Program-made: the position numbers and the translations under genes
Shown: one piece after another, positions 1 through 64,000 of the stretch
How the letters are laid out: every line of letters starts with the position of its first letter
How positions within the stretch are numbered: the first letter of the stretch is position 1
Assembly (NCBI RefSeq): GCF_030149425.1
Contig: NZ_JASBRQ010000002.1
Coordinates: 1 to 64,000 of the forward strand
Length of the DNA: 64,000 nucleotides
From: Maricaulis sp.
GTDB taxonomy: Bacteria > Pseudomonadota > Alphaproteobacteria > Caulobacterales > Maricaulaceae
Direction of reading: 5' to 3'
The notes under the pieces: model-generated
What the model was told of the DNA's origin: nothing
Databases searched by the model: none
The model's input: only the letters and a program-made list of their open reading frames with translations

Positions 1-86
1 CGTTCTGCAAGCGCGGCAACCATATCTTCATCGACGGCACCGTTCTTGAAAGGCGTGACGAGCGCAGTGATGGAGCCCTTGAACAT
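1..86 (-). CDS. dapA: 4-hydroxy-tetrahydrodipicolinate synthase, N-terminal part (runs off the window)
   Basis: The first 28 codons of a gene read on the minus strand from an ATG at 86-84 and leave the window at base 1. The peptide begins MFKGSITALVTPFKNG, the typical first strand of DapA with the TPF signature. DapA condenses pyruvate with aspartate semialdehyde in the lysine/diaminopimelate pathway in the cytoplasm. It is divergent from the lytic transglycosylase, an arrangement I associate with alphaproteobacteria. The promoters of both genes must lie in about 87-222. The catalytic lysine and most of the protein lie outside, so the name rests on the N terminus only. Confidence 0.85.
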   Translation of the reverse strand, partial: MFKGSITALVTPFKNGAVDEDMVAALAE

Positions 87-231
87 GTTTCAATCTCGAA
101 AGCTGATTATGAGGCGGCGGACCATATCGGGGCAATCGGTCCGGGCCAAGCTTTCTCAACAAGGCTGGACAGCTGCGTCTGATTGCGGTGAAGTGATCTC
201 GCCCCAAACCCCAGGACGCGTATTGCGAACG

Positions 232-2277
232 ATGATCGCCCGTAGCCTCACTGTGCTTGTAATGCTGGCAGTCATGGCCCCCGCCATGGCCCAGACCCCG
301 ACGCCGCGTATGCGGCCTGTCCCTGAAAACCATTCGGCATTTCTCAATGATGCCGATTTCCATCTGTTCCGTGAGGGACTTGATGCTGCCGAAGATGATC
401 AATGGAGCGATGTCCGCGACGCCCGCGACCGCCTGACCGATCCGGCTTCACGCGCCGTCCTGTTGTGGATGATCGCGCTGAACGACCCGCGCGCTACCTT
501 CCTCGAACTCGACATGTCGCTGCGCGAACTCGACAACTGGCCGCGCGACAGCTTCATCCGGTCTGAAGCGGAATCGAAGATTTCCACCTCCGGACTGTCC
601 GCTCCCTTCATCGTCAGCTGGTTTGAAAACAACCCGCCGGCCACCGGCCGAGGACGCATCGCCCATGCCGAAGCCCTGATGGATATGGGCCGGGTCGATG
701 AGGGCGAGGCCCTGCTGCGCGAGACCTGGCGGACCGGCCGCCTGCCCCTGCCCGAACAACGCCGGGTCTATCGCACCCATACGGATCGCTTTACCGAGGA
801 AGATCATCTCGCCCGGGTCGATTATCTGATCTGGTCGGGCCAGCGCACCGCCGCGCGCCGCGTCGTGCCGCTTCTCGAAGGTGGCAATCGCCGGGTGGCC
901 GAAGCACGGCTTCGCCTCGCTGGGCGCCAGAGCGGTGTTGACCGCGCCGTTGATGCCGTCCCCGCGAGCCTGCGCAATGACCCCGGTCTGGTCTTCGAAC
1001 GCGCCCGCTGGCGCCGCCGCTCCGGTCTGCGCGACAGTGTACTGCCGCTCTTGCTGCAATTGCCGGACGCGCACACCGACACCAACGCGCTCGACCTGAT
1101 GTGGACCGAGCGCAAGCTGATGATCCTGACCCTGATCCGGGACCAGGATTTCGAGACCGCCTATGAGCTGGCCCGGGCCCATGGGATGGAACGGGGCGCC
1201 GACTTCGCCGACGCCGAATTCCTCGCCGGCTGGCTGGCCCTGGTTCATCTCGACCGCGCGCCGGAGGCCATGGCTCATTTCCGCCAGCTTCGGGAAAATG
1301 TCTCCACCACTGTTTCGGTGTCGCGTGCGGCCTACTGGATGGCCCGCGCTGCCGATGCCATAGGCGATCCGGTCATGGCAGCCGAGTATTACACCGAGGC
1401 CGGCGAACACAGCACGGCTTATTATGGCCAGCTCGCCATTGCCCAGCTGGCGGGCGAGGAAGCCCAGCTCGCCTTCGAGGCCGACCCTGTGCCCTCTCTT
1501 GAGAGCCGCAATGCGTTTGAGAACCGGCTTGAAATCCAGGCCATGCGCCGCCTGGCCGAGCAGGGTGAAGACTATTACTACCGCCTCTTCAGCTATCGCA
1601 TGGACGATTTGGTCGATACTCCGGAAGACGCTGTGCTGCTCGCGGATCTGGCCAATGAATATCTCTACACACGCCAGTCAGTCCGGGCGGCCAAGGCCGC
1701 GCGCCAGCGCGGCATGGTCCTGCCGCAAAGCGCCTATCCGACCATTGATCTGCCCGAGACCGGCGCCCGGGTTTCCCGCCCGTCCGACGAGATTGTTCAC
1801 TCCGTGATCCGCCAGGAGACCGAGTTCTCCCAGCAGGCCGTTTCCGGCGCCGGCGCCCGTGGCATGATGCAGTTGATGCCGGCCACCGCGCGCCAGACTG
1901 CCCGGGAAATCGGCGAAGGCTATCGCCGCAACTGGCTGACCGATGATCTCGACTACAATTTGACCTTGGGCATGCACCATCTCGCAGAAGTGCTCGACGA
2001 GTATGACGGCAATTATGTCATGGCGCTGGCGGCCTATAATGCTGGCGGCCATCGCGTGCGTCGCTGGATTCAGGATTATGGCGATCCGCGCGATCCCGAT
2101 GTCGACCCGATCGACTGGGTCGAGAGCATCCCCTTCTCGGAAACGCGGAACTACGTTATGCGCGTGCTTGAGAACATGCAGGTCTACCGGACGCGACTGG
2201 CCGATGATGCCCCGGCCGCGCTGACCATCGAGGATGATCTGCGGGCCGGTTCCAACCCGCCTGATCCGTCGAACTAG
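232..2277 (+). CDS. slt: Soluble lytic murein transglycosylase (GH23), periplasmic
   Basis: A 681-residue protein with a signal peptide (MIARSLTVLVMLAVMAPAMAQ, cleavage after AMA), a long alpha-helical superhelical region, and a C-terminal SLT domain near residues 515-650. The SLT domain has the catalytic Glu in VIRQETEFS, then GARGMMQLMPATA and LAAYNAGGHRV, the family's active-site blocks. It cleaves peptidoglycan between MurNAc and GlcNAc with formation of 1,6-anhydroMurNAc. Two starts are possible: the ATG at 232, or a TTG at 223 that has AGGA six bases upstream; both keep the signal peptide. The frame is open back to 46, but that extension overlaps the dapA start and would bury the signal peptide. 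The stop overlaps the convergent dehydratase stop in a shared CTAG. Confidence 0.93.
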   Translation: MIARSLTVLVMLAVMAPAMAQTPTPRMRPVPENHSAFLNDADFHLFREGLDAAEDDQWSDVRDARDRLTDPASRAVLLWMIALNDPRATFLELDMSLRELDNWPRDSFIRSEAESKISTSGLSAPFIVSWFENNPPATGRGRIAHAEALMDMGRVDEGEALLRETWRTGRLPLPEQRRVYRTHTDRFTEEDHLARVDYLIWSGQRTAARRVVPLLEGGNRRVAEARLRLAGRQSGVDRAVDAVPASLRNDPGLVFERARWRRRSGLRDSVLPLLLQLPDAHTDTNALDLMWTERKLMILTLIRDQDFETAYELARAHGMERGADFADAEFLAGWLALVHLDRAPEAMAHFRQLRENVSTTVSVSRAAYWMARAADAIGDPVMAAEYYTEAGEHSTAYYGQLAIAQLAGEEAQLAFEADPVPSLESRNAFENRLEIQAMRRLAEQGEDYYYRLFSYRMDDLVDTPEDAVLLADLANEYLYTRQSVRAAKAARQRGMVLPQSAYPTIDLPETGARVSRPSDEIVHSVIRQETEFSQQAVSGAGARGMMQLMPATARQTAREIGEGYRRNWLTDDLDYNLTLGMHHLAEVLDEYDGNYVMALAAYNAGGHRVRRWIQDYGDPRDPDVDPIDWVESIPFSETRNYVMRVLENMQVYRTRLADDAPAALTIEDDLRAGSNPPDPSN

Positions 2278-3272
2278 ATTTCGCCGCGCTCCAGCGCCCG
2301 TTCAAACATCGCCCGGTCGACATTGCCGCCGGAGATGATGACGAGGGCCGTCTTGCCGGCGAGATCAATCTTGCCGGTCAGGGCCGATGCCAGAGCGACC
2401 GCCCCACCCGGTTCGACGACGATTTTCAGATGGCGCCAGGCAAAGGCCATGGCGGCGAGCACCTCGTCATCACTCACCGCCGTGCCGCCTGCGAGCTGGT
2501 GCGAGTTTATGCTCCAGGTCAGATCGCCATGGGTCGGCGTGATAATGGCATCGCAGATTGAACCGGCGAGCTTGTCATTGGTCACTTTTGAACCGGTCTC
2601 AATGGTTCGCTTCATATCGTCGAAATCGACCGGTTCGGCGGCCCAGATTTGTGCCTCCGGGTGATGTTGTTTCACCGCCAGCCCGACGCCGGCAATAAGA
2701 CCGCCACCGCCGGCACAACACAGCACGTGGTCGGGCCTCGCCCCGGCGTCGCGCAGCTGCTCGACTGCTTCCAGGCCGGCCGTGCCCTGACCGGCAATGA
2801 TGTATTTATTCTCAAAGGGCGGCACCAGCGTGCGGCCCTCCTCCCGGGCGATGCGGGCGCCGATTTCCTCGCGGTTTTCGCTATAGCGGTCATAGCTGAC
2901 CACTTCGCCGCCCCAGAAGCGCACGCCCTGTACTTTCACATCGGGCGCATCCGAGGGCATCAGGATCTTGGCATGCGAGCCCAAAAGCCGCGCCGCTGCG
3001 GCAACGCCCTGGGCGTGATTGCCGGAGGAATAGGCCATCACGCCGCGCTCTAACTCATCCCGGCTCAGACGGGAAATACGGTTATAGGCACCGCGGAATT
3101 TGAAGGAGCCGGTGCGCTGCAAGGCTTCCGGCTTGACGAAAACCCTAGCCCCGGTGCGCTCATCAAGAACATCATTGCGCATGAGCGGTGTGCGAACTGC
3201 CTGGCCCTTAATGCGGGCCGCCGCCTCCTCCACATCGGCGTAGACCGGGATCTCGCTCTCATCGAAGGGCAT
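2274..3272 (-). CDS. Threonine/serine dehydratase family PLP enzyme (catabolic type)
   Basis: A 332-residue fold-type II PLP enzyme. The Schiff-base lysine is in GSFKFRGA (about residue 53) and the phosphate-binding glycine loop is CCAGGGGLIAG (about residue 190). It ends right after the catalytic domain, so it lacks the C-terminal ACT regulatory domain of biosynthetic IlvA (about 514 residues). Expected reaction is deamination of L-threonine or L-serine to 2-oxobutyrate or pyruvate; serine racemase and threo-3-hydroxyaspartate ammonia-lyase share this fold and cannot be excluded. The start has GGAGA a few bases upstream. Together with Tdh and Kbl at 6.6-11.7 kb it suggests hydroxy-amino-acid catabolism. 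Confidence 0.85.
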   Translation of the reverse strand: MPFDESEIPVYADVEEAAARIKGQAVRTPLMRNDVLDERTGARVFVKPEALQRTGSFKFRGAYNRISRLSRDELERGVMAYSSGNHAQGVAAAARLLGSHAKILMPSDAPDVKVQGVRFWGGEVVSYDRYSENREEIGARIAREEGRTLVPPFENKYIIAGQGTAGLEAVEQLRDAGARPDHVLCCAGGGGLIAGVGLAVKQHHPEAQIWAAEPVDFDDMKRTIETGSKVTNDKLAGSICDAIITPTHGDLTWSINSHQLAGGTAVSDDEVLAAMAFAWRHLKIVVEPGGAVALASALTGKIDLAGKTALVIISGGNVDRAMFERALERGEI

Positions 3273-3424
3273 GAAGATTCTCCAAAATTTGCCTGTTTGG
3301 GGCTCTTGCCGCCAAAGCCATAAGCAATATCGTTACGCCGTGCAAAGGGATTGCGCCGCCGTGCGAGAAGCCTTTTGATAAGACAATACCAAAACGCCCA
3401 ACCGGTTGAATAAAGGGGAGAGAG

Positions 3425-5068
3425 ATGACGATGCACGGACTGATGATGGATTGTCCGCTGATGATCTCGGACATTCTGGTCCACGCCAGCAAATGCCATG
3501 GCGACCAGGAGATCGTGACACGCCTGCCTGAGAGTGGCCAAACCCATCGCCAGAATTATCGCACCACGCACGAGCGTACCAAGCAGCTCGCCAATGCGTT
3601 GATCGAGGATCTGGGCATCGAGCAAGGCGATGTGGTCTCCACCATCGCCTGGAACTCCCACCGCCATATCGAGCTCTATTACGGCATCTCCGGCATCGGC
3701 GCGGTCGTACATACGGTCAATCCGCGCCTCGACCCGAAACAGCTGATCTGGATGCTGGCCCATGCCGAGGCCAAGGCTGTCTTCTTCGATATCCAGTTCG
3801 CTCCGCTGATTGATGGCATCGCCCAGCATTGTCCGAATGTGAAGCACTGGATCTTGATGGCGGAAGACGCTCATCTCGGTGCCGTGCAGACCGAGTGCCG
3901 CAGCTATGAGACTCTGATCGGTGGCAAGTCCTCGGATTTCACCTGGCCGGTCTTTGACGAACGCACCGCGCTGGGCCTGTGCTATACGTCCGGCACGACG
4001 GGCGACCCCAAGGGCGTCCTCTACTCCCACCGTTCCTCCATCCTGCACGCCCTGGCCTGTTCCGCTTCAGACGTGATCGGCGTTGGCGCCAGCGGCGTTC
4101 TGTTGCCGGTCGTTCCGATGTTCCACGTCAATGCCTGGGGTATTCCCTACGCGGCGCTGATGAATGGCGCGAAACTGGTCATGCCGGGCCCGCAGCTCGA
4201 TGGCGAGAACCTGCACGCCATGATCGAGGAAGAGGAAGTCAGCTATGTCGCCGGCGTACCGACGGTCTGGCTCGGCCTTTTGAACTACCTCGAACAGAAT
4301 AATAAGCGGATCGACAGCATCAAGCGCGTGCTGATCGGTGGCTCGGCCCTGCCGGAAGCCCTGCTGCGCGCTTACGAGGACAAATATGGCGTGACCATGC
4401 AGCAAGGCTGGGGCATGACCGAAATGTCCCCGCTCGGCACCGTCAATGCCGCCCTGCCCAAGCATGGCGATCTCGACCGCGAGGAAGAAATCAAGATCAA
4501 GCTGAAACAGGGCCGTCTGGTGTTCGGCGTCGGCATGCGCATTGTCGATGATGAAGGCAAGGAACTGCCCTGGGACGGCGAGAGCTCCGGCCATGTCCAG
4601 GTCCGCGGTCCGTGGATCGCGTCCGGCTATTTCAAGGGGGCCGGTGCGGAAAGCTTCACCGAAGACGGCTGGTTCATGACCGGCGATGTCGCCTATCTCG
4701 ACAGCGACGGCTTCATGACCATTACCGACCGCTCCAAGGACGTCATCAAGTCCGGCGGTGAGTGGATTTCCTCAATCGACCTGGAAAACGAGGCCATGGG
4801 CCATCCGGATGTGGAAATGGCCGCTGCAGTCGGCATGCCGCATCCGAAATGGCAGGAACGCCCGCTGCTCGTCGTCCAGGCCAAGGCCGGTGCGCCGAAG
4901 GATGCCGAGAGCATTCGCGCCTTCCTCGCCGACAAGGTGGCAAAATGGTGGATCCCGGACGGGATCGAATTCATCGACGCCATGCCGATCGGCGCTACGG
5001 GCAAGATGCTGAAGACCAAGCTGCGGGAAATCTACAAGGATTACGAATTCCCGGCGGTCGACGCGTAA
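3425..5068 (+). CDS. Acyl-CoA synthetase, AlkK/medium-chain fatty acid-CoA ligase type
   Basis: A 547-residue adenylate-forming enzyme. The P-loop YTSGTTGDPKG is near residue 187, WGMTEMSP follows in the middle, the TGD motif is in WFMTGDVAYLD, and the C-terminal catalytic lysine is in GATGKMLKTKL. The N terminus (MMDCPLMISDILVHASKCHGD) has the AlkK/FadD3-like pattern of medium-chain acyl-CoA ligases. It should activate fatty acids with ATP and CoA for beta-oxidation in the cytoplasm. DmdB-type methylmercaptopropionate-CoA ligases are close relatives and remain possible. RBS is AAGGGGAGAG. It is monocistronic, followed by a strong terminator. Confidence 0.88.
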   Translation: MTMHGLMMDCPLMISDILVHASKCHGDQEIVTRLPESGQTHRQNYRTTHERTKQLANALIEDLGIEQGDVVSTIAWNSHRHIELYYGISGIGAVVHTVNPRLDPKQLIWMLAHAEAKAVFFDIQFAPLIDGIAQHCPNVKHWILMAEDAHLGAVQTECRSYETLIGGKSSDFTWPVFDERTALGLCYTSGTTGDPKGVLYSHRSSILHALACSASDVIGVGASGVLLPVVPMFHVNAWGIPYAALMNGAKLVMPGPQLDGENLHAMIEEEEVSYVAGVPTVWLGLLNYLEQNNKRIDSIKRVLIGGSALPEALLRAYEDKYGVTMQQGWGMTEMSPLGTVNAALPKHGDLDREEEIKIKLKQGRLVFGVGMRIVDDEGKELPWDGESSGHVQVRGPWIASGYFKGAGAESFTEDGWFMTGDVAYLDSDGFMTITDRSKDVIKSGGEWISSIDLENEAMGHPDVEMAAAVGMPHPKWQERPLLVVQAKAGAPKDAESIRAFLADKVAKWWIPDGIEFIDAMPIGATGKMLKTKLREIYKDYEFPAVDA

Positions 5069-5096
5069 GCGCGTCCATCCATCCGAGTACACGACA

Positions 5097-5132
5097 CGGC
5101 CGGCAGATCATTCTGCCGGCCGTTCCCTTTTT
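5097..5132 (+). terminator. Rho-independent terminator of the acyl-CoA ligase gene
   Basis: An 11-bp perfect stem (CGGCCGGCAGA pairing with TCTGCCGGCCG) with a TCAT loop, followed by TTCCCTTTTTT. It lies 29 bases after the ligase stop codon. Confidence 0.9.
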
Positions 5133-5261
5133 AGGGCTAGGAACAGCCGGGACGCCAATCCGCACGTTCCCCCCTTACCCCCCCTTGCGCCAGACGGGGC
5201 CGGCTCCTAAATTCATATCGTAATTCGATAAGGACCAGGGCAGAGCACGGCCTGGGCGAAC

Positions 5262-5462
5262 ATGGGAACAGGAATGGGACCGGAAATTGTCATCGTCAGC
5301 TTTATCATCGGCTTCCTGCCGACGCTGATTGCGCTCTTGCGCGGCCACGACAACACCTTCGCGATCTTCCTGACCAACCTGCTTCTGGGCTGGACCGGCA
5401 TTGGCTGGATCATCGCCCTGATCTGGTCCTTCACAGCGATCCGCTCGCGCGTGCGGTCATAA
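5262..5462 (+). CDS. Superinfection-immunity-family small membrane protein
   Basis: A 66-residue protein with two hydrophobic segments (about residues 6-24 and 36-58) joined by a short polar loop, RGHDNTFAIF. The second segment reads LLGWTGIGWIIALIWSF, the signature of the Imm_superinfect family, named after the T4 immunity protein that blocks DNA entry of superinfecting phage. Such proteins are common on ordinary bacterial chromosomes, where their role is not established. It is an inner-membrane protein, monocistronic and flanked by terminators. I see no phage genes nearby, so a phage-defence role is only a possibility. Confidence 0.72.
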   Translation: MGTGMGPEIVIVSFIIGFLPTLIALLRGHDNTFAIFLTNLLLGWTGIGWIIALIWSFTAIRSRVRS

Positions 5463-5522
5463 CCCGGCGTTCCCTCCCCGCCGGATAAAACAGACAAACG
5501 CGTCTCCTCCCCAAGGACGGAG

Positions 5523-5560
5523 CACCCGGGCCAGCCTCACGGTCCGGGTGTTCTCGTTTT
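5523..5560 (+). terminator. Terminator after the small membrane protein gene
   Basis: Ten-base-pair stem CACCCGGGCC / GGTCCGGGTG (one G-T pair), an 8-base loop, then TTCTCGTTTT. It ends 28 bases before the stop of the convergent flavoprotein gene and may serve both strands. Confidence 0.8.
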
Positions 5561-5588
5561 GGCGGCATGTTGGTACCGGCTGCGGGTG

Positions 5589-6260
5589 TCAGACCCAGCC
5601 GGAGATGTCGTCGAGAGATTTCTTGATCAGCGCATGCTCGGGCACGGTGGCGTCCGGGGTCGGATGCCCGGCGACGATGAGCATGTAGGCTTTCTCGTCG
5701 AGCGGCCGGTCACAGACCTCGTTGAGAAAGCGCATCGGATTGGGCGTATGGGTCAGCGTCACCAGGCCGGCCTGATGCAGGGCCGCAAGCATGAAACCGC
5801 AGGCAATGCCGACGCTTTCATTGATGTAGTAATTCTTCTTGCTGTCCTCGACCGAAACCCCGCCGCGTTTTTGCGCAAATACGGCGATGATCACCGGGGC
5901 GGTTTCCAGGAAAGGCTTGTCGGCGTCGGTGCCCAGGGGCCTGAGCGCTTCGAGCCATTCATCGCCCGCCTTGCCCTCGTAGAAGGCGCGCTCTTCGGCC
6001 TCTGCGGCCTCGCGCAGCGCTTTGCGTTTGTCCGCATCGACGATGACGGAGAAGTGCCAGGGCTGGTGATTGGCGCCGGACGGGGCCGATCCCGCCGCCT
6101 GGATCGCCTGCTCGATAATGGCCCGGTCGACCGGCCGGTCATCGAAATCCCGCACCGTGCGGCGACGCTTGAGATCGGTGGTAAAATCCGTGATCCGCGA
6201 GAGCATCTGCTCCGGCGGATAATCGACCACGTTTTCCAGTGGCACGCGTTTATCAGTCAA
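5589..6260 (-). CDS. Iodotyrosine-deiodinase-like nitroreductase-family flavoprotein
   Basis: Read from a TTG at 6260 this is a 223-residue FMN protein starting [20 protein letters not shown]. It has the FMN-binding KRRRTVRDF (31-39), APSGANHQPWHF (59-70), and the C-terminal blocks NPMRFLNEVCDRP and GHPTPDATVP. Glu90, Tyr94 and Lys115 match, with the same spacing (4 and 21), the human iodotyrosine deiodinase lid residues E157, Y161 and K182 that clamp the zwitterion of halotyrosine; that comparison is from memory. A reductive dehalogenase acting on iodo- or bromotyrosine is therefore plausible, rather than a generic nitroreductase. The frame is open upstream to 6365, but this overlaps the preceding gene. 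The TTG overlaps that gene's stop (TTGA), consistent with translational coupling. Confidence 0.8.
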   Translation of the reverse strand: MTDKRVPLENVVDYPPEQMLSRITDFTTDLKRRRTVRDFDDRPVDRAIIEQAIQAAGSAPSGANHQPWHFSVIVDADKRKALREAAEAEERAFYEGKAGDEWLEALRPLGTDADKPFLETAPVIIAVFAQKRGGVSVEDSKKNYYINESVGIACGFMLAALHQAGLVTLTHTPNPMRFLNEVCDRPLDEKAYMLIVAGHPTPDATVPEHALIKKSLDDISGWV

Positions 6261-6613
6261 ATCAAATCCCCGAATAATCTGACATAGAACAGATAGGCAA
6301 AGAGAAGCACCATCATATAGATGACCAGGAACATGGTCAGCGAGAAACGCTGGGATACCAGCCAACCTCTCAGGAACATCCCCACCGGTCCCGGGATACG
6401 CTCCAGATTAGGCGCGAGCCAGCTCACATAATAGCGGTGCAGGATCACACCGGTGCACAGGAACACCGCAAGCACCAATCCGATGCGCCAATCGCTGTAC
6501 TCCGAGGTGGCAAAGCCGAGAAGAAAGCCGACCACGCCCCAAAAAAATGCGTCGAGCAGCGCCCGCTTCAGATCAACCTTACGGACCGGTTCATCCCTGC
6601 CCTCTAGCCCCAA
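6257..6613 (-). CDS. Small integral membrane protein of unknown function
   Basis: A 118-residue protein with a charged N terminus ([14 protein letters not shown]) and about three transmembrane segments (near 20-36, 43-60 and 92-113). I do not recognise the family. It overlaps the end of tdh by 10 bases and the flavoprotein start by 4, so tdh, this gene and the flavoprotein probably form one transcript. An internal GTG nine codons downstream ([10 protein letters not shown]) would avoid the overlap with tdh. Function unknown. Confidence 0.6.
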
Positions 6614-7632
6614 TCGAGTATCACCTTGCCAGACTTGCCCGAGCGCATGGCGTCAAAGCCCTTCTGGAAGTCGTCCGCACCATAGCGATGGGTGATGACG
6701 CGGCTGACATCAAGACCGCTCTCGAGCATGGCAATCATCTTGTACCAGGTCTCGAACATCTCGCGCCCATAGACGCCTTTCAGCGTGATGGCCTTGAGGA
6801 CGAGTTGACCGAAATCCACCGGGATCGGCTTGGCCGGCAGGCCGAGCATGGCGATCTTTCCGCCCATGATCATGTTGTCGAGCATGGTTTTGAAGGCCGG
6901 CTCGGCACCGGACATTTCCAGGCCGACATCGAAGCCCTCGCTCATCTTCAGCTCGTGCATGACGTCTTTCAGATCTTCCTGGGAGACATCGACCGTGCGG
7001 ATATTCGGCGCCACCTGGCTGGCCAGATGCAGGCGGTGGGTATTGATATCGGTCAGCACGACATGGCGCGCACCGACATGACGGGCGATTGCCGCGGCCA
7101 TGATGCCGATCGGGCCCGCACCGGTGATCAGGACATCTTCGCCGATCAGGTCAAACTTCAGTGCCGTATGGACCGCATTGCCGAGCGGATCGAGGATAGA
7201 GCCAAGCTCATCGGTGACAGCCTCCGGCAGCGGCACAACATTGAAGGCCGGCAGTTTGAGGTATTCGGCAAACGCGCCCGGCGCGTCGACGCCGATGCCG
7301 CGGGTCTCCGGATCAAGGTGGAAGCGCCCGGCGCGCACCGCGCGGGATGTATCGCCGACGACATGGCCTTCGCCGGAGACGCGCTGGCCGACCTTGACCC
7401 GCTTTACATTGCCGCCGACCTCGACGATCTCGCCGGCATATTCATGCCCGACCACCATCGGCGTCGGCACATGCTTTTGCGCCCAGTCATCCCAGTTATA
7501 GATATGGATGTCGGTGCCGCAGATGGCGGTCTTGCGGATCTTGATGAGGACATCATCCGGACCGATCTGAGGGACCGGTTCATCGCTCATCCAGATGCCT
7601 TCTTCAGCCTTGGCCTTCACCAGCGCTTTCAT
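6604..7632 (-). CDS. tdh: L-threonine 3-dehydrogenase lacking the structural-zinc cysteines
   Basis: A 342-residue medium-chain dehydrogenase that oxidises L-threonine to 2-amino-3-ketobutyrate with NAD. Catalytic zinc ligands Cys38 ([13 protein letters not shown]), His63 and Glu64 (GHEYAGE) align number for number with E. coli Tdh. The Rossmann loop is [13 protein letters not shown]. The four cysteines of the E. coli structural zinc site (93, 96, 99, 107) are replaced by Gly93, Ser96, Val99 and Asp107 in a segment of unchanged length ([15 protein letters not shown]). The protein therefore binds one zinc at most. The partner ligase Kbl is encoded on the same strand 3 kb upstream. First gene of a likely three-gene transcript. 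Confidence 0.93.
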
Positions 7633-7649
7633 GGGATCTCCCGCCGTTC

Positions 7650-8327
7650 TTATTTTCCGGCGCGAAGATAGACGATTGCGATGACAGGAAAAGAGAGCAT
7701 TGCAACAACCAGCAGCGGATAGGTCATGGCCATGACGCTCCCATCAGGCTGAGTGAACCAGCCAATCGCAATCGGGACGGCGCCCAGCACCGGAAACAGG
7801 GCCAGAATGCGCCGCTTTTCCAGCAACAAGACAAGGCTCATCCAGACCATATAGCCGGCAATGGCCCACCATTTGATCCAGCTGTGGGAATTGAGCGCAT
7901 CGAGCCGCTCGGTCGGATCTGCGCCGGCTTCAAGGTCTGCAAGGATACGGTTGGCCACCTCATTCTCGGCCAGATCGGCGCCAATCACGAAGACCGCCAC
8001 CAGGGCACCGAGCCAAGCCAGATGAACCCCACGCAGGCCGAGCGCCACAAACAGGCAGGCCGCAAGGCCGGCAAAGGCGAAGGGAAAATACATGTCCAGA
8101 GCCTGAACCCCGATCATGTATTCGCGCAAAGCCGCCCCTTCGGCACCGGTTATGAAGGCCAGATCGTCGAGCGACCTGGCAAAATACAGCGCCAGGATTT
8201 CGCGCTCATGGCCATTAGGTAGAGCCGCGGCTCCAGCCGGCGCCGGCTGCCCCATCAAATAGGCCAGAACCAGAGCCGCCACGGTCAGGGCCAGGCTGAA
8301 AAGCAAAAAAATGCGTGAAAGTGACAT
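7650..8327 (-). CDS. Integral membrane protein of unknown function
   Basis: A 225-residue protein with about six hydrophobic segments. Between the first and second is a soluble stretch, roughly residues 26-67 ([20 protein letters not shown]). The start at 8327 has GGGGGAGG directly upstream; the frame extends 18 codons further without a better site. I do not recognise the family. It lies 17 bases upstream of tdh on the same strand, so it may be co-transcribed. [11 protein letters not shown]-type hydrophobic ends suggest an inner-membrane location only. Confidence 0.6.
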
Positions 8328-8366
8328 GGAACCTCCCCCGGGGTTTTGCCCGACGCTCCCATGCGA

Positions 8367-8393
8367 AACGGGCGGAGGCAAGCCCCGCCCGTT
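8367..8393 (-). terminator. Possible terminator of the prohibitin-like gene
   Basis: A 9-bp stem AACGGGCGG / CCGCCCGTT with a 9-base loop lies 45 bases past the stop of the minus-strand gene at 8438-8824. There is no strong T tract, so termination is uncertain. Confidence 0.4.
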
Positions 8394-8400
8394 GATCAGC

Positions 8401-8442
8401 CTATTGCTTTCCCACTATCGCTTTCCCCCTATCGCTTTCAAC
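8401..8442. repeat. Three tandem copies of a 14-bp repeat
   Basis: CTATTGCTTTCCCA, CTATCGCTTTCCCC and CTATCGCTTTCAAC follow each other without gaps. The third copy contains the stop codon of the minus-strand gene that starts at 8824. Confidence 0.8.
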
Positions 8443-8824
8443 GCGCGATCGGCCGCGAGGCTTCCAGGATCGGCAGTCCGGCCTCGGTGGGAATATAGAT
8501 CACGTCCTGGCCGTTTTCACCGAGCGACTGGATCCAGAGATAGCGCAGATAGCCCTCCGGTCCGCCCAGTCCTTCCGCGACAATGGAGTTGGCCTCAGCC
8601 ACACCCCGGGCCCGGGCCACCTCAGCTTCAGCATTGAGCTCTTCGGCTTCGAGCCGCGCCTGGGCCTCGAGAACAGCGATACGACGGTTCTGTTCTGCCC
8701 GCACCAGTTCAGCCCGGCCGGCCAATTCCTGCTGCCAGACGCCATATTGCGGCAAGCCCCAGAGCGCACCGCCCAACACAGCGACGCCGAGCACGCCAAC
8801 GGTGATAATGGATCCGATTTTCAT
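8438..8824 (-). CDS. Miniature prohibitin/HflC-like membrane-anchored coiled-coil protein
   Basis: A 128-residue protein: one N-terminal transmembrane segment (about 4-24), then a highly charged Ala/Glu/Arg helix (about 32-80), then a conserved-looking tail (EGYLRYLWIQSL ... VIYIPTEAGLPILEA). The helix and tail resemble the C-terminal part of SPFH proteins (prohibitin, HflK/C), in which AEAEAxAxxxxAEAN is followed by a hydrophobic tail. The 150-residue SPFH domain itself is absent. RBS is AGGAGA with 6-base spacing, so it looks like an intact gene rather than debris. A role in a membrane scaffold is inference. Confidence 0.65.
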   Translation of the reverse strand: MKIGSIITVGVLGVAVLGGALWGLPQYGVWQQELAGRAELVRAEQNRRIAVLEAQARLEAEELNAEAEVARARGVAEANSIVAEGLGGPEGYLRYLWIQSLGENGQDVIYIPTEAGLPILEASRPIAR

Positions 8825-8926
8825 ACAGCTCTCCTGTCCGATCGTGGGGAATTACCCACGCGATGACAACAGGTTAGCGATTTCGCTCCTGCACAATAGA
8901 GGGAATGGAGAAGTGAGAATCCGGGG

Positions 8927-10369
8927 TCAGTTGGACGAGGTCTGACCGGCTCGCAAACTTTCCCGCTGGATCGGGCGTCCGTGCAGGATCACAGTCTCAA
9001 TGCTATCCCACGCCTCTACCGTCTCAAGCGGGTTTGCACGCAATAAAAGCAAGTTGGCGATCTTTCCCGGTACAACCGTGCCGTAATCAGCTTCGAGGCC
9101 GAAACGGCGAACATTATTGATCGTACCGGCTTCAAACACGGCCGCCAGGGACACGCCGCCCTCAGCGATCGAGATCATTTCCCGCAGCGTGCACAGGCCC
9201 GCGTGGTTGGCAAATGTCGGCGAACCCGGACAATCACTCGCCAAAAGGATCGGATGTCCCCGCTGGTGCAGATAACCTGTTGCCGCCTGGGCGCGGCCGA
9301 CACCATAACCGAGGATAGAGCCGACCTCCTCTGCAGGCATTTCAGGAGGGAAATCCGATGCCAGTTCCTCGCTAAAAAAATCGGATCCGCCAGCACGATA
9401 AAAGGCCATTAAAGACGGCGGCACAACATTGAGAAAACCCGGATCATCCAGTGTCCCCTGAAGCATATGTCGGGAGATGCCGGTCATCACCATATGGGTC
9501 GGCATGTAACCGACAGCGTCGGCGACAAGGCGATCAAGCGTCTCGACAACTGGCGCTTCGCCATCCGGCCAGTTCCAGTTCCACATACCATGCGCCATGA
9601 TATCGACACCGCCATCCAGGGCATGGCGGTACATATCGACCGCATTGGCATGCGCTACCACCGGCAGGCCATAGTCATGAGCGGCATCGACCAGCTCGCG
9701 GATCAATGCGGTGTCGAAAACCGGCCAGGCATTGGCATCGCCAAACCCGTCCTCGACATAAATCTTCACGCAAATTGCGCCATCCTCAGCGATTTCCCGC
9801 GTTACCCGCGCGGCCTCACCTTCCAGGGCGGGATCAATCTCATAGCTCGACAAGGCAGCGCGCTCACCCTCACCCAGCTGATTGCCGGGATATCCGCCCG
9901 GCGTGGGGATTTCCCCACATCGGAAGAAGTCCGGGCGCACAGGCTGATCCTCGAATGTCTGCCAAGCATTGAGCGGTGACGGATCAAGGATTTGCGTCAC
10001 GCCGTGATAGAGCAGGCTGCGCGGCTGCTGTTCGACATAAGCAGCCGTAAGCTCCGGATTCGCTGCAGCAACTCCGACGCCAATAGCGCCCATGCCGGGC
10101 ACGAAGGAGACATGGTGATGGCTGTCCATCAGACCCGGCGTCAGGTATTTTCCGGCACCGTCGATCACGGTGACATTTTCAGCTGCCGACAATGGCAAGG
10201 AGGACACAGCCGTGATGCGTCCGTCCTCGATCAGCACCGAATAACCGTCCAGCGGCGCGGCACGTTCCGGCGAGAGCACGGTAACATTCTCGATCAGCAA
10301 GTCCTGGGCGGTCGCGACTGGCGCTGCCACAGCCGAAAGCGCCAACAAGGAGATAAGCTGTAAGCGCAT
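8927..10369 (-). CDS. Secreted amidohydrolase family protein (imidazolonepropionase-like)
   Basis: A 480-residue protein with a signal peptide (MRLQLISLLALSAVAAPVATAQ) and an amidohydrolase TIM barrel. Metal-binding HxH is in GLMDSHHHVSF, a further His in VVAHANAVDM and another in DIMAHGMWNW, and a catalytic Asp in LLASDCPGSP. It likely hydrolyses an amide or cyclic imide in the periplasm; related secreted enzymes include dipeptidases and prolidase-like hydrolases, so the substrate is open. The ATG at 10369 has GGAGG upstream and was preferred over an ATG eight codons earlier because it starts the signal peptide directly. It lies downstream of kbl but 98 bases away, so it may have its own promoter. 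Confidence 0.83.
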   Translation of the reverse strand: MRLQLISLLALSAVAAPVATAQDLLIENVTVLSPERAAPLDGYSVLIEDGRITAVSSLPLSAAENVTVIDGAGKYLTPGLMDSHHHVSFVPGMGAIGVGVAAANPELTAAYVEQQPRSLLYHGVTQILDPSPLNAWQTFEDQPVRPDFFRCGEIPTPGGYPGNQLGEGERAALSSYEIDPALEGEAARVTREIAEDGAICVKIYVEDGFGDANAWPVFDTALIRELVDAAHDYGLPVVAHANAVDMYRHALDGGVDIMAHGMWNWNWPDGEAPVVETLDRLVADAVGYMPTHMVMTGISRHMLQGTLDDPGFLNVVPPSLMAFYRAGGSDFFSEELASDFPPEMPAEEVGSILGYGVGRAQAATGYLHQRGHPILLASDCPGSPTFANHAGLCTLREMISIAEGGVSLAAVFEAGTINNVRRFGLEADYGTVVPGKIANLLLLRANPLETVEAWDSIETVILHGRPIQRESLRAGQTSSN

Positions 10370-10467
10370 GAAAAGCCTCCGGACAAAGCGCAAGTGATCT
10401 TCCCGAACACATCGCGCGCGCGCCGTGATCGCAACTCACAAATCAGCAATGTCTAAACGCGTTAGCC

Positions 10468-11670
10468 CTAGATAACACCGAGTTCCTTGCCGACCTTGGT
10501 GAAGGCGGCGACGGCGCGATCGATCATTTCCGGCGTATGCGCGGCAGACATTTGCGTGCGGATGCGTGCCTTGCCTTTGGGCACCACCGGATAGAAGAAG
10601 CCGATGACATAAACGCCTTCCTGCATCAGCTTGGAGGCCATTTTCTGGCTCAGGGCAGCGTCGCCCAGCATAACGGGAATGATCGGGTGCTCACCGGGCA
10701 GAAGGTCAAAGCCCGCAGCGCTCATCCCGGCCCGGAAGCGTTTGGCATTGTCCTGCAGGCGGGCGCGCAGGTCGTCGCCCTGCTCCACCATATCCAGCGC
10801 TTTCAGCGAGGCCCCGACGATCGAGGGCGCCAGCGAGTTCGAGAAGAGATAGGGCCGCGAACGCTGCCGCAGCATGTCGATGATCTCCTTGCGCGCAGCG
10901 GTGAACCCGCCCATCGCGCCGCCAAGCGCCTTGCCTAGCGTACCGGTGATGATGTCGATCTCGCCGAGAACGCCGCAATACTCCGGCGTGCCGCGCCCCT
11001 TGGCCCCCATAAAACCGTGCGCATGGCAGTCATCCACCATAGTCAGCGCGTCATATTGCTTGGCCAGCGCGACGATAGATTTAAGGTCAGCGATATAACC
11101 ATCCATCGAGAACACGCCATCGGTGACGATCAGGATGTGACGGGCGCCGTCAGCGCGCGCCTGTTTCAGCTGTACTTCCAGATCAGCCATGTCCGAATTG
11201 GCATAGCGATAACGCTTGGCCTTGCACAGGCGGACGCCATCGATGATGGAGGCATGGTTGAGCGCGTCAGAGATAATCGCATCTTCCGGTCCAAGCAGCG
11301 GCTCGAACACGCCACCATTGGCGTCGAAAGCCGCGGCGTAGAGAATGGCGTCCTCGCATCCGGTGAATGCCGCAATCCTGGCTTCGAGCTGTTTGTGAAT
11401 GTCCTGGGTGCCGCAGATAAAGCGCACCGAGGCGACACCGAAACCATGTGTGTCCAGCGTTGCCTTCGCGGCGTCGATCAATTCCGGGCGATTGGCGAGG
11501 CCGAGATAGTTATTGGCGCAGAAATTGATCACATGACTGTCCTGCCCGTCCTCACGCACATCAATTTCGGAAAACTGCTCCGACGTAATGACGCGCTCGC
11601 GCTTGTACAGACCGTCGGCCTCGATCTGTTTCAATTCGCCCGCGAGAAAATCGTAAAAGGCAGAGGACAT
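10468..11670 (-). CDS. kbl: 2-amino-3-ketobutyrate CoA ligase (glycine C-acetyltransferase)
   Basis: A 400-residue alpha-oxoamine synthase that cleaves 2-amino-3-ketobutyrate with CoA to glycine and acetyl-CoA, the step after Tdh. It has the PLP lysine in [14 protein letters not shown] (about residue 245), [10 protein letters not shown], and [16 protein letters not shown] near the N terminus, all typical of Kbl. The size matches E. coli Kbl (398). RBS GGAG lies 7 bases before the ATG. In many bacteria kbl and tdh are adjacent; here a secreted amidohydrolase and two membrane proteins lie between them, so they are probably separate transcripts. Confidence 0.95.
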
Positions 11671-11848
11671 GACGCAGCTCCAAATCAGGATGAGTTGCGC
11701 CCCTTCTATTCAGCCCGGCGGCGGTTGTCATCCCGCTTACCTGTGACGCCCTTCAAACCGCCTCCTGCGTGCATCCGCTCATATCGTATGACTAGGTTTT
11801 TGCTCAGCCTTAAGGCGCTCCGGGTAAGAGTGCCGGGAATAAAAACAA

Positions 11849-13819
11849 GTGGGGCCAAGCGTGAACTCGGCTGAGAAGAACGCGCAAATCCAAGACGAAC
11901 TCGTGACCACCTTCCGCCCGATCGTGAATGGGGCGGGACTGGTGGGCATGGCCTTCTTTGCCTTCAATGCCATCAAGCGCTTCGGCTTTTCCGAAGGCCT
12001 TGGGCAAATGGTGATGGGCCCGCTGGCGATCTTTTTCGGTGTGGCCAGCGGCGTGATGTGGCTTTGGACCCGCAAAAATCGCACCTCCTTCCAGCTTGAA
12101 GTGTGCAGCGCGGTGATCTGCCTGGCCCTTTTCAGCAATACAGTGACCCATTTGCTGATCGGCTTTGAAGCGGAAAATCTGATGTATTTCGCGATCATGA
12201 TGCCGGCTTTCGCACTCATGACCCCCAGCTTCCGAATGGCGATGTTCTGGACGGCGCTTTGCGTTATCGCCATGCTTGGTGTGGTTTGGATCAACACGCC
12301 AGAGCTGATCTTTGAATATATATCGGTTGCTGTTGCCGGCGTTCTGGGGGCAGTGGCAGCAACAACGCTCATCCGCGGAGCGATATTCAACGCGGTTTCT
12401 GCGCGCCTGGAAGCCGTCAAGGAACGCGAGGAGGCCTTGAGGATTTCCGTCAAGGATGCGCTGACCGGCTTGCCCAACCGGCGCAGCTTTTTTGATGGCT
12501 TTGAAGACCGCCTCGACGGTCTGCGCGACAGCGGACGCAAGTTTCTCCTTATCCTTGTCGACCTGGATGGCTTCAAGCCCGTCAATGATGTCTATGGGCA
12601 CAGCGCTGGTGATGATCTTCTTCGCGCCGTGGCCGGGCGGCTCGAGGCCGCCAGTCCGAAGGGCGCCATGGCCGCACGGTTGGGAGGCGACGAATTCGCT
12701 GTCCTCGCGGACTATCCGGCCCAGACGGCAGAGGTCCGCCGCATCGCCTCTCGGCTCGTCGATGCACTCTCCCTGCCCTATTCATTGCCGGCGGGCGTTG
12801 TTCGGATCTCCGGCTCGGCGGGGGTCTATGTCTGTGAACGGACGGATCTGGAAGCCAGCGCCATGATCGAGCGAGCTGATCATGCTCTCTATCAGGCCAA
12901 GAATGAGCGCCGGGGCGAAGCGGTAGTCTTTTCCAAAAGGGACGAGGTCGACCTGGCCAATGTCAATCATGTCGACCGCTGTCTGCGCCAGGCCGATCTG
13001 GAAAATGAACTCTCTCTCGTCTTCCAGCCGCAATTCGACCTGGTCAATAATCGCGTTTCCGGCTTCGAGGCCCTCGGGCGCTGGAATAACGAACAGCTCG
13101 GCGCAGTTCCCCCGAGCATTTTCATCGCCGCGGCCGAACGCACCACGCAGATGAGCCGGGTGACCCATGTCCTCTTGGGCAAGGCCCTCAAGGCGCTGGC
13201 CGACCTGCCCGGGGGTACGCGCCTGGCGGTAAACCTCTCGGCTCACGATTTGATGTCGGAAGCCAATGTGCAGAAAATCGCCGAACAGATCCGGCTCAGC
13301 GGTGTTGACGCGACGCGGCTGGAGCTCGAGATCACCGAGACAGCGATGCTGGATGATCAGGATTTCGCCTCGCGATCACTGGGTGAGCTGCAGGCCTGCG
13401 GTGTTTCGATCGCGCTGGACGATTTCGGCTCGGGATACTCCAATTTCAGCTATCTGCAGCGCCTGCACGTCTCCAAGCTGAAAATCGACCGCAGTTTCGT
13501 CAAACCCTTGATGAGCGAAGCCTCGGCGGCAAAGATCCTGCGTACGCTGATCTCACTGTCGAAATCGCTCAGTATGGAATGCGTGGTGGAAGGTATCGAG
13601 AAGCCCGAGGAGATGGCCTACGCCACCGCCTTTGGCGCCCGCTATCTGCAAGGCTTCCTATTGTCCAAGCCGATGCCGCTCGAGGCGATCCCGGACTTTA
13701 TGACGGGTGTTCCAACCTGGATTGAGCAGATGCAACAGGAAGCCGGTGCGGTCGATATCGACGCGGTTACGGCCAGGCCCTCCACACGTCTGTCAACCGC
13801 CCGCCGGGCCCTGCCCTAA
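11849..13819 (+). CDS. Membrane-bound GGDEF-EAL cyclic-di-GMP enzyme
   Basis: About 656 residues. Five or six transmembrane helices at 25-180 form an unrecognised sensor, followed by a GGDEF domain (RLGGDEF near 278-282) and an EAL domain (FEALGRW near 406). The EAL domain keeps the usual metal and catalytic residues: AVNLSAHDL, ELEITETAM, ALDDFGSGYSN, LKIDRSF and VVEGIE. Both halves therefore look catalytically intact, able to make and to degrade c-di-GMP. The RxxD inhibitory site expected just before GGDEF is not present. Start is uncertain: GTG at 11849 or GTG at 11861, the latter with GGGG seven bases upstream. No neighbouring partner gene is evident. Confidence 0.92.
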   Translation: MGPSVNSAEKNAQIQDELVTTFRPIVNGAGLVGMAFFAFNAIKRFGFSEGLGQMVMGPLAIFFGVASGVMWLWTRKNRTSFQLEVCSAVICLALFSNTVTHLLIGFEAENLMYFAIMMPAFALMTPSFRMAMFWTALCVIAMLGVVWINTPELIFEYISVAVAGVLGAVAATTLIRGAIFNAVSARLEAVKEREEALRISVKDALTGLPNRRSFFDGFEDRLDGLRDSGRKFLLILVDLDGFKPVNDVYGHSAGDDLLRAVAGRLEAASPKGAMAARLGGDEFAVLADYPAQTAEVRRIASRLVDALSLPYSLPAGVVRISGSAGVYVCERTDLEASAMIERADHALYQAKNERRGEAVVFSKRDEVDLANVNHVDRCLRQADLENELSLVFQPQFDLVNNRVSGFEALGRWNNEQLGAVPPSIFIAAAERTTQMSRVTHVLLGKALKALADLPGGTRLAVNLSAHDLMSEANVQKIAEQIRLSGVDATRLELEITETAMLDDQDFASRSLGELQACGVSIALDDFGSGYSNFSYLQRLHVSKLKIDRSFVKPLMSEASAAKILRTLISLSKSLSMECVVEGIEKPEEMAYATAFGARYLQGFLLSKPMPLEAIPDFMTGVPTWIEQMQQEAGAVDIDAVTARPSTRLSTARRALP

Positions 13820-13830
13820 GCGCGCCCGGT

Positions 13831-15501
13831 CTAATCCAGGCTGGGCAGATCAAGCCCCTGCTCCCGGGCACAATCAACCGCGATTTCATAGCCCGCATCG
13901 GCATGGCGCATGACGCCCGTCGCCGGGTCATTCCACAACACCCGCTCGACCCGCCGCGCCGCTGCCTCGCTGCCGTCACAGAGCACGACCTGGCCGGAAT
14001 GCATGGAATAACCCATGCCAACCCCGCCGCCATGATGCAGCGACACCCAGGTCGCACCGGATGCGGTATTGAGCAGCGCGTTGAGCAGCGGCCAGTCAGC
14101 GACGGCGTCGGACCCGTCCTTCATCGCCTCGGTTTCGCGGTTGGGTGACGCTACCGACCCGCTATCGAGATGGTCGCGGCCGATCACGACCGGTGCGGAC
14201 AATTCGCCCTTGGCCACCATTTCGTTGAAGGCCAGTCCGAGACGGTGGCGATCACCCAGCCCGACCCAGCAAATCCGGGCCGGCAGGCCCTGGAAATGGA
14301 TTCGCTCCCGGGCCATGTCGAGCCAGCGGTGCAGATGCGTGTCGTGCGGCATCAACTCCTTCACCTTGGCGTCGGTCTTGTAGATATCCTCCGGATCCCC
14401 GGACAGCGCAGCCCAGCGGAAGGGCCCGACGCCGCGACAGAAGAGCGGGCGGATATAGGCGGGCACGAAACCGGGGAAGTCGAAAGCATTTTCGACCCCT
14501 TCATCCTGCGCCATCTGACGGATGTTATTGCCATAGTCGAGGGTCGGAATGCCCTGCTTCCAGAACTCCAGCATGGCGCGGACATGCACGGCCATCGACT
14601 GCTTGGCCGCCGCTTCGACCTCTTCCGGGGCGGTTTCGCGCTTGGCGTCCCATTCCTCCAGCGTCCAGCCGGCCGGGAGATAGCCATTGACCGGGTCATG
14701 GGCCGAAGTCTGATCAGTGACCATGTCGGGACGTTCACCGCGGCGCACGAGTTCGGGGAAAACCTCGGCCGCATTGCCCAGCAGGCCGACGGAGATCGCG
14801 TCGCCTTTGGCACAGGCCGCCTTGATCATCTCCAGCGCTTCGTCGAGATCATTGGCGCGCTTGTCGAGATAGCCGGTCTTGAGCCGCATCTCGATCCGGC
14901 TCGGCTGGCATTCCACGGCCAGCATCGAGGCCCCGGCCATGGTGGCTGCCAGCGGCTGGGCGCCGCCCATACCGCCAAGCCCTCCGGTCAGGATCCATTT
15001 GCCGGTCAGATCACCGCCATAATGCTGCCGGCCGGCCTCAACGAAGGTCTCATACGTGCCCTGCACGATGCCCTGGCTGCCGATATAGATCCACGACCCC
15101 GCCGTCATCTGGCCGTACATCATCAGACCGGCCTTATCGAGCTCGCGGAAGTGCTCCCAATTGGCCCAGCCCGGCACCAGGTTGGAATTGGCCAGCAATA
15201 CCCGCGGCGCATCGCTATGGGTGCGGAACACGCCGACCGGCTTGCCGGATTGAACCAGCAGCGTCTCGTCTTCCTTCAGCCGTTTCAGCGCTGCGACGAT
15301 CCGGTCATAACTCTCCCAGTCACGCGCCGCCCGGCCGATACCGCCGTAAACCACCAGCTCTTCGGGCTTTTCCGCCACTTCCGGGTCGAGATTGTTCATC
15401 AGCATGCGCAGCGGCGCTTCCGCCCCCCAGTGCAGCGCATCAAGCTCGCTGCCATGCTTGGCGCGAATGGTTCGGGCGTTGTCGAGACGGGTTCCGGTCA
15501 T
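13831..15501 (-). CDS. hutU: Urocanate hydratase
   Basis: A 556-residue NAD-dependent enzyme adding water to urocanate to give imidazolone propionate, second step of histidine degradation. Length and sequence are standard for HutU; it has the NAD-binding run [32 protein letters not shown], and the ending with [15 protein letters not shown]. It is the last gene of hutI-hutH-hutG-hutU; its ATG overlaps the hutG stop (ATGA). It is convergent with the GGDEF-EAL gene, 11 bases apart. Confidence 0.97.
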
Positions 15502-16310
15502 GCTGAGGCTCCGGCGTAAAGGTCTGCGGCAGCGTCAAGCGCTGCGGCGATGATGGATTTGAGGACCGGGCGCAAGCGCGCCGCCCGGTCCGGGTCGAAC
15601 GTGAAATCAGGAGCGGGCGACATGTAGGCGTCCTGCCCGATCTCCATTTGCAGGGCGTGAACCTGCCGCTGCGGCTGGCCGTAATGGCGGGTGATCCAGC
15701 CGCCCTTGAAGCGGCCATTGCACACCGAGCTATATCCGTCGGCCAAGGCCAGTTCCGCGCGTGCGGCGCGCTCGATCAACGGGTCGCAGCTGGCGCCTGA
15801 ATAGGTTCCCAGATTGAGGTCCGGCAAAGCCCCGTCGAACAATCGCGGCACCGTGCTGGCAATCGAGTGCGCATCCCATAACACCGCATAGCCATGGCGC
15901 TTCACCGCACGATCCAGGGCCGCACCCAGCGCCTCGTGATAAGGCTGGAAATAATCCTGTTTGCGCTGCTCGATCTCATCGGCTGCGGGCACCTCGCCCT
16001 CGCGGTAAAGCGGGCCGCCGTCAAACAGCTCCACCGGCACCAATCCCGTCGTCGCCTGCCCGGGATACAGCGATTGCCCGCCGGGGTCCCGGTTCAGGTC
16101 GACCACATAGCGTGAATACTGCGCCGCGATGATGGTCGGATCGAAGGCGTCGAGAAAATCGTAGAGCTCGGGGATGTGCCAGTCCGAATCCGGCAAGCGT
16201 GCGGCGGCCGGTGTCAGCCTTGCCGCAAGCCCCGGCGCGAGCTGGAGACCGGAATGCGGCATGGAGACGACCAGCGGCCCGGAGCCGGAGCGTTCACGCA
16301 CAACACTCAC
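15498..16310 (-). CDS. hutG: N-formylglutamate deformylase
   Basis: A 270-residue N-formylglutamate amidohydrolase family member. Motifs include VSMPHSG near the N terminus, VVDLNRDP, and LWDAHSI in the middle, the expected metal and substrate residues. It hydrolyses N-formyl-L-glutamate to glutamate and formate, completing the HutF branch. The start is a GTG at 16310 overlapping the hutH stop (GTGA), so translation is coupled. The presence of hutF in the same locus supports the deformylase rather than the formiminoglutamase assignment. Confidence 0.93.
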
Positions 16311-17824
16311 TGCACGGCTCCGGGCAAGCCATCAGCCAGTACAGCGGTGCTGATCAGACGCTTGGCGGCCTCCAGGTCCGGGGCGAGATAGCGATCATCG
16401 CGCAGCTCCGGTATGTCGCTGCGGACGCGGTCGTGCACGGCCCGCAGGCGCTGCGATGTGGACAGCGGCGCATGGAAATCGAGCGCCTGAGCGGCCACGA
16501 TCAACTCGATCCCGAGCACACCGCAAAGATTGTCGGCCATGTCCAGCAAGCGCCGCGCGCCATGCGTCGCCATGGAGACATGATCTTCCTGATTGGCGCT
16601 GGTGGGAATGCTGTCGACACTCGCTGGATAAGCCCGCTGCTTGTTTTCCGAGACCAGGGCCGCGGCTGTCACATGGGCAATCATATAGCCCGAGTTGAGA
16701 CCCGGCTCCGGCGAGAGAAAGGCCGGCAACCGGCTCTGGCTCGCATCGGTCAAAAGCGCCACCCGGCGCTCCGACAGCGAGCCGATTTCCGCCGCTGCCA
16801 GGGCCAGTTGATCGGCGGCAAAGGCGACGGGTTCGGCGTGAAAATTTCCTCCCGACAAGGCCTCGTCCTGGTCCGGGAAAATCAGCGGATTATCGGTCAC
16901 CGCATTGGCTTCAACCTCAAGCACACGCGCCGCAGACCGCATCAGATCTAGCGCCGCCCCCATCACCTGGGGCTGGCACCGCAGGCAATAGGGGTCCTGG
17001 ACTTTTTCGCAATCGGTATGCGAGCTGACGATCTCGCTGCCTGCCAGCAGAGCCCGGATACCGGCCGCAATTTCGATCTGCCCCTGCTGCCCGCGCAGCG
17101 CATGAATACGCGGGTCGAAGGGCACCAGGGAGCCTTTCGCGGCATCAACGCTCAGGGCGCCGGTAATCACCGCATTGGAGAAGGCTGTATTGAGCTGGAA
17201 CAGGCCGGCCAGGGCCAGCGCCGTGGAAACCTGGGTGCCATTGAGCAGCGCCAGCCCCTCTTTCGGAGCCAGCTCGACCGGGGTGATCCCGGCCGCCGCC
17301 AGAGCTTTGGCCGCCGGCATACGCTCGCCCCGGTAGACAGCATCGCCACCGCCCATCATGGCCAGCGTCATATGCGCCAGCGGGGCCAGGTCGCCGGACG
17401 CCCCGACCGAACCTTTTTCCGGGATTATCGGCGTAACGCCGGCCTCGGCCATGGCCTGCAGCGTCATCAGGGTGGACCAGCGGATCCCCGAAGCGCCCCG
17501 CCCCAGGCTGGCCAGCTTCAGGGCCATGATCAGACGCACAACCGCAGCCGGCAGCGGCTCGCCCAGCCCCACGGCATGGGACTCAACGAGGCGCTGTTGC
17601 AGGAGCCCGAGTTGATCCGGCGCGATACGCGTATGCGCCAGCTTGCCGAAACCGGTATTAAGCCCGTAAACAGTGCGACCCGATCGGATCAGGCGTTCAA
17701 CGCTTTGCGCCGAAGCATCAACAGCCACCCGCGCGGCCGGATCAAGAGCAAAGCCGGAGCCGGAATAGACCCGCTCCCAATCGGCCAGGTCCATGCCGCC
17801 CGGCCTTATCACCACCTGGCTCAT
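16307..17824 (-). CDS. hutH: Histidine ammonia-lyase
   Basis: A 505-residue enzyme converting L-histidine to urocanate and ammonia. The autocatalytic MIO triad Ala-Ser-Gly is at residues 142-144 ([15 protein letters not shown]), as in Pseudomonas Hut[12 protein letters not shown] near residue 53 carries the catalytic tyrosine. The ATG at 17824 overlaps the hutI stop in ATGA; the frame is open 17 codons further but that would reach into hutI. First committed enzyme of the pathway, in the middle of the operon. Confidence 0.97.
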
Positions 17825-19032
17825 TGCCACTCTCCACTCAGAATTCTTGCATGCAGCGGTCGATGACCGATCCACTGGATCAGCTCGGCCGGATGGGTCA
17901 CATCCCAGATCGCCAGATCGGCGCGTTTGCCGGTTTCAATCGTCCCGATATCGCGTTCCAGACCCAGGGCCCGGGCCCCTTCACGGGTGATGCCGGCCAA
18001 GGCCTCATCGACCGTCAGGGAGAACAGCGTGCAGGCCATGTTGGCCGCGGTCAGAAGCGAGACCAGCGGCGAGGATCCGGGATTGGCATCGGTCGCCACG
18101 GCCATCGCCACGCCCCGCTGACGCAAGCTCGCTATTGGAGGATATTGCGTTTCGCGCAGCGTGTAGAAGGCACCGGGCAACAGCACCGCGACACTTCCCG
18201 CCTGTGCCAGCGCCGCAACGCCCTGCTCGCTGGTATATTCGAGATGATCCGCTGACAGCGCGCCGAACTCCGCGGCCAGCGCCGCACCGCCGCTATCACT
18301 GAACTGGTCGGCATGAAGTTTGACCGGCAATCCCGCATCCCGAGCAGCCGCGAAAACCCGCCGGGTCTGATCGGCGGAGAAGGCAATGCTCTCGCAATAA
18401 GCGTCTACCGCATCGGCGAGCCCTTCCCGCGCCGCCTCACGGATCAACGGCAAACACACGTCATCGATATAATCATCGGCGCGGCCGGCAAACTCGGCCG
18501 GTACGGCATGGGCGGCCAGCAAGGTCGTCACGACCCGCAATCCCGACGCCAGGCCGCAAGCACGCGCCGCCTTGAGCATGGCCAGTTCGCTCTCGAACTC
18601 GAGGCCATAGCCCGACTTGATCTCAACGGTGCCGACACCTTCTTGCGCGAGCTGATCCAATCGGCTCAGGGCAGCAGCGGCCAGTTCGGCAGCTCCGGCC
18701 TTCCGGGTCTCCCGGACGGTCCGGGCAATGCCGCCGCCGGAGCGGGCAATTTCCTCATAGCTTTCGCCATCCAGCCGGCGTTTGAACTCGTCCGAGCGGT
18801 CACCAGCGAAAACCAGGTGGGTATGGCAATCCACCAATGCAGGCGTGACCCAGCGCCCGTCCAGGCCGATGGTCTCGATGGCGTCGCCCGGCGCCTCTGC
18901 TCGTGGTCCCGCGAAGGCGATCCGGTCTCCGATTATGCCCAGCGCGCCATCGTGCACCTCCGCCAGCCCGCCAGCGTCATCAGACACCATGGTTGCGAGG
19001 TTCACATCAGTCAGAAGTTTATCCAGTCGCAT
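17821..19032 (-). CDS. hutI: Imidazolonepropionase
   Basis: A 403-residue amidohydrolase that opens 4-imidazolone-5-propionate to N-formimino-L-glutamate. Metal ligands are seen in [13 protein letters not shown], in [10 protein letters not shown] and in [11 protein letters not shown]. The ATG at 19032 ([15 protein letters not shown]) was chosen because the upstream extension would run through the palindromic operator. It is the first gene of hutIHGU and divergent from hutF. Confidence 0.96.
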
Positions 19033-19051
19033 GCGGCGATCCCGGCTTGGC

Positions 19052-19073
19052 ATTATTTGTATATGCAAATAAT
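19052..19073. promoter_or_regulatory. Palindromic HutC operator candidate between hutI and hutF
   Basis: A 22-bp near-perfect palindrome (one mismatched pair) with arms ATTATTTG / CAAATAAT around TATATG. The core TGTATATGCA resembles the TGTATA-containing sites bound by GntR-type HutC repressors. It is 20 bases upstream of the hutI ATG and 36 bases upstream of hutF, so one site could repress both directions. Urocanate is the usual inducer in the family; binding here is inferred. Confidence 0.75.
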
Positions 19074-19108
19074 AAGAAGTCGAAGCGCTGTCCACTGGCC
19101 GAGCGAAG

Positions 19109-20476
19109 ATGAAACACCTGTTTTTTGACCATGCCCTGTTGAAAACCGGCTGGGCCGAACATGTCCGCGTCGCTATCGACGATGATGGCCGGGTGCATTC
19201 GATTGAGCCTGGTACGGCTGCGCAGACAGGCGACAGGCCTCATCGGATCGGCCTGCCCGGCATGGCCAATCTGCACTCCCACGCCTTCCAGCGGGCCATG
19301 GCCGGTCTGAGCGAATTCCGCACGGCAGGACGAGACAGTTTCTGGTCCTGGCGCGAGCTGATGTATCGCTTCGTGGCCCGGCTGGGGCCGGACGATCTCG
19401 AGGCCATCGCCGCCCTGGCCTATTGCGACATGCTGGAAACGGGCTTCACCAGCGTTGGCGAGTTTCACTATCTGCACAATCAACCCGGAGGGCAGCCCTA
19501 TGGCGCCCCCGCCGAGATGAGCGAGCGTATCATCGCGGCGGCGTCCCAGACCGGTATTGCCCTGACGCTGATGCCGGTTCTGTATCGATGGTCCGGCTTT
19601 GACCGCCAGCCGGCACAGCCGCGGCAAGCCCGGTTCACAAATGATCTGGACCGGTATGCCGCCCTTTATAATTCAGCCCGTGATGCTGTCGCGGGCCTGC
19701 CGCGGGCAAAGACCGGCCTGGCGCCGCACTCCCTGCGCGCGGTTGATATGGCGGACCTGCAAGCGCTCCTCAGCCTGGATAAGGGCGCGCCGGTGCATAT
19801 CCACATTGCTGAACAGACCGCGGAGGTCGAAGCCTGCATCGCGGCACACGGGGCGCCCCCTATTGCCTATCTGCTCGACCAGGCAGAGGTGAATGAGGCC
19901 TGGTGCCTGGTACACGCGACCCATATGACCGATGCCGAGACCGATGCCCTGGCCCGCACCCGGGCTGTGGCCGGCCTGTGCCCGATTACCGAGGCCAATC
20001 TGGGCGATGGCATCTTTCCGGCCCCGCGTTTTCTGGCCCGCGATGGCCGTTTCGGTATTGGCAGTGACAGCCATATCCGCATTGACCTCGCCGAAGAGTT
20101 GCGTCTGCTCGAATACGGACACCGCCTGCAGGTCCGTGAACGCAACGTCCTGGCCCGTCCCGGCGAGGACACCGCGAGCGCCCTCTATACCCGCGCCGCT
20201 AAGGGCGGCGCCCAGGCCATCGCCCAGGGCTCCGGCCAGATCGAAACCGGACAGCCGGCCGATATTGTCACCCTCAATCCTGATGCGCCGGTTCTGCGCG
20301 CCAGCGACCCAACTGCGATAATCAGCAGCTGGATATTCAGCGGCGATGGACGCTGCATCGAAACGGTCTATGTCTCTGGCCGGAACATTGTTGAAAACGG
20401 ACGTGCGATAGCACGCGATGAAGTCGAGCGGCGTTTCGGGGCAACGCTGAAACGGCTTCGCAATTGGGCCGGTTAG
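19109..20476 (+). CDS. hutF: Formimidoylglutamate deiminase
   Basis: A 455-residue amidohydrolase that converts N-formimino-L-glutamate to N-formyl-L-glutamate and ammonia. It has the metal HxH in GMANLHSHAFQRAM, the HutF-type GRDSFWSWRELMY, then VHIHIAEQ, HATHMT and IGSDSHIR. Its presence marks the five-step hut pathway, with HutG removing the formyl group. It starts 36 bases after the operator palindrome and is followed three bases later by hutC. Confidence 0.95.
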   Translation: MKHLFFDHALLKTGWAEHVRVAIDDDGRVHSIEPGTAAQTGDRPHRIGLPGMANLHSHAFQRAMAGLSEFRTAGRDSFWSWRELMYRFVARLGPDDLEAIAALAYCDMLETGFTSVGEFHYLHNQPGGQPYGAPAEMSERIIAAASQTGIALTLMPVLYRWSGFDRQPAQPRQARFTNDLDRYAALYNSARDAVAGLPRAKTGLAPHSLRAVDMADLQALLSLDKGAPVHIHIAEQTAEVEACIAAHGAPPIAYLLDQAEVNEAWCLVHATHMTDAETDALARTRAVAGLCPITEANLGDGIFPAPRFLARDGRFGIGSDSHIRIDLAEELRLLEYGHRLQVRERNVLARPGEDTASALYTRAAKGGAQAIAQGSGQIETGQPADIVTLNPDAPVLRASDPTAIISSWIFSGDGRCIETVYVSGRNIVENGRAIARDEVERRFGATLKRLRNWAG

Positions 20477-20479
20477 TCA

Positions 20480-21232
20480 ATGAGTGAATGGCGCGAACAA
20501 CTTGAATTGGACGGACAGGGTGCCGTCTATGAGCAGATCAAACGCGCATTGTCGGTCAATATCCGATCGGGAGATTGGGCGCCGGGTCACCGTGTCCCGG
20601 GCGAAGAAGACCTCGCCGACCATTTTGGCGCCGCCCGCATGACGGTCCACCGCGCCCTGCGCGAGCTGACCGATGAAGGGTTGATCATCCGGCGCCGCCG
20701 GGCCGGCAGTTTTGTCGCCCTGCCCCCGCCACCCGCTGCGATGCTGGAAATCGTCGACATGTCCAGCCTCATTCCGGGCCGCGGCCAGCGTTATAGCTAT
20801 GAGTGCCTGGTCAATGAGACGATCTCTGCCGACGAGGAAACGGCCAAGCGCATGCGCCTTGAGCCCGGCAGCCCGGTGCAGCGTATCCTGTGCCGGCATT
20901 ATGCCGATGAAGATGTGGTCGAGCTGGAAGAACGCTGGATCAACCTCACCCTTCTGCCCGAGGCCCGTTCAGCGGCCTTTGACCGCTCAAGCCCGGGCGC
21001 CTGGTTGCTTTCGGTCGCCCCCTGGACCGAGGCTGAGCACACAGTGTCTGCACATAATGCGGATACGGTCACGGCAGAGCGGCTGGACACGGCAATCGGG
21101 CAAGCCTGCCTGATCCTTGAACGCCGCACGTTCCAGGCGCAAAGCGTTGTGACTTATGCTCGTTTGACCCATCCAGGCGACCGTCACAGCATGAGTGAAC
21201 GATTCATCCCGGGCAATGGTTCGCAATCGTAA
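20480..21232 (+). CDS. hutC: Histidine utilisation repressor, GntR/HutC family
   Basis: A 250-residue regulator with an N-terminal winged helix (VPGEEDLADHFGAARMTVHRALRELTDEGLI, given here as positions 36-66 by its key residues) and a C-terminal UTRA ligand domain (about 85-240) that binds urocanate in characterised relatives. It is co-transcribed with hutF (three-base gap) and so would be autoregulated through the palindrome at 19052-19073. Confidence 0.93.
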   Translation: MSEWREQLELDGQGAVYEQIKRALSVNIRSGDWAPGHRVPGEEDLADHFGAARMTVHRALRELTDEGLIIRRRRAGSFVALPPPPAAMLEIVDMSSLIPGRGQRYSYECLVNETISADEETAKRMRLEPGSPVQRILCRHYADEDVVELEERWINLTLLPEARSAAFDRSSPGAWLLSVAPWTEAEHTVSAHNADTVTAERLDTAIGQACLILERRTFQAQSVVTYARLTHPGDRHSMSERFIPGNGSQS

Positions 21233-21323
21233 TAAATTGCTTCAGACCATCGCATAAATCATTCACGACCTTAAACGACCGAATTTCCCGAATCGTGCGT
21301 TACACGCTAGGGAGGCTGTCGTT

Positions 21324-21575
21324 ATGCGTACCATTCTTGTCTATATCGTCCTGGCATTCGCCGTGTTTTTCCTGCCGCCGCTGACCGAGAGCGGCGCCCA
21401 GTCCATGCTCGGCTTACGGGCGGATAGCGGCCATCAAATGCTCGATGAATGCGCCACGTTCGCGCGCTTCAATCCAGCGTACGACGGCGACAATGTCATG
21501 CTCGGGGTCGATATAGACCATGTTGGCCCCTGCCCCCAGATAAGCGAAACTCGTTTGCGGAGCAGCCTCTACTGA
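21324..21575 (+). CDS. Doubtful small ORF with N-terminal membrane segment
   Basis: An 83-codon frame with GGGAGG ten bases before its ATG and a convincing hydrophobic N terminus (MRTILVYIVLAFAVFFLPPL). After about 30 codons it runs antisense into the serine hydrolase gene, and the rest has no protein-like character. It may be a small membrane peptide, or the surviving 5' end of a gene whose remainder was lost. I cannot decide between these. Confidence 0.3.
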   Translation: MRTILVYIVLAFAVFFLPPLTESGAQSMLGLRADSGHQMLDECATFARFNPAYDGDNVMLGVDIDHVGPCPQISETRLRSSLY

Positions 21576-22604
21576 GATCGTCGCACCGTCGATATCGGGG
21601 CGATTGAGGAAGAAGTTCATATAGCCATAGTGCGGCGCCATAGCGGTCGGGGTCAGCGACGCCTCGAACCAGTCTTCCGACAAGATCTGTTCACCGCCCC
21701 AATTGCCGCGATGCAAGCCCAACAGGCCCAGCCGGGCCTGGTCATAGGCGGACAGCATCATGCCGCCGCCCCAATGACCGCCGCCTGAGACCGACCACAT
21801 GCGTTCCCCGTCGATCTCGACATAGGAATTGTGATAGCCGTGCCATTCCCACGTCCCGGATGAACCGATCGGCTCCATGATTTCTTCCGCCAGCACATCC
21901 GGCAGCGGCCGCTCGAACACGTGCAGGGCGGCGAGCGCCAGCGCGTTGACCCGGACGTCATTATACTCCCACGCCGCACCCGGCTCTGGCGGACCGGCCA
22001 CCAGGTCGCGCGCTGGGTTGTCACGGGCCGGGCGATCGGCCCAGGCCGGCTTGTCCCACAACGTGCCCCACCAGCCCGAAGTCTGGCGCAGCATCTGATC
22101 CCAGGTAATGGCGCGGTTATGCTCGGTCTGGAACAGCGGATCGCTAACATAGTCGGAGACGCGGTCATCGACGCTGGCGATCAGCCCGTCATCAACAGCA
22201 ATGCCGACGACATGGCTCAGGAAGGTCTTGGAGATCGAAAAGGTCATGTCGACCCGGTCCAGATCTCCCCATTCAGCGACGATATAGCCATCGCGCAGAA
22301 TAATCCCCGCCGGACCACCGCGGCGGCGCAACTCACCGAGCGGGCTGGAATGCGGCTCGAACGCCCAGGTCAGCGGCACCATGACCGAGAGGTCGCGGAC
22401 ATCCACGCCCTCCCAGCCGTCGCGAGGCCGGGTTTCATTATCGATCGCGAACTGGACCGCGGCCTGCAGCGCATCGGGATCGAAACCGAGGGTTTCCGGG
22501 GCCCGCCTCTCCCAGGCCTCATCGCCGCGCGGCGGCCAATAATCCTGGGCCCACCCGGTCGACGCGACCAGACACAGTCCGAGACCCGCAATAACAGCCC
22601 GCAT
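21414..22604 (-). CDS. Exported serine hydrolase (beta-lactamase/class C-like)
   Basis: A 396-residue protein with a signal peptide (MRAVIAGLGLCLVASTGWAQ) and the serine beta-lactamase/penicillin-binding fold. The SxxK nucleophile is in MTFSISKTFLSH, the second motif is in WEYNDVRVNALA, and VSGGGHWGGGM lies in the active-site region. Such proteins act as esterases, peptidases or D-amino-acid hydrolases rather than true beta-lactamases. RBS GGGAGGG is six bases from the ATG. It starts 20 bases after the TonB receptor gene and is surely co-transcribed with it, suggesting periplasmic processing of the imported substrate. Confidence 0.85.
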   Translation of the reverse strand: MRAVIAGLGLCLVASTGWAQDYWPPRGDEAWERRAPETLGFDPDALQAAVQFAIDNETRPRDGWEGVDVRDLSVMVPLTWAFEPHSSPLGELRRRGGPAGIILRDGYIVAEWGDLDRVDMTFSISKTFLSHVVGIAVDDGLIASVDDRVSDYVSDPLFQTEHNRAITWDQMLRQTSGWWGTLWDKPAWADRPARDNPARDLVAGPPEPGAAWEYNDVRVNALALAALHVFERPLPDVLAEEIMEPIGSSGTWEWHGYHNSYVEIDGERMWSVSGGGHWGGGMMLSAYDQARLGLLGLHRGNWGGEQILSEDWFEASLTPTAMAPHYGYMNFFLNRPDIDGATISVEAAPQTSFAYLGAGANMVYIDPEHDIVAVVRWIEARERGAFIEHLMAAIRP

Positions 22605-22624
22605 AACAACCCTCCCCGGTCGTC

Positions 22625-24604
22625 CTAGTATTCCCAGCGCAGCCCGATGCTGACCGCACGCGGCTCACCCGGGAAATAACGATCATTGCCGAAGGCGAAA
22701 TCCGCCCGTTCGGCATAACGCGTATCGAACGCATTGCGCACCGCGATGAAACCGGTCAGGCCCTCATTGAAGTCATGCCGGGCGCGCAGATTGACCACAT
22801 CATGCCCGTCATAAGCACGGGTATTGGCGGCATTGGTCTGGTATTCGCCGACATGGACCCATTCCGCCGCAAGACGGGTCGAGGCGGTGACCTCCCAGTT
22901 CAGGCGCGCATTCCAGAGCCATTCCGGAGCGGTATCGATGGCCGCGCCATCGCGGACCACTTCGCTCTGATTGCCGACATTGCGGTCAAAGGCATAGCGG
23001 TGCTCGGCCCAGACCGCCCCCAGATCGAGGCGTAGACCTGGCGATAGCGGGTAGGACAATTCCAGCTCAACACCGTCATGCGTGGTCTTGCCATCGGTGA
23101 CATTGAACCCGTCGGCATCGCGGAAGAAGACATTCTCCTTGGTCATGGAGAAAGCGACGACTTCCAGCCGCCCACCGGAGGCAAAACCCCGGCGATAGCC
23201 CAGCTCGATACTGTCAATCGTCTCCGGATCGATCTCGTCGATAATCTGGTTGGGCTGCAGCCGGTACAGCTCCGCCGTCTGCGGCGCCCGGGCGCCGCGG
23301 GCGATACGGCCAAACACGCTCGCGGCGGCATCAACGCTCCAGTTGAAACCGAGATGCGGTGTCACCGTGGTGAAGTCATCCTCACGATCAGCCAGGCGCA
23401 GGAAGCGGCCAACGACATTGTCGTCCAGCGCATTGCGATAATCATAGCGCGTATGCTCGACGCGCAGACCGGCCTGAAGGTCGAGCCTGTCGCTCAGCGA
23501 CCACCGGGTCTGGCCATAGACGGCCGCGACATCGGCATCGACGTCGTAATCATAATGATCGCCCTGGACAAAGGAGAAGATCGTCGGACGCTCCTGGGTC
23601 TCACGCAGATAGCCCCGTGTGCGGTCAATATCGGCACCGAGAACCAACGCAATTCCGTCCCAGTTCCGGTTGAAAGAGGCCTGAAAGCCAACGCTATCAT
23701 GACCACTTTCCTCCAGCGCCTCGGAGGGCAGGAAGTGCATCAGGAAGTCCATGGCATTGCTGCGCAGATAGGGTGTCAGCGTCCAGTCCCACGCACCCGC
23801 CCGCCCGTCCAGGCGCAGGCTCGCACGCACGGCATAGGCATCCCGGAAAGCTTCCGGATCGCCATTGACCCGCGAGGCCGCTTCATCCTTGTAGGCATCC
23901 GTGCCGAAGATGAAACCGGCTGTCTCCTGGTTGAGATTGACGGCCGAAAGGGTTAAGCGCCAATCGACATCGCTGGCCGTTCCGTTCAAGCGCACCACAC
24001 CCGATTGGCGATCCAGGCCGGCCGCATCACGCCAGCCATCCTCGTGCTGCAGGCCAAGAGCGACATAGCCGCCCTGCCAGGCGCTCATCCCGCGTCCGCG
24101 ATAACGCCCGAATGAGCCGGCCTCGGCTTCGAGATAATTGGACCCCGCCTCCGGCAGCCGCAGATTGATCACGCCATGCAGGCCATTGGAGCCTTGCAGC
24201 GCACTGCCCGGCCCGCGCAGCACCTCGATACCGTCAGCGAGCGCCGGAACAGCCTCGAACAGCCCGTTTACATTGGAAAAACCTGCCGCACGCAGGGGCA
24301 CACCGTCTTCCAGATACAGGAATGACCCGGCACCCGCGCCGCCGGTCAGCACCGGCGAACGGATGGCCGTCAGATGCTCGGCCCCATTGCCCCGGTGCAG
24401 ATAAGCCCCCGGCACCCGGTTGATAAGCTCGGCCGGATGCTGGGCACCGGTTTCGATAATCGCTTCAGCATCAACAATTCCGGCAGCGAGCACAGCGCTG
24501 TCACGCGCCTCCCCGGTCCGGTCGGCGGTGACGATAATGGTTTCCTGGGCCAGTGCGGGGGCACTCGCCAGGGCAAGCAGGACGCTGACAATTGGCTGTT
24601 TCAT
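22625..24604 (-). CDS. TonB-dependent outer membrane receptor (659 aa)
   Basis: Signal peptide MKQPIVSVLLALASAPALAQ, TonB box region ETIIVTADR, plug domain with VPGAYLHRGNGAEHLTAIRSP and IEVLRGPGSALQGSNGLHGVIN, and a 22-stranded barrel ending in LRWEY. At 659 residues it is in the size range of siderophore or cobalamin receptors. It begins 32 bases after the hisIE stop with no terminator visible between them, so read-through from the his operon is possible. The ATG has no clear Shine-Dalgarno sequence. Substrate unknown. Confidence 0.9.
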   Translation of the reverse strand: MKQPIVSVLLALASAPALAQETIIVTADRTGEARDSAVLAAGIVDAEAIIETGAQHPAELINRVPGAYLHRGNGAEHLTAIRSPVLTGGAGAGSFLYLEDGVPLRAAGFSNVNGLFEAVPALADGIEVLRGPGSALQGSNGLHGVINLRLPEAGSNYLEAEAGSFGRYRGRGMSAWQGGYVALGLQHEDGWRDAAGLDRQSGVVRLNGTASDVDWRLTLSAVNLNQETAGFIFGTDAYKDEAASRVNGDPEAFRDAYAVRASLRLDGRAGAWDWTLTPYLRSNAMDFLMHFLPSEALEESGHDSVGFQASFNRNWDGIALVLGADIDRTRGYLRETQERPTIFSFVQGDHYDYDVDADVAAVYGQTRWSLSDRLDLQAGLRVEHTRYDYRNALDDNVVGRFLRLADREDDFTTVTPHLGFNWSVDAAASVFGRIARGARAPQTAELYRLQPNQIIDEIDPETIDSIELGYRRGFASGGRLEVVAFSMTKENVFFRDADGFNVTDGKTTHDGVELELSYPLSPGLRLDLGAVWAEHRYAFDRNVGNQSEVVRDGAAIDTAPEWLWNARLNWEVTASTRLAAEWVHVGEYQTNAANTRAYDGHDVVNLRARHDFNEGLTGFIAVRNAFDTRYAERADFAFGNDRYFPGEPRAVSIGLRWEY

Positions 24605-24636
24605 GCCGCGCAAGCTAGGCCGCAATGCCGATATGT

Positions 24637-25260
24637 CTACTTTTTGGCTGCGCGCACCGCATGGCGGCTGCGAAGCAGATCGATGCAATCATCCAGGCTG
24701 AGATCGCGCGACTCGAGCAGGACCATGAGGTGGAAGAGCAGATCTGCGGCTTCCCCGACCAGCGCCTCATCATTTTCCGAGACCGCGGCCATAGCCACTT
24801 CGACGCCCTCTTCACCGACTTTTTGCGCCGGTTTTTTCGGCGCCTTGGCCAGCAGGTCACCGACATAGGAGCCCTTGGGCTTCTCCTTGCGGCGCTTCTT
24901 GATGATCGACCGCAGATGGGCGAGGAAACCCAGTCCCGGCGCCGGGTCATCGCCGAAGCAGGACACAGTGTCGAGATGACAGGCCGGGCCTTTCGGCTTG
25001 ACCTCGACCAGCAGGGTATCGGTATCGCAATCGGCGCTGATCCTCACCAGCTTGAAGGTATTGCCCGAGCTCTCCCCCTTCATCCACAGCCGTTGCTTGG
25101 TGCGGCTGAAGAAGTGGACTTTCTTGGTCTCCTGTGTCTTCTCGAGCGCTTCGGCATTCATGTAACCGAGCATGAGAACCTGGCGCGTCGCCACATCCTG
25201 AATAATCGCCGGGATCAGGCCGTCGACCTTCTCCCAGTTCAGAGACTTCACCTTGATCAT
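24637..25260 (-). CDS. hisIE: Bifunctional phosphoribosyl-AMP cyclohydrolase / phosphoribosyl-ATP pyrophosphatase
   Basis: 207 residues: HisI domain at about 1-115 ([25 protein letters not shown] with metal-binding Asp and Cys residues, at positions 77-101) and HisE domain at about 116-207 ([31 protein letters not shown]). It catalyses steps 2 and 3 of histidine synthesis. Last his gene; its ATG overlaps the hisF stop in ATGA. Confidence 0.96.
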
Positions 25261-26024
25261 GGCCGAATCGAAATCCCCTCGGCGATCAGATAGGACTTCA
25301 ATTCGCCTATACCGATCAGACTTTTATGAAAAACGCTGGCAGCCAGCGCGGCATCCACATTGGCGCGTTCGAAGACGGTTTTGAAGTGGTCTTTTCGCCC
25401 GGCCCCGCCAGAGGCCACCAGAGGCGTCGGACAGATTTCCCGGGCCGCAGCGAGCTGATCAATGTCATAGCCATCGCGCACCCCGTCCTGGTCCATGCAG
25501 TTGAGCACGACCTCGCCGGCACCGCGATCAATTCCCTCGCGCAGCCAGTCCAGCGTATTGCGGCCAGCCAGCTGGGTCTTGTCCGGATCACCGGTGTATT
25601 GGTGCACCCGCCAATCGCCTTCGATCGTCTTGCTATCGACCCCGAGCACAACACACTGGCTGCCGAATTCGCGCGCCAGCGCGTCGATCAGCTCAGGGGT
25701 CTCAAGCGCCGGTGAATTGATCGAGATCTTGTCCGCTCCGGCGAACAATCGTGCCCGCGCATCATCAACAGAGCGAATACCGCCAGCGACACAGAACGGG
25801 ATGTCGATGACCGACGAGACCGCACTGATCCAGGCCGGCTCCACCGTGTCACCGCGGGCACTGGCGGCAATATCGTAGAAGACCAGCTCATCGGCGCCCT
25901 CTTCGGCATAGCGCGAGGCCAGGGCGACAATATCGCCGACATCCTCGTGATCCCGGAAACGCACGCCCTTGACGACACGGCCGTCACGGACGTCGAGGCA
26001 GGGGATTATGCGCCGCGCGAGCAT
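25257..26024 (-). CDS. hisF: Imidazole glycerol phosphate synthase, cyclase subunit
   Basis: A 255-residue (beta/alpha)8 barrel with the two catalytic aspartates Asp11 ([10 protein letters not shown]) and Asp130 (VLGVDSKT) at the canonical positions. It uses ammonia from HisH to form imidazole glycerol phosphate and AICAR. The ATG at 26024 overlaps the hisA end by 19 bases; the frame extends 22 codons further but the [15 protein letters not shown] start matches the family. Confidence 0.97.
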
Positions 26025-26740
26025 GCCAGAGCCTCCTCCAGGGTGAATTTGCCTTCGTAAATGGCGCGGCCCGTGACCGCACCTGCACAACCGGCATCGC
26101 GCAAGGCTTCGAGGTCGGCAAGGGATGACACACCACCGGAGGCCTGCCAGTCGACATCGGGATATTTGCGCATGAGACGGGTATAAAGCTGGCCGTTGGG
26201 ACCGCTGAGATCGCCGTCACGGGCGATATCGGTCACGAGGCCATGCTGTAGATCACTGCCCGCATAGGCGGCAATCACATCGTCGATTGTCACGGTCAGG
26301 ACATCGGTCCATCCGCGCACAGCCGGACGATAATCGCCATTGATGTACTGCACGTCGAGCGCCAGCGTGATGCGCTCAGCCCCGAACCGGTCAAGCCAGG
26401 GCAGAACCGTCTCGGGCTGGGTAATCGCAAGCGAGCCGATCACGACGCGGCTGACGCCCATATCGAGCAGAGCCTCGATGTCCGCGGTTTCGCGGACACC
26501 GCCGCCGGCCTGGACCTCGATGCCCGTAGCGGCGATGGCCTCGATGGCAGCGGACTGGCCGCGCTTGCCGTCGCGCGCACCGGCCAGGTCAACGACATGG
26601 ATCCACTCACTGCCCGCGGTTTTGAAGGTCTCCGCGACGGCGCCGGGATTATCGCCATAAACGGTGACGGCGTTGAAATCGCCCTTGAGCAGACGAACGA
26701 CGCCGCCGTCCAGCAGATCGATGGCGGGATAGAGAATCAT
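26006..26740 (-). CDS. hisA: Phosphoribosylformimino-AICAR ribotide isomerase
   Basis: A 244-residue TIM-barrel isomerase with Asp8 in [14 protein letters not shown] and the second catalytic Asp near 129 ([10 protein letters not shown]). Fourth step of histidine synthesis. Its ATG overlaps the hisH stop (ATGA), and it overlaps hisF downstream. Confidence 0.97.
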
Positions 26741-27336
26741 GCGTCCAGCTCCGCGAAATTCTTCAGGATTTGCGCTCCGGCAGTAGCCGAGCGTTCAGGG
26801 TGGAATTGGCAGCCCCAGACATGCCCCTGGCGCACAATGGCGGAACAATCAGCGCCATAGGACGTGGACGCCAGGGTGTAGGAGCCGACCGGGGCGTAAA
26901 AACCGTGCACGAAATAGACGTACTCCCCGGGCTTGATACCGCCGAGCAGCGGATCATCCGGACTGCGCAGATCGAGCGTGTTCCAACCCATATGCGGCCA
27001 GACACTTCCCGCTTCACGCGGCAATTTCTCTACGGCGCCATCGATCAGGCCGAGGCAGTCGATATCGTCTTCCGCAGACCGGCTGAACAGGAGCTGCATG
27101 CCCAGACAGATACCCATCAGGGGACGGGTATCGCCGGCCAGCACCTCAGCCCAGCCGCTACGTTCCAGCTGCTCCATCGCCGGTCGGGCCGAACCAACGC
27201 CGGGCAGGATCAGACGATCGCAGTCAGCAAGGTCATCCGGGGTCACGCCGGTCCGGTAATCCAGACCGGCACGCTCCAGTGCGAAACGGACCGATGCGAG
27301 ATTGGCGCAACGCGTATCAATCAGCCCGATCGTCAT
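26737..27336 (-). CDS. hisH: Imidazole glycerol phosphate synthase, glutaminase subunit
   Basis: A 199-residue class I glutamine amidotransferase. The nucleophile Cys77 is in MGICLGMQLL, and the His-Glu pair is in CQFHPERS near the C terminus. It supplies ammonia to HisF. The ATG overlaps the hisDB stop in ATGA. Confidence 0.96.
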   Translation of the reverse strand: MTIGLIDTRCANLASVRFALERAGLDYRTGVTPDDLADCDRLILPGVGSARPAMEQLERSGWAEVLAGDTRPLMGICLGMQLLFSRSAEDDIDCLGLIDGAVEKLPREAGSVWPHMGWNTLDLRSPDDPLLGGIKPGEYVYFVHGFYAPVGSYTLASTSYGADCSAIVRQGHVWGCQFHPERSATAGAQILKNFAELDA

Positions 27337-29231
27337 GCCAGGTGCTCCTTGGTTGACGGCAGGCGGTCACCTTCAACACGCACGGCCTGACGCAGGGCCC
27401 GGCCAAAGGCCTTGAACGAGCCTTCGATCATGTGGTGGGCATTCTCGCCCTCGACTTTGACATGGATGGCCGCCTTCAGGCTTTCCGCTATGGAGCGGAA
27501 GCAATGGGCAGTCATTTCGACCGGGAATTCACCGACGCTTTCGCCCGGAATATCGCCTTCGAACTTGGCAAACGGCCGTCCGGACAGGTCGATCCAGACC
27601 CCGGCGCGGGTTTCGTCCATCGGCACTTCAAATCCGAAACGGGCGATGCCGCGCTTGTCGCCGAGCGCCTCACCCAGCGCCTCGCCAAAGGTCAGGCAGA
27701 CATCCTCGATGGTGTGGTGCGCATCGATTTCCAGATCACCTTCAACAGAAACCCGCAGCGCGATACCGGCGTGCCGCGCGATCTGATCCAGCATGTGGTC
27801 GAAATAGCCCACCCCCGTATCGATCTGGCTGGGACCGTCCTGGTCGAGATTGATCGACACTTCGACATCGGTCTCGGCGGTCTTGCGCCGCTTTGCCGCC
27901 GCACGAACCGTCGGCTTGGTCTGTTCGACGCGCTGCGCCTCGGCCGCCTCGCGCCGCAGGCGCATGGCCAGGGCATGGGCATCCAGCCCTTCGATTTCTG
28001 CCAGGCGCTCAACCGTGGGCGCAATCCGGCGCGCACCGTCGGCCGTCGCACGTAAAATGGTCGTGGTCTTCTGAAACGCCTCGACCGTTACCCCGCCATA
28101 AGCCCGCGCCGCACCGCCGGTCGGCAAGGTGTGATTGGGGCCAGCAGCATAGTCACCGGCGGCTTCCGGGGTCCAGGCACCGACGAAAATCGAACCGGCA
28201 TGGCGGATCATTCCGACCAGTTCCTCCGCCTCGGCGGTCTGGATAATCAGGTGCTCGGCCGCGTAGGCATTGGCGACCTCAGCCATACCCGCACGCGACC
28301 CGCAAACAATACTGCGTGACTTGGCCAGGGCGGCGCGGGCAATCTCGGCGCGCGGCAAGCTCTCAAGCTGAGCTTCTATCGCGGTGAGAAAACGCGCATT
28401 ATTATCGGCATTATCAGTGACCAGAATGACCTGAGCATTGGGATCGTGCTCGGCCTGGCTCAGCAGGTCGGCGGCAACGAAATCGGCGCGCGCCGTGGCA
28501 TCTGCAACAACCATCACCTCGCTCGGGCCAGCTGGCAAATCCGTCCCCGGACCTCCCGGCAGAGCCGAGACATAGGCCTTGGCCGCAGCAACATAGGCAT
28601 TGCCCGGGCCGTAGATCTTGTCCGCGCGCGGCAAGCCGGCGGCTCCGGTAGAGAGCGCTGCAATCGCCTGCGCACCGCCGATCGCGTAAACTTCATCAAG
28701 GCCGAGCAGGCCGGCTGCGCCGAGAACGGTCTCATTGAGCTTGCCATCCGGTCCGGGCGGGCTGACCACCACGATGCGCGGCACCCCTGCCAGCTGCGCC
28801 GGTACGGCCAGCATGATCAGGGTTGAGACCAGAGGCGCCGACCCGGCCGGCACATAGAGCGCGGCGACATCAACCGGGCCGGCCCTGCGGCTGGCCGTCA
28901 GACCGGGCCAGGTTTCAACGGCGTACTCGCTATAGCCCTGGCGGACGTGAAAACGACGAACCGCATCGGCCGCGGACTTGATCGCCTCCTTGTCCTGCGC
29001 GGATAAAGCATCACGCGCCGCCCGGATGTCGTCTGCAGCAATACGGAAATCCTGCGGAGCGTGCCCGTCCAGTTTTTCGGCGTAGGACCGGACCGCATCG
29101 CCGCCCTTGGCCCGGATCGCATCGACGATCTCTCGGGCAGCCGCATCCGCGGCGCCGGTCTCGGCCGGCCGCGCCAGAGCCGCCTCGCGGGCTGCGGCGT
29201 CGGCCTCGTCCCAGTTGATAGTCCTCAACAT
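27333..29231 (-). CDS. hisDB: Fused histidinol dehydrogenase - imidazoleglycerol-phosphate dehydratase
   Basis: A single uninterrupted 632-residue frame. Residues 1-428 are HisD, with zinc ligands Gln259, His262, Asp360 and His419 and catalytic Glu326-His327 at exactly the E. coli numbering. Residues about 445-632 are HisB, with DHMLDQIARH (His479), DAHHTIED (505-510) and ENAHHMIEGSFKAFGRALR (597-615), the metal-binding blocks of the dehydratase. The joint (about 425-445) is charged and Ala/Arg/Lys-rich, and keeps no start codon with an RBS for HisB alone. It catalyses the last two oxidations of the pathway (HisD) and step 6 (HisB). The operon order G-D-B-H-A-F-IE equals E. coli G-D-C-B-H-A-F-I without hisC, so loss of hisC could have joined the two genes. 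Confidence 0.95.
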   Translation of the reverse strand: MLRTINWDEADAAAREAALARPAETGAADAAAREIVDAIRAKGGDAVRSYAEKLDGHAPQDFRIAADDIRAARDALSAQDKEAIKSAADAVRRFHVRQGYSEYAVETWPGLTASRRAGPVDVAALYVPAGSAPLVSTLIMLAVPAQLAGVPRIVVVSPPGPDGKLNETVLGAAGLLGLDEVYAIGGAQAIAALSTGAAGLPRADKIYGPGNAYVAAAKAYVSALPGGPGTDLPAGPSEVMVVADATARADFVAADLLSQAEHDPNAQVILVTDNADNNARFLTAIEAQLESLPRAEIARAALAKSRSIVCGSRAGMAEVANAYAAEHLIIQTAEAEELVGMIRHAGSIFVGAWTPEAAGDYAAGPNHTLPTGGAARAYGGVTVEAFQKTTTILRATADGARRIAPTVERLAEIEGLDAHALAMRLRREAAEAQRVEQTKPTVRAAAKRRKTAETDVEVSINLDQDGPSQIDTGVGYFDHMLDQIARHAGIALRVSVEGDLEIDAHHTIEDVCLTFGEALGEALGDKRGIARFGFEVPMDETRAGVWIDLSGRPFAKFEGDIPGESVGEFPVEMTAHCFRSIAESLKAAIHVKVEGENAHHMIEGSFKAFGRALRQAVRVEGDRLPSTKEHLA

Positions 29232-29240
29232 GTCCGGCCC

Positions 29241-30122
29241 CTATGCCAACATTTTCTCGATCGGGAGCACCAAGATGGCGCGCGCGCCCTCGGCTTCAAG
29301 CGCTTCAAGCGTCTCCCAGAACACACGCTCGCGACACACGGCGTGCAGCGCCACGACATCTTCACGTCCAGCGATTTGCGCCACCGTCGGGGCATCGGCG
29401 CCCGGCAACAGGGCCTTGATCGCTTCCAGGCGATCAACCGGCGCATTCATCATGATGTATTTGGTCTGGGCCGAGGCGATCACGCCCTGTGCCCGGCGCA
29501 TCAGGATAGACGCGATCTCGTCTTTGGCCGGATCGCGGTCCTGCGCCGGACGGATCATCACGGCTTCCGAGTTCAGAACGGTCTCGAACGCGCCCAGGCC
29601 GTTGGCCTCGAGCGTTGCGCCGGACGAGACGAGATCACAAATCGCAGCGGCAATATTGAGACGCGGTGCGACTTCGACCGAGCCGTGCATCTCGACAATC
29701 TCGGACACCACACCGCGCTCGCGCAGATAGGCATCAGTGATGGCCGGATAGGATGTCGCGATGGCCTTGCCGGCAAGGTCCTGTATCGAGGCGATCTCGC
29801 CCCCCTTAGGCGCGGCGAGCTTCAGCGTGCACTTGGCAAAACCGAGACGCAGAGCGACTTCTAGTTCCCGGGCGCGGCGACCGGCAAGCTGTTCTTCCTT
29901 GAGCACATTCTCACCGACAATGCCGTAATCGCAGGCACCGGACGCTACGAAGTTGGGAATATCATCATCGCGCACCAGCATGAGATCGACCGGCATATTC
30001 TCGGCGCTCTGATGCAGCTTGTCGCGCCCATAGGCGAAGCGGAGGCCGCAACGCTTGAGCAGGTCCATTCCGCCCTCGGACAGGCGGCCTTTGCTTTGAA
30101 CGGCAATACGCAGACGGGTCAC
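29241..30122 (-). CDS. hisG: ATP phosphoribosyltransferase, long form
   Basis: A 293-residue enzyme starting the pathway by joining ATP and PRPP. Its length and C-terminal extension (about 220-293) correspond to the long, E. coli-type HisG with a built-in ACT-like regulatory domain for histidine feedback; this agrees with no hisZ being present here. Key blocks are VQSKGRLS, DYGIVGENVL and the PRPP loop region EVAPRLNIAAAICDLVSSGATL (positions about 153-174). Its ATG overlaps the yerC stop by four bases, and hisDB follows after 9 bases. Confidence 0.95.
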   Translation of the reverse strand: MTRLRIAVQSKGRLSEGGMDLLKRCGLRFAYGRDKLHQSAENMPVDLMLVRDDDIPNFVASGACDYGIVGENVLKEEQLAGRRARELEVALRLGFAKCTLKLAAPKGGEIASIQDLAGKAIATSYPAITDAYLRERGVVSEIVEMHGSVEVAPRLNIAAAICDLVSSGATLEANGLGAFETVLNSEAVMIRPAQDRDPAKDEIASILMRRAQGVIASAQTKYIMMNAPVDRLEAIKALLPGADAPTVAQIAGREDVVALHAVCRERVFWETLEALEAEGARAILVLPIEKMLA

Positions 30123-30418
30123 GAGCTTTTTTCCTTCAACCGGTCGAGAATGAGACGGTAGCCCTGGTGGGGCTCCTGGGTCAGAAAACGCGATACGCGG
30201 GTAACCGTGGTCGTACTCGCCCCGGTCATTTCGCTGATCTCACGATAGGAATGACCGCCCTCATCCAGCAGGCAGGCGACCCGCCAGCGTTCCGAAAGCG
30301 TCTTGATTTCGCCCGGGGTCAGGAGATCACGCAAAAAGCGATCAGCCTCATCACGCGTTTGCAAACGCAATAGCGCTTCAGACAGGGCATCGAGATCAGT
30401 CAGGGTGGTTTCCGTCAT
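30119..30418 (-). CDS. YerC/YecD-family TrpR-like regulator, first gene of the his operon
   Basis: About 99 residues with a TrpR-like helix-turn-helix: LLTPGEIKTLSERWRVACLL (family signature) followed by YREISEMTGASTTTVTRVSR. Proteins of this family are small DNA-binding repressors; linkage to hisG suggests control of histidine synthesis, but the effector is unknown. The start is uncertain between ATG 30418 and an ATG four codons upstream at 30430; neither has a strong RBS. The operon promoter should lie in 30431-30530, shared divergently with the ArsR gene. Confidence 0.85.
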   Translation of the reverse strand: MTETTLTDLDALSEALLRLQTRDEADRFLRDLLTPGEIKTLSERWRVACLLDEGGHSYREISEMTGASTTTVTRVSRFLTQEPHQGYRLILDRLKEKSS

Positions 30419-30533
30419 TATACCGCACATCTTCTGTTCGGGATGCGATATAGCGTGTTATCGCGCTAACACAATAACGCATTGCAGCAGGACTGGCGGT
30501 TGATCCGATTCCGGCTTATATTGCAGAACTGTT

Positions 30534-30553
30534 AGCTATGAACTTGCATAGGT
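30534..30553. promoter_or_regulatory. Operator-like inverted repeat in front of the ArsR/BigR-like gene
   Basis: AGCTATGAACTTGCATAGGT is 16/20 identical to the sequence at 31300-31319 between the rhodanese and hydrolase genes, and the last ten bases (TTGCATAGGT) are identical. Both have partial dyad symmetry. The shared sequence at both promoters of this locus suggests that the repressor encoded here binds it. Confidence 0.6.
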
Positions 30554-30558
30554 ACGCA

Positions 30559-30864
30559 ATGAATTATCGCGACATGCTGCCGGTCGCTGAAGACCTTGCG
30601 GAAGTAATGAAAACCCTCGCCCATCCAAGCCGCCTGATGGCGCTATGTGCAATGATGGATGAGGAAGTCGCTGTCGGACAACTGGCCGAGGCGGTCGGAC
30701 TGCGCCCCCAAGCCATGTCGCAGCAATTGGCGATCCTGCGCAATAAGGGCCTGGTCACGACCCGCCGGGAGGGGCAGACGATTTATTATGCCCTCGCCGA
30801 CGATCAGATCCGGCAATTAATGCAGGCGCTCTACCAGACCTATTGCCTGCCCGCGCAGTCCTAG
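30559..30864 (+). CDS. BigR/SqrR-like ArsR-family repressor, probable persulfide sensor
   Basis: A 101-residue winged-helix protein from the ATG at 30559. The HTH is AVGQLAEAVGLRPQAMSQQLAILR, given by positions about 38-61, and the wing is TTRREGQTIYYAL. Two cysteines (Cys30 and Cys96, 66 residues apart) match in context and spacing the pair of BigR/SqrR that forms a tetrasulfide link on exposure to persulfide. An upstream ATG at 30538 would add seven residues but lies inside the operator-like repeat; 30559 has AGG six bases upstream. The adjacent rhodanese, persulfide dioxygenase and SulP genes support the role. Its stop shares CTAG with the convergent rhodanese gene. Confidence 0.85.
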   Translation: MNYRDMLPVAEDLAEVMKTLAHPSRLMALCAMMDEEVAVGQLAEAVGLRPQAMSQQLAILRNKGLVTTRREGQTIYYALADDQIRQLMQALYQTYCLPAQS

Positions 30865-31262
30865 CCGCGGGTCAGCAAGAAAAGCACGACCAGCACCGCA
30901 ACGAAGCCGCCGACGATCCAGGGCGCCAGGCTGCCTTGCTTCTCGGCGCGGACGGTTTCAAACCCCGCCGCCTTCCAGGCCATGATCCCGCCGCCCAAAT
31001 GACCGGCAAGCGTGCGGCCTGCCGCTGCCGCCTGGGCAAACGCCCGAGCCGACCGGCCACCCGAGCGACAAGACAAGACGACGTCCTTGCCTTCACCTTC
31101 CGGAATGGCGGAGACATCAAAACTTGAAAGTGGATTGAGGATCGCACCGGGAATATGCTCGGCCTCATACTCACCCGCCTCACGCACATCGACCAGGATC
31201 AGCCGGTCCGCGTCCAACCCCTCCTTGACCTCTTGCGGCGTGAAATCTCTCGGCTCGCTCAT
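30861..31262 (-). CDS. Membrane-anchored rhodanese
   Basis: 133 residues: a single rhodanese domain (about 5-100) with the active-site loop CRSGGRSARA (Cys near residue 67), and a C-terminal transmembrane anchor (WIVGGFVAVLVVLFLLTRG). It should carry sulfane sulfur as a cysteine persulfide at the membrane surface. The ATG at 31262 has GGGAG seven bases upstream; an upstream ATG at 31298 lacks one. It is divergent from the hydrolase gene and shares the operator-containing intergenic region. Confidence 0.88.
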   Translation of the reverse strand: MSEPRDFTPQEVKEGLDADRLILVDVREAGEYEAEHIPGAILNPLSSFDVSAIPEGEGKDVVLSCRSGGRSARAFAQAAAAGRTLAGHLGGGIMAWKAAGFETVRAEKQGSLAPWIVGGFVAVLVVLFLLTRG

Positions 31263-31299
31263 TGCTTGCTCCCGGGATATTGTCTTGTTGAGTCGCATT

Positions 31300-31319
31300 A
31301 CCTACGTATTTGCATAGGT
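31300..31319. promoter_or_regulatory. Second copy of the BigR-like operator, between rhodanese and persulfide dioxygenase genes
   Basis: ACCTACGTATTTGCATAGGT has perfect 5-bp outer arms ACCTA / TAGGT and is 16/20 identical to 30534-30553. It sits 38 bases upstream of the rhodanese start and 52 bases upstream of the hydrolase start, so it could control both. Confidence 0.62.
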
Positions 31320-31370
31320 CTGCACAAAAGGATAAACCTGTTCCGGTTCCCGGCAAGTCAAAAAAACTCC

Positions 31371-32240
31371 ATGCAACACCTTCCCGACGTCAAAGCCTTC
31401 TTCGATCCCGACACATATACGGTCAGCTATATCGTCTCCGACCCGGACACCGGCGCGGCGGCGATCATTGACTCCGTGCTCGATTACGACCCGGCTTCCG
31501 GGCGCACCCAGACCCGCTCGGCCGACGCCATTATCGCCGATGTCGAGGAGCGCGGGCTGAAAGTGGAGTGGATCCTCGAGACCCATGTCCACGCCGATCA
31601 CCTGTCCGCGGCGCCCTATCTGCGCGAGCGGCTGGGCGGCCGGATCGGCATTGGCGAACATGTCAAACAGGTCCAGGGCGTGTTTGGTGACCTGTTCAAT
31701 GTGGAGCCAGGCTTCTGCCGCGACGGATCCCAGTTTGATCACCTGTTCACCGATGGCGAGACCTTCAAGATCGGTTCGATCGAGGCCGAGGCGATCTGGA
31801 CCCCGGGCCATACCCCGGCCTGCATGGTCTATCATGTCGGCAGTGCCGCCTTTGTCGGCGACACGCTGTTCATGCCCGATTTCGGCACGGCGCGCTGTGA
31901 CTTCCCTGGCGGCAATGCCCACACGCTGTATCGCTCGATCCAGAAGATCTTTGCCCTGCCGGACGAGACAAGTCTGTTCATGTGTCACGATTACAAGGCT
32001 CCGGGGCGCGACCACTACGCCTGGGAAACCACGGTCGCCGAGGAAAAAGCGGCCAATATCCATGTCCATGAGGGCGTCAGCGAGGATGATTTCGTCGCCA
32101 TGCGCGAAGCGCGGGACGCCAAGCTCTCCATGCCGACGCTGATCCTGCCCTCCGTGCAGGTCAATATGCGCGCCGGCGATCTGCCGGAGGCGGAGGATAA
32201 TGGCACGCGCTATCTCAAAATACCGCTGAACGCCGTCTGA
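31371..32240 (+). CDS. blh: Persulfide dioxygenase-like metallo-beta-lactamase hydrolase (Blh/ETHE1 type)
   Basis: A 289-residue metallo-beta-lactamase-fold protein. It has the metal motif THVHADHLSA, TPGHTPACM, VGDTLFMPDFGTARCDFPGG and CHDYKAPG, the pattern of ETHE1 and of Blh in BigR operons. Members oxidise glutathione persulfide to sulfite using a mononuclear iron. Start at ATG 31371 (MQHLPDVKAFFDPDTYTVSY); a long upstream extension would cross the rhodanese promoter. No strong RBS. One base separates its stop from the SulP start. Confidence 0.88.
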   Translation: MQHLPDVKAFFDPDTYTVSYIVSDPDTGAAAIIDSVLDYDPASGRTQTRSADAIIADVEERGLKVEWILETHVHADHLSAAPYLRERLGGRIGIGEHVKQVQGVFGDLFNVEPGFCRDGSQFDHLFTDGETFKIGSIEAEAIWTPGHTPACMVYHVGSAAFVGDTLFMPDFGTARCDFPGGNAHTLYRSIQKIFALPDETSLFMCHDYKAPGRDHYAWETTVAEEKAANIHVHEGVSEDDFVAMREARDAKLSMPTLILPSVQVNMRAGDLPEAEDNGTRYLKIPLNAV

Positions 32241-32241
32241 C

Positions 32242-33987
32242 ATGTTTAAACTGGCCAGGCGCATATTCCCCGGCCTCAACTGGCTGCGCGGCTATAACGC
32301 CCGCCTGTTCGCCGATGATGCCATCGCCAGCGTCATCACGGCCATTCTGCTGATCCCGCAAAGCCTGGCCTATGCCCTGCTGGCCGGTCTGCCGCCGCAG
32401 GCGGGCCTGTACGCCTCGACCACGCCGCTGATCGCCTACGCGCTGTTCGGTTCGAGCCGGGTTCTGGCGGTTGGGCCGGTCGCAGTCGTTTCATTGATGA
32501 CTGCGGCCGCGATCGGAGAGCTCGGCCTTGATGACCCGGCCCAGCAAATGGCCGCGGCCGGCGCGCTGGCGCTCCTGTCCGGCGGTTTCCTGCTGGTGTT
32601 CGGTCTGCTCAATCTCGGCGCCATCGCCAATTTTCTCAGCCGGCCGGTGATCAATGCCTTCATCACCGCCTCCACCCTGCTGATCATCGCCAGCCAGCTC
32701 AAGCATATCCTCGGAGTAGAAGCCTCCGGCGCTACGCTGCCGGAACTGGTCATGTCGATGGCCGGCAATGCCGGCAATATCAACCTGCTCGCGCTGGCGT
32801 TCGGCGCCGGCAGCCTGGCCTTTCTCGTCTTCATGCGTGGCGGTCTGCAGCCGGCCCTGACCGGGCTGGGCGTACCGGCGAATATCGCCGCGACCATCAC
32901 CCGGGCCGCGCCCGCCCTGCTTGTCGTCATCGCGACCCTGATCGCCGCCAGCATGTCGCTGGCCGATCGCAATGGTCTTGATATCGTCGGCGAACTGCCC
33001 ACCGGCCTGCCGCCTGTCCAGCCGCCGCTGGTACCTTTGGAAATCTGGCGAGAACTGCTTGGCCCGGCCGCGCTGATTTCCCTGATCGGTTTTGTTGAAA
33101 GCGTGTCGGTCGGGCAGAGCCTGGCGGCGCGGCGGCGCGAGAGCGTCAACCCGAACCGGGAGCTCTTCGGCCTGGGGGCTGCCAATGCCGCGGCGGCCCT
33201 GACCGGGGGATATCCGGTGACCGGCGGGTTCGCTCGCTCGGTGGTCAATGAGCAGGCCGGCGCCCAAACGCCCCTGGCCGGCGTCTTTACCGCGCTGATC
33301 ATCGCCATCGTCGCAGTTTTCCTGACCCCGCTGTTTTATCATCTCCCCAAAGCCGCGCTCGCTGCCACCATCCTGATCGCGATCTGGAAACTGGCCGATT
33401 TCAAGAGCCTGCGTGAAGCCTGGCGCTATTCCCAGGCCGATGGTGCAGCGGCTTTTCTGACCCTGTTCGGCGTGCTTTTCCTTGGCGTGGAGCTGGGATT
33501 GACGCTGGGTGTGACGGTATCAGTCGGCTCCATCCTGTTGAGGACAATGAAACCGCACTGGGCCCAGGTCGGCCAGGTGCCGGGCACGCACCATTTCCGC
33601 AATCCCAACCGGCATGAGGTGGTTCTGTCACCGCACGTCTACGCCATCCGTGTCGACAGCGCGCTCTACTTCGCCAATGCCCATTTCCTGGAAGATCTGC
33701 TGGCCCAGACCATGGCGGAGCATGAGGGTATTACCGATGTCGTGCTGATGTGCCCGGCGGTGAACTTCATTGACGCGAGCGCCCTTGTCAGCCTGCGCAC
33801 CATCAACCAACGCCTGTCCGATAGCGGGGTGACGCTGCATCTGTCCGAAGTCAAAGGTCCGGTCAATGACCAGCTCATGGCTGCCGGGTTTGGTGACGAG
33901 CTCAGCGGCGAGATTTTCATGTCGCAATATGCGGCCATGCGCACGCTTGATCCGCAAACGACCTTACGGGCCGAGGGCGTCGATTAG
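32242..33987 (+). CDS. SulP-family anion permease with STAS domain
   Basis: A 581-residue inner-membrane transporter. The SulP signature IPQSLAYALLAGLPPQAGLY and the following GPVAVVSLMTAA lie in the first 100 residues, with about 10-12 membrane segments to residue 430. The C-terminal STAS domain (about 440-560) contains AVNFIDASALVSLRTINQRL. SulP proteins carry sulfate, bicarbonate or other anions. Tight linkage to the persulfide dioxygenase suggests export or exchange of sulfite/sulfate, which is inference. Confidence 0.9.
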   Translation: MFKLARRIFPGLNWLRGYNARLFADDAIASVITAILLIPQSLAYALLAGLPPQAGLYASTTPLIAYALFGSSRVLAVGPVAVVSLMTAAAIGELGLDDPAQQMAAAGALALLSGGFLLVFGLLNLGAIANFLSRPVINAFITASTLLIIASQLKHILGVEASGATLPELVMSMAGNAGNINLLALAFGAGSLAFLVFMRGGLQPALTGLGVPANIAATITRAAPALLVVIATLIAASMSLADRNGLDIVGELPTGLPPVQPPLVPLEIWRELLGPAALISLIGFVESVSVGQSLAARRRESVNPNRELFGLGAANAAAALTGGYPVTGGFARSVVNEQAGAQTPLAGVFTALIIAIVAVFLTPLFYHLPKAALAATILIAIWKLADFKSLREAWRYSQADGAAAFLTLFGVLFLGVELGLTLGVTVSVGSILLRTMKPHWAQVGQVPGTHHFRNPNRHEVVLSPHVYAIRVDSALYFANAHFLEDLLAQTMAEHEGITDVVLMCPAVNFIDASALVSLRTINQRLSDSGVTLHLSEVKGPVNDQLMAAGFGDELSGEIFMSQYAAMRTLDPQTTLRAEGVD

Positions 33988-34073
33988 GCCGCGCCCCGGA
34001 GCCAAGACAGCCCCGTTCGAAGCGTGTATCCTGAGCCAGCGGCGCTCCTGCCGCAGCTTGCCCGGATATCCAG

Positions 34074-36029
34074 ATGACGCATCACGATCCCAACGAGATT
34101 TTCCCGCTCAAACCCGATTTCTCTTCGGCCGCGCATATCAATCCGGAGCGCTATGACGCGCTTTATCGCCAGTCCCTGGAGGACCGTGAGGGCTTCTGGC
34201 GCGAACAGGCGGGCCGGATCGACTGGATGAAACCCTTCACCCAGATCGAGGACGTCTCGTGGGACAAGGATGACCTCCATATCCGCTGGTTCGCTGACGG
34301 CACGCTCAATGCCTGCGTCAACTGCATTGACCGCCACCTGCCCGAGAAGACCAATGAAACTGCAATCATCTGGGAAGGCGATGACCCGGAGGTCGACAAG
34401 ACCATTACCTATGGCGAGCTCCATGCCGAGGTCGGCCGGCTGGCCAATGGCCTGCGCGAGCTGGGCGTAAAAAAAGGTGACCGCGTCACCATCTATATGC
34501 CGATGGTCCCCGAAGCGGCCTATGCCATGCTCGCCTGCGCCCGCATCGGTGCGGTTCATTCCGTGGTCTTCGGCGGCTTCTCTCCGGATGCTCTGGCCGG
34601 GCGCATTACCGATTGCGAGAGCGATTTCGTTATCACCGCCGATGAAGGCGTACGGGGCGGGCGCGCCATCCCGCTCAAGGCCAATGTCGACAAGGCAATC
34701 GAGATTGCCGGGCGCGGTCAGAAAGTCGTCGTGGTCCGGCGCACCGGCGGGGCGATCGCCTGGGATCATGATCGCGATGTCTGGTATCACGACCTCATCG
34801 TCGGCCAGCCGGAAGATTGCGAGCCGGAGGAAATGAGCGCGGAGGATCCGCTCTTCATTCTCTACACCTCCGGATCGACGGGAAAACCGAAAGGCGTGCT
34901 TCACACCACGGGCGGTTACATGGTCTGGGCGTCGCTGACCCACGAGGCCGTCTTCGACTACAGGCCCGGCGATATTTACTGGTGCACCGCCGATGTCGGT
35001 TGGGTCACCGGTCACTCCTATATCGTCTATGGACCGCTTGCGAACGGCGCCATCACGCTGATGTTCGAGGGTGTCCCGACCTATCCGGGCCCGGACCGCT
35101 TCTGGCAAGTCGTCGACAAGCACAAGGTCAATATCTTCTACACCGCCCCGACCGCCATCCGCGCCCTGATGCGCGAGGGCGACGCCCATGTCAGCAAGCA
35201 TTCGCGCCAGTCCCTGCGTCTCCTGGGCAGTGTTGGCGAACCGATCAATCCGGAAGCCTGGACTTGGTATTATCGCGTTGTGGGTGATGAACGCTGCCCG
35301 ATTGTCGATACCTGGTGGCAGACAGAAACGGGCGGCATCATGATTACCCCCCTGCCCGGCGCCCATGACCTGAAACCCGGTGCCGCGTCCAAGCCGATGT
35401 TCGGGGTCGAGCTGGCGCTGATGGACGGCGAAGGCAAGCGCCTGCCCGACAGCGGCGAGCAATCCGGCAATCTCGTCGTGACCCGCTCCTGGCCAGGCCA
35501 GATGCGCACCGTTTACGGTGATCACCAGCGCTTTGTCGATACCTATTTTTCCACTTATGAAGGTCTGTATTTCTCCGGCGACGGCGCGCGCCGTGATGCC
35601 GACGGTTACTGGTGGGTCACCGGCCGTGTCGATGACGTTCTCAACGTCTCCGGCCACCGCCTCGGCACGGCCGAGATTGAAAGCGCCCTGGTCGCCCATG
35701 ACGACGTCGCCGAAGCGGCCGTGGTCGGCTACCCCCATGATATCAAGGGTCAGGGCATTTATTGCTTCGTCACCCTGTATCAGGGCCGTGATCCGGCAGC
35801 GGAGGACGTGCAGGCGCTGAAAGCCTGGGTCCGACAAGAGATCGGACCGGTGGCCACCCCCGATGTCATCCAGTTCGCGCCGGCTCTGCCGAAAACCCGT
35901 TCCGGCAAGATCATGCGCCGCATCCTGCGCAAGATCGCCGAGAACGAGTACGGCAATCTCGGCGACATATCGACGCTGGCCGATCCATCAGTCGTGGAAG
36001 AGCTGATCGCCAATCGCGCTGACGCCTGA
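34074..36029 (+). CDS. acs: Acetyl-coenzyme A synthetase
   Basis: A 651-residue AMP-forming enzyme, the normal Acs length. Motifs are [11 protein letters not shown] (near 264), WWQTETGG, and near the C terminus the acetylatable lysine in [14 protein letters not shown] (near 609). It activates acetate to acetyl-CoA, feeding the glyoxylate shunt encoded 1-6 kb downstream. The spacer from the SulP gene is 86 bases without a clear terminator. Confidence 0.97.
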
Positions 36030-36114
36030 GGCAATTGTCTTGCATCAGCGCTCGCGAAGCGGGGCAGAACCGGTTATAGCTCTGAGACCGGTTGTCCCGC
36101 TTCAGGAGCGTGTT

Positions 36115-36621
36115 GTGCGTTTTCGTTTTGTCGCCATTGCCCTCATCGCCAGTTTCGCGTCCGCCTGTGCCACCAGCACACCGGTCTGCCGCGCACCGTC
36201 GCAGGCTGAAATGCAGGCCTTCATGGCCGTCATCAGCCATAACCCAGCTGCGCTCTCTGAAGCCATGGCATCGGGCGCTGCCCGTGATGCGCTGAACGCT
36301 CAGGACGCCAATATCCGCAGCCATATCTGGGGTTCACAAGGCGAGACGCGCGGCACAGTTTTGGGACTGCTTTCGCGGCCGCCGCTTTGCGTACTCGACA
36401 ACCAAGCCGCCAACGACATGAATGGCGGTCACAATATCCTGGTCTATCCCCAGTCCAGCTATGACGCCGTCCTGCCCGCAGCGGATACCGGAGCGGCTTT
36501 CCCCTATGGTGTACGGATGCGTGACTACCTGACCTGCCGCTTCACCGAGACCGCAAATGGCCTTCGTCTCGCCGATGCCTGCGGCTTCCGCCCCTACACG
36601 GCACCGCCGGTCACCGGCTGA
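36115..36621 (+). CDS. Lipoprotein of unknown function
   Basis: A 168-residue protein from a GTG at 36115 with AGGAG six bases upstream. Residues 1-15 form a lipoprotein signal (FVAIALIASFASAC, lipobox with Cys at about 15). The mature part contains NDMNGGHNILVYPQSSYD and four further cysteines (at PVCRAP, PPLCVL, LTCRF and DACGF) that could form two disulfides. I do not recognise the family. Single gene between acs and the STAS-like gene. Confidence 0.65.
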   Translation: MRFRFVAIALIASFASACATSTPVCRAPSQAEMQAFMAVISHNPAALSEAMASGAARDALNAQDANIRSHIWGSQGETRGTVLGLLSRPPLCVLDNQAANDMNGGHNILVYPQSSYDAVLPAADTGAAFPYGVRMRDYLTCRFTETANGLRLADACGFRPYTAPPVTG

Positions 36622-36740
36622 TCCGGACGACTGCTAATAATTCACCACCTCGATCGCGGGTAAATCGCTGCGTCCCGGCCTTCGAATCGCCGCGGGCTTT
36701 GCTATGAGCCGCCGCGTCTTCACACGCAGCGAGTTCCTTC

Positions 36741-37124
36741 ATGTCTGTCCAGATTGGCCCGGTCGGCGCGGCCCAGATCACCCCTGTCACTTTTTCAGGG
36801 CATCTCGTCAAAGCCCAGCTTTCCACCTGCATCCATGAACTCGCCGCCCGGCTTGCGGAAAGCGGCCGCTATCTGGTCGACTTCCGCGGCTGTGCAATCG
36901 ACGCCAGCATCGGTGAATTCATGGGTCTGATCGAGCACTGGTTTGAATCTCTTGGCACCAATACGCCAATGGCCGTCCTGATGGACGGCCAGGCGCAAGG
37001 TGATTACGCCATGCTGTTTGACACCAAGAGCTTCCTGCTCGGTAGCCGGCTGAAGACATTTACCTGCCCTGACGAGGCCAGCGACTGGCTGGCCAAGGGC
37101 ATCAGCCCGACGGCCGCGCTCTAG
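36741..37124 (+). CDS. STAS-like small cytosolic protein
   Basis: A 127-residue protein. The pattern YLVDFRGCAIDASIGEFMGL ... GTNTPMAVLMDG resembles the alternating strands and helices of SpoIIAA/STAS-like folds, but the similarity is weak and I would not assign a function. No signal or membrane segment, no strong RBS. Its stop overlaps that of the convergent malate synthase gene in a shared CTAG. Confidence 0.55.
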   Translation: MSVQIGPVGAAQITPVTFSGHLVKAQLSTCIHELAARLAESGRYLVDFRGCAIDASIGEFMGLIEHWFESLGTNTPMAVLMDGQAQGDYAMLFDTKSFLLGSRLKTFTCPDEASDWLAKGISPTAAL

Positions 37125-38761
37125 TCCTCGAACTCGGTGAGCTGCATCGGCTTTTTCAAACCTTCCGTGATGTGCTCATAGGCCGGCAGGGTTAGGAACT
37201 CGACGAATTCGTCTGACAGGACGATGTCACGCAGCAGGTCGGCAGCAACACTGATACGCTCGCGCACATCCGGCAGGTCCGGCACCTCTCCCTGGATGGA
37301 TTCGCGGTAAGCCTCGATCTTGGCGCCGATCGTACCGGCAGTGATAGGCGTACCCTCTTCCGTCGTCCGCTCGAACACGCGCCATTGCCACAGCTGGGCG
37401 CGGGCGATCTCGGCAGTTGCGGCATCCTCCATCAGATTATGGATCGGAACCGCACCGCGACCGCCGAGCCAGGCGGCGATATAGCGAATCGCGACATCGA
37501 TATTCCCGTCGACACCGGCATCGGTGATCTTGCCTTCCGGCGCTTCCAATAGCGCCTTGGCGGTCACCGGCAAGGCCATCTCTTCTTCGCGGTCGATCTG
37601 ATTGGCCCGCGGCATCTTCTGGTCAAAGATTTCGCGTGCAATCGGGACCAGGTCCGGGTGTGCCACCCAGGTACCGTCATGGCCGTTGAGCACTTCGCGC
37701 AGCTTGTCCTCGCGGACCTTTTCCTGCGCTGCCGCGTTGGCCTCAGGATCATTCTTGACCGGGATAAAGGCCGACATGCCACCCATGGCGTGGGCACCGC
37801 GGCGATGGCAGACCGAGATCACACGGCGGGAATAGGCATCCATGAAGGGCACCGCCATCGAGACTTGCGAGCGGTCCGGCAGGACACAATCCGGATTGGC
37901 TTTCAGCCGTTTGATATAGCTGAAAATATAATCCCAGCGGCCGCAGTTCAGACCAACCACATGCTCCTTGAGTTCATAGAGTATCTCATCCAGCTCGAAG
38001 GTGGCCGGCAGGGTCTCGATCAGAACCGTGGCGCGAATGGTGCCACGCTCCAGGCCGAGTTCATCCTCGGCGTGCTGGAAGACCAGGTTCCAGAGGCGCG
38101 CTTCATAGCGGCTCTCAAGCTTGGGCAGGTAGAAATACGGCCCCGTCTCACGCGCCTTCAGCGCCTCGTGATTGTGGTAGAGGTAAAGACCGAAATCGAA
38201 CAGCGAGGCCGACAGGGCAACACCATTGACGAGCACGTGGCGCTCGTCGAGATGCCAGCCGCGCGGGCGCACGATGAGCACGGCCGCATCCTCATTGATC
38301 GCATAATTCTTGCCCGACTTCTCGTCGGTGAAATCGATCTCGCGCTTGTTCGCATCACGCAGGTTGATCTGGCCTTCGATCAGATTGGCCCAGTGCGGGG
38401 CGGTGGCATCCTCGAAATCCGCCATGAAACACTTCGCACCCGAATTAAGTGCGTTGACAACCATTTTGCGATCGACCGGTCCCGTGATCTCGACACGGCG
38501 ATCCTGCAGATCCGCAGGTGCCGGGCGCACTTTCCAGTCGGCCGCACGAATGTCTGCGGTCTCGTGCGGGAACAGCATCAGTGCACCGGCATCGAGCTCG
38601 GCCTGACGTTCGCGGCGATAGCGCAGCAGGGACTGACGGCGTCGCTCGAACCGGCGATGCAGGCCGGCAATGAAGCTCAACGCGTCATGCGTGAGGATAT
38701 CGCGATAACCCGGCTCCAGATGGCCGAGGATTTCAACACCGGTGGGAGAAATATGCGTCAT
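37121..38761 (-). CDS. aceB: Malate synthase A
   Basis: A 546-residue enzyme joining glyoxylate and acetyl-CoA to malate. It is the short A form (G form is about 720 residues). Typical segments include NALNSGAKCFMADFEDATAPHW (positions about 108-129), IETLPATFELDEILYEL, LNCGRWDYIFSYIK, and the catalytic base region NLMEDAATAEIARAQLWQW. It lies 114 bases downstream of aceA on the same strand, likely one transcript. Confidence 0.97.
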   Translation of the reverse strand: MTHISPTGVEILGHLEPGYRDILTHDALSFIAGLHRRFERRRQSLLRYRRERQAELDAGALMLFPHETADIRAADWKVRPAPADLQDRRVEITGPVDRKMVVNALNSGAKCFMADFEDATAPHWANLIEGQINLRDANKREIDFTDEKSGKNYAINEDAAVLIVRPRGWHLDERHVLVNGVALSASLFDFGLYLYHNHEALKARETGPYFYLPKLESRYEARLWNLVFQHAEDELGLERGTIRATVLIETLPATFELDEILYELKEHVVGLNCGRWDYIFSYIKRLKANPDCVLPDRSQVSMAVPFMDAYSRRVISVCHRRGAHAMGGMSAFIPVKNDPEANAAAQEKVREDKLREVLNGHDGTWVAHPDLVPIAREIFDQKMPRANQIDREEEMALPVTAKALLEAPEGKITDAGVDGNIDVAIRYIAAWLGGRGAVPIHNLMEDAATAEIARAQLWQWRVFERTTEEGTPITAGTIGAKIEAYRESIQGEVPDLPDVRERISVAADLLRDIVLSDEFVEFLTLPAYEHITEGLKKPMQLTEFED

Positions 38762-38875
38762 GATCGTGTCCGTTCCTACTTGAGCGCTGATACGCGCGCC
38801 TGGCTGCGAGATAGTGCCGGGAGGGTTCGTGATACCGAGGGCGCCCCCTCCCGGCCGGGCCTGTAGAGCCCTTCC

Positions 38876-40162
38876 TTATTCCGCAGCGAACTGCGAGGTT
38901 TCCGTCGACTCGGCCATGGCAGTGGTCGAGGACTGGCCACCGGAAATCGCCAGCGAGACCTTGTCGAAATAACCGGTGCCGACTTCGCGCTGGTGACGCG
39001 TGGCGGTGTAGCCATTCTCTTCAGAGGCAAATTCCAGCTGCTGCAGTTCGGAATAGGCACCCATGCCACGGTCCTTATAGCCGCGCGCCAGCTCGAACAT
39101 GCCGTGATTGAGGCTGTGGAAACCGGCCAGGGTCACGAACTGGAACTTGTAGCCCATGGCGCCCAGCTCACGCTGGAATGTTTCGATCGTGGCCTTGTCC
39201 AGATTGGCTTCCCAGTTGAAGGACGGCGAGCAGTTATAGGCCATCATCTTGCCCGGATACTGCTTCTGGATCGCCTCGGCGAAGCGCTTGGCCTCATCCA
39301 GGTTCGGCTTGGAGGTTTCCCACCACAGAAGGTCAGCAACCTTGGCATAAGCAAGACCACGCTTGATGCAGTGCTCGACACCGAGGCCCTTCTTCAGGCG
39401 ATAGAAGCCTTCCGGCGTCCGGCCGGCATCGAAGTCGATGAATTCGTGATCACGCTCATCAACATCGGAATTGATCAGGGTGGCCGATTCCGCATCGGTA
39501 CGGGCCACGGTCAGGGTCGGAACACCCATGACGTCCGCGGCGAGACGCGCGGCTGCCAGATTGCGCTCATGATGGCTGGTCGAGATAAGCACCTTGCCAC
39601 CGAGATGGCCGCACTTCTTTTCAGCCGCCACCTGGTCTTCGAAGTGAACGCCTGCAGCGCCAGCTTCGATGAACGCCTTCATGATTTCAAAACAGTTCAG
39701 CTGACCGCCGAAACCGGCTTCAGCATCGGCCACGATCGGCGCAAACCAATCGCGCGTCGCCTTGCCGTTCTCCGACACCTCGATCTGGTCCGCACGCTGC
39801 AGGGCGCGGTTGATCTTCTTGGCCAGTTCCGGCGCCGAATTGGCCGGGTAGAGCGACTGGTCCGGGTACATGGTGCCGGCGGTGTTGGCGTCGGCCGCGA
39901 CCTGCCAGCCGGAGAGATAGATGGCCTTCAGGCCGGCGCGAACCTGCTGCATGGCCTGGTTGCCCGACAGCGCGCCCAGCGCGTTGATGAAGGGCTCGGT
40001 CTTGAGCAGCTCCCAGAGCTTGTTGGCGCCACGCTCGGCGAGCGTATGCTGGATCTGAACCGAACCGCGCAGACGCTGAACGTCTTCCGGCGTATACGGG
40101 CGTTCGATACCGTTGAAGCGGTCTTCTGCTGCGTTCGGGACGAGGTCTTTAAAACTGGTCAT
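38876..40162 (-). CDS. aceA: Isocitrate lyase
   Basis: A 428-residue enzyme splitting isocitrate into succinate and glyoxylate. The catalytic loop [11 protein letters not shown] (Cys near 186) and [11 protein letters not shown]-type block ([15 protein letters not shown]) are canonical. Divergent from the RamB/ScfR-like regulator and followed by aceB. Confidence 0.98.
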
Positions 40163-40299
40163 GGGAATCCCCGGTCTGACAATTACGTTGCCGTCACGTT
40201 GTCAAACGGATGACCGAGCGTCGATCCCCCCTTTCATATAAAGCGGATTGCGTGTATTGTGTTCACATTGTCAATTTGTTGTTTTGTAAATTTTGATAC
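40163..40299. promoter_or_regulatory. Divergent control region aceA / regulator
   Basis: The half next to the regulator (40240-40299) is strikingly AT-rich for this genome and contains TTTTGTAAA-type stretches resembling the TTTGCAAA boxes described for RamB in actinobacteria. On the aceA side, TGACAA at 40177-40182 and TTGTCA at 40199-40204 form an inverted repeat with 16-base spacing. Which of these is used is unknown. Confidence 0.45.
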
Positions 40300-41715
40300 A
40301 TGGCCGACGACACACGCCCCCTCGAAAAACTCTTTGCCGGCGCCCGCTTGCGCCGTCTGCGCCGCGAACGCGGCCTCACCCAGGCCGACGCCGCTCAGGC
40401 TCTAGGCGTGTCGGCCAGCTATCTAAACCTGCTTGAACGCAATCAACGTCCTGTCACGGCGCGGGTGCTTCTCGCCCTGGCTGAGAATTTCGATGTCGAT
40501 GTGCGCGCTTTCGCCAATGAAAGCGACCAACAACTGATCGCCGACCTGCAGGAAGCCTCTGCTGATCCTGTCCTGCACGGGTTCGAGCTCGACCGGCTGG
40601 AGCTCAACGAGCTCGCGGACAGCCATCCACGGGCCGCCGAAGCCTTTGCCCGCCTGTACCAGACCTATCGCGAGACCAGTGCCGCCACCGCCGATCTGGC
40701 CACCCGCATGTCCGGCCCGGGTTCGACACTGGAAAGCGTCCGCGATGCCATTGATGCAAGCCAGAACCACTACCCCGAGCTCGAAGCCGCAGCCATGGAT
40801 CTGCTCGAGCGCAGCGGAACCCGGCGCCGGGACCGTGACCGCACCCTGGCCAAATACCTGCTTGAGGAACACGGTTTCACGGTCCGGGTCCTGGACGAGG
40901 ACATGATGGCCGGAGCCCGCCGCCGGCTGGACTTTCACGGCCGCCGCCTGCTGCTCTCGGAGGTTCTGCCCAGCACGTCACGTGCCTTCCATATGGGGGT
41001 TGCGCTAGCCAATCTGGAATGCGGCGAACTGATCGACGGGCTGATCGCCAAGGCCAATCTTCCCGGTGATGATTCCAAGCGCCTTTACCGGCTGGGCCTC
41101 GCCAACTATCTCGCCGGCGCCATCCAGATGCCCTACGAGCCGTTTCTGGCCGCCGCCGAGGAATGCCGCTACGACCTCTATGTGCTGCAGCGGCGCTTCG
41201 AAGCGAGTTATGAGCAGGTCTGTCATCGTCTGACCACGCTGCAGAGAAGCGGCGCGCGCGGCCTGCCCTTCTTCATGATCCGGGTGGATGGCGCCGGCAA
41301 TGTATCAAAGCGCTTCGGTGGCGGCATCATGCCCTTTGTTCGCTCCGGCGGCGGTTGCCCGAAATGGAATCTCTATGATGCGCTGAGGCTGCCCGAGCGC
41401 ATCCATGCGCAGAGCTTCGAACTACCCGACGGCCGGCGCTTCCTGTCCCTGGCCCGCGGTCAGATCAGCCCGGCCCCCGCCGGTCAGCCGCCGGTCCTGC
41501 ACGCCATTGCGTTGGGCTGCGACTGGGACCATGCCAGCCGCATTATCCATGCAGACCCGCTCTCGGACAGCGCCCCGCAGGCCCTCGGCATCGCCTGCCG
41601 CCTGTGCGAACGCTCCGACTGCGCCCAGCGCGCCTTCCCGCCGATCAACCGCAAGCTGGACGTCGAACCCCACGTGCTCGGCGGCTCGCCCTACGGCTTT
41701 GATCCGACGAGCTGA
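40300..41715 (+). CDS. RamB/ScfR-like XRE-family regulator of acetate/short-chain acyl metabolism
   Basis: A 471-residue protein with an N-terminal XRE helix-turn-helix (about 12-66, LTQADAAQALGVSASYLNLLE) and a large C-terminal domain ending in a cysteine-containing segment (CRLCERSDCAQRAFPPINRK) typical of the short-chain fatty acyl regulator family. In relatives these control aceA, aceB or propionate genes. Being divergent from aceA supports control of the glyoxylate shunt. Acyl-CoA as effector is inferred from the family. Confidence 0.88.
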   Translation: MADDTRPLEKLFAGARLRRLRRERGLTQADAAQALGVSASYLNLLERNQRPVTARVLLALAENFDVDVRAFANESDQQLIADLQEASADPVLHGFELDRLELNELADSHPRAAEAFARLYQTYRETSAATADLATRMSGPGSTLESVRDAIDASQNHYPELEAAAMDLLERSGTRRRDRDRTLAKYLLEEHGFTVRVLDEDMMAGARRRLDFHGRRLLLSEVLPSTSRAFHMGVALANLECGELIDGLIAKANLPGDDSKRLYRLGLANYLAGAIQMPYEPFLAAAEECRYDLYVLQRRFEASYEQVCHRLTTLQRSGARGLPFFMIRVDGAGNVSKRFGGGIMPFVRSGGGCPKWNLYDALRLPERIHAQSFELPDGRRFLSLARGQISPAPAGQPPVLHAIALGCDWDHASRIIHADPLSDSAPQALGIACRLCERSDCAQRAFPPINRKLDVEPHVLGGSPYGFDPTS

Positions 41716-41733
41716 ACAGCGCATATGACAAAG

Positions 41734-41769
41734 AAAAAGGCCCCGGCGCGATGCCGGGGCCTTGTTCGT
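41734..41769. terminator. Bidirectional terminator between the regulator and the diiron gene
   Basis: An 11-bp perfect stem AAGGCCCCGGC / GCCGGGGCCTT with a 5-base loop. It has an A-rich left flank and T-rich right flank, serving both convergent genes. Confidence 0.88.
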
Positions 41770-41787
41770 TCCAGCGTTCCAGCTGGG

Positions 41788-42879
41788 TTACTCTGCGGCT
41801 CCAGCGACGGCGTGGACATAGGCCATGCGCACATCCTGGTGATTGACCGTGTCCAGGTCCTTGGCGATTTTCTCGTCCTGTGCAGCGAGCTCATCGAGGT
41901 CCTGGTCGGCGTAATGCATCACGCCCATATCGGTATAGGCTTTCTGGATCTTATCGCCCCAAAGGCCGATATCCTTCACCACCGGCACGATGCGCTGGAA
42001 GAGCAAGGTGCGGAAAAGCTTGTTCATTTCCGACTGCTCGGAATATGCTACGCACTCCTCGACCGGCAGATCCATGGTTTCATAGACCTCACGCGCCTGG
42101 AAACGGTCACGCATGTGATAGCAAGCCTCTACCAGGAATTCCTCGCGCTCATCGCGTTCGGCCTGGGTCAGGTGCGGATAGTAGTCCCGCAGGGTCAGGC
42201 GCCCAAAGGCGACATGGCGCGCCTCGTCTTCCATGACATAAGCATTGACCATCTTGGCCAGCGGGTTCTGAGCCAGATCGCGAATGGTACCGAAGGCGGC
42301 GAGCGCCAGCCCCTCGATCACGACCTGCATAGCGAGATAGGTAAAGTCCCAGCGGCTATCGCGCAGTGCGTCATCCACAAGCGCCTTGAGCGGTGCGGTC
42401 ATCGGGTAAGCGACGCCGAACTTCTGCATCAGGTTCTTGTAGGCCTCAACGTGACGCGCCTCGTCCATGACTTGGGTGGCCGCATAGAATTTGGCGTCAA
42501 GATCGGGGACCTGTTCGACAATCTTGGCGGCACAGATCAACGCTGCCTGCTCGCCCTGCATGAACTGGGAGATATTCCAGGCCTGGGCATGACGGCGGAA
42601 CTCGATCTGATGCTTCTTGGACATCTTGTTCCAGATATCGGAACCATGCAGCGCAATGCCCTCATCGGGCAGTTGCATCGGGTTCTCGACGTCGAGATCG
42701 AGGCTCCAGTCGATGCGATTGACCGCATCCCACTGCATGTCCTTGCCCTTCTGATACAAGTGCATCAGCGTGGTACGGCCCTCGCCATACTCAAAGTCAA
42801 ACGTGGCGTCAAATTCCTGCGGGACCGACCAATGCTTGTCGATGTCCGGCATCGGATAAAGTTCGCGAAGCGAGCCCAT
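41788..42879 (-). CDS. Ferritin-like diiron-carboxylate protein, possible oxygenase
   Basis: A 363-residue all-helical protein with a complete four-helix diiron ligand set: Glu110, Glu140 with His143 (DEARH), Glu189, and Glu219 with His222 (DEARH). This is the E, ExxH, E, ExxH pattern of ribonucleotide reductase R2-like and AurF/CmlI-like N-oxygenases. It is much longer than ferritins, and no ferredoxin domain is seen. It may oxidise a hydrophobic or amine substrate; the substrate is unknown. A TGAAC-N3-GTTCA palindrome is 43 bases upstream of its start. The upstream gene on the same strand is a sterol-desaturase-family hydroxylase. Confidence 0.8.
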   Translation of the reverse strand: MGSLRELYPMPDIDKHWSVPQEFDATFDFEYGEGRTTLMHLYQKGKDMQWDAVNRIDWSLDLDVENPMQLPDEGIALHGSDIWNKMSKKHQIEFRRHAQAWNISQFMQGEQAALICAAKIVEQVPDLDAKFYAATQVMDEARHVEAYKNLMQKFGVAYPMTAPLKALVDDALRDSRWDFTYLAMQVVIEGLALAAFGTIRDLAQNPLAKMVNAYVMEDEARHVAFGRLTLRDYYPHLTQAERDEREEFLVEACYHMRDRFQAREVYETMDLPVEECVAYSEQSEMNKLFRTLLFQRIVPVVKDIGLWGDKIQKAYTDMGVMHYADQDLDELAAQDEKIAKDLDTVNHQDVRMAYVHAVAGAAE

Positions 42880-42921
42880 GGCGCTTAAACCTCCCCAGGT
42901 GCGACCAACACTGTTCTATCT

Positions 42922-42936
42922 GTGAACACCGTTCAC
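42922..42936. promoter_or_regulatory. Palindrome TGAAC-N3-GTTCA (copy 1), upstream of the diiron gene
   Basis: GTGAACACCGTTCAC is a perfect 6-bp inverted repeat with 3-base spacer, 43 bases upstream of the start codon, in a position expected for an operator. The same design recurs at 44445, 47502 and (one mismatch) 58680. Confidence 0.65.
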
Positions 42937-43004
42937 TTTCGACAGAGTGTGTCAATTTCGGGTTAAAAGCAAGAGGCAGCCGGGCGATACCGGGTCAATT
43001 TCAA

Positions 43005-43943
43005 TTACTCGGCCGGCGCCTCACTGCGCGGGGCCGGCGAATTCGTACCGCCCTGCTGAGCCTTCCAGCGCTCATATATCTCCTTCGACGTGCTGCGCGA
43101 GCCATCCGGCGACCAGCCCGGCGGGGCCAGCAGGAACATCATCGCCTCACGCCAATTGCCAGCATTACGCATATCATTGGCAACACCGAGCCACTCATGC
43201 ATGGCGATCTTCAGCGGATTATAAGTGCCGAGATTCTTGACGATACCGTAGCGGATCGGCTCATCATCAAGCTCAGCCTGGAAAGTGCCGAACATCCGGT
43301 CCCAGATGATGAAGACTCCGGCGTAATTCTTGTCCAGATACATCGGGTTGATGCCGTGATGGACGCGATGATGCGAGGGCGTATTCATGACGGCCTCAAA
43401 CCAGTCCGGACACTTCCGCACGACTTCGGTGTGGATCCAGAACTGGTAGATCAGATTGAGACCACCAACGAAGGCAATCATCACCGGGTGGAAGCCGATC
43501 AACGCAAGCGCAGACCCCAGCCATAACCATTTCAGGGTGAAAATGCTAAACCAGGACTGCCGCAAGGCGGTGGTCAAATTATAGTGCTGGGAGGAGTGAT
43601 GTACGACATGGTCGGCCCAGAACCAGCGCACGGTGTGGCCCCAACGGTGGGACCAGTAGTAGACGAAATCATCCAACACAAAGGCGAGTATCCAAGCCCA
43701 CCACGCAAATGGTATGTCGAATAAGCGAAACTGATACACAAACAGCAGCCAGGCACCAATGATGGTGCCGAAGGCCACCCCGGCGACGACACTCCCAAAC
43801 CCCATTATCAGGCTTGCCGCGCTGTCGCGCGTCTCGAACGTCGCGCCGCCCTGTCGCCGGGCAAAAAACATTTCCGCAAAAACCAGCGCCGTGAACAAGG
43901 GTACAGCGAGCCAGGTCGGGTTGATAAGGTCAGGAATATTCAT
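43005..43943 (-). CDS. Sterol desaturase / fatty acid hydroxylase family membrane enzyme
   Basis: A 312-residue integral membrane diiron enzyme. The histidine clusters are SHRWGH (HxxxH), HVVHHSSQHYN (HxxHH) and HHRVHHG (HxxHH), with 4-5 transmembrane segments. Such enzymes hydroxylate or desaturate lipids, carotenoids or sterol-like chains. The ATG at 43943 follows the upstream gene's stop by one base, so these two are one operon. The C-terminal tail is polar (TSKEIYERWKAQQGG). Confidence 0.88.
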   Translation of the reverse strand: MNIPDLINPTWLAVPLFTALVFAEMFFARRQGGATFETRDSAASLIMGFGSVVAGVAFGTIIGAWLLFVYQFRLFDIPFAWWAWILAFVLDDFVYYWSHRWGHTVRWFWADHVVHHSSQHYNLTTALRQSWFSIFTLKWLWLGSALALIGFHPVMIAFVGGLNLIYQFWIHTEVVRKCPDWFEAVMNTPSHHRVHHGINPMYLDKNYAGVFIIWDRMFGTFQAELDDEPIRYGIVKNLGTYNPLKIAMHEWLGVANDMRNAGNWREAMMFLLAPPGWSPDGSRSTSKEIYERWKAQQGGTNSPAPRSEAPAE

Positions 43944-43944
43944 C

Positions 43945-44430
43945 TCAGGCCTGTAATGCGTTGAGTTTGTCAGCCCATATGCGGGCCTCGCCAGCATCCC
44001 CCAGCCCCAAACGGACAGGAGCGAAGGTGAAATCGTTCAGGGAAAGCGTGATCGCTCCGCCCTCCTCCATTCGCGCAGCCCGCACCGAGCCCGGGTCGAG
44101 ATAGCGGATTACAACAGTATCGCCTTGGGTGGAGAGCAAACCGATACGAGCCGCACCCGCCTCTTCCACGAGCGCCGACCGGCCGTCCTCTGCCAGCACC
44201 CCGGCCCCCGCACGAAAGCCGACATTGTCGATATCGAGTTTGCGCTTGGCGTCCTCCAGCGAAGCAATCACGGCGGGAGTATGCAGTCCGAGATAGTGGT
44301 TGGCCGCAACCATGGCGGTGATTCCCAGAACGGAACCGAGCAGAACCCAGATCAGTACCAAAACGATCTCCCGGACGAAAAAGGCATGTAACAACGACGA
44401 AGGACAAAGGCTAAACAGCCTTCGCCCCAA
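43945..44430 (-). CDS. Membrane-anchored protein of unknown function
   Basis: Up to 161 residues: one N-terminal membrane segment (IVLVLIWVLLGSVLGITAMVAANHYLG) and a soluble, probably beta-rich part (GDTVVIRYLDPGSVRAARMEEGGAITLSLNDFTF, by position about 104-137). I do not recognise the family. The start is uncertain: TTG at 44430, or TTG at 44361 with GGGAG six bases upstream. It is co-transcribed with the hydroxylase (one-base gap), and the palindrome at 44445 is just upstream. Confidence 0.6.
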   Translation of the reverse strand: MGRRLFSLCPSSLLHAFFVREIVLVLIWVLLGSVLGITAMVAANHYLGLHTPAVIASLEDAKRKLDIDNVGFRAGAGVLAEDGRSALVEEAGAARIGLLSTQGDTVVIRYLDPGSVRAARMEEGGAITLSLNDFTFAPVRLGLGDAGEARIWADKLNALQA

Positions 44431-44444
44431 TTCAAAGCAGAAAT

Positions 44445-44457
44445 TGAACGATGTTCA
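44445..44457. promoter_or_regulatory. Palindrome TGAAC-N3-GTTCA (copy 2), upstream of the hydroxylase operon
   Basis: TGAACGATGTTCA, perfect 5-bp arms, immediately upstream of the two-gene operon with the sterol-desaturase-like enzyme. Confidence 0.62.
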
Positions 44458-44561
44458 CTACTCGCCAATGAGCAGGGTTTGCGCAAACGCGCGGTGCCAG
44501 CATTGGGCCGACCACGGCTCGAGCAGAGGGCATGGCCGGAAGTACGGCGAGGCGGCAGCGC

Positions 44562-44636
44562 AAAAAGAAACGGCGCCGGGGATCCCCGGCGCCGCTCCAA
44601 ATACTGTCTTCTGAGAACCGGCCAAAAAGGCCGTTC
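44562..44636 (-). terminator. Terminator of the large TonB receptor gene, with an adjacent smaller hairpin
   Basis: On the minus strand a perfect 24-base palindrome (44571-44594, arms CGGCGCCGGGGA) is followed by TTTCTTTTTG, a classic intrinsic terminator. A second hairpin with a TTTTT loop (44615-44636) lies between it and the stop codon. Confidence 0.88.
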
Positions 44637-44639
44637 TTC

Positions 44640-47291
44640 TTAGAAGTTCGTCCGTACCGTCAGACCATAGGTCCGCGGCTGGTTCGGGTAGACCGAGAAA
44701 GATCCGGACTGCAGCGTGGTCGGGAAACCGGAGGTGTAGTACTCGTCCTCATTGAGGTTACGAGCCCACAGCAGGGTTTCCACGCCGTTGTTGAAGTTCA
44801 GACCAATCGAGGCGTTGACGGTGCTGACCTGACGAGAGATCGACTCCGGCAGGTTCTCCAGAAGCCGGACTTCCGATTCATACTGCCAGTCACCGCGCAG
44901 CATCAGCTCACCGAAGGACAGCTGGCGGGTGTACTCGACACCGAAGGAGCCAGCGAATTCCGGAATGCCCGCAACGGCCTGACCGCTCAGATCACCGGTT
45001 CCGTCCTGAACACCATCAGCGAGGTCGACCGCACCGCCGGAAACCACCGGAGCGCCCTGGAAGTCGTCATATTCAGCGTCCATCCAGATGCCGGACAGCG
45101 TAAAGGTCAGGCCCTCAATCGACGGCGGCTCGATCACACTGTCAAACTCAAGACCGTTTGCAGACTGCTCACCAGCATTGATGACCGCGAAACCAGCACC
45201 CTGGAAGACAGAGGACTGGAAGTCCGTGATGGTCTGATCGAAGTATGCAACGTCAAGCGAGCCCCAGTCGAAGCGCGTCTTGAAACCGATTTCGAACGTC
45301 TCGGTGATTTCCGGACGGGCGAAACGCTGGTTACCAGCAACGCCGAGAGCTTCGGCCGTGTTGACGATGGTCGGAGCACCGAGCGCATTGTCCGCAGCCA
45401 GTTCACCGGCAGCCCGCAGTGCAGCAATGTCAGAAGAATTCGGACGCGTATCCGGCGTCAGGTTCCAGGACGATGCCTTGAAGCCGCGAGAGAACGAAGC
45501 GTAGACATTGGTACGGTCAGTGGCGTCATAAGCGAGGCGCACCGTGTACGGCGTGTCCGAGTCAGACGTGCGACCGTCTTCGACAGAATTCGGGAACGGC
45601 GTCAGAGCACCAAGCGGCTGCAGACCCAGAGCGAAGAAGTCGAGGAGCGGGTTAGCCAGCGGCAAGCCGGTAACCGGGTCAACGATAACGCCGCCAACAT
45701 CGACACCGCCATTGGCAAGAGCAACCGCGTTGAACGTGGTCGACGCGTTCACGAACGCACCAAAGACAGCCGGGTTGGCAGCGGCGAAAGCGCCGACAGC
45801 AACCGGGTCGGCCGGGTTAACGCCAGCATTAGCGAGGAAGCTGCCCAGACCGACTTCAACCAGGTTGAGATCGGAGAACGGGTTGGTGCGGACGACGTTG
45901 AGGAAGTCCACTTCCTTTTCCGACTCGAAGTAAGCCAGACCAGCGGTGAAGACCAGACGATCCGTCAGATTGAAGTCAATCTGAGAGAAGATCTGGAACT
46001 GCTCATCGCTCTGCTCTGCGGTGAAGGTGGTACCACCACCGTCCGCGAAGAAGGAGCCCGGCGCAAAGCCGGTTGCGGCTTCAAGCCCACCGAGTGCGCC
46101 ACCGGTCAGAATGTCAACATAAGCGCGCGTATCGCTGCCGTAGAGACGGGAGTCATCAACGGTCATGTCTTCCGTGGAGTAGTAAGCACCCAGCAGGAAG
46201 AAGGCACGGTCACCCCATTCACCCGTCAGGCGGAATTCCTGGCTGAACGTATCAACGTCCAGGCCGCGAACGTTCGCGCCAAGCAGTTCGAGCGTGGTGA
46301 AGTCACCCTCGTAATCGATGTAATCTTCATACATGCGATAGGAGGTGATCGAGCTCAGCGAAAGCGTGTCGCTGAGGCTCCAGTCGGCCTGAGCCGAGAT
46401 ACCGGAATTCTCGATCCGGTTCTCGTTCGCGAAGTCGGTCGCGATCTCATAGTTGAAACCAGCGCCAGCGGAGGTCTGACCGCCAAGAAGGCCGCGCAGG
46501 ACCGGACCAGCCGGACCGTCGAGCAAACGGTCGGTACCGCAGCAGGCCTCATTGATCTCGTCATGGTCCGCGATCACGCGCAGGCTGAACGTATCACTCG
46601 GCGTGTAAAGCAGCTGGCCACGAAGCGACCAACGATCGCGATCATTGAAATCGCCAGCCGGGCCGAGATTTTCATAATAGCCGTCACGCTGGTTCATGCT
46701 TCCGCTGACCGAGAAGGCCAGGTTGTCGGAGAGCGGTCCAGTGAAGGAGCCACGCGTGATGATGCTGTTGAAATTGCCCAGGGTGATTTCGGCAGAGCCG
46801 CCATATTCAAACTGAGGCGCTTCGGTGATGATGCTAACCACACCCGCGGTTGCATTCTTACCGAACAGGGTCGACTGCGGTCCGCGGAGAACCTCGATGC
46901 GCTCAATGTCATTGAGGTCAGACAGCGCCGTACCGGCGCGGCTGCGGAAGACGCCATCGATGTAGACAGCAACCGAAGGCTCGATGCCCGGGTTATTCGC
47001 GCCGTTACCCTGACCACGAATGATGAAAGTCGCGTTGGAGCTGCGCTCCAGCTGGCTGACGCGCAGCGACGGCACGACAGACTGCAGGTCGATCGCATCG
47101 ACGATCTGGGAATTTTCCAGGGTTTCAGCCTGGACAACAGAAACAGCGATCGGAACTTCCTGAAGCGTCTGCTCGCGTTTCTGGGATGTAACAGTGATTT
47201 GCTCGATCTGAGCGTAGGCGCCGGTGGCACCGACAAGACCAGCAAGCATGGCGGTCGTGCCCAGAGCGGCCGCCTTCGAGAACATTTTCAT
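44640..47291 (-). CDS. TonB-dependent outer membrane receptor (883 aa)
   Basis: Signal peptide to about residue 27 (GATGAYAQ), TonB box IEQITVTSQKREQ, plug with PSVAVYIDGVFRSRAG and IERIEVLRGPQSTLFGKNATAGV, and a long barrel ending VRTNF. Around residues 455-565 there is a Ala/Asn/Val/Gly-rich low-complexity stretch (ANAGVNPADPVAVGAFAAANP) that is probably a large extracellular loop. This receptor class in alphaproteobacteria usually takes up carbohydrates or hydrophobic compounds. It is divergent from the serine hydrolase-GMC operon, and the palindrome at 47502 lies in the shared promoter region. Confidence 0.93.
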   Translation of the reverse strand: MKMFSKAAALGTTAMLAGLVGATGAYAQIEQITVTSQKREQTLQEVPIAVSVVQAETLENSQIVDAIDLQSVVPSLRVSQLERSSNATFIIRGQGNGANNPGIEPSVAVYIDGVFRSRAGTALSDLNDIERIEVLRGPQSTLFGKNATAGVVSIITEAPQFEYGGSAEITLGNFNSIITRGSFTGPLSDNLAFSVSGSMNQRDGYYENLGPAGDFNDRDRWSLRGQLLYTPSDTFSLRVIADHDEINEACCGTDRLLDGPAGPVLRGLLGGQTSAGAGFNYEIATDFANENRIENSGISAQADWSLSDTLSLSSITSYRMYEDYIDYEGDFTTLELLGANVRGLDVDTFSQEFRLTGEWGDRAFFLLGAYYSTEDMTVDDSRLYGSDTRAYVDILTGGALGGLEAATGFAPGSFFADGGGTTFTAEQSDEQFQIFSQIDFNLTDRLVFTAGLAYFESEKEVDFLNVVRTNPFSDLNLVEVGLGSFLANAGVNPADPVAVGAFAAANPAVFGAFVNASTTFNAVALANGGVDVGGVIVDPVTGLPLANPLLDFFALGLQPLGALTPFPNSVEDGRTSDSDTPYTVRLAYDATDRTNVYASFSRGFKASSWNLTPDTRPNSSDIAALRAAGELAADNALGAPTIVNTAEALGVAGNQRFARPEITETFEIGFKTRFDWGSLDVAYFDQTITDFQSSVFQGAGFAVINAGEQSANGLEFDSVIEPPSIEGLTFTLSGIWMDAEYDDFQGAPVVSGGAVDLADGVQDGTGDLSGQAVAGIPEFAGSFGVEYTRQLSFGELMLRGDWQYESEVRLLENLPESISRQVSTVNASIGLNFNNGVETLLWARNLNEDEYYTSGFPTTLQSGSFSVYPNQPRTYGLTVRTNF

Positions 47292-47501
47292 TGGAATTTT
47301 CTCCCCTCATTTACGCGGTACCAAGCCAACCGTCCGCGCGTATGGTGCGATATGAACATTATGCGACGAGGCTGTCAGCCTGTTTCTCCGCTATTGGCAA
47401 AAAAGATGCCGAAGCAGTTGCATGCCTGCCGCACTCTAGAATCGCTAGAGCCCTCTTATGCCTGCTCTTTTCTCTCGGGTGAACTCTGCTAGGCTGCAAA
47501 G

Positions 47502-47514
47502 TGAACAGCGTTCA
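47502..47514. promoter_or_regulatory. Palindrome TGAAC-N3-GTTCA (copy 3), between TonB receptor and serine hydrolase
   Basis: TGAACAGCGTTCA has perfect 5-bp arms, 24 bases upstream of the serine hydrolase ATG and 211 bases from the receptor start. The remaining intergenic sequence (47292-47537) shows no other strong feature. Confidence 0.62.
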
Positions 47515-47537
47515 ATAAGCTGGTTATGGGGAGAAGA

Positions 47538-48843
<1,306 letters not shown>

Positions 48844-48851
<8 letters not shown>

Positions 48852-50448
48852 GACTGAATTCGACTACATCATCTGCGGTGCCGGCTCGGCTGGCTGTACC
48901 GTCGCCGAGCGCCTGTCGCGTGATCCGTCAGTGACGGTCTGCGTGCTGGAAGCCGGCGGCTCGGACAAAAGCGCCATCATCAGAACCCCGATGCTGCTGC
49001 AATTCGCCGTCACCGGTGAGCAGTTCAACTGGGGCTATTGGACAGAGCCGCAAAAACATCTCAATGACCGCAAACTGCTCTGGCCGCGCGGCAAGACGCT
49101 GGGCGGCTCTTCCTCCATCAACGCCATGCATTACATGCGCGGCGCCAAGGAGAATTATGACGAGTGGGAACGCGAATACGGCGCTGAGGGCTGGGGCTGG
49201 GACAATGCCCTGCCGGCCTTCAAAGAGGTTCAGGGCCAGCAACGCGGCCCGTCCGACCTGCACGGCGCCGAAGGTCCGCTTTCGGTCGAGGACATCACCC
49301 CGCTCAACCCGCTGACGGATGCCTTCTTCAAGGCCGGCGACCAGCTGCAATACCGCCGCAATGACGACTTCAACGGCCACCGCCAGGAAGGCTTCGGCCC
49401 CTACCAGGTGACGCAGAAGGACGGCAAGCGCTGCTCCGCCGCCGACGCGTTCCTGCGCCCGGCCCTGGAGCGCGAAAATTGCTCGGTGACGATCAAGGCC
49501 ATGGTGCGCCGCATAGTCATCGAGGATGGCGCCGCGACCGGTGTCGAGGTCGATATCGACGGCACCCGCGCGGTTCTGACCGCACGCAAGGAAGTCATCC
49601 TTTCCGGTGGTGCGATCAATTCACCGCAGACCCTGCTGCTGTCCGGCATTGGTCCGGCCAATGAGCTGCGCGAAGCCGGAGTTTCGGTCGAGCATGACCT
49701 TCCCGGTGTAGGCAAGAATTTGCAGGACCATCTAGACGTCACGGCCCAGATCTGGACCAAGTCGGACATCTCGATCGGCAATTCGCTGCGCTCCATTCCG
49801 CGCCACGCCTATATGATGGGGCGGATGATGCTGATGGGTGACGGGCCGGCCTTCGTGAACCCGGTGCAGGGCGGCGCTTTCATCAAGTCGGCCTATGCCG
49901 ATGACCTGCCCGACCTGCAATTGGTCTTCATTCCGGCGATCTCCAACCCGCACGGGATTGAAAAGGCCTGGGGTCACGGTGTGACCCTGCATGTCTGCCA
50001 GCTCTATCCCAAGAGCCGCGGCGAGATCCGCCTGAAGACCACTGATCCCAATGATCATCCGGTGATCCAGCCGAATTATCTGGAAGACCCGTTTGATACC
50101 GATGTGATGACCGATGGTCTCGCCAAGGTGCGCGAAATCCTGGCCGCGCCGGCCTTTGATTTCGACCGTAAATCCGAGCGTTATCCGGAGCCCGGTATCA
50201 CTACCCGTTCGCAGCTCGAAGATGATGTACGCGCGCGGGCTGAAACCCTGTATCATCCGACCTCTACCTGCGCGATGGGATCAGGCGAGCTGGCCGTCAC
50301 TGACAGCCGCTGCCGGGTCAAAGGTGTCGACAAGCTGCGCGTCATCGACGCCTCGGTCATGCCGCGCCTGGTCGGCGGCAATACCAATGCGCCGACCATT
50401 ATGATCGCCACGCGCGCCGCGGCGATGATTGCCGAAGACAATGCCTAA
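48844..50448 (+). CDS. GMC-family FAD-dependent alcohol/choline dehydrogenase
   Basis: A 534-residue flavoprotein. The FAD motif YIICGAGSAGCTVAERL is at the N terminus, followed by GMC signature 1 (WPRGKTLGGSSSINAMHYMRG) by position about 81-101, signature 2 (GAINSPQTLLLSGIG) and C-terminal YHPTSTCAMG with the catalytic His. It oxidises a primary or secondary alcohol. The ATG at 48844 overlaps the hydrolase stop by 8 bases. Next gene is aldehyde dehydrogenase, as expected for alcohol-to-acid conversion. Confidence 0.92.
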
Positions 50449-50460
50449 GGGAGGCAGCCA

Positions 50461-51882
50461 ATGAGCGAAGCTGAAGCCAAACAGATCGAACGCATGAAAT
50501 CGATCCTGGCGGCCCAGAAAGCCGCCTTCCGGGCCGAACGTCACCGGCCGCTGGACAAGCGCAAGCATGATCTCGACAAGATCGCCGATCTGTGTCGGAA
50601 GAATGCCGACGCCATCACCGATGCGATCAGTCAGGATTTCGGCAATCGCGCCCGGATCGAGACCGCCATCGCCGAGCTGGCCTTCGTCATCCAGGACGCG
50701 GCCCATATCAAGAAACACCTGAACAAATGGGCCAAGCCCAAGCGCGTCGGTGTGCCCTTGACGCTGATGCCGGGCAAGGCTGTCATCCGTCGGGAACCGA
50801 TCGGCGTGGCCGGCATTATCTCGCCCTGGAACTATCCGTTCCAGCTCGCCATGGCTCCGCTGGCGGCGGCGCTGGGCGCCGGTTGCCGGGCGATCATCAA
50901 ACCTTCCGAATACACACCGGCTACAGCCGAGATCATGAAACGGCTGATCGCCGAGAATTTCGAGGAAGATCATGTCAGCGTCGTTACCGGCGGCCCGGCT
51001 GTCGGCCAGGCCTTCACGACGCTGAAATGGGATCATCTTTTCTACACGGGATCGACCCAGGTCGGCCGCTTGGTCGCCATGGCGGCAGCAGACAATCTGG
51101 TCCCGGTAACGCTTGAGCTGGGCGGCAAGTCACCGGCCATCGTCGCGCCAGACTATCCAACGGAGCAGGCGGCCAAATCCATTGGCTGGGGCAAGCTTTT
51201 CAATGCCGGACAAACCTGTGTCGCACCCGACTATGTTCTCGCACCGAACGGCCGCGAGCGGGAAATCGGCCAGGCCATTATTGACGTCGCCCAGCACCAA
51301 TTCCCGGAGGCCGCCAGCGATGACGCCTACACCTCTATCGTCTCCGATCGCCATTATGAGCGCCTCAATGCGATGATCGAGGAGGCCCGGGCTGCCGGTA
51401 TCGAGGTTTTGCAGCCCGAGCATGACAGCCAGGCGGCACAAGCGGCGCGCAAAATTCCCCCGACCGTGGTGATCGATCCGCCGGAAGACAGCGCCATGAT
51501 GATCGAGGAAATCTTCGGCCCGATCCTGCCGATCAAGGGCTATGCGGAGCTTGAAGGCGCTCTCGATTTCGTCAACGACCGGGAGCGCCCACTGGCGCTT
51601 TACGTCTACTCCACAGACAAGACACAGGCCGAACGCGTCCTCGATGAGACGATTTCCGGCGGTGCCGGGGTGAATATCAACCTCATGCACCTGTCTGTTC
51701 CGGACCTTCCCTTCGGCGGCGTCGGTGCTTCCGGCCAGGGCGCCTATCACGGCGAGACAGGCTTCAGGGCCTTCACCCATGAGCGCTCGGTTCTCTCGAC
51801 CGGCAAATGGCACCCGTCCCGCCTTCTTGCTCCGCCCTACGGCAAATTCGCCGAGCGCGTGGCCCAGCGGCAGATGAAATAG
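50461..51882 (+). CDS. Aldehyde dehydrogenase (coniferyl-aldehyde-dehydrogenase-like)
   Basis: A 473-residue NAD(P)-dependent aldehyde dehydrogenase of the shorter class 3 type. General base Glu is in VTLELGGKSPAIV, nucleophile Cys in NAGQTCVAPDYVL, and coenzyme loop in FYTGSTQVGRLV. The C-terminal half keeps EEIFGPILPI and SFGGVGASGQG-like LPFGGVGASGQGAYHG. RBS GGGAGG. It probably oxidises the aldehyde from the GMC enzyme to the acid. Confidence 0.94.
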   Translation: MSEAEAKQIERMKSILAAQKAAFRAERHRPLDKRKHDLDKIADLCRKNADAITDAISQDFGNRARIETAIAELAFVIQDAAHIKKHLNKWAKPKRVGVPLTLMPGKAVIRREPIGVAGIISPWNYPFQLAMAPLAAALGAGCRAIIKPSEYTPATAEIMKRLIAENFEEDHVSVVTGGPAVGQAFTTLKWDHLFYTGSTQVGRLVAMAAADNLVPVTLELGGKSPAIVAPDYPTEQAAKSIGWGKLFNAGQTCVAPDYVLAPNGREREIGQAIIDVAQHQFPEAASDDAYTSIVSDRHYERLNAMIEEARAAGIEVLQPEHDSQAAQAARKIPPTVVIDPPEDSAMMIEEIFGPILPIKGYAELEGALDFVNDRERPLALYVYSTDKTQAERVLDETISGGAGVNINLMHLSVPDLPFGGVGASGQGAYHGETGFRAFTHERSVLSTGKWHPSRLLAPPYGKFAERVAQRQMK

Positions 51883-51889
51883 GACGACA

Positions 51890-52648
51890 ATGAGCGGACC
51901 TCTATCAGGCCAGCGCGCCCTGATCACCGGCTCCAGCCATGGCGTCGGCCGGGCGGCGGCGTTCCTGTTCGCAGAACAGGGCGCCGAGGTCATTCTGCAT
52001 GGAAATCAGAACATGGCGGATGCCGATGCCGCCGTCCGGGAGATCGGTCCGCGCGCACTCGGCGCCGTGCAGGCCGATCTGATGATGCCCGGAGCCGGTC
52101 GCGAGCTCTACACCCGCGCCGCCGAGCTGGCCGGGGGCCGAATTGACACCATCGTCAATAATGCCGGCATCCACTGGGACACCCCCATCGATGCCAGCGA
52201 CGAGACCTGGGAAGCCAATTGGGCCGGCCTGTTGCAGGTCAATGTGATGGCTGTGGCCGACATCTGCCGCGCGGCCCTGCCTGACATGGTCGAGAATGGC
52301 GGCGGCTCTTTTGTGAACATCGCCAGCCGCGCGGGTTATCGCGGCGAGGACAAGGACCACATGGCCTATGCTGCCTCCAAGGGCGCGGTGCTCTCGCTGA
52401 CCAAGACCATTGCCCGGCAATGGGGCGATAATGGCGTTTATGCCTATGCCCTTGCGCCGGGCTGGATCAATACCCGAATGGCGCCGCAAAACGCCGCCGG
52501 TATTGCCGCCGCCGCGAGTGAAATCCCGATCGGCCGCATGGCCGAGCCGGAGGAAATCGCCGCCATGTGCGCCTTCCTGGCATCCGGCGCCTGCGCCAGC
52601 GCCACCGGGTCATGCATTGATATCAATGGTGCGAGTTATGTGCGCTGA
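51890..52648 (+). CDS. SDR-family oxidoreductase
   Basis: A 252-residue short-chain dehydrogenase. Nucleotide loop TGSSHGVGRA, NNAGIH, and the catalytic Ser-Tyr-Lys in NIASRAGYRG and YAASKGAV. The substrate cannot be told; context suggests an alcohol, ketone or hydroxyacid. RBS AGGA five bases before ATG, eight bases after the aldehyde dehydrogenase stop. Confidence 0.92.
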   Translation: MSGPLSGQRALITGSSHGVGRAAAFLFAEQGAEVILHGNQNMADADAAVREIGPRALGAVQADLMMPGAGRELYTRAAELAGGRIDTIVNNAGIHWDTPIDASDETWEANWAGLLQVNVMAVADICRAALPDMVENGGGSFVNIASRAGYRGEDKDHMAYAASKGAVLSLTKTIARQWGDNGVYAYALAPGWINTRMAPQNAAGIAAAASEIPIGRMAEPEEIAAMCAFLASGACASATGSCIDINGASYVR

Positions 52649-53041
52649 CTAGTCATCATCGATCTTGTCGGCACGACTATCCATGCGACCGGACTGGAAT
52701 TCACCCAGCACCACCACGAGAACAAGCACCATGCTGGCGACGAATTTCGCCGTCGTATCAGTCTCAACGCCCAGCACTTCGATCAGCCGGAACCCCAATG
52801 CCGATGCCAATACGGCACCAGCACCCACCATCGCGGCCCTGACCCGGATCAGCGAACGCTGGCGACCGGCAGCACCGGTATTGCGCCGGGATATCTGGTA
52901 AATCACCGCGCCGCCAACAGGCAGGAAAACCAGAGACAGAAGCGCCCGCCCCCAATTTGCCGGATCCAGGACCAGGAGCGCGACAGACAGGCCTGCCACG
53001 CCCAACGCCACGAACAGGACGATCGGGGAAAAAAGCTTCAT
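52649..53041 (-). CDS. Small four-helix membrane protein of unknown function
   Basis: 130 residues with about four hydrophobic segments (near 7-25, 30-48, 70-87, 98-115) and a charged C terminus (GRMDSRADKIDDD). Family not recognised. It follows the amidohydrolase on the same strand with two bases between, so it is likely the last gene of transporter-amidohydrolase-membrane protein. Its stop abuts that of the convergent SDR gene. Confidence 0.6.
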   Translation of the reverse strand: MKLFSPIVLFVALGVAGLSVALLVLDPANWGRALLSLVFLPVGGAVIYQISRRNTGAAGRQRSLIRVRAAMVGAGAVLASALGFRLIEVLGVETDTTAKFVASMVLVLVVVLGEFQSGRMDSRADKIDDD

Positions 53042-53043
53042 AC

Positions 53044-54819
53044 CTATTCTGCCGCGATCGCCTGCGCTCGCCCGGCACGGTAAAGCCGCCCCGGCTTGGC
53101 GCCGGTCAGCTGCCCTTCTTCCATCACGACATCGCCCGCAACAATCGTCGCCGTATAGCCACGCGCGCCCTGAAGCAGTCGCTGCCCGCCGGCCGGCAGG
53201 TCCTGTTTCATATAGGGCGGTTCGAGCTGCAGCGCGGCAACATCGATAACATTGAGATCAGCCCGCATGCCTTCGCGGATATAACCACGGTCCCGCATGC
53301 CGAGATAATCCGCCTGGGCGCCGGTGAGCATGCGGATCACCCGGGGCAAGTCGAGCCGGCGGCCGCGCTTACGGTCACGGGTCCAGTGCGTGATCATATA
53401 GGTCGGCATGGAAGCATCGCAGACGGTGCCGACATGCGCACCGCCATCAGACAAGCCATAAAGCGCCTGAGGGTGCTCCATCATCTTGAGCACATTGTCG
53501 TAATTGAGTTCGGTATAGTTATAGAGCGGCAGGTAAATCAGCTCCTGGCCGTCCCGTTCCAGCAGCGTGTCATAGATCATCTCATAGATCGAAACGCCCT
53601 TGGCCCGCGCCTTGGACGCCAGCGAGTTTTCCGGCGGCTGCTCATAATCGGGCGGATCGCCAAGCTGGAAGAATTTCTCCGCCACCAGCTCGATATGTTC
53701 AAGCAGCAGATCCGCCAGCGGGGGTACGGAAGAGCCCGGGCCGGAAACCTTGTCGGTTTTCTCTGACAGGATCTGCGCCTTGAACTCCGGCGTCTTCATC
53801 TTGGCCACGCGTTCGGCCAGCGGCAGATCGGCGATGGTCTTGTAGCTCGGATAGCCCATAAAGGGATGGAAGGTGCAGTTAAAGCCGAGGAAGACGCCAA
53901 TGGCGCGCGGCGCCACCTGCATGCGGGCATCCACGCCCTCCTGCTTGAGTTCCTCAGACAGCTTGGTCAGTTTGACCCATTGCTCGGGCGCAAAATCGCG
54001 CTGCATGAGCGAGAAAGAAAATGGCCGGCCGGACGCCTTGGCGTAGTCGGCTACGATCTGCCATTCCTCATCGAAATCCTGCTCACCACGCTCCAGGTTG
54101 AAGTCGCTGACCGCCTGGACCACGCCGAAATCGAGCCCGGCAAAAGCCCGGGCGATCCCCGTCAATTCATCGCGTGTCGCCTCCGAAGACGGCGTCCAGT
54201 CGCCGTCGGCCGTCTTGTGCACATCGGAACGACCGGTCGCGAAACCTATCGCGCCCGCCTCCAAGGCTTCGCGGGTCAGACGGCGCATTTCCGAAATATC
54301 GTTTTCATTGGCCGGCTCGGAGAAGACGGCGCGCTCGCCCATCACATAGACCCGCAGCGGATCGTGCGGAACCATGGCGGCGATATCGATCGTCCGCGGC
54401 ATTTTTTCCAATGCGTCGAGATAGTCCGGGAAGCTCTCCCACTCCCAGGTCAGCCCTTCGTAAAGCGCTGTGCCGGGAATATCCTCCACGCCTTCCATCA
54501 GCTTGATCAGAGTTTCGCGATCCCCCTCACGCACCGGGGCAAAACCGACACCGCAATTCCCCATCACCGCCGTGGTGACGCCGTGGTCAATCGAGGGGCG
54601 TAATTCGGGATCCCAGCTGGCCTGACCGTCATAATGGGTGTGAATGTCAATAAAGCCCGGCGTGACGATCTGACCGGTCGCATCGATCACGCGCCCGGCT
54701 GGCCCGAGATCATTGCCGATCTGAACGATCACGCCGTCCTTGATGGCAATATCCGCCTCGACCGGAGCCTCGCCATCACCGCGATGGATTACCCCTCCCC
54801 GGATCACGATATCAAACAT
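53044..54819 (-). CDS. N-acyl-D-amino acid deacylase / amidohydrolase family 3
   Basis: A 591-residue D-aminoacylase-type hydrolase. Metal ligands are in DIHTHYDGQ, the bridging region in [10 protein letters not shown], and the catalytic Asp in [10 protein letters not shown]. It removes acyl groups from N-acyl-D-amino acids or related N-acyl compounds in the cytoplasm. RBS GGGAGG. One base after the transporter stop, so they form an operon and the transporter may supply its substrate. Confidence 0.88.
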
Positions 54820-54820
54820 G

Positions 54821-55762
54821 TCAGACCTCCCGGCTTTTCCCGATTATGTTTTTTGATTGTGCCCAATCATAGCTGCGGAACAAGGCGACAACCACGAAAC
54901 CGGCTGCGATATGCCAGATACTCCACAGCCCTGTGACCGCGACAGCGCCGCCCACGCCATCGAACTGCGAAAGCAGGATCAAAAGCCCCAGACCCGCATT
55001 CTGAATACCAACCTCGAAGGTCAAGGAGCGCCGTCTCGCCATCGACATGCCAGACACCCAGGCGGTCAGGCCGCCCAGGGCAAAAGCGAGCCCGTTATGG
55101 AGGAATACCACAGGGAAGAGCCCATGATCTGTGCCCAGCAGCACGTCCCGATTGGTATAGCCCCCAACCAGGATCAGTCCGAACAGGATTGCGAGGGCGA
55201 CCGGCGACAAGGCCTTGCGCAGGCGCGCGGCCCATTCAGGTTTTTTCTCCGACATCAACATGCCCATGGCCAGCGGAAAGGCCAAGAGGGCGACGGTCTG
55301 GCTGATAAAGGGCCAGGGCGAGATATCCAGCGTGCCAACCAAGGCATTGGTCGGGGCGTAGAGGGCCGACCAGAACAGGATCGATACAGGCGTGATCAGC
55401 GCGGCCGAGACACTCGATATCGCTGTCAAAGAGACCGAGTAAGCAGTATCGCCGCGGCCGAACATGGTCAGCGCATTGGAGACATTGCCTCCAGGACAGC
55501 AGGCCACAACGATCATACCGAGGGCGACGCTGGGCACCGGCCCGAGCAGGTAAATCAGACCCAAGGTCAGCAATGGGAGACCCAGTATCTGGGCAGTTGC
55601 ACCGATAATGACAGGCCGCGGCTCTGATCGCAGAGCCTTGAAGTCGGCGACTTTCAGCCCAAGCGCGACAGTGAACATCATCACCACCAGGCTGGCCGAC
55701 ATTGCTACGCGAAAACCGTTACTTAACTCGACATACAGGGCATCTGCGCCGGTTGGGTCCAT
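54821..55762 (-). CDS. Bile acid:sodium symporter (BASS) family transporter
   Basis: A 313-residue polytopic membrane protein. The BASS signature ACCPGGNVSNALTMFGRGDTA and VEVGIQNAGLG-type EVGIQNAGLGLLILL are clear, with about nine transmembrane helices. Members take up organic acids, such as pantoate, pyruvate or bile acids, with sodium. First gene of its operon, divergent from the HxlR regulator, which may control it. Confidence 0.9.
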   Translation of the reverse strand: MDPTGADALYVELSNGFRVAMSASLVVMMFTVALGLKVADFKALRSEPRPVIIGATAQILGLPLLTLGLIYLLGPVPSVALGMIVVACCPGGNVSNALTMFGRGDTAYSVSLTAISSVSAALITPVSILFWSALYAPTNALVGTLDISPWPFISQTVALLAFPLAMGMLMSEKKPEWAARLRKALSPVALAILFGLILVGGYTNRDVLLGTDHGLFPVVFLHNGLAFALGGLTAWVSGMSMARRRSLTFEVGIQNAGLGLLILLSQFDGVGGAVAVTGLWSIWHIAAGFVVVALFRSYDWAQSKNIIGKSREV

Positions 55763-56021
55763 GCGTCACTTTCCTCCCCGAAAACGACTGGTAAACCTTA
55801 TTTCAAATTGCACCGTTTCGCAGCGCAACACATTTGGTACTCAAATAAAATCATTTTTGGGTCGCCAAACCGCTCAGACTCTGTATCTTATGTGGCACGG
55901 TTTTGACAGCAGTCCGCTGACTGTCGAAATCCTTTCGTGCGGGAAAGGATGCTGAAGCGGGGGATCTTAGTGATTCTCTGAGATGGCACCTATTTGTCTT
56001 TTGGAACGGCGTATCTACGCA

Positions 56022-56040
56022 TTAGTCTTTGGGGGACTAA
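56022..56040 (+). promoter_or_regulatory. Hairpin enclosing the Shine-Dalgarno site of the HxlR regulator
   Basis: TTAGTC (56022-56027) and GACTAA (56035-56040) form a perfect 6-bp stem. The loop TTTGGGG holds the SD G-run, and the ATG is two bases after the stem. It could limit translation initiation or be a DNA operator. The rest of the 280-base intergenic region (55763-56042) shows no other motif I can name. Confidence 0.5.
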
Positions 56041-56042
56041 GT

Positions 56043-56525
56043 ATGGGTCGGAAACGTTTCGACGAAATGCCTTGCGCGATTGCCCAGACGCTGAATCAGG
56101 TCGGCGACTGGTGGACCTTGCTGATTGTTCGGGATGCCATGAAAGGCGCCCGCCGCTTCAGTGATTTTCACGAGAGCACTGGCATAGCCAAAAATATCCT
56201 GACAGACCGGCTCAACAAGCTGGTCGAAAACGGCATCATGACTCGCGAAGAAGTCGGCGTGCGCGGTCAGCGGCAGGAATATGTCCTGACCGATCGCGGC
56301 GAAGCCCTCTTCCCGATCCTGATCGCCATGCAGCAATGGGGTGATCAGTGGATTTACGGCCGCGAAAAGCAGCCGGTGGTCCTTTATGATACCCGCAATG
56401 GCGAGGAGCTCACACCGATGAGCGTCGCCAATGAAAGCGGCGATGAGGTGACACATCACTTCATCGGATCGCGTCCGCAGGCCGATGAGGCCGAGGACGG
56501 CGGTTCCGTTTCACAAGCTGGCTAG
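56043..56525 (+). CDS. HxlR-family transcriptional regulator
   Basis: A 160-residue MarR/HxlR-type winged helix. Family signature is PCAIAQTLNQVGDWWTLLIV, followed by FHESTGIAKNILTDRLNKLVENGIM (about 45-70) and GQRQEYVLTDRGEALFPIL. The N-terminal cysteine (MPCAIA) is conserved in HxlR proteins. GGGGGA lies six bases before the ATG. Divergent from the BASS-amidohydrolase operon, so these are the likely targets. Confidence 0.9.
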   Translation: MGRKRFDEMPCAIAQTLNQVGDWWTLLIVRDAMKGARRFSDFHESTGIAKNILTDRLNKLVENGIMTREEVGVRGQRQEYVLTDRGEALFPILIAMQQWGDQWIYGREKQPVVLYDTRNGEELTPMSVANESGDEVTHHFIGSRPQADEAEDGGSVSQAG

Positions 56526-56531
56526 GCATCC

Positions 56532-56585
56532 CGCCGCGGTCCGGACGGTTTCGTCTATGGGCGGACAGTCCGTCCGGCCGCGGCG
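56532..56585. repeat. Large GC-rich inverted repeat after the HxlR gene
   Basis: Arms 56532-56548 and 56570-56585 pair over 16 bp with a single bulged T. There is no T tract, so it is not a standard terminator. A further 8-bp hairpin GCGCACCG / CGGTGCGC lies at 56749-56770. The space 56586-56748 holds no gene I can see. Confidence 0.6.
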
Positions 56586-56815
56586 CGCTCGCCTTTGTGC
56601 ACTTCGCCTATAGGTATTACATCCGCCTTGATGTGCCCCGGCCGGTCGCATTCTTCAGGCTGCCGCAAAACCCCTCTCAAGCGAATTAGGAATGCCGCTC
56701 ACATTGAGCTGGCGAATTCTATTGTCTAACATCACCCCCGGCGCACGGGCGCACCGTTTCCGCGGTGCGCTCCAATGACACATCAAGCAACGCCATTTGT
56801 AATGGGGAGATAGAG

Positions 56816-57121
56816 ATGATTCTTACAGCCATGCTGGCCGCAACGGCCCTGCAGATGGACGCGCTCCTGGAGCACGGCCTGCAAATCACCACGCCAAGCG
56901 TGACCTACACCACATTCTTCAACGCCGACGGAACCTATACGACCGATGTCGGCATTGAAGGGACCTGGGAAATGCGCGGCGATGAAATCTGCGTCGTGCG
57001 CTCAACCGGAGAAGGCGGCTGCGCCCCGGTACAGGCCGACGCCGCCCTTGGCGACACTTGGGAGGGCATCAATGCGGCGACCGGCGAGACGGTGACCTAC
57101 ACCATCGTGCCTCGCGGCTAG
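56816..57121 (+). CDS. Small secreted protein of unknown function
   Basis: A 101-residue protein from an ATG with GGGGAGA upstream. A short hydrophobic N terminus (MILTAMLAATALQ) suggests export. The mature part is beta-rich (VTYTTFFNADGTYTT, GTWEMRGDEICVV) with two cysteines, like a small lipocalin/SH3-type strand set. Family not recognised. It is followed by a strong terminator, so it is an independent unit. Confidence 0.65.
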   Translation: MILTAMLAATALQMDALLEHGLQITTPSVTYTTFFNADGTYTTDVGIEGTWEMRGDEICVVRSTGEGGCAPVQADAALGDTWEGINAATGETVTYTIVPRG

Positions 57122-57142
57122 CCCGACCATAGCGATCCAAAG

Positions 57143-57178
57143 ACGCCGGCGGTGAGGCTCACCGCCGGCGTTTTTATT
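57143..57178 (+). terminator. Strong terminator between the small secreted protein and M28 peptidase
   Basis: A 13-bp perfect stem (57143-57155 with 57159-57171) with a 3-base loop, followed by TTTTTATTT. Confidence 0.92.
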
Positions 57179-57196
57179 TGTGCGCGGATGGAAGGC

Positions 57197-58579
57197 CTAT
57201 TCGCCAAAAGACCCCGCCGGCCCCGGGAATACGACCGGGGTTTCAGACCCGTCATGGGCCACTGCCGAGACACCGAAATAGTAGTTGTCGATGACAATAT
57301 TCTCGACCACATACTCCCCGGTGAGCCCCACGAAGCGGCTGTGTGTCCATTGCGGCGCATCGGTCAGGCGCCAATAGACCCGATACCCCGCCAAATTCTC
57401 CGCCGCTTCGCCGTCCGGAACGGTCCAGCGCAAAGTCGTGTCCGGTGATACCGCACCCTCGATCTCGACATTGGCCGGGAAAGGCGGCGCACCGGCGATT
57501 TGCGCCAGGACGGCCACATTGAGCGAGGTCAGCTTGGCGGCGTGGTCGAAATCAACCTCATCCACCGTATCCCCGAAGACCCGGCCGGTTTCATCGGTAC
57601 GGATATCCTGGTGCTGGCGGTCATAATGCTCATGGGTCTCCATGATGCGGACCCCCGGGATACCGACATCATTGAACGGACGGTGATGACCGCCGCGCCG
57701 GAACCGGTCGAGGCGATAAACCATCATCACATCGAGATTGGAGATGTACTGGTCGGCCGTGCGATCAACGAAGCGCGCCAGATTGCGCGACGGGCTGTCC
57801 ACCTCTCCGCCGGTAAAGCGGCGCAGACGGGCTTCCTGGGGCGTCTCATTGGCTCGCGTCCCCTCGGAGAAGACCCGGGCCGTGGTGTTGTTGATGACCC
57901 CGTCAATGCCTTCAATATTGCCGATCATGTCATTGTTGAGAACGGCCTTGATGCGCCAGCCATTCTCCAGTGCGTGATCAGCCACGATCTGCCCCCCGAA
58001 CAGGCCCTGCTCCTCACCGGACAGACCGGCATAGATGATCGAGCCGGGAAACTCGTACTGGCTGAGCACGCGGGCCGCCTCGATCGTGCCGGCCATACCG
58101 GATGCGTTATCATTGGCGCCGGGGCTGTCATCGGTCGAGTTGAGGGGGTCGGTGATGCGGCTGTCGATATCACCCGACATCATCACATAACGATCCGGGT
58201 CGAGTGTTCCGCGCTGGATAGCAAGAACGGAGACGACATCGGTCGGGTCGGGTATCCGGGTCTGACCGAAAATCGTGCCGGAGACGTACATTACTTCAAG
58301 GCACCCTCCGCACTCGGCAGAGATGCGTTCAAACTCCTCATAGATCCACCGCGTCGAAGCGCCCACGCCGCGGGTATCGCTTTCGGTATCGGACAGGGTA
58401 TGGCGCGTGCCAAAGCCCGCCAGCCGTCGAATATCCGCCTCGATCCGGTCGGCAGACACGGCCGCGACATAGTCATGCACTTCCAGCACTTCGGACGGCG
58501 GAGCGTAGCGTGCTTCCTGCGCTTCCGAGCCGCAGGCAGCCAAAACAAGGGCCAGCCCGGTAATACCGATTCGAGTCAT
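57197..58579 (-). CDS. Lipoprotein M28-family metallopeptidase with C-terminal FnIII-like domain
   Basis: A 460-residue protein with lipoprotein signal (GLALVLAACGS, Cys16). The peptidase domain has zinc residues in SGDIDSR, GANDNASGMAG, SGEEQGLFG, NNDMIGN and THEHYDRQHQ. The C-terminal 100 residues (from about 362) form a fibronectin III-like domain (TTLRWTVPDGEAAENLAGYRVYW, by position about 378-400). It is likely an outer-membrane-linked aminopeptidase. A degenerate TGAAC-N3-GTTC(A/G) palindrome lies about 100 bases upstream. Confidence 0.88.
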   Translation of the reverse strand: MTRIGITGLALVLAACGSEAQEARYAPPSEVLEVHDYVAAVSADRIEADIRRLAGFGTRHTLSDTESDTRGVGASTRWIYEEFERISAECGGCLEVMYVSGTIFGQTRIPDPTDVVSVLAIQRGTLDPDRYVMMSGDIDSRITDPLNSTDDSPGANDNASGMAGTIEAARVLSQYEFPGSIIYAGLSGEEQGLFGGQIVADHALENGWRIKAVLNNDMIGNIEGIDGVINNTTARVFSEGTRANETPQEARLRRFTGGEVDSPSRNLARFVDRTADQYISNLDVMMVYRLDRFRRGGHHRPFNDVGIPGVRIMETHEHYDRQHQDIRTDETGRVFGDTVDEVDFDHAAKLTSLNVAVLAQIAGAPPFPANVEIEGAVSPDTTLRWTVPDGEAAENLAGYRVYWRLTDAPQWTHSRFVGLTGEYVVENIVIDNYYFGVSAVAHDGSETPVVFPGPAGSFGE

Positions 58580-58679
58580 TCAATCCTCCCCAGATCGCGA
58601 TGTCGGGGTCGAATGTTTCACGATTGGCAAGCGGGTCAAGCGAACGAGCCGCTTCAAGCCCAGGCAAAGCACCTGACAA

Positions 58680-58692
58680 TGAACGCTGTTCG
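58680..58692. promoter_or_regulatory. Degenerate TGAAC-N3-GTTC(G) palindrome (copy 4)
   Basis: TGAACGCTGTTCG matches the motif at 42923, 44445 and 47502 except for the last base. It is about 100 bases upstream of the M28 peptidase start. Confidence 0.4.
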
Positions 58693-58838
58693 GTGTTTTC
58701 CCCAGACAAAATTCCCCTCATGATTGAATTTTACGCCGAACGGGGGGATAAGGTGGTCAGGGATTCGTTCCGTTCACGGACGGCTCCCTCACCCTGCACC
58801 GCGCTGCACCATCCCACACCCTCGCAACGCGGAAGCCT

Positions 58839-58872
58839 AAAGGGCTGGAGCACCCCCTCCAGCCCTTTTCTT
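58839..58872 (+). terminator. Orphan intrinsic-terminator-like hairpin
   Basis: An 11-bp stem AAAGGGCTGGA / TCCAGCCCTTT with an 8-base loop followed by TTCTTCT. There is no plus-strand gene for 1.7 kb before it, so it may end a small RNA or be a gene remnant. Confidence 0.6.
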
Positions 58873-58997
58873 CTGCCCCTAGCGTCGCGCCGTCCCGACT
58901 ATCGCGGGACTTATCCACACCCGGTTTGGATTTGTGCTTGTTCTGGCGACCGCCGGATGCAACCGTCGGATGAAATCTCAAATGGGGAGATATTGAG

Positions 58998-59384
58998 ATG
59001 GGATTTTTTGACGCGATCAAAAGCGGCTTTTCCAACTATGTGAATTTCCAGGGACGCGCACGGCGTAGCGAGTACTGGTTCTGGGTGTTGTTCACCTTCA
59101 TCGCCTCTGTCGCGCTGACCTTCCTCGACATGGCCATGATGGGCGTTGAGAGCTTTGGCGTATTCAGCCCGCTCTTCTCGCTCGCTGTAATTCTGCCCAG
59201 CATCGCTGTGGCGGTACGCCGGCTGCACGATAGTGGCAAAAGCGGCTGGTGGATCCTGATCGGCCTGATCCCGCTGGTCGGCTTTATCGTTCTGATCATC
59301 TTCTATGTCAGCGATAGTGCACCGGGTAGCAACCAGTACGGGCCCAACCCCAAAGGCCTCGACTCGGCTCCGGTCGAAGGCTGA
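58998..59384 (+). CDS. DUF805 membrane protein
   Basis: A 128-residue protein with three or four membrane segments. DUF805 hallmarks are FQGRARRSEYWFW near residue 18 and AVRRLHDSGKSGWW near 72. The function of the family is unknown; it is frequent in proteobacteria. RBS GGGGAGA nine bases upstream. Ends in a strong terminator. Confidence 0.9.
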   Translation: MGFFDAIKSGFSNYVNFQGRARRSEYWFWVLFTFIASVALTFLDMAMMGVESFGVFSPLFSLAVILPSIAVAVRRLHDSGKSGWWILIGLIPLVGFIVLIIFYVSDSAPGSNQYGPNPKGLDSAPVEG

Positions 59385-59403
59385 TCGGCATCGAGTAATA
59401 AAG

Positions 59404-59435
59404 AAAGGGCGGCCCGTCAGGCCGCCCTTTTTATT
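59404..59435 (+). terminator. Terminator of the DUF805 gene
   Basis: An 11-bp stem AAAGGGCGGCC / GGCCGCCCTTT with a 5-base loop followed by TTTATTT. Its A-rich left side may also stop the convergent quinone oxidoreductase operon. Confidence 0.9.
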
Positions 59436-59454
59436 TGTGCCTGGATTTGTACGA

Positions 59455-60429
59455 CTAAGGCGTCAGAACCACCTTGCCCATCGCCTTGCGGCCCGAGAGC
59501 TGACCGAAAGCATCAATGAATTCCTCGAGCGTGTAGGCCCCCGCCACTCGCGGCTTGATCTGGCCCGCCTCATAGAAGTCGAACAGCTCTTTCATATTGC
59601 CGAAATGGCCCTTGGGGTCGCGCATGGCCCAAGCGCCCCAGAAGACCCCAACCGCCGACGCGCCTTTGAGGAGCGGAAGATTGAGCGGGAGTTTGGGAAT
59701 GGGGCCGGAGGCAAAGCCGATGACCAGGTGACGGCCTTCCCAACCGATGGCCCGGAATGCGGCTTCCGCCAGCTCACCGCCGACCGGATCATAGATCACG
59801 TCGACGCCTTGCCCGCCAGTCAGCTCCTTTGTACGCGCCTTGAGATCTTCGCTGGAGTAGTTGATGCCCTCATCGGCACCATGTTCACGCGCCACGGCGA
59901 GTTTTTCGTCACTCGAAGCGGCGGCAATAACCTTGGCGCCCATGGCCTTGGCCAGCTCGACGGTCGCAAGACCAACGCCGCCAGCTGCCCCGAGCACGAG
60001 AACACTCTCGCCCGGCTGCAGATTAGCGCGCTGCTTGAGAGCGTAATACGAGGTGGCGTAGACGACGGTCAGTCCGGCCGCCTCTTCAAACGACATGGAG
60101 TCCGGGATCTTGATCGCCGCCATGGCAGGCGTTGCCACTTTCTCTGCAAACGCGCCGGTCAGCCCGTTAAAACAGACGCGGTCTCCGACCTTGAGGTTCT
60201 CGACCCCGTCAGCGATCTGGGTGACAATACCTGCCCCCTCGCCGCCCGGCACAAATGGCGTCGGCGGTTTGAACTGGTATTCGCCCCGGACACAGAGCAG
60301 ATCAGGGAAGTTAAGCCCGGCCGCCTTGACGTCGATCAGGACATGACCATCCGGCAGCACCGGATCGTCAATCTCCTCGACCTTCATCTGGTCTTCGGGA
60401 CCGAATTCGCGGCAATACAGCGCTTTCAT
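59455..60429 (-). CDS. NADPH:quinone oxidoreductase-like enzyme
   Basis: A 324-residue zinc-free medium-chain dehydrogenase. LNFPDLLCVRGEYQ, PFVPGGEGAG and LVLGAAGGVGLATVELAK (nucleotide loop) are typical of the QOR family; no zinc ligands are seen. It reduces quinones or alpha,beta-enones. Last gene of the beta-oxidation-like operon, 14 bases after the thiolase stop. Confidence 0.88.
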   Translation of the reverse strand: MKALYCREFGPEDQMKVEEIDDPVLPDGHVLIDVKAAGLNFPDLLCVRGEYQFKPPTPFVPGGEGAGIVTQIADGVENLKVGDRVCFNGLTGAFAEKVATPAMAAIKIPDSMSFEEAAGLTVVYATSYYALKQRANLQPGESVLVLGAAGGVGLATVELAKAMGAKVIAAASSDEKLAVAREHGADEGINYSSEDLKARTKELTGGQGVDVIYDPVGGELAEAAFRAIGWEGRHLVIGFASGPIPKLPLNLPLLKGASAVGVFWGAWAMRDPKGHFGNMKELFDFYEAGQIKPRVAGAYTLEEFIDAFGQLSGRKAMGKVVLTP

Positions 60430-60443
60430 AAGCTCACCTCGAC

Positions 60444-61646
60444 CTATGCGACTTCAAAGAGGCCGGCTGCGCCCATGCCGCCGCCGACACACATGGTGGC
60501 AACGACGTATTTGGCCCCACGGCGCTTACCCTCGATCAGGGCATGACCGACCATGCGCGCACCGGACATGCCATAAGGGTGTCCGATGGAAATCGCGCCG
60601 CCATTGACGTTGAGACGCTCATTCGGGATGCCCAGCTTGTCGCGGCAATACAGAACCTGCACGGCGAAGGCCTCATTGAGCTCCCACAGATCGATATCGT
60701 CCATGGTCAGGCCATTCGCCTTCAGCAGCTTCGGCACCGCATGGATGGGACCGATACCCATTTCATCCGGGTCAAGGCCGGCTACGGCGATACCGCGGTA
60801 GATACCAAGCGGGTTCAACCCGCGGCGCTCCGCTTCCTTTGCCTCCATCAGGACCGAGGCCGAGGCGCCATCGGAGAGCTGGGAGGCATTACCGGCGGTG
60901 ATGAACTTGCCTTCCTTGACGACCTGGCCGTTGGCGAAGACCGGCTTGAGACCGGACAGTGCTTCGGCGGAGGTGCCGGGGCGGTTGCCTTCGTCTTTTT
61001 CCAGCGTCACTTCGATGTCGGAAACCTCTTTGGTCTCCTTGTTCATGAACTTCATGGTCGACGGCAGTGGCACGATCTCATCGTCGAACTTGCCGGCCTG
61101 CTGGGCCTCATGCGTACGCGCCTGGGACTGAGCCGCATACTCATCCTGTGCCTCACGGCTGACGCCGTAGCGATCAGCGACGATCTCGGCGGTTTCCAGC
61201 ATGGTCATGTAGAGTGCCGGCTGGTTCTCAACGATCCACGGGTCCGTATCGCGATAGGTCCGGGTCTTTTCGGTCTGCACGAGGGAGATACTCTCCAGCC
61301 CGCCGCCAACCGTGACGGTCATGCCGTCTGCGATGATCTGTTTCGCCGCCGTGGCAATCGCCATCATGCCGGATGCACACTGGCGGTCCATCGACATGCC
61401 GGAGACCGAGGTCGGCAGTCCGGCGCGAATGGCGCAATTGCGGCCCGGATTTCGACCCGTCGTGCCCATCTGCATGGCGCAGCCCATGACGACATCATCG
61501 ATCTCCGCCGGATCGACGCCGGAACGCTCGACCGCATTGCGGATTGCATGCCCTCCCATTTCCGGGCCAGACGTGTCGTTGAAAGCGCCGCGATAGGCCT
61601 TGCCGATCGGCGTACGCGCTGTGGATACGATGACTGCTTCACGCAT
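60444..61646 (-). CDS. Thiolase (acetyl-CoA C-acyltransferase)
   Basis: A 400-residue thiolase. Nucleophile Cys in [21 protein letters not shown], the His in [19 protein letters not shown] and the second Cys in [10 protein letters not shown]. It cleaves 3-ketoacyl-CoA to acetyl-CoA and a shortened acyl-CoA. RBS GGGAGG. 18 bases downstream of the thioesterase stop. Confidence 0.95.
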
Positions 61647-61664
61647 GGTCTTCCTCCCTTTGAC

Positions 61665-62477
61665 CTAAGGCTTTGACGCCTTGGTTCGATAACTGACCAT
61701 CTGCTGGGTCGTGGCCATGAGCCGGCCATCCCGGCTCCATATTGTTGCATGCTGATCATTGAAACCACGGCCACCGCGGGCCCCTGTGGCTTCGACGAGA
61801 AGATAATCCGTGCCGACCGCTTCATAGTCGTCCGGGGTGGCATGGAGATAGACCGTCATGGAAACGGTCGCGATGAGATCGGGCTTGCCGGTCTTGAAAA
61901 ACAGGCGCGGCGTCGGCGTGTCAGCCAGCGCCACAAGCCCGACCGGATCCAGTGGGCGATCCGGATCAAGCCGCACCCAGGCCAGGGACTTGGTCGTTCC
62001 ATCCCCGCCCGTGAAAGGATTGTTGGCTGCGCCACGCATTTCCACCGGCTTCGTCCAGGCCATCGGCAAGGGAAAGCGTTCGCAATCCTCCGGTTCAGGC
62101 GCATCGGGGCGATGGCCTTCTACCCAGGCCAGAGTTTCGCGGCGGCGGGACATAATGCCCAAAGCGCAATTGGCCGGGGTTTCACTGCCGCCAGGGACTA
62201 GGTCCGCCGTCCAGAACTGGGTGTTGCGGCCCTGGCGCTTGCACTCAAGATCAATCGTGATCGGCCCTTCACTGGCTCCTGCCAGGAAGTCCGTCGTGAT
62301 CGTGGTCAGCTCCATATCGGGGCCTGACGCCTCGATCATGGACTTCGCCAGGATAGCCGCGCTCCAGCCGCCATAGGGGCCGATCATATTCTTGAAGCCG
62401 GGGTGAGCGGCACCGCTGAAACGGCGACCGTCCTCACCCAATGGCTCAAGCGCCGTGGCTTCGTCGAAAAGATGCAT
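61665..62477 (-). CDS. Acyl-CoA thioesterase-like double hot-dog protein
   Basis: A 270-residue protein of the TesB/thioesterase-like superfamily with two hot-dog halves. MIGPYGGWSAAILAKSM corresponds to the N-terminal helix, and the second half includes SMTVYLHATPDDYE and ARGGRGFNDQHATIWSRDG. It would release CoA from acyl-CoA. Its ATG overlaps the SDR stop (TGATG). Confidence 0.82.
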   Translation of the reverse strand: MHLFDEATALEPLGEDGRRFSGAAHPGFKNMIGPYGGWSAAILAKSMIEASGPDMELTTITTDFLAGASEGPITIDLECKRQGRNTQFWTADLVPGGSETPANCALGIMSRRRETLAWVEGHRPDAPEPEDCERFPLPMAWTKPVEMRGAANNPFTGGDGTTKSLAWVRLDPDRPLDPVGLVALADTPTPRLFFKTGKPDLIATVSMTVYLHATPDDYEAVGTDYLLVEATGARGGRGFNDQHATIWSRDGRLMATTQQMVSYRTKASKP

Positions 62478-63397
62478 CAGCCCAGGCTAACGCCGAGATG
62501 GGCTGCCGCCTTGGACAGGAATTTGATCGACTGCTCACCACCCTGGGCAAACTCTTTCTGCCCATCAGTCGCGGTGATGGCATCGATATTGGCCGCCACG
62601 CCTTCCGGTGTCTGCTGTTCCGGCGGCAGGTAGATGCCATCGGTTTCATAGATTTTGGTGGCGGCGAACCCACCCGCACCGGCACACAGGACCAGTCGCG
62701 AGGGCGCATCCTCGCTGACCAGATAGGCCAGGCCTGCAGACACCGCTTCCGGCTTGAGCAATTCCAGCGCCGGCGGCGGCAGGAGATCTTCGGTCATGCG
62801 GGTTGCGGCTACCGGAGCCAGGGCGTTGACGCGGATATTGTACTTGGCGCCTTCCAGGTGCAGCACGTTCATGAAGCCGACGAGACCCATCTTGGCCGCG
62901 CCATAATTGGATTGGCCGAAATTGCCGTAGATGCCGGAAGAGGACGCCGTCATGGCGATACGGCCATAGCCAGCCTCACGCATCGGTTCCCAGACAGCCT
63001 TGGTGCAAACCGCCGAGCCCATAACGTGGACATCAAGCACCGCCTGGAAGTCATCGACCGTCATCTTGGCAAAGCTCTTGTCGCGCAAGATGCCGGCATT
63101 ATTGACCAGAATGTCCACCTTACCCCATTTCGCCATGGCCTGATCGACCATGTCCTGAACCTCGTCGGCCTTGGTGACATTGGCGCGGTGCGAAATTGCC
63201 TCGCCGCCCGCATCGCGGATTTCCTGCGCTACATCTTCCGCCGCAGACCCGCTGCCGGAGCCATCCATGGACCCGCCCAGATCATTGACCACGAGTTTGG
63301 CACCACGCGCGGCCAGAAGGTGGGCGTGAGCACGGCCCAGGCCGTGGCCCGCGCCGGTGACGATGGCCACGCGGCCATCAAATCGAATTTCGGTCAT
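62477..63397 (-). CDS. SDR dehydrogenase, MFE-2-like 3-hydroxyacyl-CoA dehydrogenase
   Basis: A 306-residue SDR. TGAGHGLGRAHA, NDLGGSMDGSGSGSAAED and NNAGILRDKSFAKM resemble the dehydrogenase part of peroxisomal multifunctional enzyme type 2; catalytic Ser and Tyr-Lys are in TASSSGIYGN and NYGAAKMG. In that role it oxidises D-3-hydroxyacyl-CoA, with MaoC as the hydratase partner next door. Confidence 0.9.
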   Translation of the reverse strand: MTEIRFDGRVAIVTGAGHGLGRAHAHLLAARGAKLVVNDLGGSMDGSGSGSAAEDVAQEIRDAGGEAISHRANVTKADEVQDMVDQAMAKWGKVDILVNNAGILRDKSFAKMTVDDFQAVLDVHVMGSAVCTKAVWEPMREAGYGRIAMTASSSGIYGNFGQSNYGAAKMGLVGFMNVLHLEGAKYNIRVNALAPVAATRMTEDLLPPPALELLKPEAVSAGLAYLVSEDAPSRLVLCAGAGGFAATKIYETDGIYLPPEQQTPEGVAANIDAITATDGQKEFAQGGEQSIKFLSKAAAHLGVSLG

Positions 63398-63415
63398 CTT
63401 GGTCTCTTGTCTGTC

Positions 63416-63880
63416 TTACTTGCCGAGGATTTGCAGGGTCAGCCAATGGCCGATCAGGGCCGGCTTGTCCTCGCCCTCGATTTCAACACTGACGCCATAG
63501 CGCAGCATCCACTGGCCGGGCTGGCGTTCGGTCGCATCTTCCAGCGTGAAACGACCGCGTACCTTCTTTCCGGCGCGCACAGGCTGCAGGAAGCGAATTT
63601 TGTCGAAGCCGTAATTGATACCCATCGCGATGCCCTGGAGCGAGAAGCCCAGATCCATCGCCATCGGTGACAGCAGCGACAGGGAGAGGAAACCATGCGC
63701 AATGGTGCCTCCGAAGGGTGTTTCCTTCGCGGCCCGCTCCGGGTCGATATGGATGAATTGCGGGTCCTCGGTGACATCGGCAAAAACGTCGATGCGCTTC
63801 TGATCGACCTCGATCCAGCGCGATACACCGATTTCCTTGCCGACCAGGTCGGGCAGATCTGCAGGGTTGACGCTTGGCAT
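63416..63880 (-). CDS. MaoC-family enoyl-CoA hydratase
   Basis: A 154-residue hot-dog hydratase. Asp and His of the R-hydratase motif are in VTEDPQFIHIDPERAAKETPFGGTIAHGF (about 35-63). It hydrates enoyl-CoA. Its start overlaps the stop of the CoA ligase gene (TGATG), so the operon continues beyond the window. Confidence 0.93.
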   Translation of the reverse strand: MPSVNPADLPDLVGKEIGVSRWIEVDQKRIDVFADVTEDPQFIHIDPERAAKETPFGGTIAHGFLSLSLLSPMAMDLGFSLQGIAMGINYGFDKIRFLQPVRAGKKVRGRFTLEDATERQPGQWMLRYGVSVEIEGEDKPALIGHWLTLQILGK

Positions 63881-64000
63881 CAGGCTTCAGCCTCCTCAGT
63901 CAAAAGCATTTTGCGCAGGCCCGGCTTGTCGACCTTGCCGGTGCCGCCGCGCGGCAGTGGCTCGTCGAACCGCCAATAGCGTTCCGGACGTTTGAACTTG
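63880..64000 (-). CDS. Acyl-CoA synthetase, C-terminal 39 residues (starts outside the window)
   Basis: The last 39 codons on the minus strand contain RPERYWRFDEPLPRGGTGKVDKP, by position, where GGTGKVDKPGLRKML is the catalytic-lysine block closing adenylate-forming CoA ligases. It would activate the carboxylic acid degraded by the following MaoC-SDR-thiolase enzymes. The frame is open to base 64000. Confidence 0.85.
   Translation of the reverse strand, partial: KFKRPERYWRFDEPLPRGGTGKVDKPGLRKMLLTEEAEA

Follow-up and report, generated by a model that had tools for sequence, protein, structure and literature searches.

What would join two enzymes of histidine biosynthesis that act at non-neighbouring steps into one protein? 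The question is raised by the his operon in the window (the whole stretch of DNA analyzed here, 64,000 nucleotides from a Maricaulis sp. genome), where one frame encodes both histidinol dehydrogenase (HisD) and imidazoleglycerol-phosphate dehydratase (HisB). Our analysis makes it very probable that this gene, hisDB, codes for a working bifunctional HisD-HisB enzyme, left behind by the stepwise in-frame erosion of an operon of the type hisGDC(NB)HAF(IE).

The hisDB gene and its product

The features of the locus are the following:

30119..30430, minus strand: TrpR-like regulator, upstream of hisG (Pfam Trp_repressor)
29241..30122, minus strand: hisG, immediately upstream of hisDB (Pfam HisG and HisG_C)
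27333..29231, minus strand: hisDB, the HisD-HisB fusion in a single frame (632 aa, 66.3 kDa)
27942..29231, minus strand: HisD domain, residues 1-430 (Pfam PF00815, NCBIfam TIGR00069, active-site residues)
27909..27941, minus strand: junction, residues 431-441 (constant spacing in fused proteins and a low-confidence loop in the AF2 model)
27336..27908, minus strand: HisB domain, residues 442-632 (Pfam PF00475, NCBIfam NF002111 and NF003937)
26737..27336, minus strand: hisH, its start overlapping the hisDB stop (ATGA)
26006..26740, minus strand: hisA (Pfam His_biosynth; hisA by operon position)
25257..26027, minus strand: hisF (Pfam His_biosynth; hisF by operon position), its start set at ATG 26027, whereas the listed ORF opens at TTG 26090
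24637..25260, minus strand: hisIE, fused (Pfam PRA-CH and PRA-PH)

The operon order is trpR-like, hisG, hisDB, hisH, hisA, hisF, hisIE. The preliminary description had called it E. coli-like minus hisC; hisC is indeed missing, but hisN is gone as well. A TrpR-like gene also precedes hisG in many of the related loci that we mapped.

The claim that a complete HisD and a complete HisB share this frame is borne out by full-length Pfam and NCBIfam domains in 632 codons that run without an internal stop. On the HisD side, Histidinol_dh (PF00815) covers residues 27-426 (465.8 bits), and TIGR00069 identifies a full-length HisD with 464.7 bits against a cut-off of 243.8. On the HisB side, IGPD (PF00475) covers residues 472-613 (188 bits; model positions 1-144 of 144), and the IGPD model NF002111 reaches 237.7 bits (cut-off 231); the best-scoring HisB model is that of HisNB (NF003937), at 271.8 bits over model positions 150-353 only and below its cut-off of 443. 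Alignment to E. coli HisD (1k75) places Q259, H262, D360 and H419, which we take to be zinc ligands, and E326 and H327, presumably the catalytic Glu/His, at their E. coli numbers, just as first described, and all six are invariant in the 29 fused proteins aligned. The metal histidines originally noted in HisB hold up equally well: the His and Glu of both HHxxE motifs, together with H479 and H576, are invariant (29/29), while D478 reads Asn in one of the 29 proteins and E596 is variable. A contig-cut locus (L019) was left out of this residue table, of the trees and of the start scan. From H419 of HisD to the Asp (Asn in one protein) of the HisB DHM motif there are 57-61 residues, ends included, in all 29, the C-terminal tail of HisD joining the N-terminus of HisB nearly end to end. 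Both halves fold in the AF2 model of the fusion (mean pLDDT 79.6), and the pLDDT falls below 50 in a loop at residues 436-440.

A working bifunctional enzyme is the best reading of this gene product. Its C-terminal HisB half would dehydrate imidazoleglycerol phosphate (step 6), and its N-terminal HisD half would oxidize histidinol to histidine (steps 9-10). The organism's own draft genome (94.91 % complete, 88 contigs) matches the whole protein once and gave no other HisD or HisB match. Steps 7 and 8 would fall to two enzymes whose genes lie outside the operon, HisC and an IMPase-type HisN: HisC on contig C21 scores 313 bits with TIGR01141 (cut-off 276.55), and IMPase-type HisN on contig C53 scores 289.5 bits with TIGR02067 (cut-off 275.15). 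Thus, a candidate enzyme is available for every step from 6 to 10. Because steps 7 and 8 intervene, with their enzymes encoded elsewhere, direct hand-over between the halves is unlikely; we accordingly rejected channelling between HisD and HisB, which the preliminary description had thought possible only indirectly.

That HisD and HisB are fused in one intact frame is confirmed. The window's assembly is an 88-contig draft, and a single frame might in principle be the product of faulty assembly or sequencing; but the frame is found in 19 of 19 Maricaulis genomes examined, and since it recurs open and at full length in 18 of them (the other is cut by a contig end, with the junction spanned), it is not a sequencing artefact. 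Two of the other genomes of the genus are single-contig assemblies, and the fusion occurs in ten genomes of a second family, so that we give an artefact practically no credence. The nearest named relatives, among the best 80 of 571 relatives, are Maricaulis species at 75 % identity. No stop or frameshift near codons 430-445, of the kind that the preliminary description had allowed for, is present in the 29 translated full-length fused genes or in the contig-cut one. The frame might still be real and yet give separate, ordinary HisD and HisB in the cell, through a protease or an internal start of translation. Consistent with this are the flexible junction predicted at residues 436-440 and an in-frame ATG that the start scan shows within the HisD tail in 17 of 18 Maricaulis loci; around the junction, 9 of the 29 fused loci also have at least one in-frame start preceded by a Shine-Dalgarno-like sequence. 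However, such a sequence stands before none of the 17 HisD-tail ATGs, the starts that do bear one lie at scattered positions, and the window gene is without any. The strong internal HisB start once considered is therefore not seen as a conserved, Shine-Dalgarno-bearing feature of the 29 fused loci; the protein is probably not split, and we give splitting only a slight chance.

What precedes HisB in related operons

The preliminary description proposed that the fusion may stem from the loss of hisC. This is supported by the corresponding slot in relatives, which holds HisC in lysine-bearing, lysine-less and vestigial states, and the same loci support an addition to the idea, namely that HisC had earlier been joined to HisB. 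If HisC was first fused to HisB in this way, then the HisD-HisB joint would replace an older HisC-HisB joint.

The presumed starting arrangement, hisD followed by hisC and then hisN-hisB, is seen in 11 reference loci (mostly Gammaproteobacteria/Proteobacteria, with two Bacteroidota and one Rhodospirillaceae). In the window's own family (f1), HisC and HisB occupy one frame of 536-561 aa in 14 of 15 further loci, a chosen, non-random sample from other genera. The PLP lysine is kept in all 14 of these HisC-HisB proteins and a PNNPTG-like motif is found by pattern in 12; one of them (L160) scores 309.2 bits as HisC (cut-off 276.55). Eight loci of f4, a second family of the same order, have a HisC homologue of roughly 260-300 aa in frame with HisB, its relationship to HisC being evident from blastp (down to 6e-31) and hhalign (E 3e-38). 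The PLP lysine is lost in 8/8 of these remnants as against 13/13 reference HisCs and 17/17 downstream HisCs that keep it; judged by this residue, the f4 remnants are probably not active HisC enzymes. In the seven f4 remnant loci that reach that far (L128-L134), a lysine-bearing HisC follows hisIE, the Asn of its NPxNP motif reading Ser in three of them.

A further state, with a HisC vestige of about 180-215 aa joined to HisB, is found in 27 loci, 26 from f1 (including Marinicauda, Woodsholea and Hyphobacterium) and one (L156) from another family. The short vestige mostly begins in an overlap with the hisD stop. Two loci of the same genus differ in this respect, L165 having a lysine-bearing and L166 a vestigial HisC, the latter with a gap at the PLP-lysine column (the only short extension aligned at that site). 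The position of the seam before the HisB core hardly differs between the states, and in 79 of 79 loci with this type of operon the HisB frame continues upstream, without a stop, into that of a partner. Among side observations, 10 of 137 f1 genomes were without a match, the stretch of L135 is without hisD, and hisD and hisB are not fused in the record named Maricaulis sp. IN14 (L045), whose values equal those of L027 (G043), in group g8, outside the window's genus.

For the members of the short extension tried, no match in Pfam, NCBIfam or the PDB sequences rose above the threshold. Compared as a profile (18 rows with some genomes represented twice, 15 being kept by hhalign), the extension matches HisC, represented by 13 of 14 reference loci, in two colinear stretches with scores of 34.1 and 29.0; the best of 200 column shuffles reached 20.3 and a reversed-alignment control 22.9. 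A decayed HisN was tried as the source and is not supported, the best score with a HisN profile from 12 of the 14 reference loci being 16.1, a value that 10 of 200 shuffles also attained. An AF2 model built from 8 rows of the extension (pLDDT 89.3) retrieves fold-type I aminotransferases in Foldseek, with TM-scores of only 0.34-0.53; against E. coli HisC (1gey) it gives E 8.4e-4, probability 1.00 and TM 0.38. Taken together, the profile comparison, the predicted fold, the position and the f4 remnants indicate that the short extension is likely to descend from HisC. For the 565-665 nt hisD-hisB gap of the sister genera, UPF0262 was considered as a candidate and discarded, as the frame runs on into HisB and the eight extensions scanned gave no Pfam UPF0262 match.

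The decayed HisC part looks to be under purifying selection. Its dN/dS is 0.05-0.40 in 10 of 10 pairs, in which hisD gives 0.06-0.19 and hisB 0.01-0.10, by simple Nei-Gojobori counts in which some pairs are near synonymous saturation. These low values, therefore, suggest a structural use for the partner domain, even one without activity.

Independent origins of the joint and how it may have formed

Outside Maricaulis, HisD-HisB is found in one Hyphobacterium (G048; loci L020 and L039) and in ten genomes of the f4 genus g31, eight of them among the 45 f4 genomes of at least 90 % completeness, and two more. The 20 g31 genomes divide into eight with the fusion, seven with decayed HisC, one (G239) with another hisD type and four without a match (E <= 1e-40). 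The f4 fusions were not contained in the scan of the best 80 of 571 relatives. At E <= 1e-130, which could miss more divergent fusions, no further HisD-HisB was found in the class sample (2 of 385 genomes matched, the organism's own and the unfused G495) or in the phylum sample (1 of 398, its own). HisC-HisB is spread more widely than HisD-HisB, occurring in seven of 337 class-sample genomes from five families, and in five of those seven loci hisC-hisB directly follows hisG; the phylum sample used for HisC-HisB, which holds no known positive, had 0 of 299 matched.

In quick trees without bootstrap, of HisD (73 rows) and of five concatenated proteins (46 and 60 rows, with hisH and hisF missing from some short loci), the fused rows from Maricaulis, Hyphobacterium and f4 each stand beside unfused relatives of their own clade. 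The fewest changes between the fused and unfused states number three, and HisG alone also gives three; HisB alone, a tree of low resolution with 7 of 57 branches starred, gives five. The HisD tree tentatively places L018 outside the other 17 Maricaulis rows. The data reject placing all fused rows in a single clade (p 1.5e-66), and also uniting Maricaulis with f4 (p 1.6e-93). A clade of Maricaulis and Hyphobacterium, the latter a long branch, is weakly rejected (p 0.03), and the fused f4 rows may form one clade (p 0.126). Comparison of these sequences thus makes a strong case that the HisD-HisB fusion arose at least twice, with a third, separate origin probable in Hyphobacterium. One ancient fusion, later split or spread by operon transfer, could draw on the marginal p of 0.03 and on the possible single f4 clade; but it runs against the two decisive rejections and, moreover, would need HisC remnants to have been re-inserted between the halves, which makes it highly improbable.

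For the stepwise erosion that we favor, the living states suggest the following course. Upon loss of hisN, HisC would have become attached to HisB close to where HisN and HisB had met. A second hisC in the genome might then have allowed the joined HisC to lose its PLP lysine and shrink to a vestige. Finally, deletion of this vestige along with the hisD stop codon would make HisB the C-terminal half of HisD. HisB would have been without a translation start of its own ever since HisNB, such that each time its partner was lost it may have survived only by joining the next upstream gene.

This can be extended, as a tentative conjecture that we regard as possible, to a more general principle: HisB as a translational orphan, without a start since HisNB, that is captured by the next upstream gene whenever a redundant one erodes (N-B, C-B, dead C-B and D-B in turn). 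Such a directional ratchet would give rise to new multifunctional enzymes even if channelling were not selected for; HisC, though dead, would be retained as a structural dimer until HisD took its place on the 24-subunit HisB shell. The statement that HisB is never free applies to the window's operon type, as other f4 genera have a free HisB of another, more distant type. In L048 (Lachnospiraceae UBA7196), hisD and hisB are adjacent but separate; we rejected this locus as a further fusion, a stop codon lying between the two genes, and since its HisB has its own start the arrangement fits the orphan idea.

The joint might alternatively have been selected for its architecture. HisB is a 24-subunit shell of octahedral symmetry with 12 two-fold positions, and HisD and HisC form dimers. 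Hence, a particle of about 1.6 MDa can be predicted, with 12 HisD dimers on the two-fold positions of the HisB 24-mer, or else a cross-linked network, either of which might aid stability, dosage or pathway clustering. IGPD entries with 24 chains do exist, and 24 copies of the 66.3 kDa fusion amount to 1.59 MDa. In keeping with this are the joints of 57-61 residues, nearly constant across the three fused groups, the low dN/dS of the decayed HisC, by which a partner domain seems useful without activity, and the HisB frame that is open upstream throughout the operon type. However, two complete enzymes simply joined end to end would also show this constant length, and HisB of other types is free in related genera and in L048. 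We hold selection for architecture to be rather unlikely as the cause of the joint.

Relation to known his-enzyme fusions

Debates about the causes of gene fusion regularly turn to the his enzymes, whose fusions are often read as evidence of physical association or channelling. Here, the HisC-HisB and HisD-HisB proteins make up a gradual series whose intermediates survive today, among them a decayed domain on a live enzyme, and enzymes of non-neighbouring steps came to share the final joint at least twice. They offer an alternative that can be tested directly, in which fusion results incidentally when an operon loses genes. In the open-licence PMC papers searched, a coverage outside which most subscription papers lie, we found no description of a HisD-HisB or HisC-HisB protein, in line with the initial impression that the former had not been described.

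Among the systems that are known, the fungal HIS4 (HisIED) resembles the present protein in having HisD fused to other his enzymes; one study describes this fusion and states that a HIS4-like protein was not found in prokaryotes (PMC1963479). It differs in that HisD is C-terminal there, joined to HisIE and without HisB, whereas in the window hisIE is a separate gene (24637-25260). The heptafunctional his protein of Acanthamoeba likewise includes HisD within a multi-enzyme chain, but IGPD (HisB) is a separate gene there (PMC6029752). In Clostridium acetobutylicum, "hisD-hisB" denotes neighbouring genes of an operon that are listed separately (PMC3828012). Both this operon and L048 are alike to ours in that hisD adjoins hisB and hisC is absent from the slot, but they have two genes, in L048 with the stop codon between them.

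Closer to hisDB is the HisNB of E. coli and Salmonella, which occupies the same operon slot and likewise carries HisB as the C-terminal one of its two enzymes; further, the HisB half of the fusion scores higher with the HisNB model than with the single-IGPD models. The N-terminal partner is, however, HisD rather than a HAD phosphatase, and the fusion does not belong to HisNB. The closest counterpart is the HisC-HisB of related Alphaproteobacteria, which shares both the slot and the joint at the N-terminus of HisB and differs in its partner, a HisC that keeps the PLP lysine; it is this protein that we take to be the likely precursor of HisD-HisB.

Decay and addition of HisC in related operons

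The HisC-HisB proteins, in which HisC is joined to HisB in a single polypeptide, differ in the state of their HisC part even between close relatives. At two loci from one genus (L165 and L166), the HisC-HisB protein retains the PLP lysine of HisC in one, whereas HisC is vestigial in the other; as read from the sequences, this contrast points to decay of HisC within a single genus. In another family of the same order as the Maricaulis genome under study (L118-L134), a lysine-bearing HisC has been added downstream of hisIE, with a motif resembling that of the latter genome's own HisC; at the old HisC place in the same operons, HisC is decayed or absent.

A record titled Maricaulis sp. IN14 (L045/L027) has hisD and HisB unfused, in the vestigial arrangement, namely a separate hisD followed by a HisC vestige joined to HisB. 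It clusters with Hyphobacterium, apart from the Maricaulis genomes that carry the fusion, and is probably misnamed.

The hisDB-hisH boundary and the neighbors of the operon

The features concerned in the window are:
26737-27336, minus strand, hisH
27333-29231, minus strand, hisDB, encoding the HisD-HisB fusion protein
30538-33987, beside the his operon, an ArsR-type regulator (by Pfam) and, by eye, a rhodanese-like protein, a metallo-beta-lactamase-like protein and a SulP-like transporter

An AAGGAG ahead of hisH falls within the final HisB codons (27333-27350), where the HisB coding sequence overlaps a possible ribosome-binding sequence. The HisB C-terminus reads STKEHLA here, as against STKG in the consensus of 11 fused proteins. 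Judged by eye, the neighboring genes probably constitute a sulfide-handling cluster.

HisC-HisB genes across alphaproteobacterial families

In the HisB part of one HisC-HisB frame (L160), a short repeated stretch sits immediately ahead of the MPMDE motif, and may represent either an insertion or an assembly fault. At another HisC-HisB locus (L178), gaps of about 600-740 bases separate hisF, hisA, hisH and hisB; given these sizes, further genes may therefore lie between them. At five loci from other alphaproteobacterial families (L176, L177, L180, L181 and L182), no match to hisD was found on the stretch examined around each, and hisG immediately precedes the fusion gene; these loci have the same HisC-HisB fusion as elsewhere, in a different operon order.
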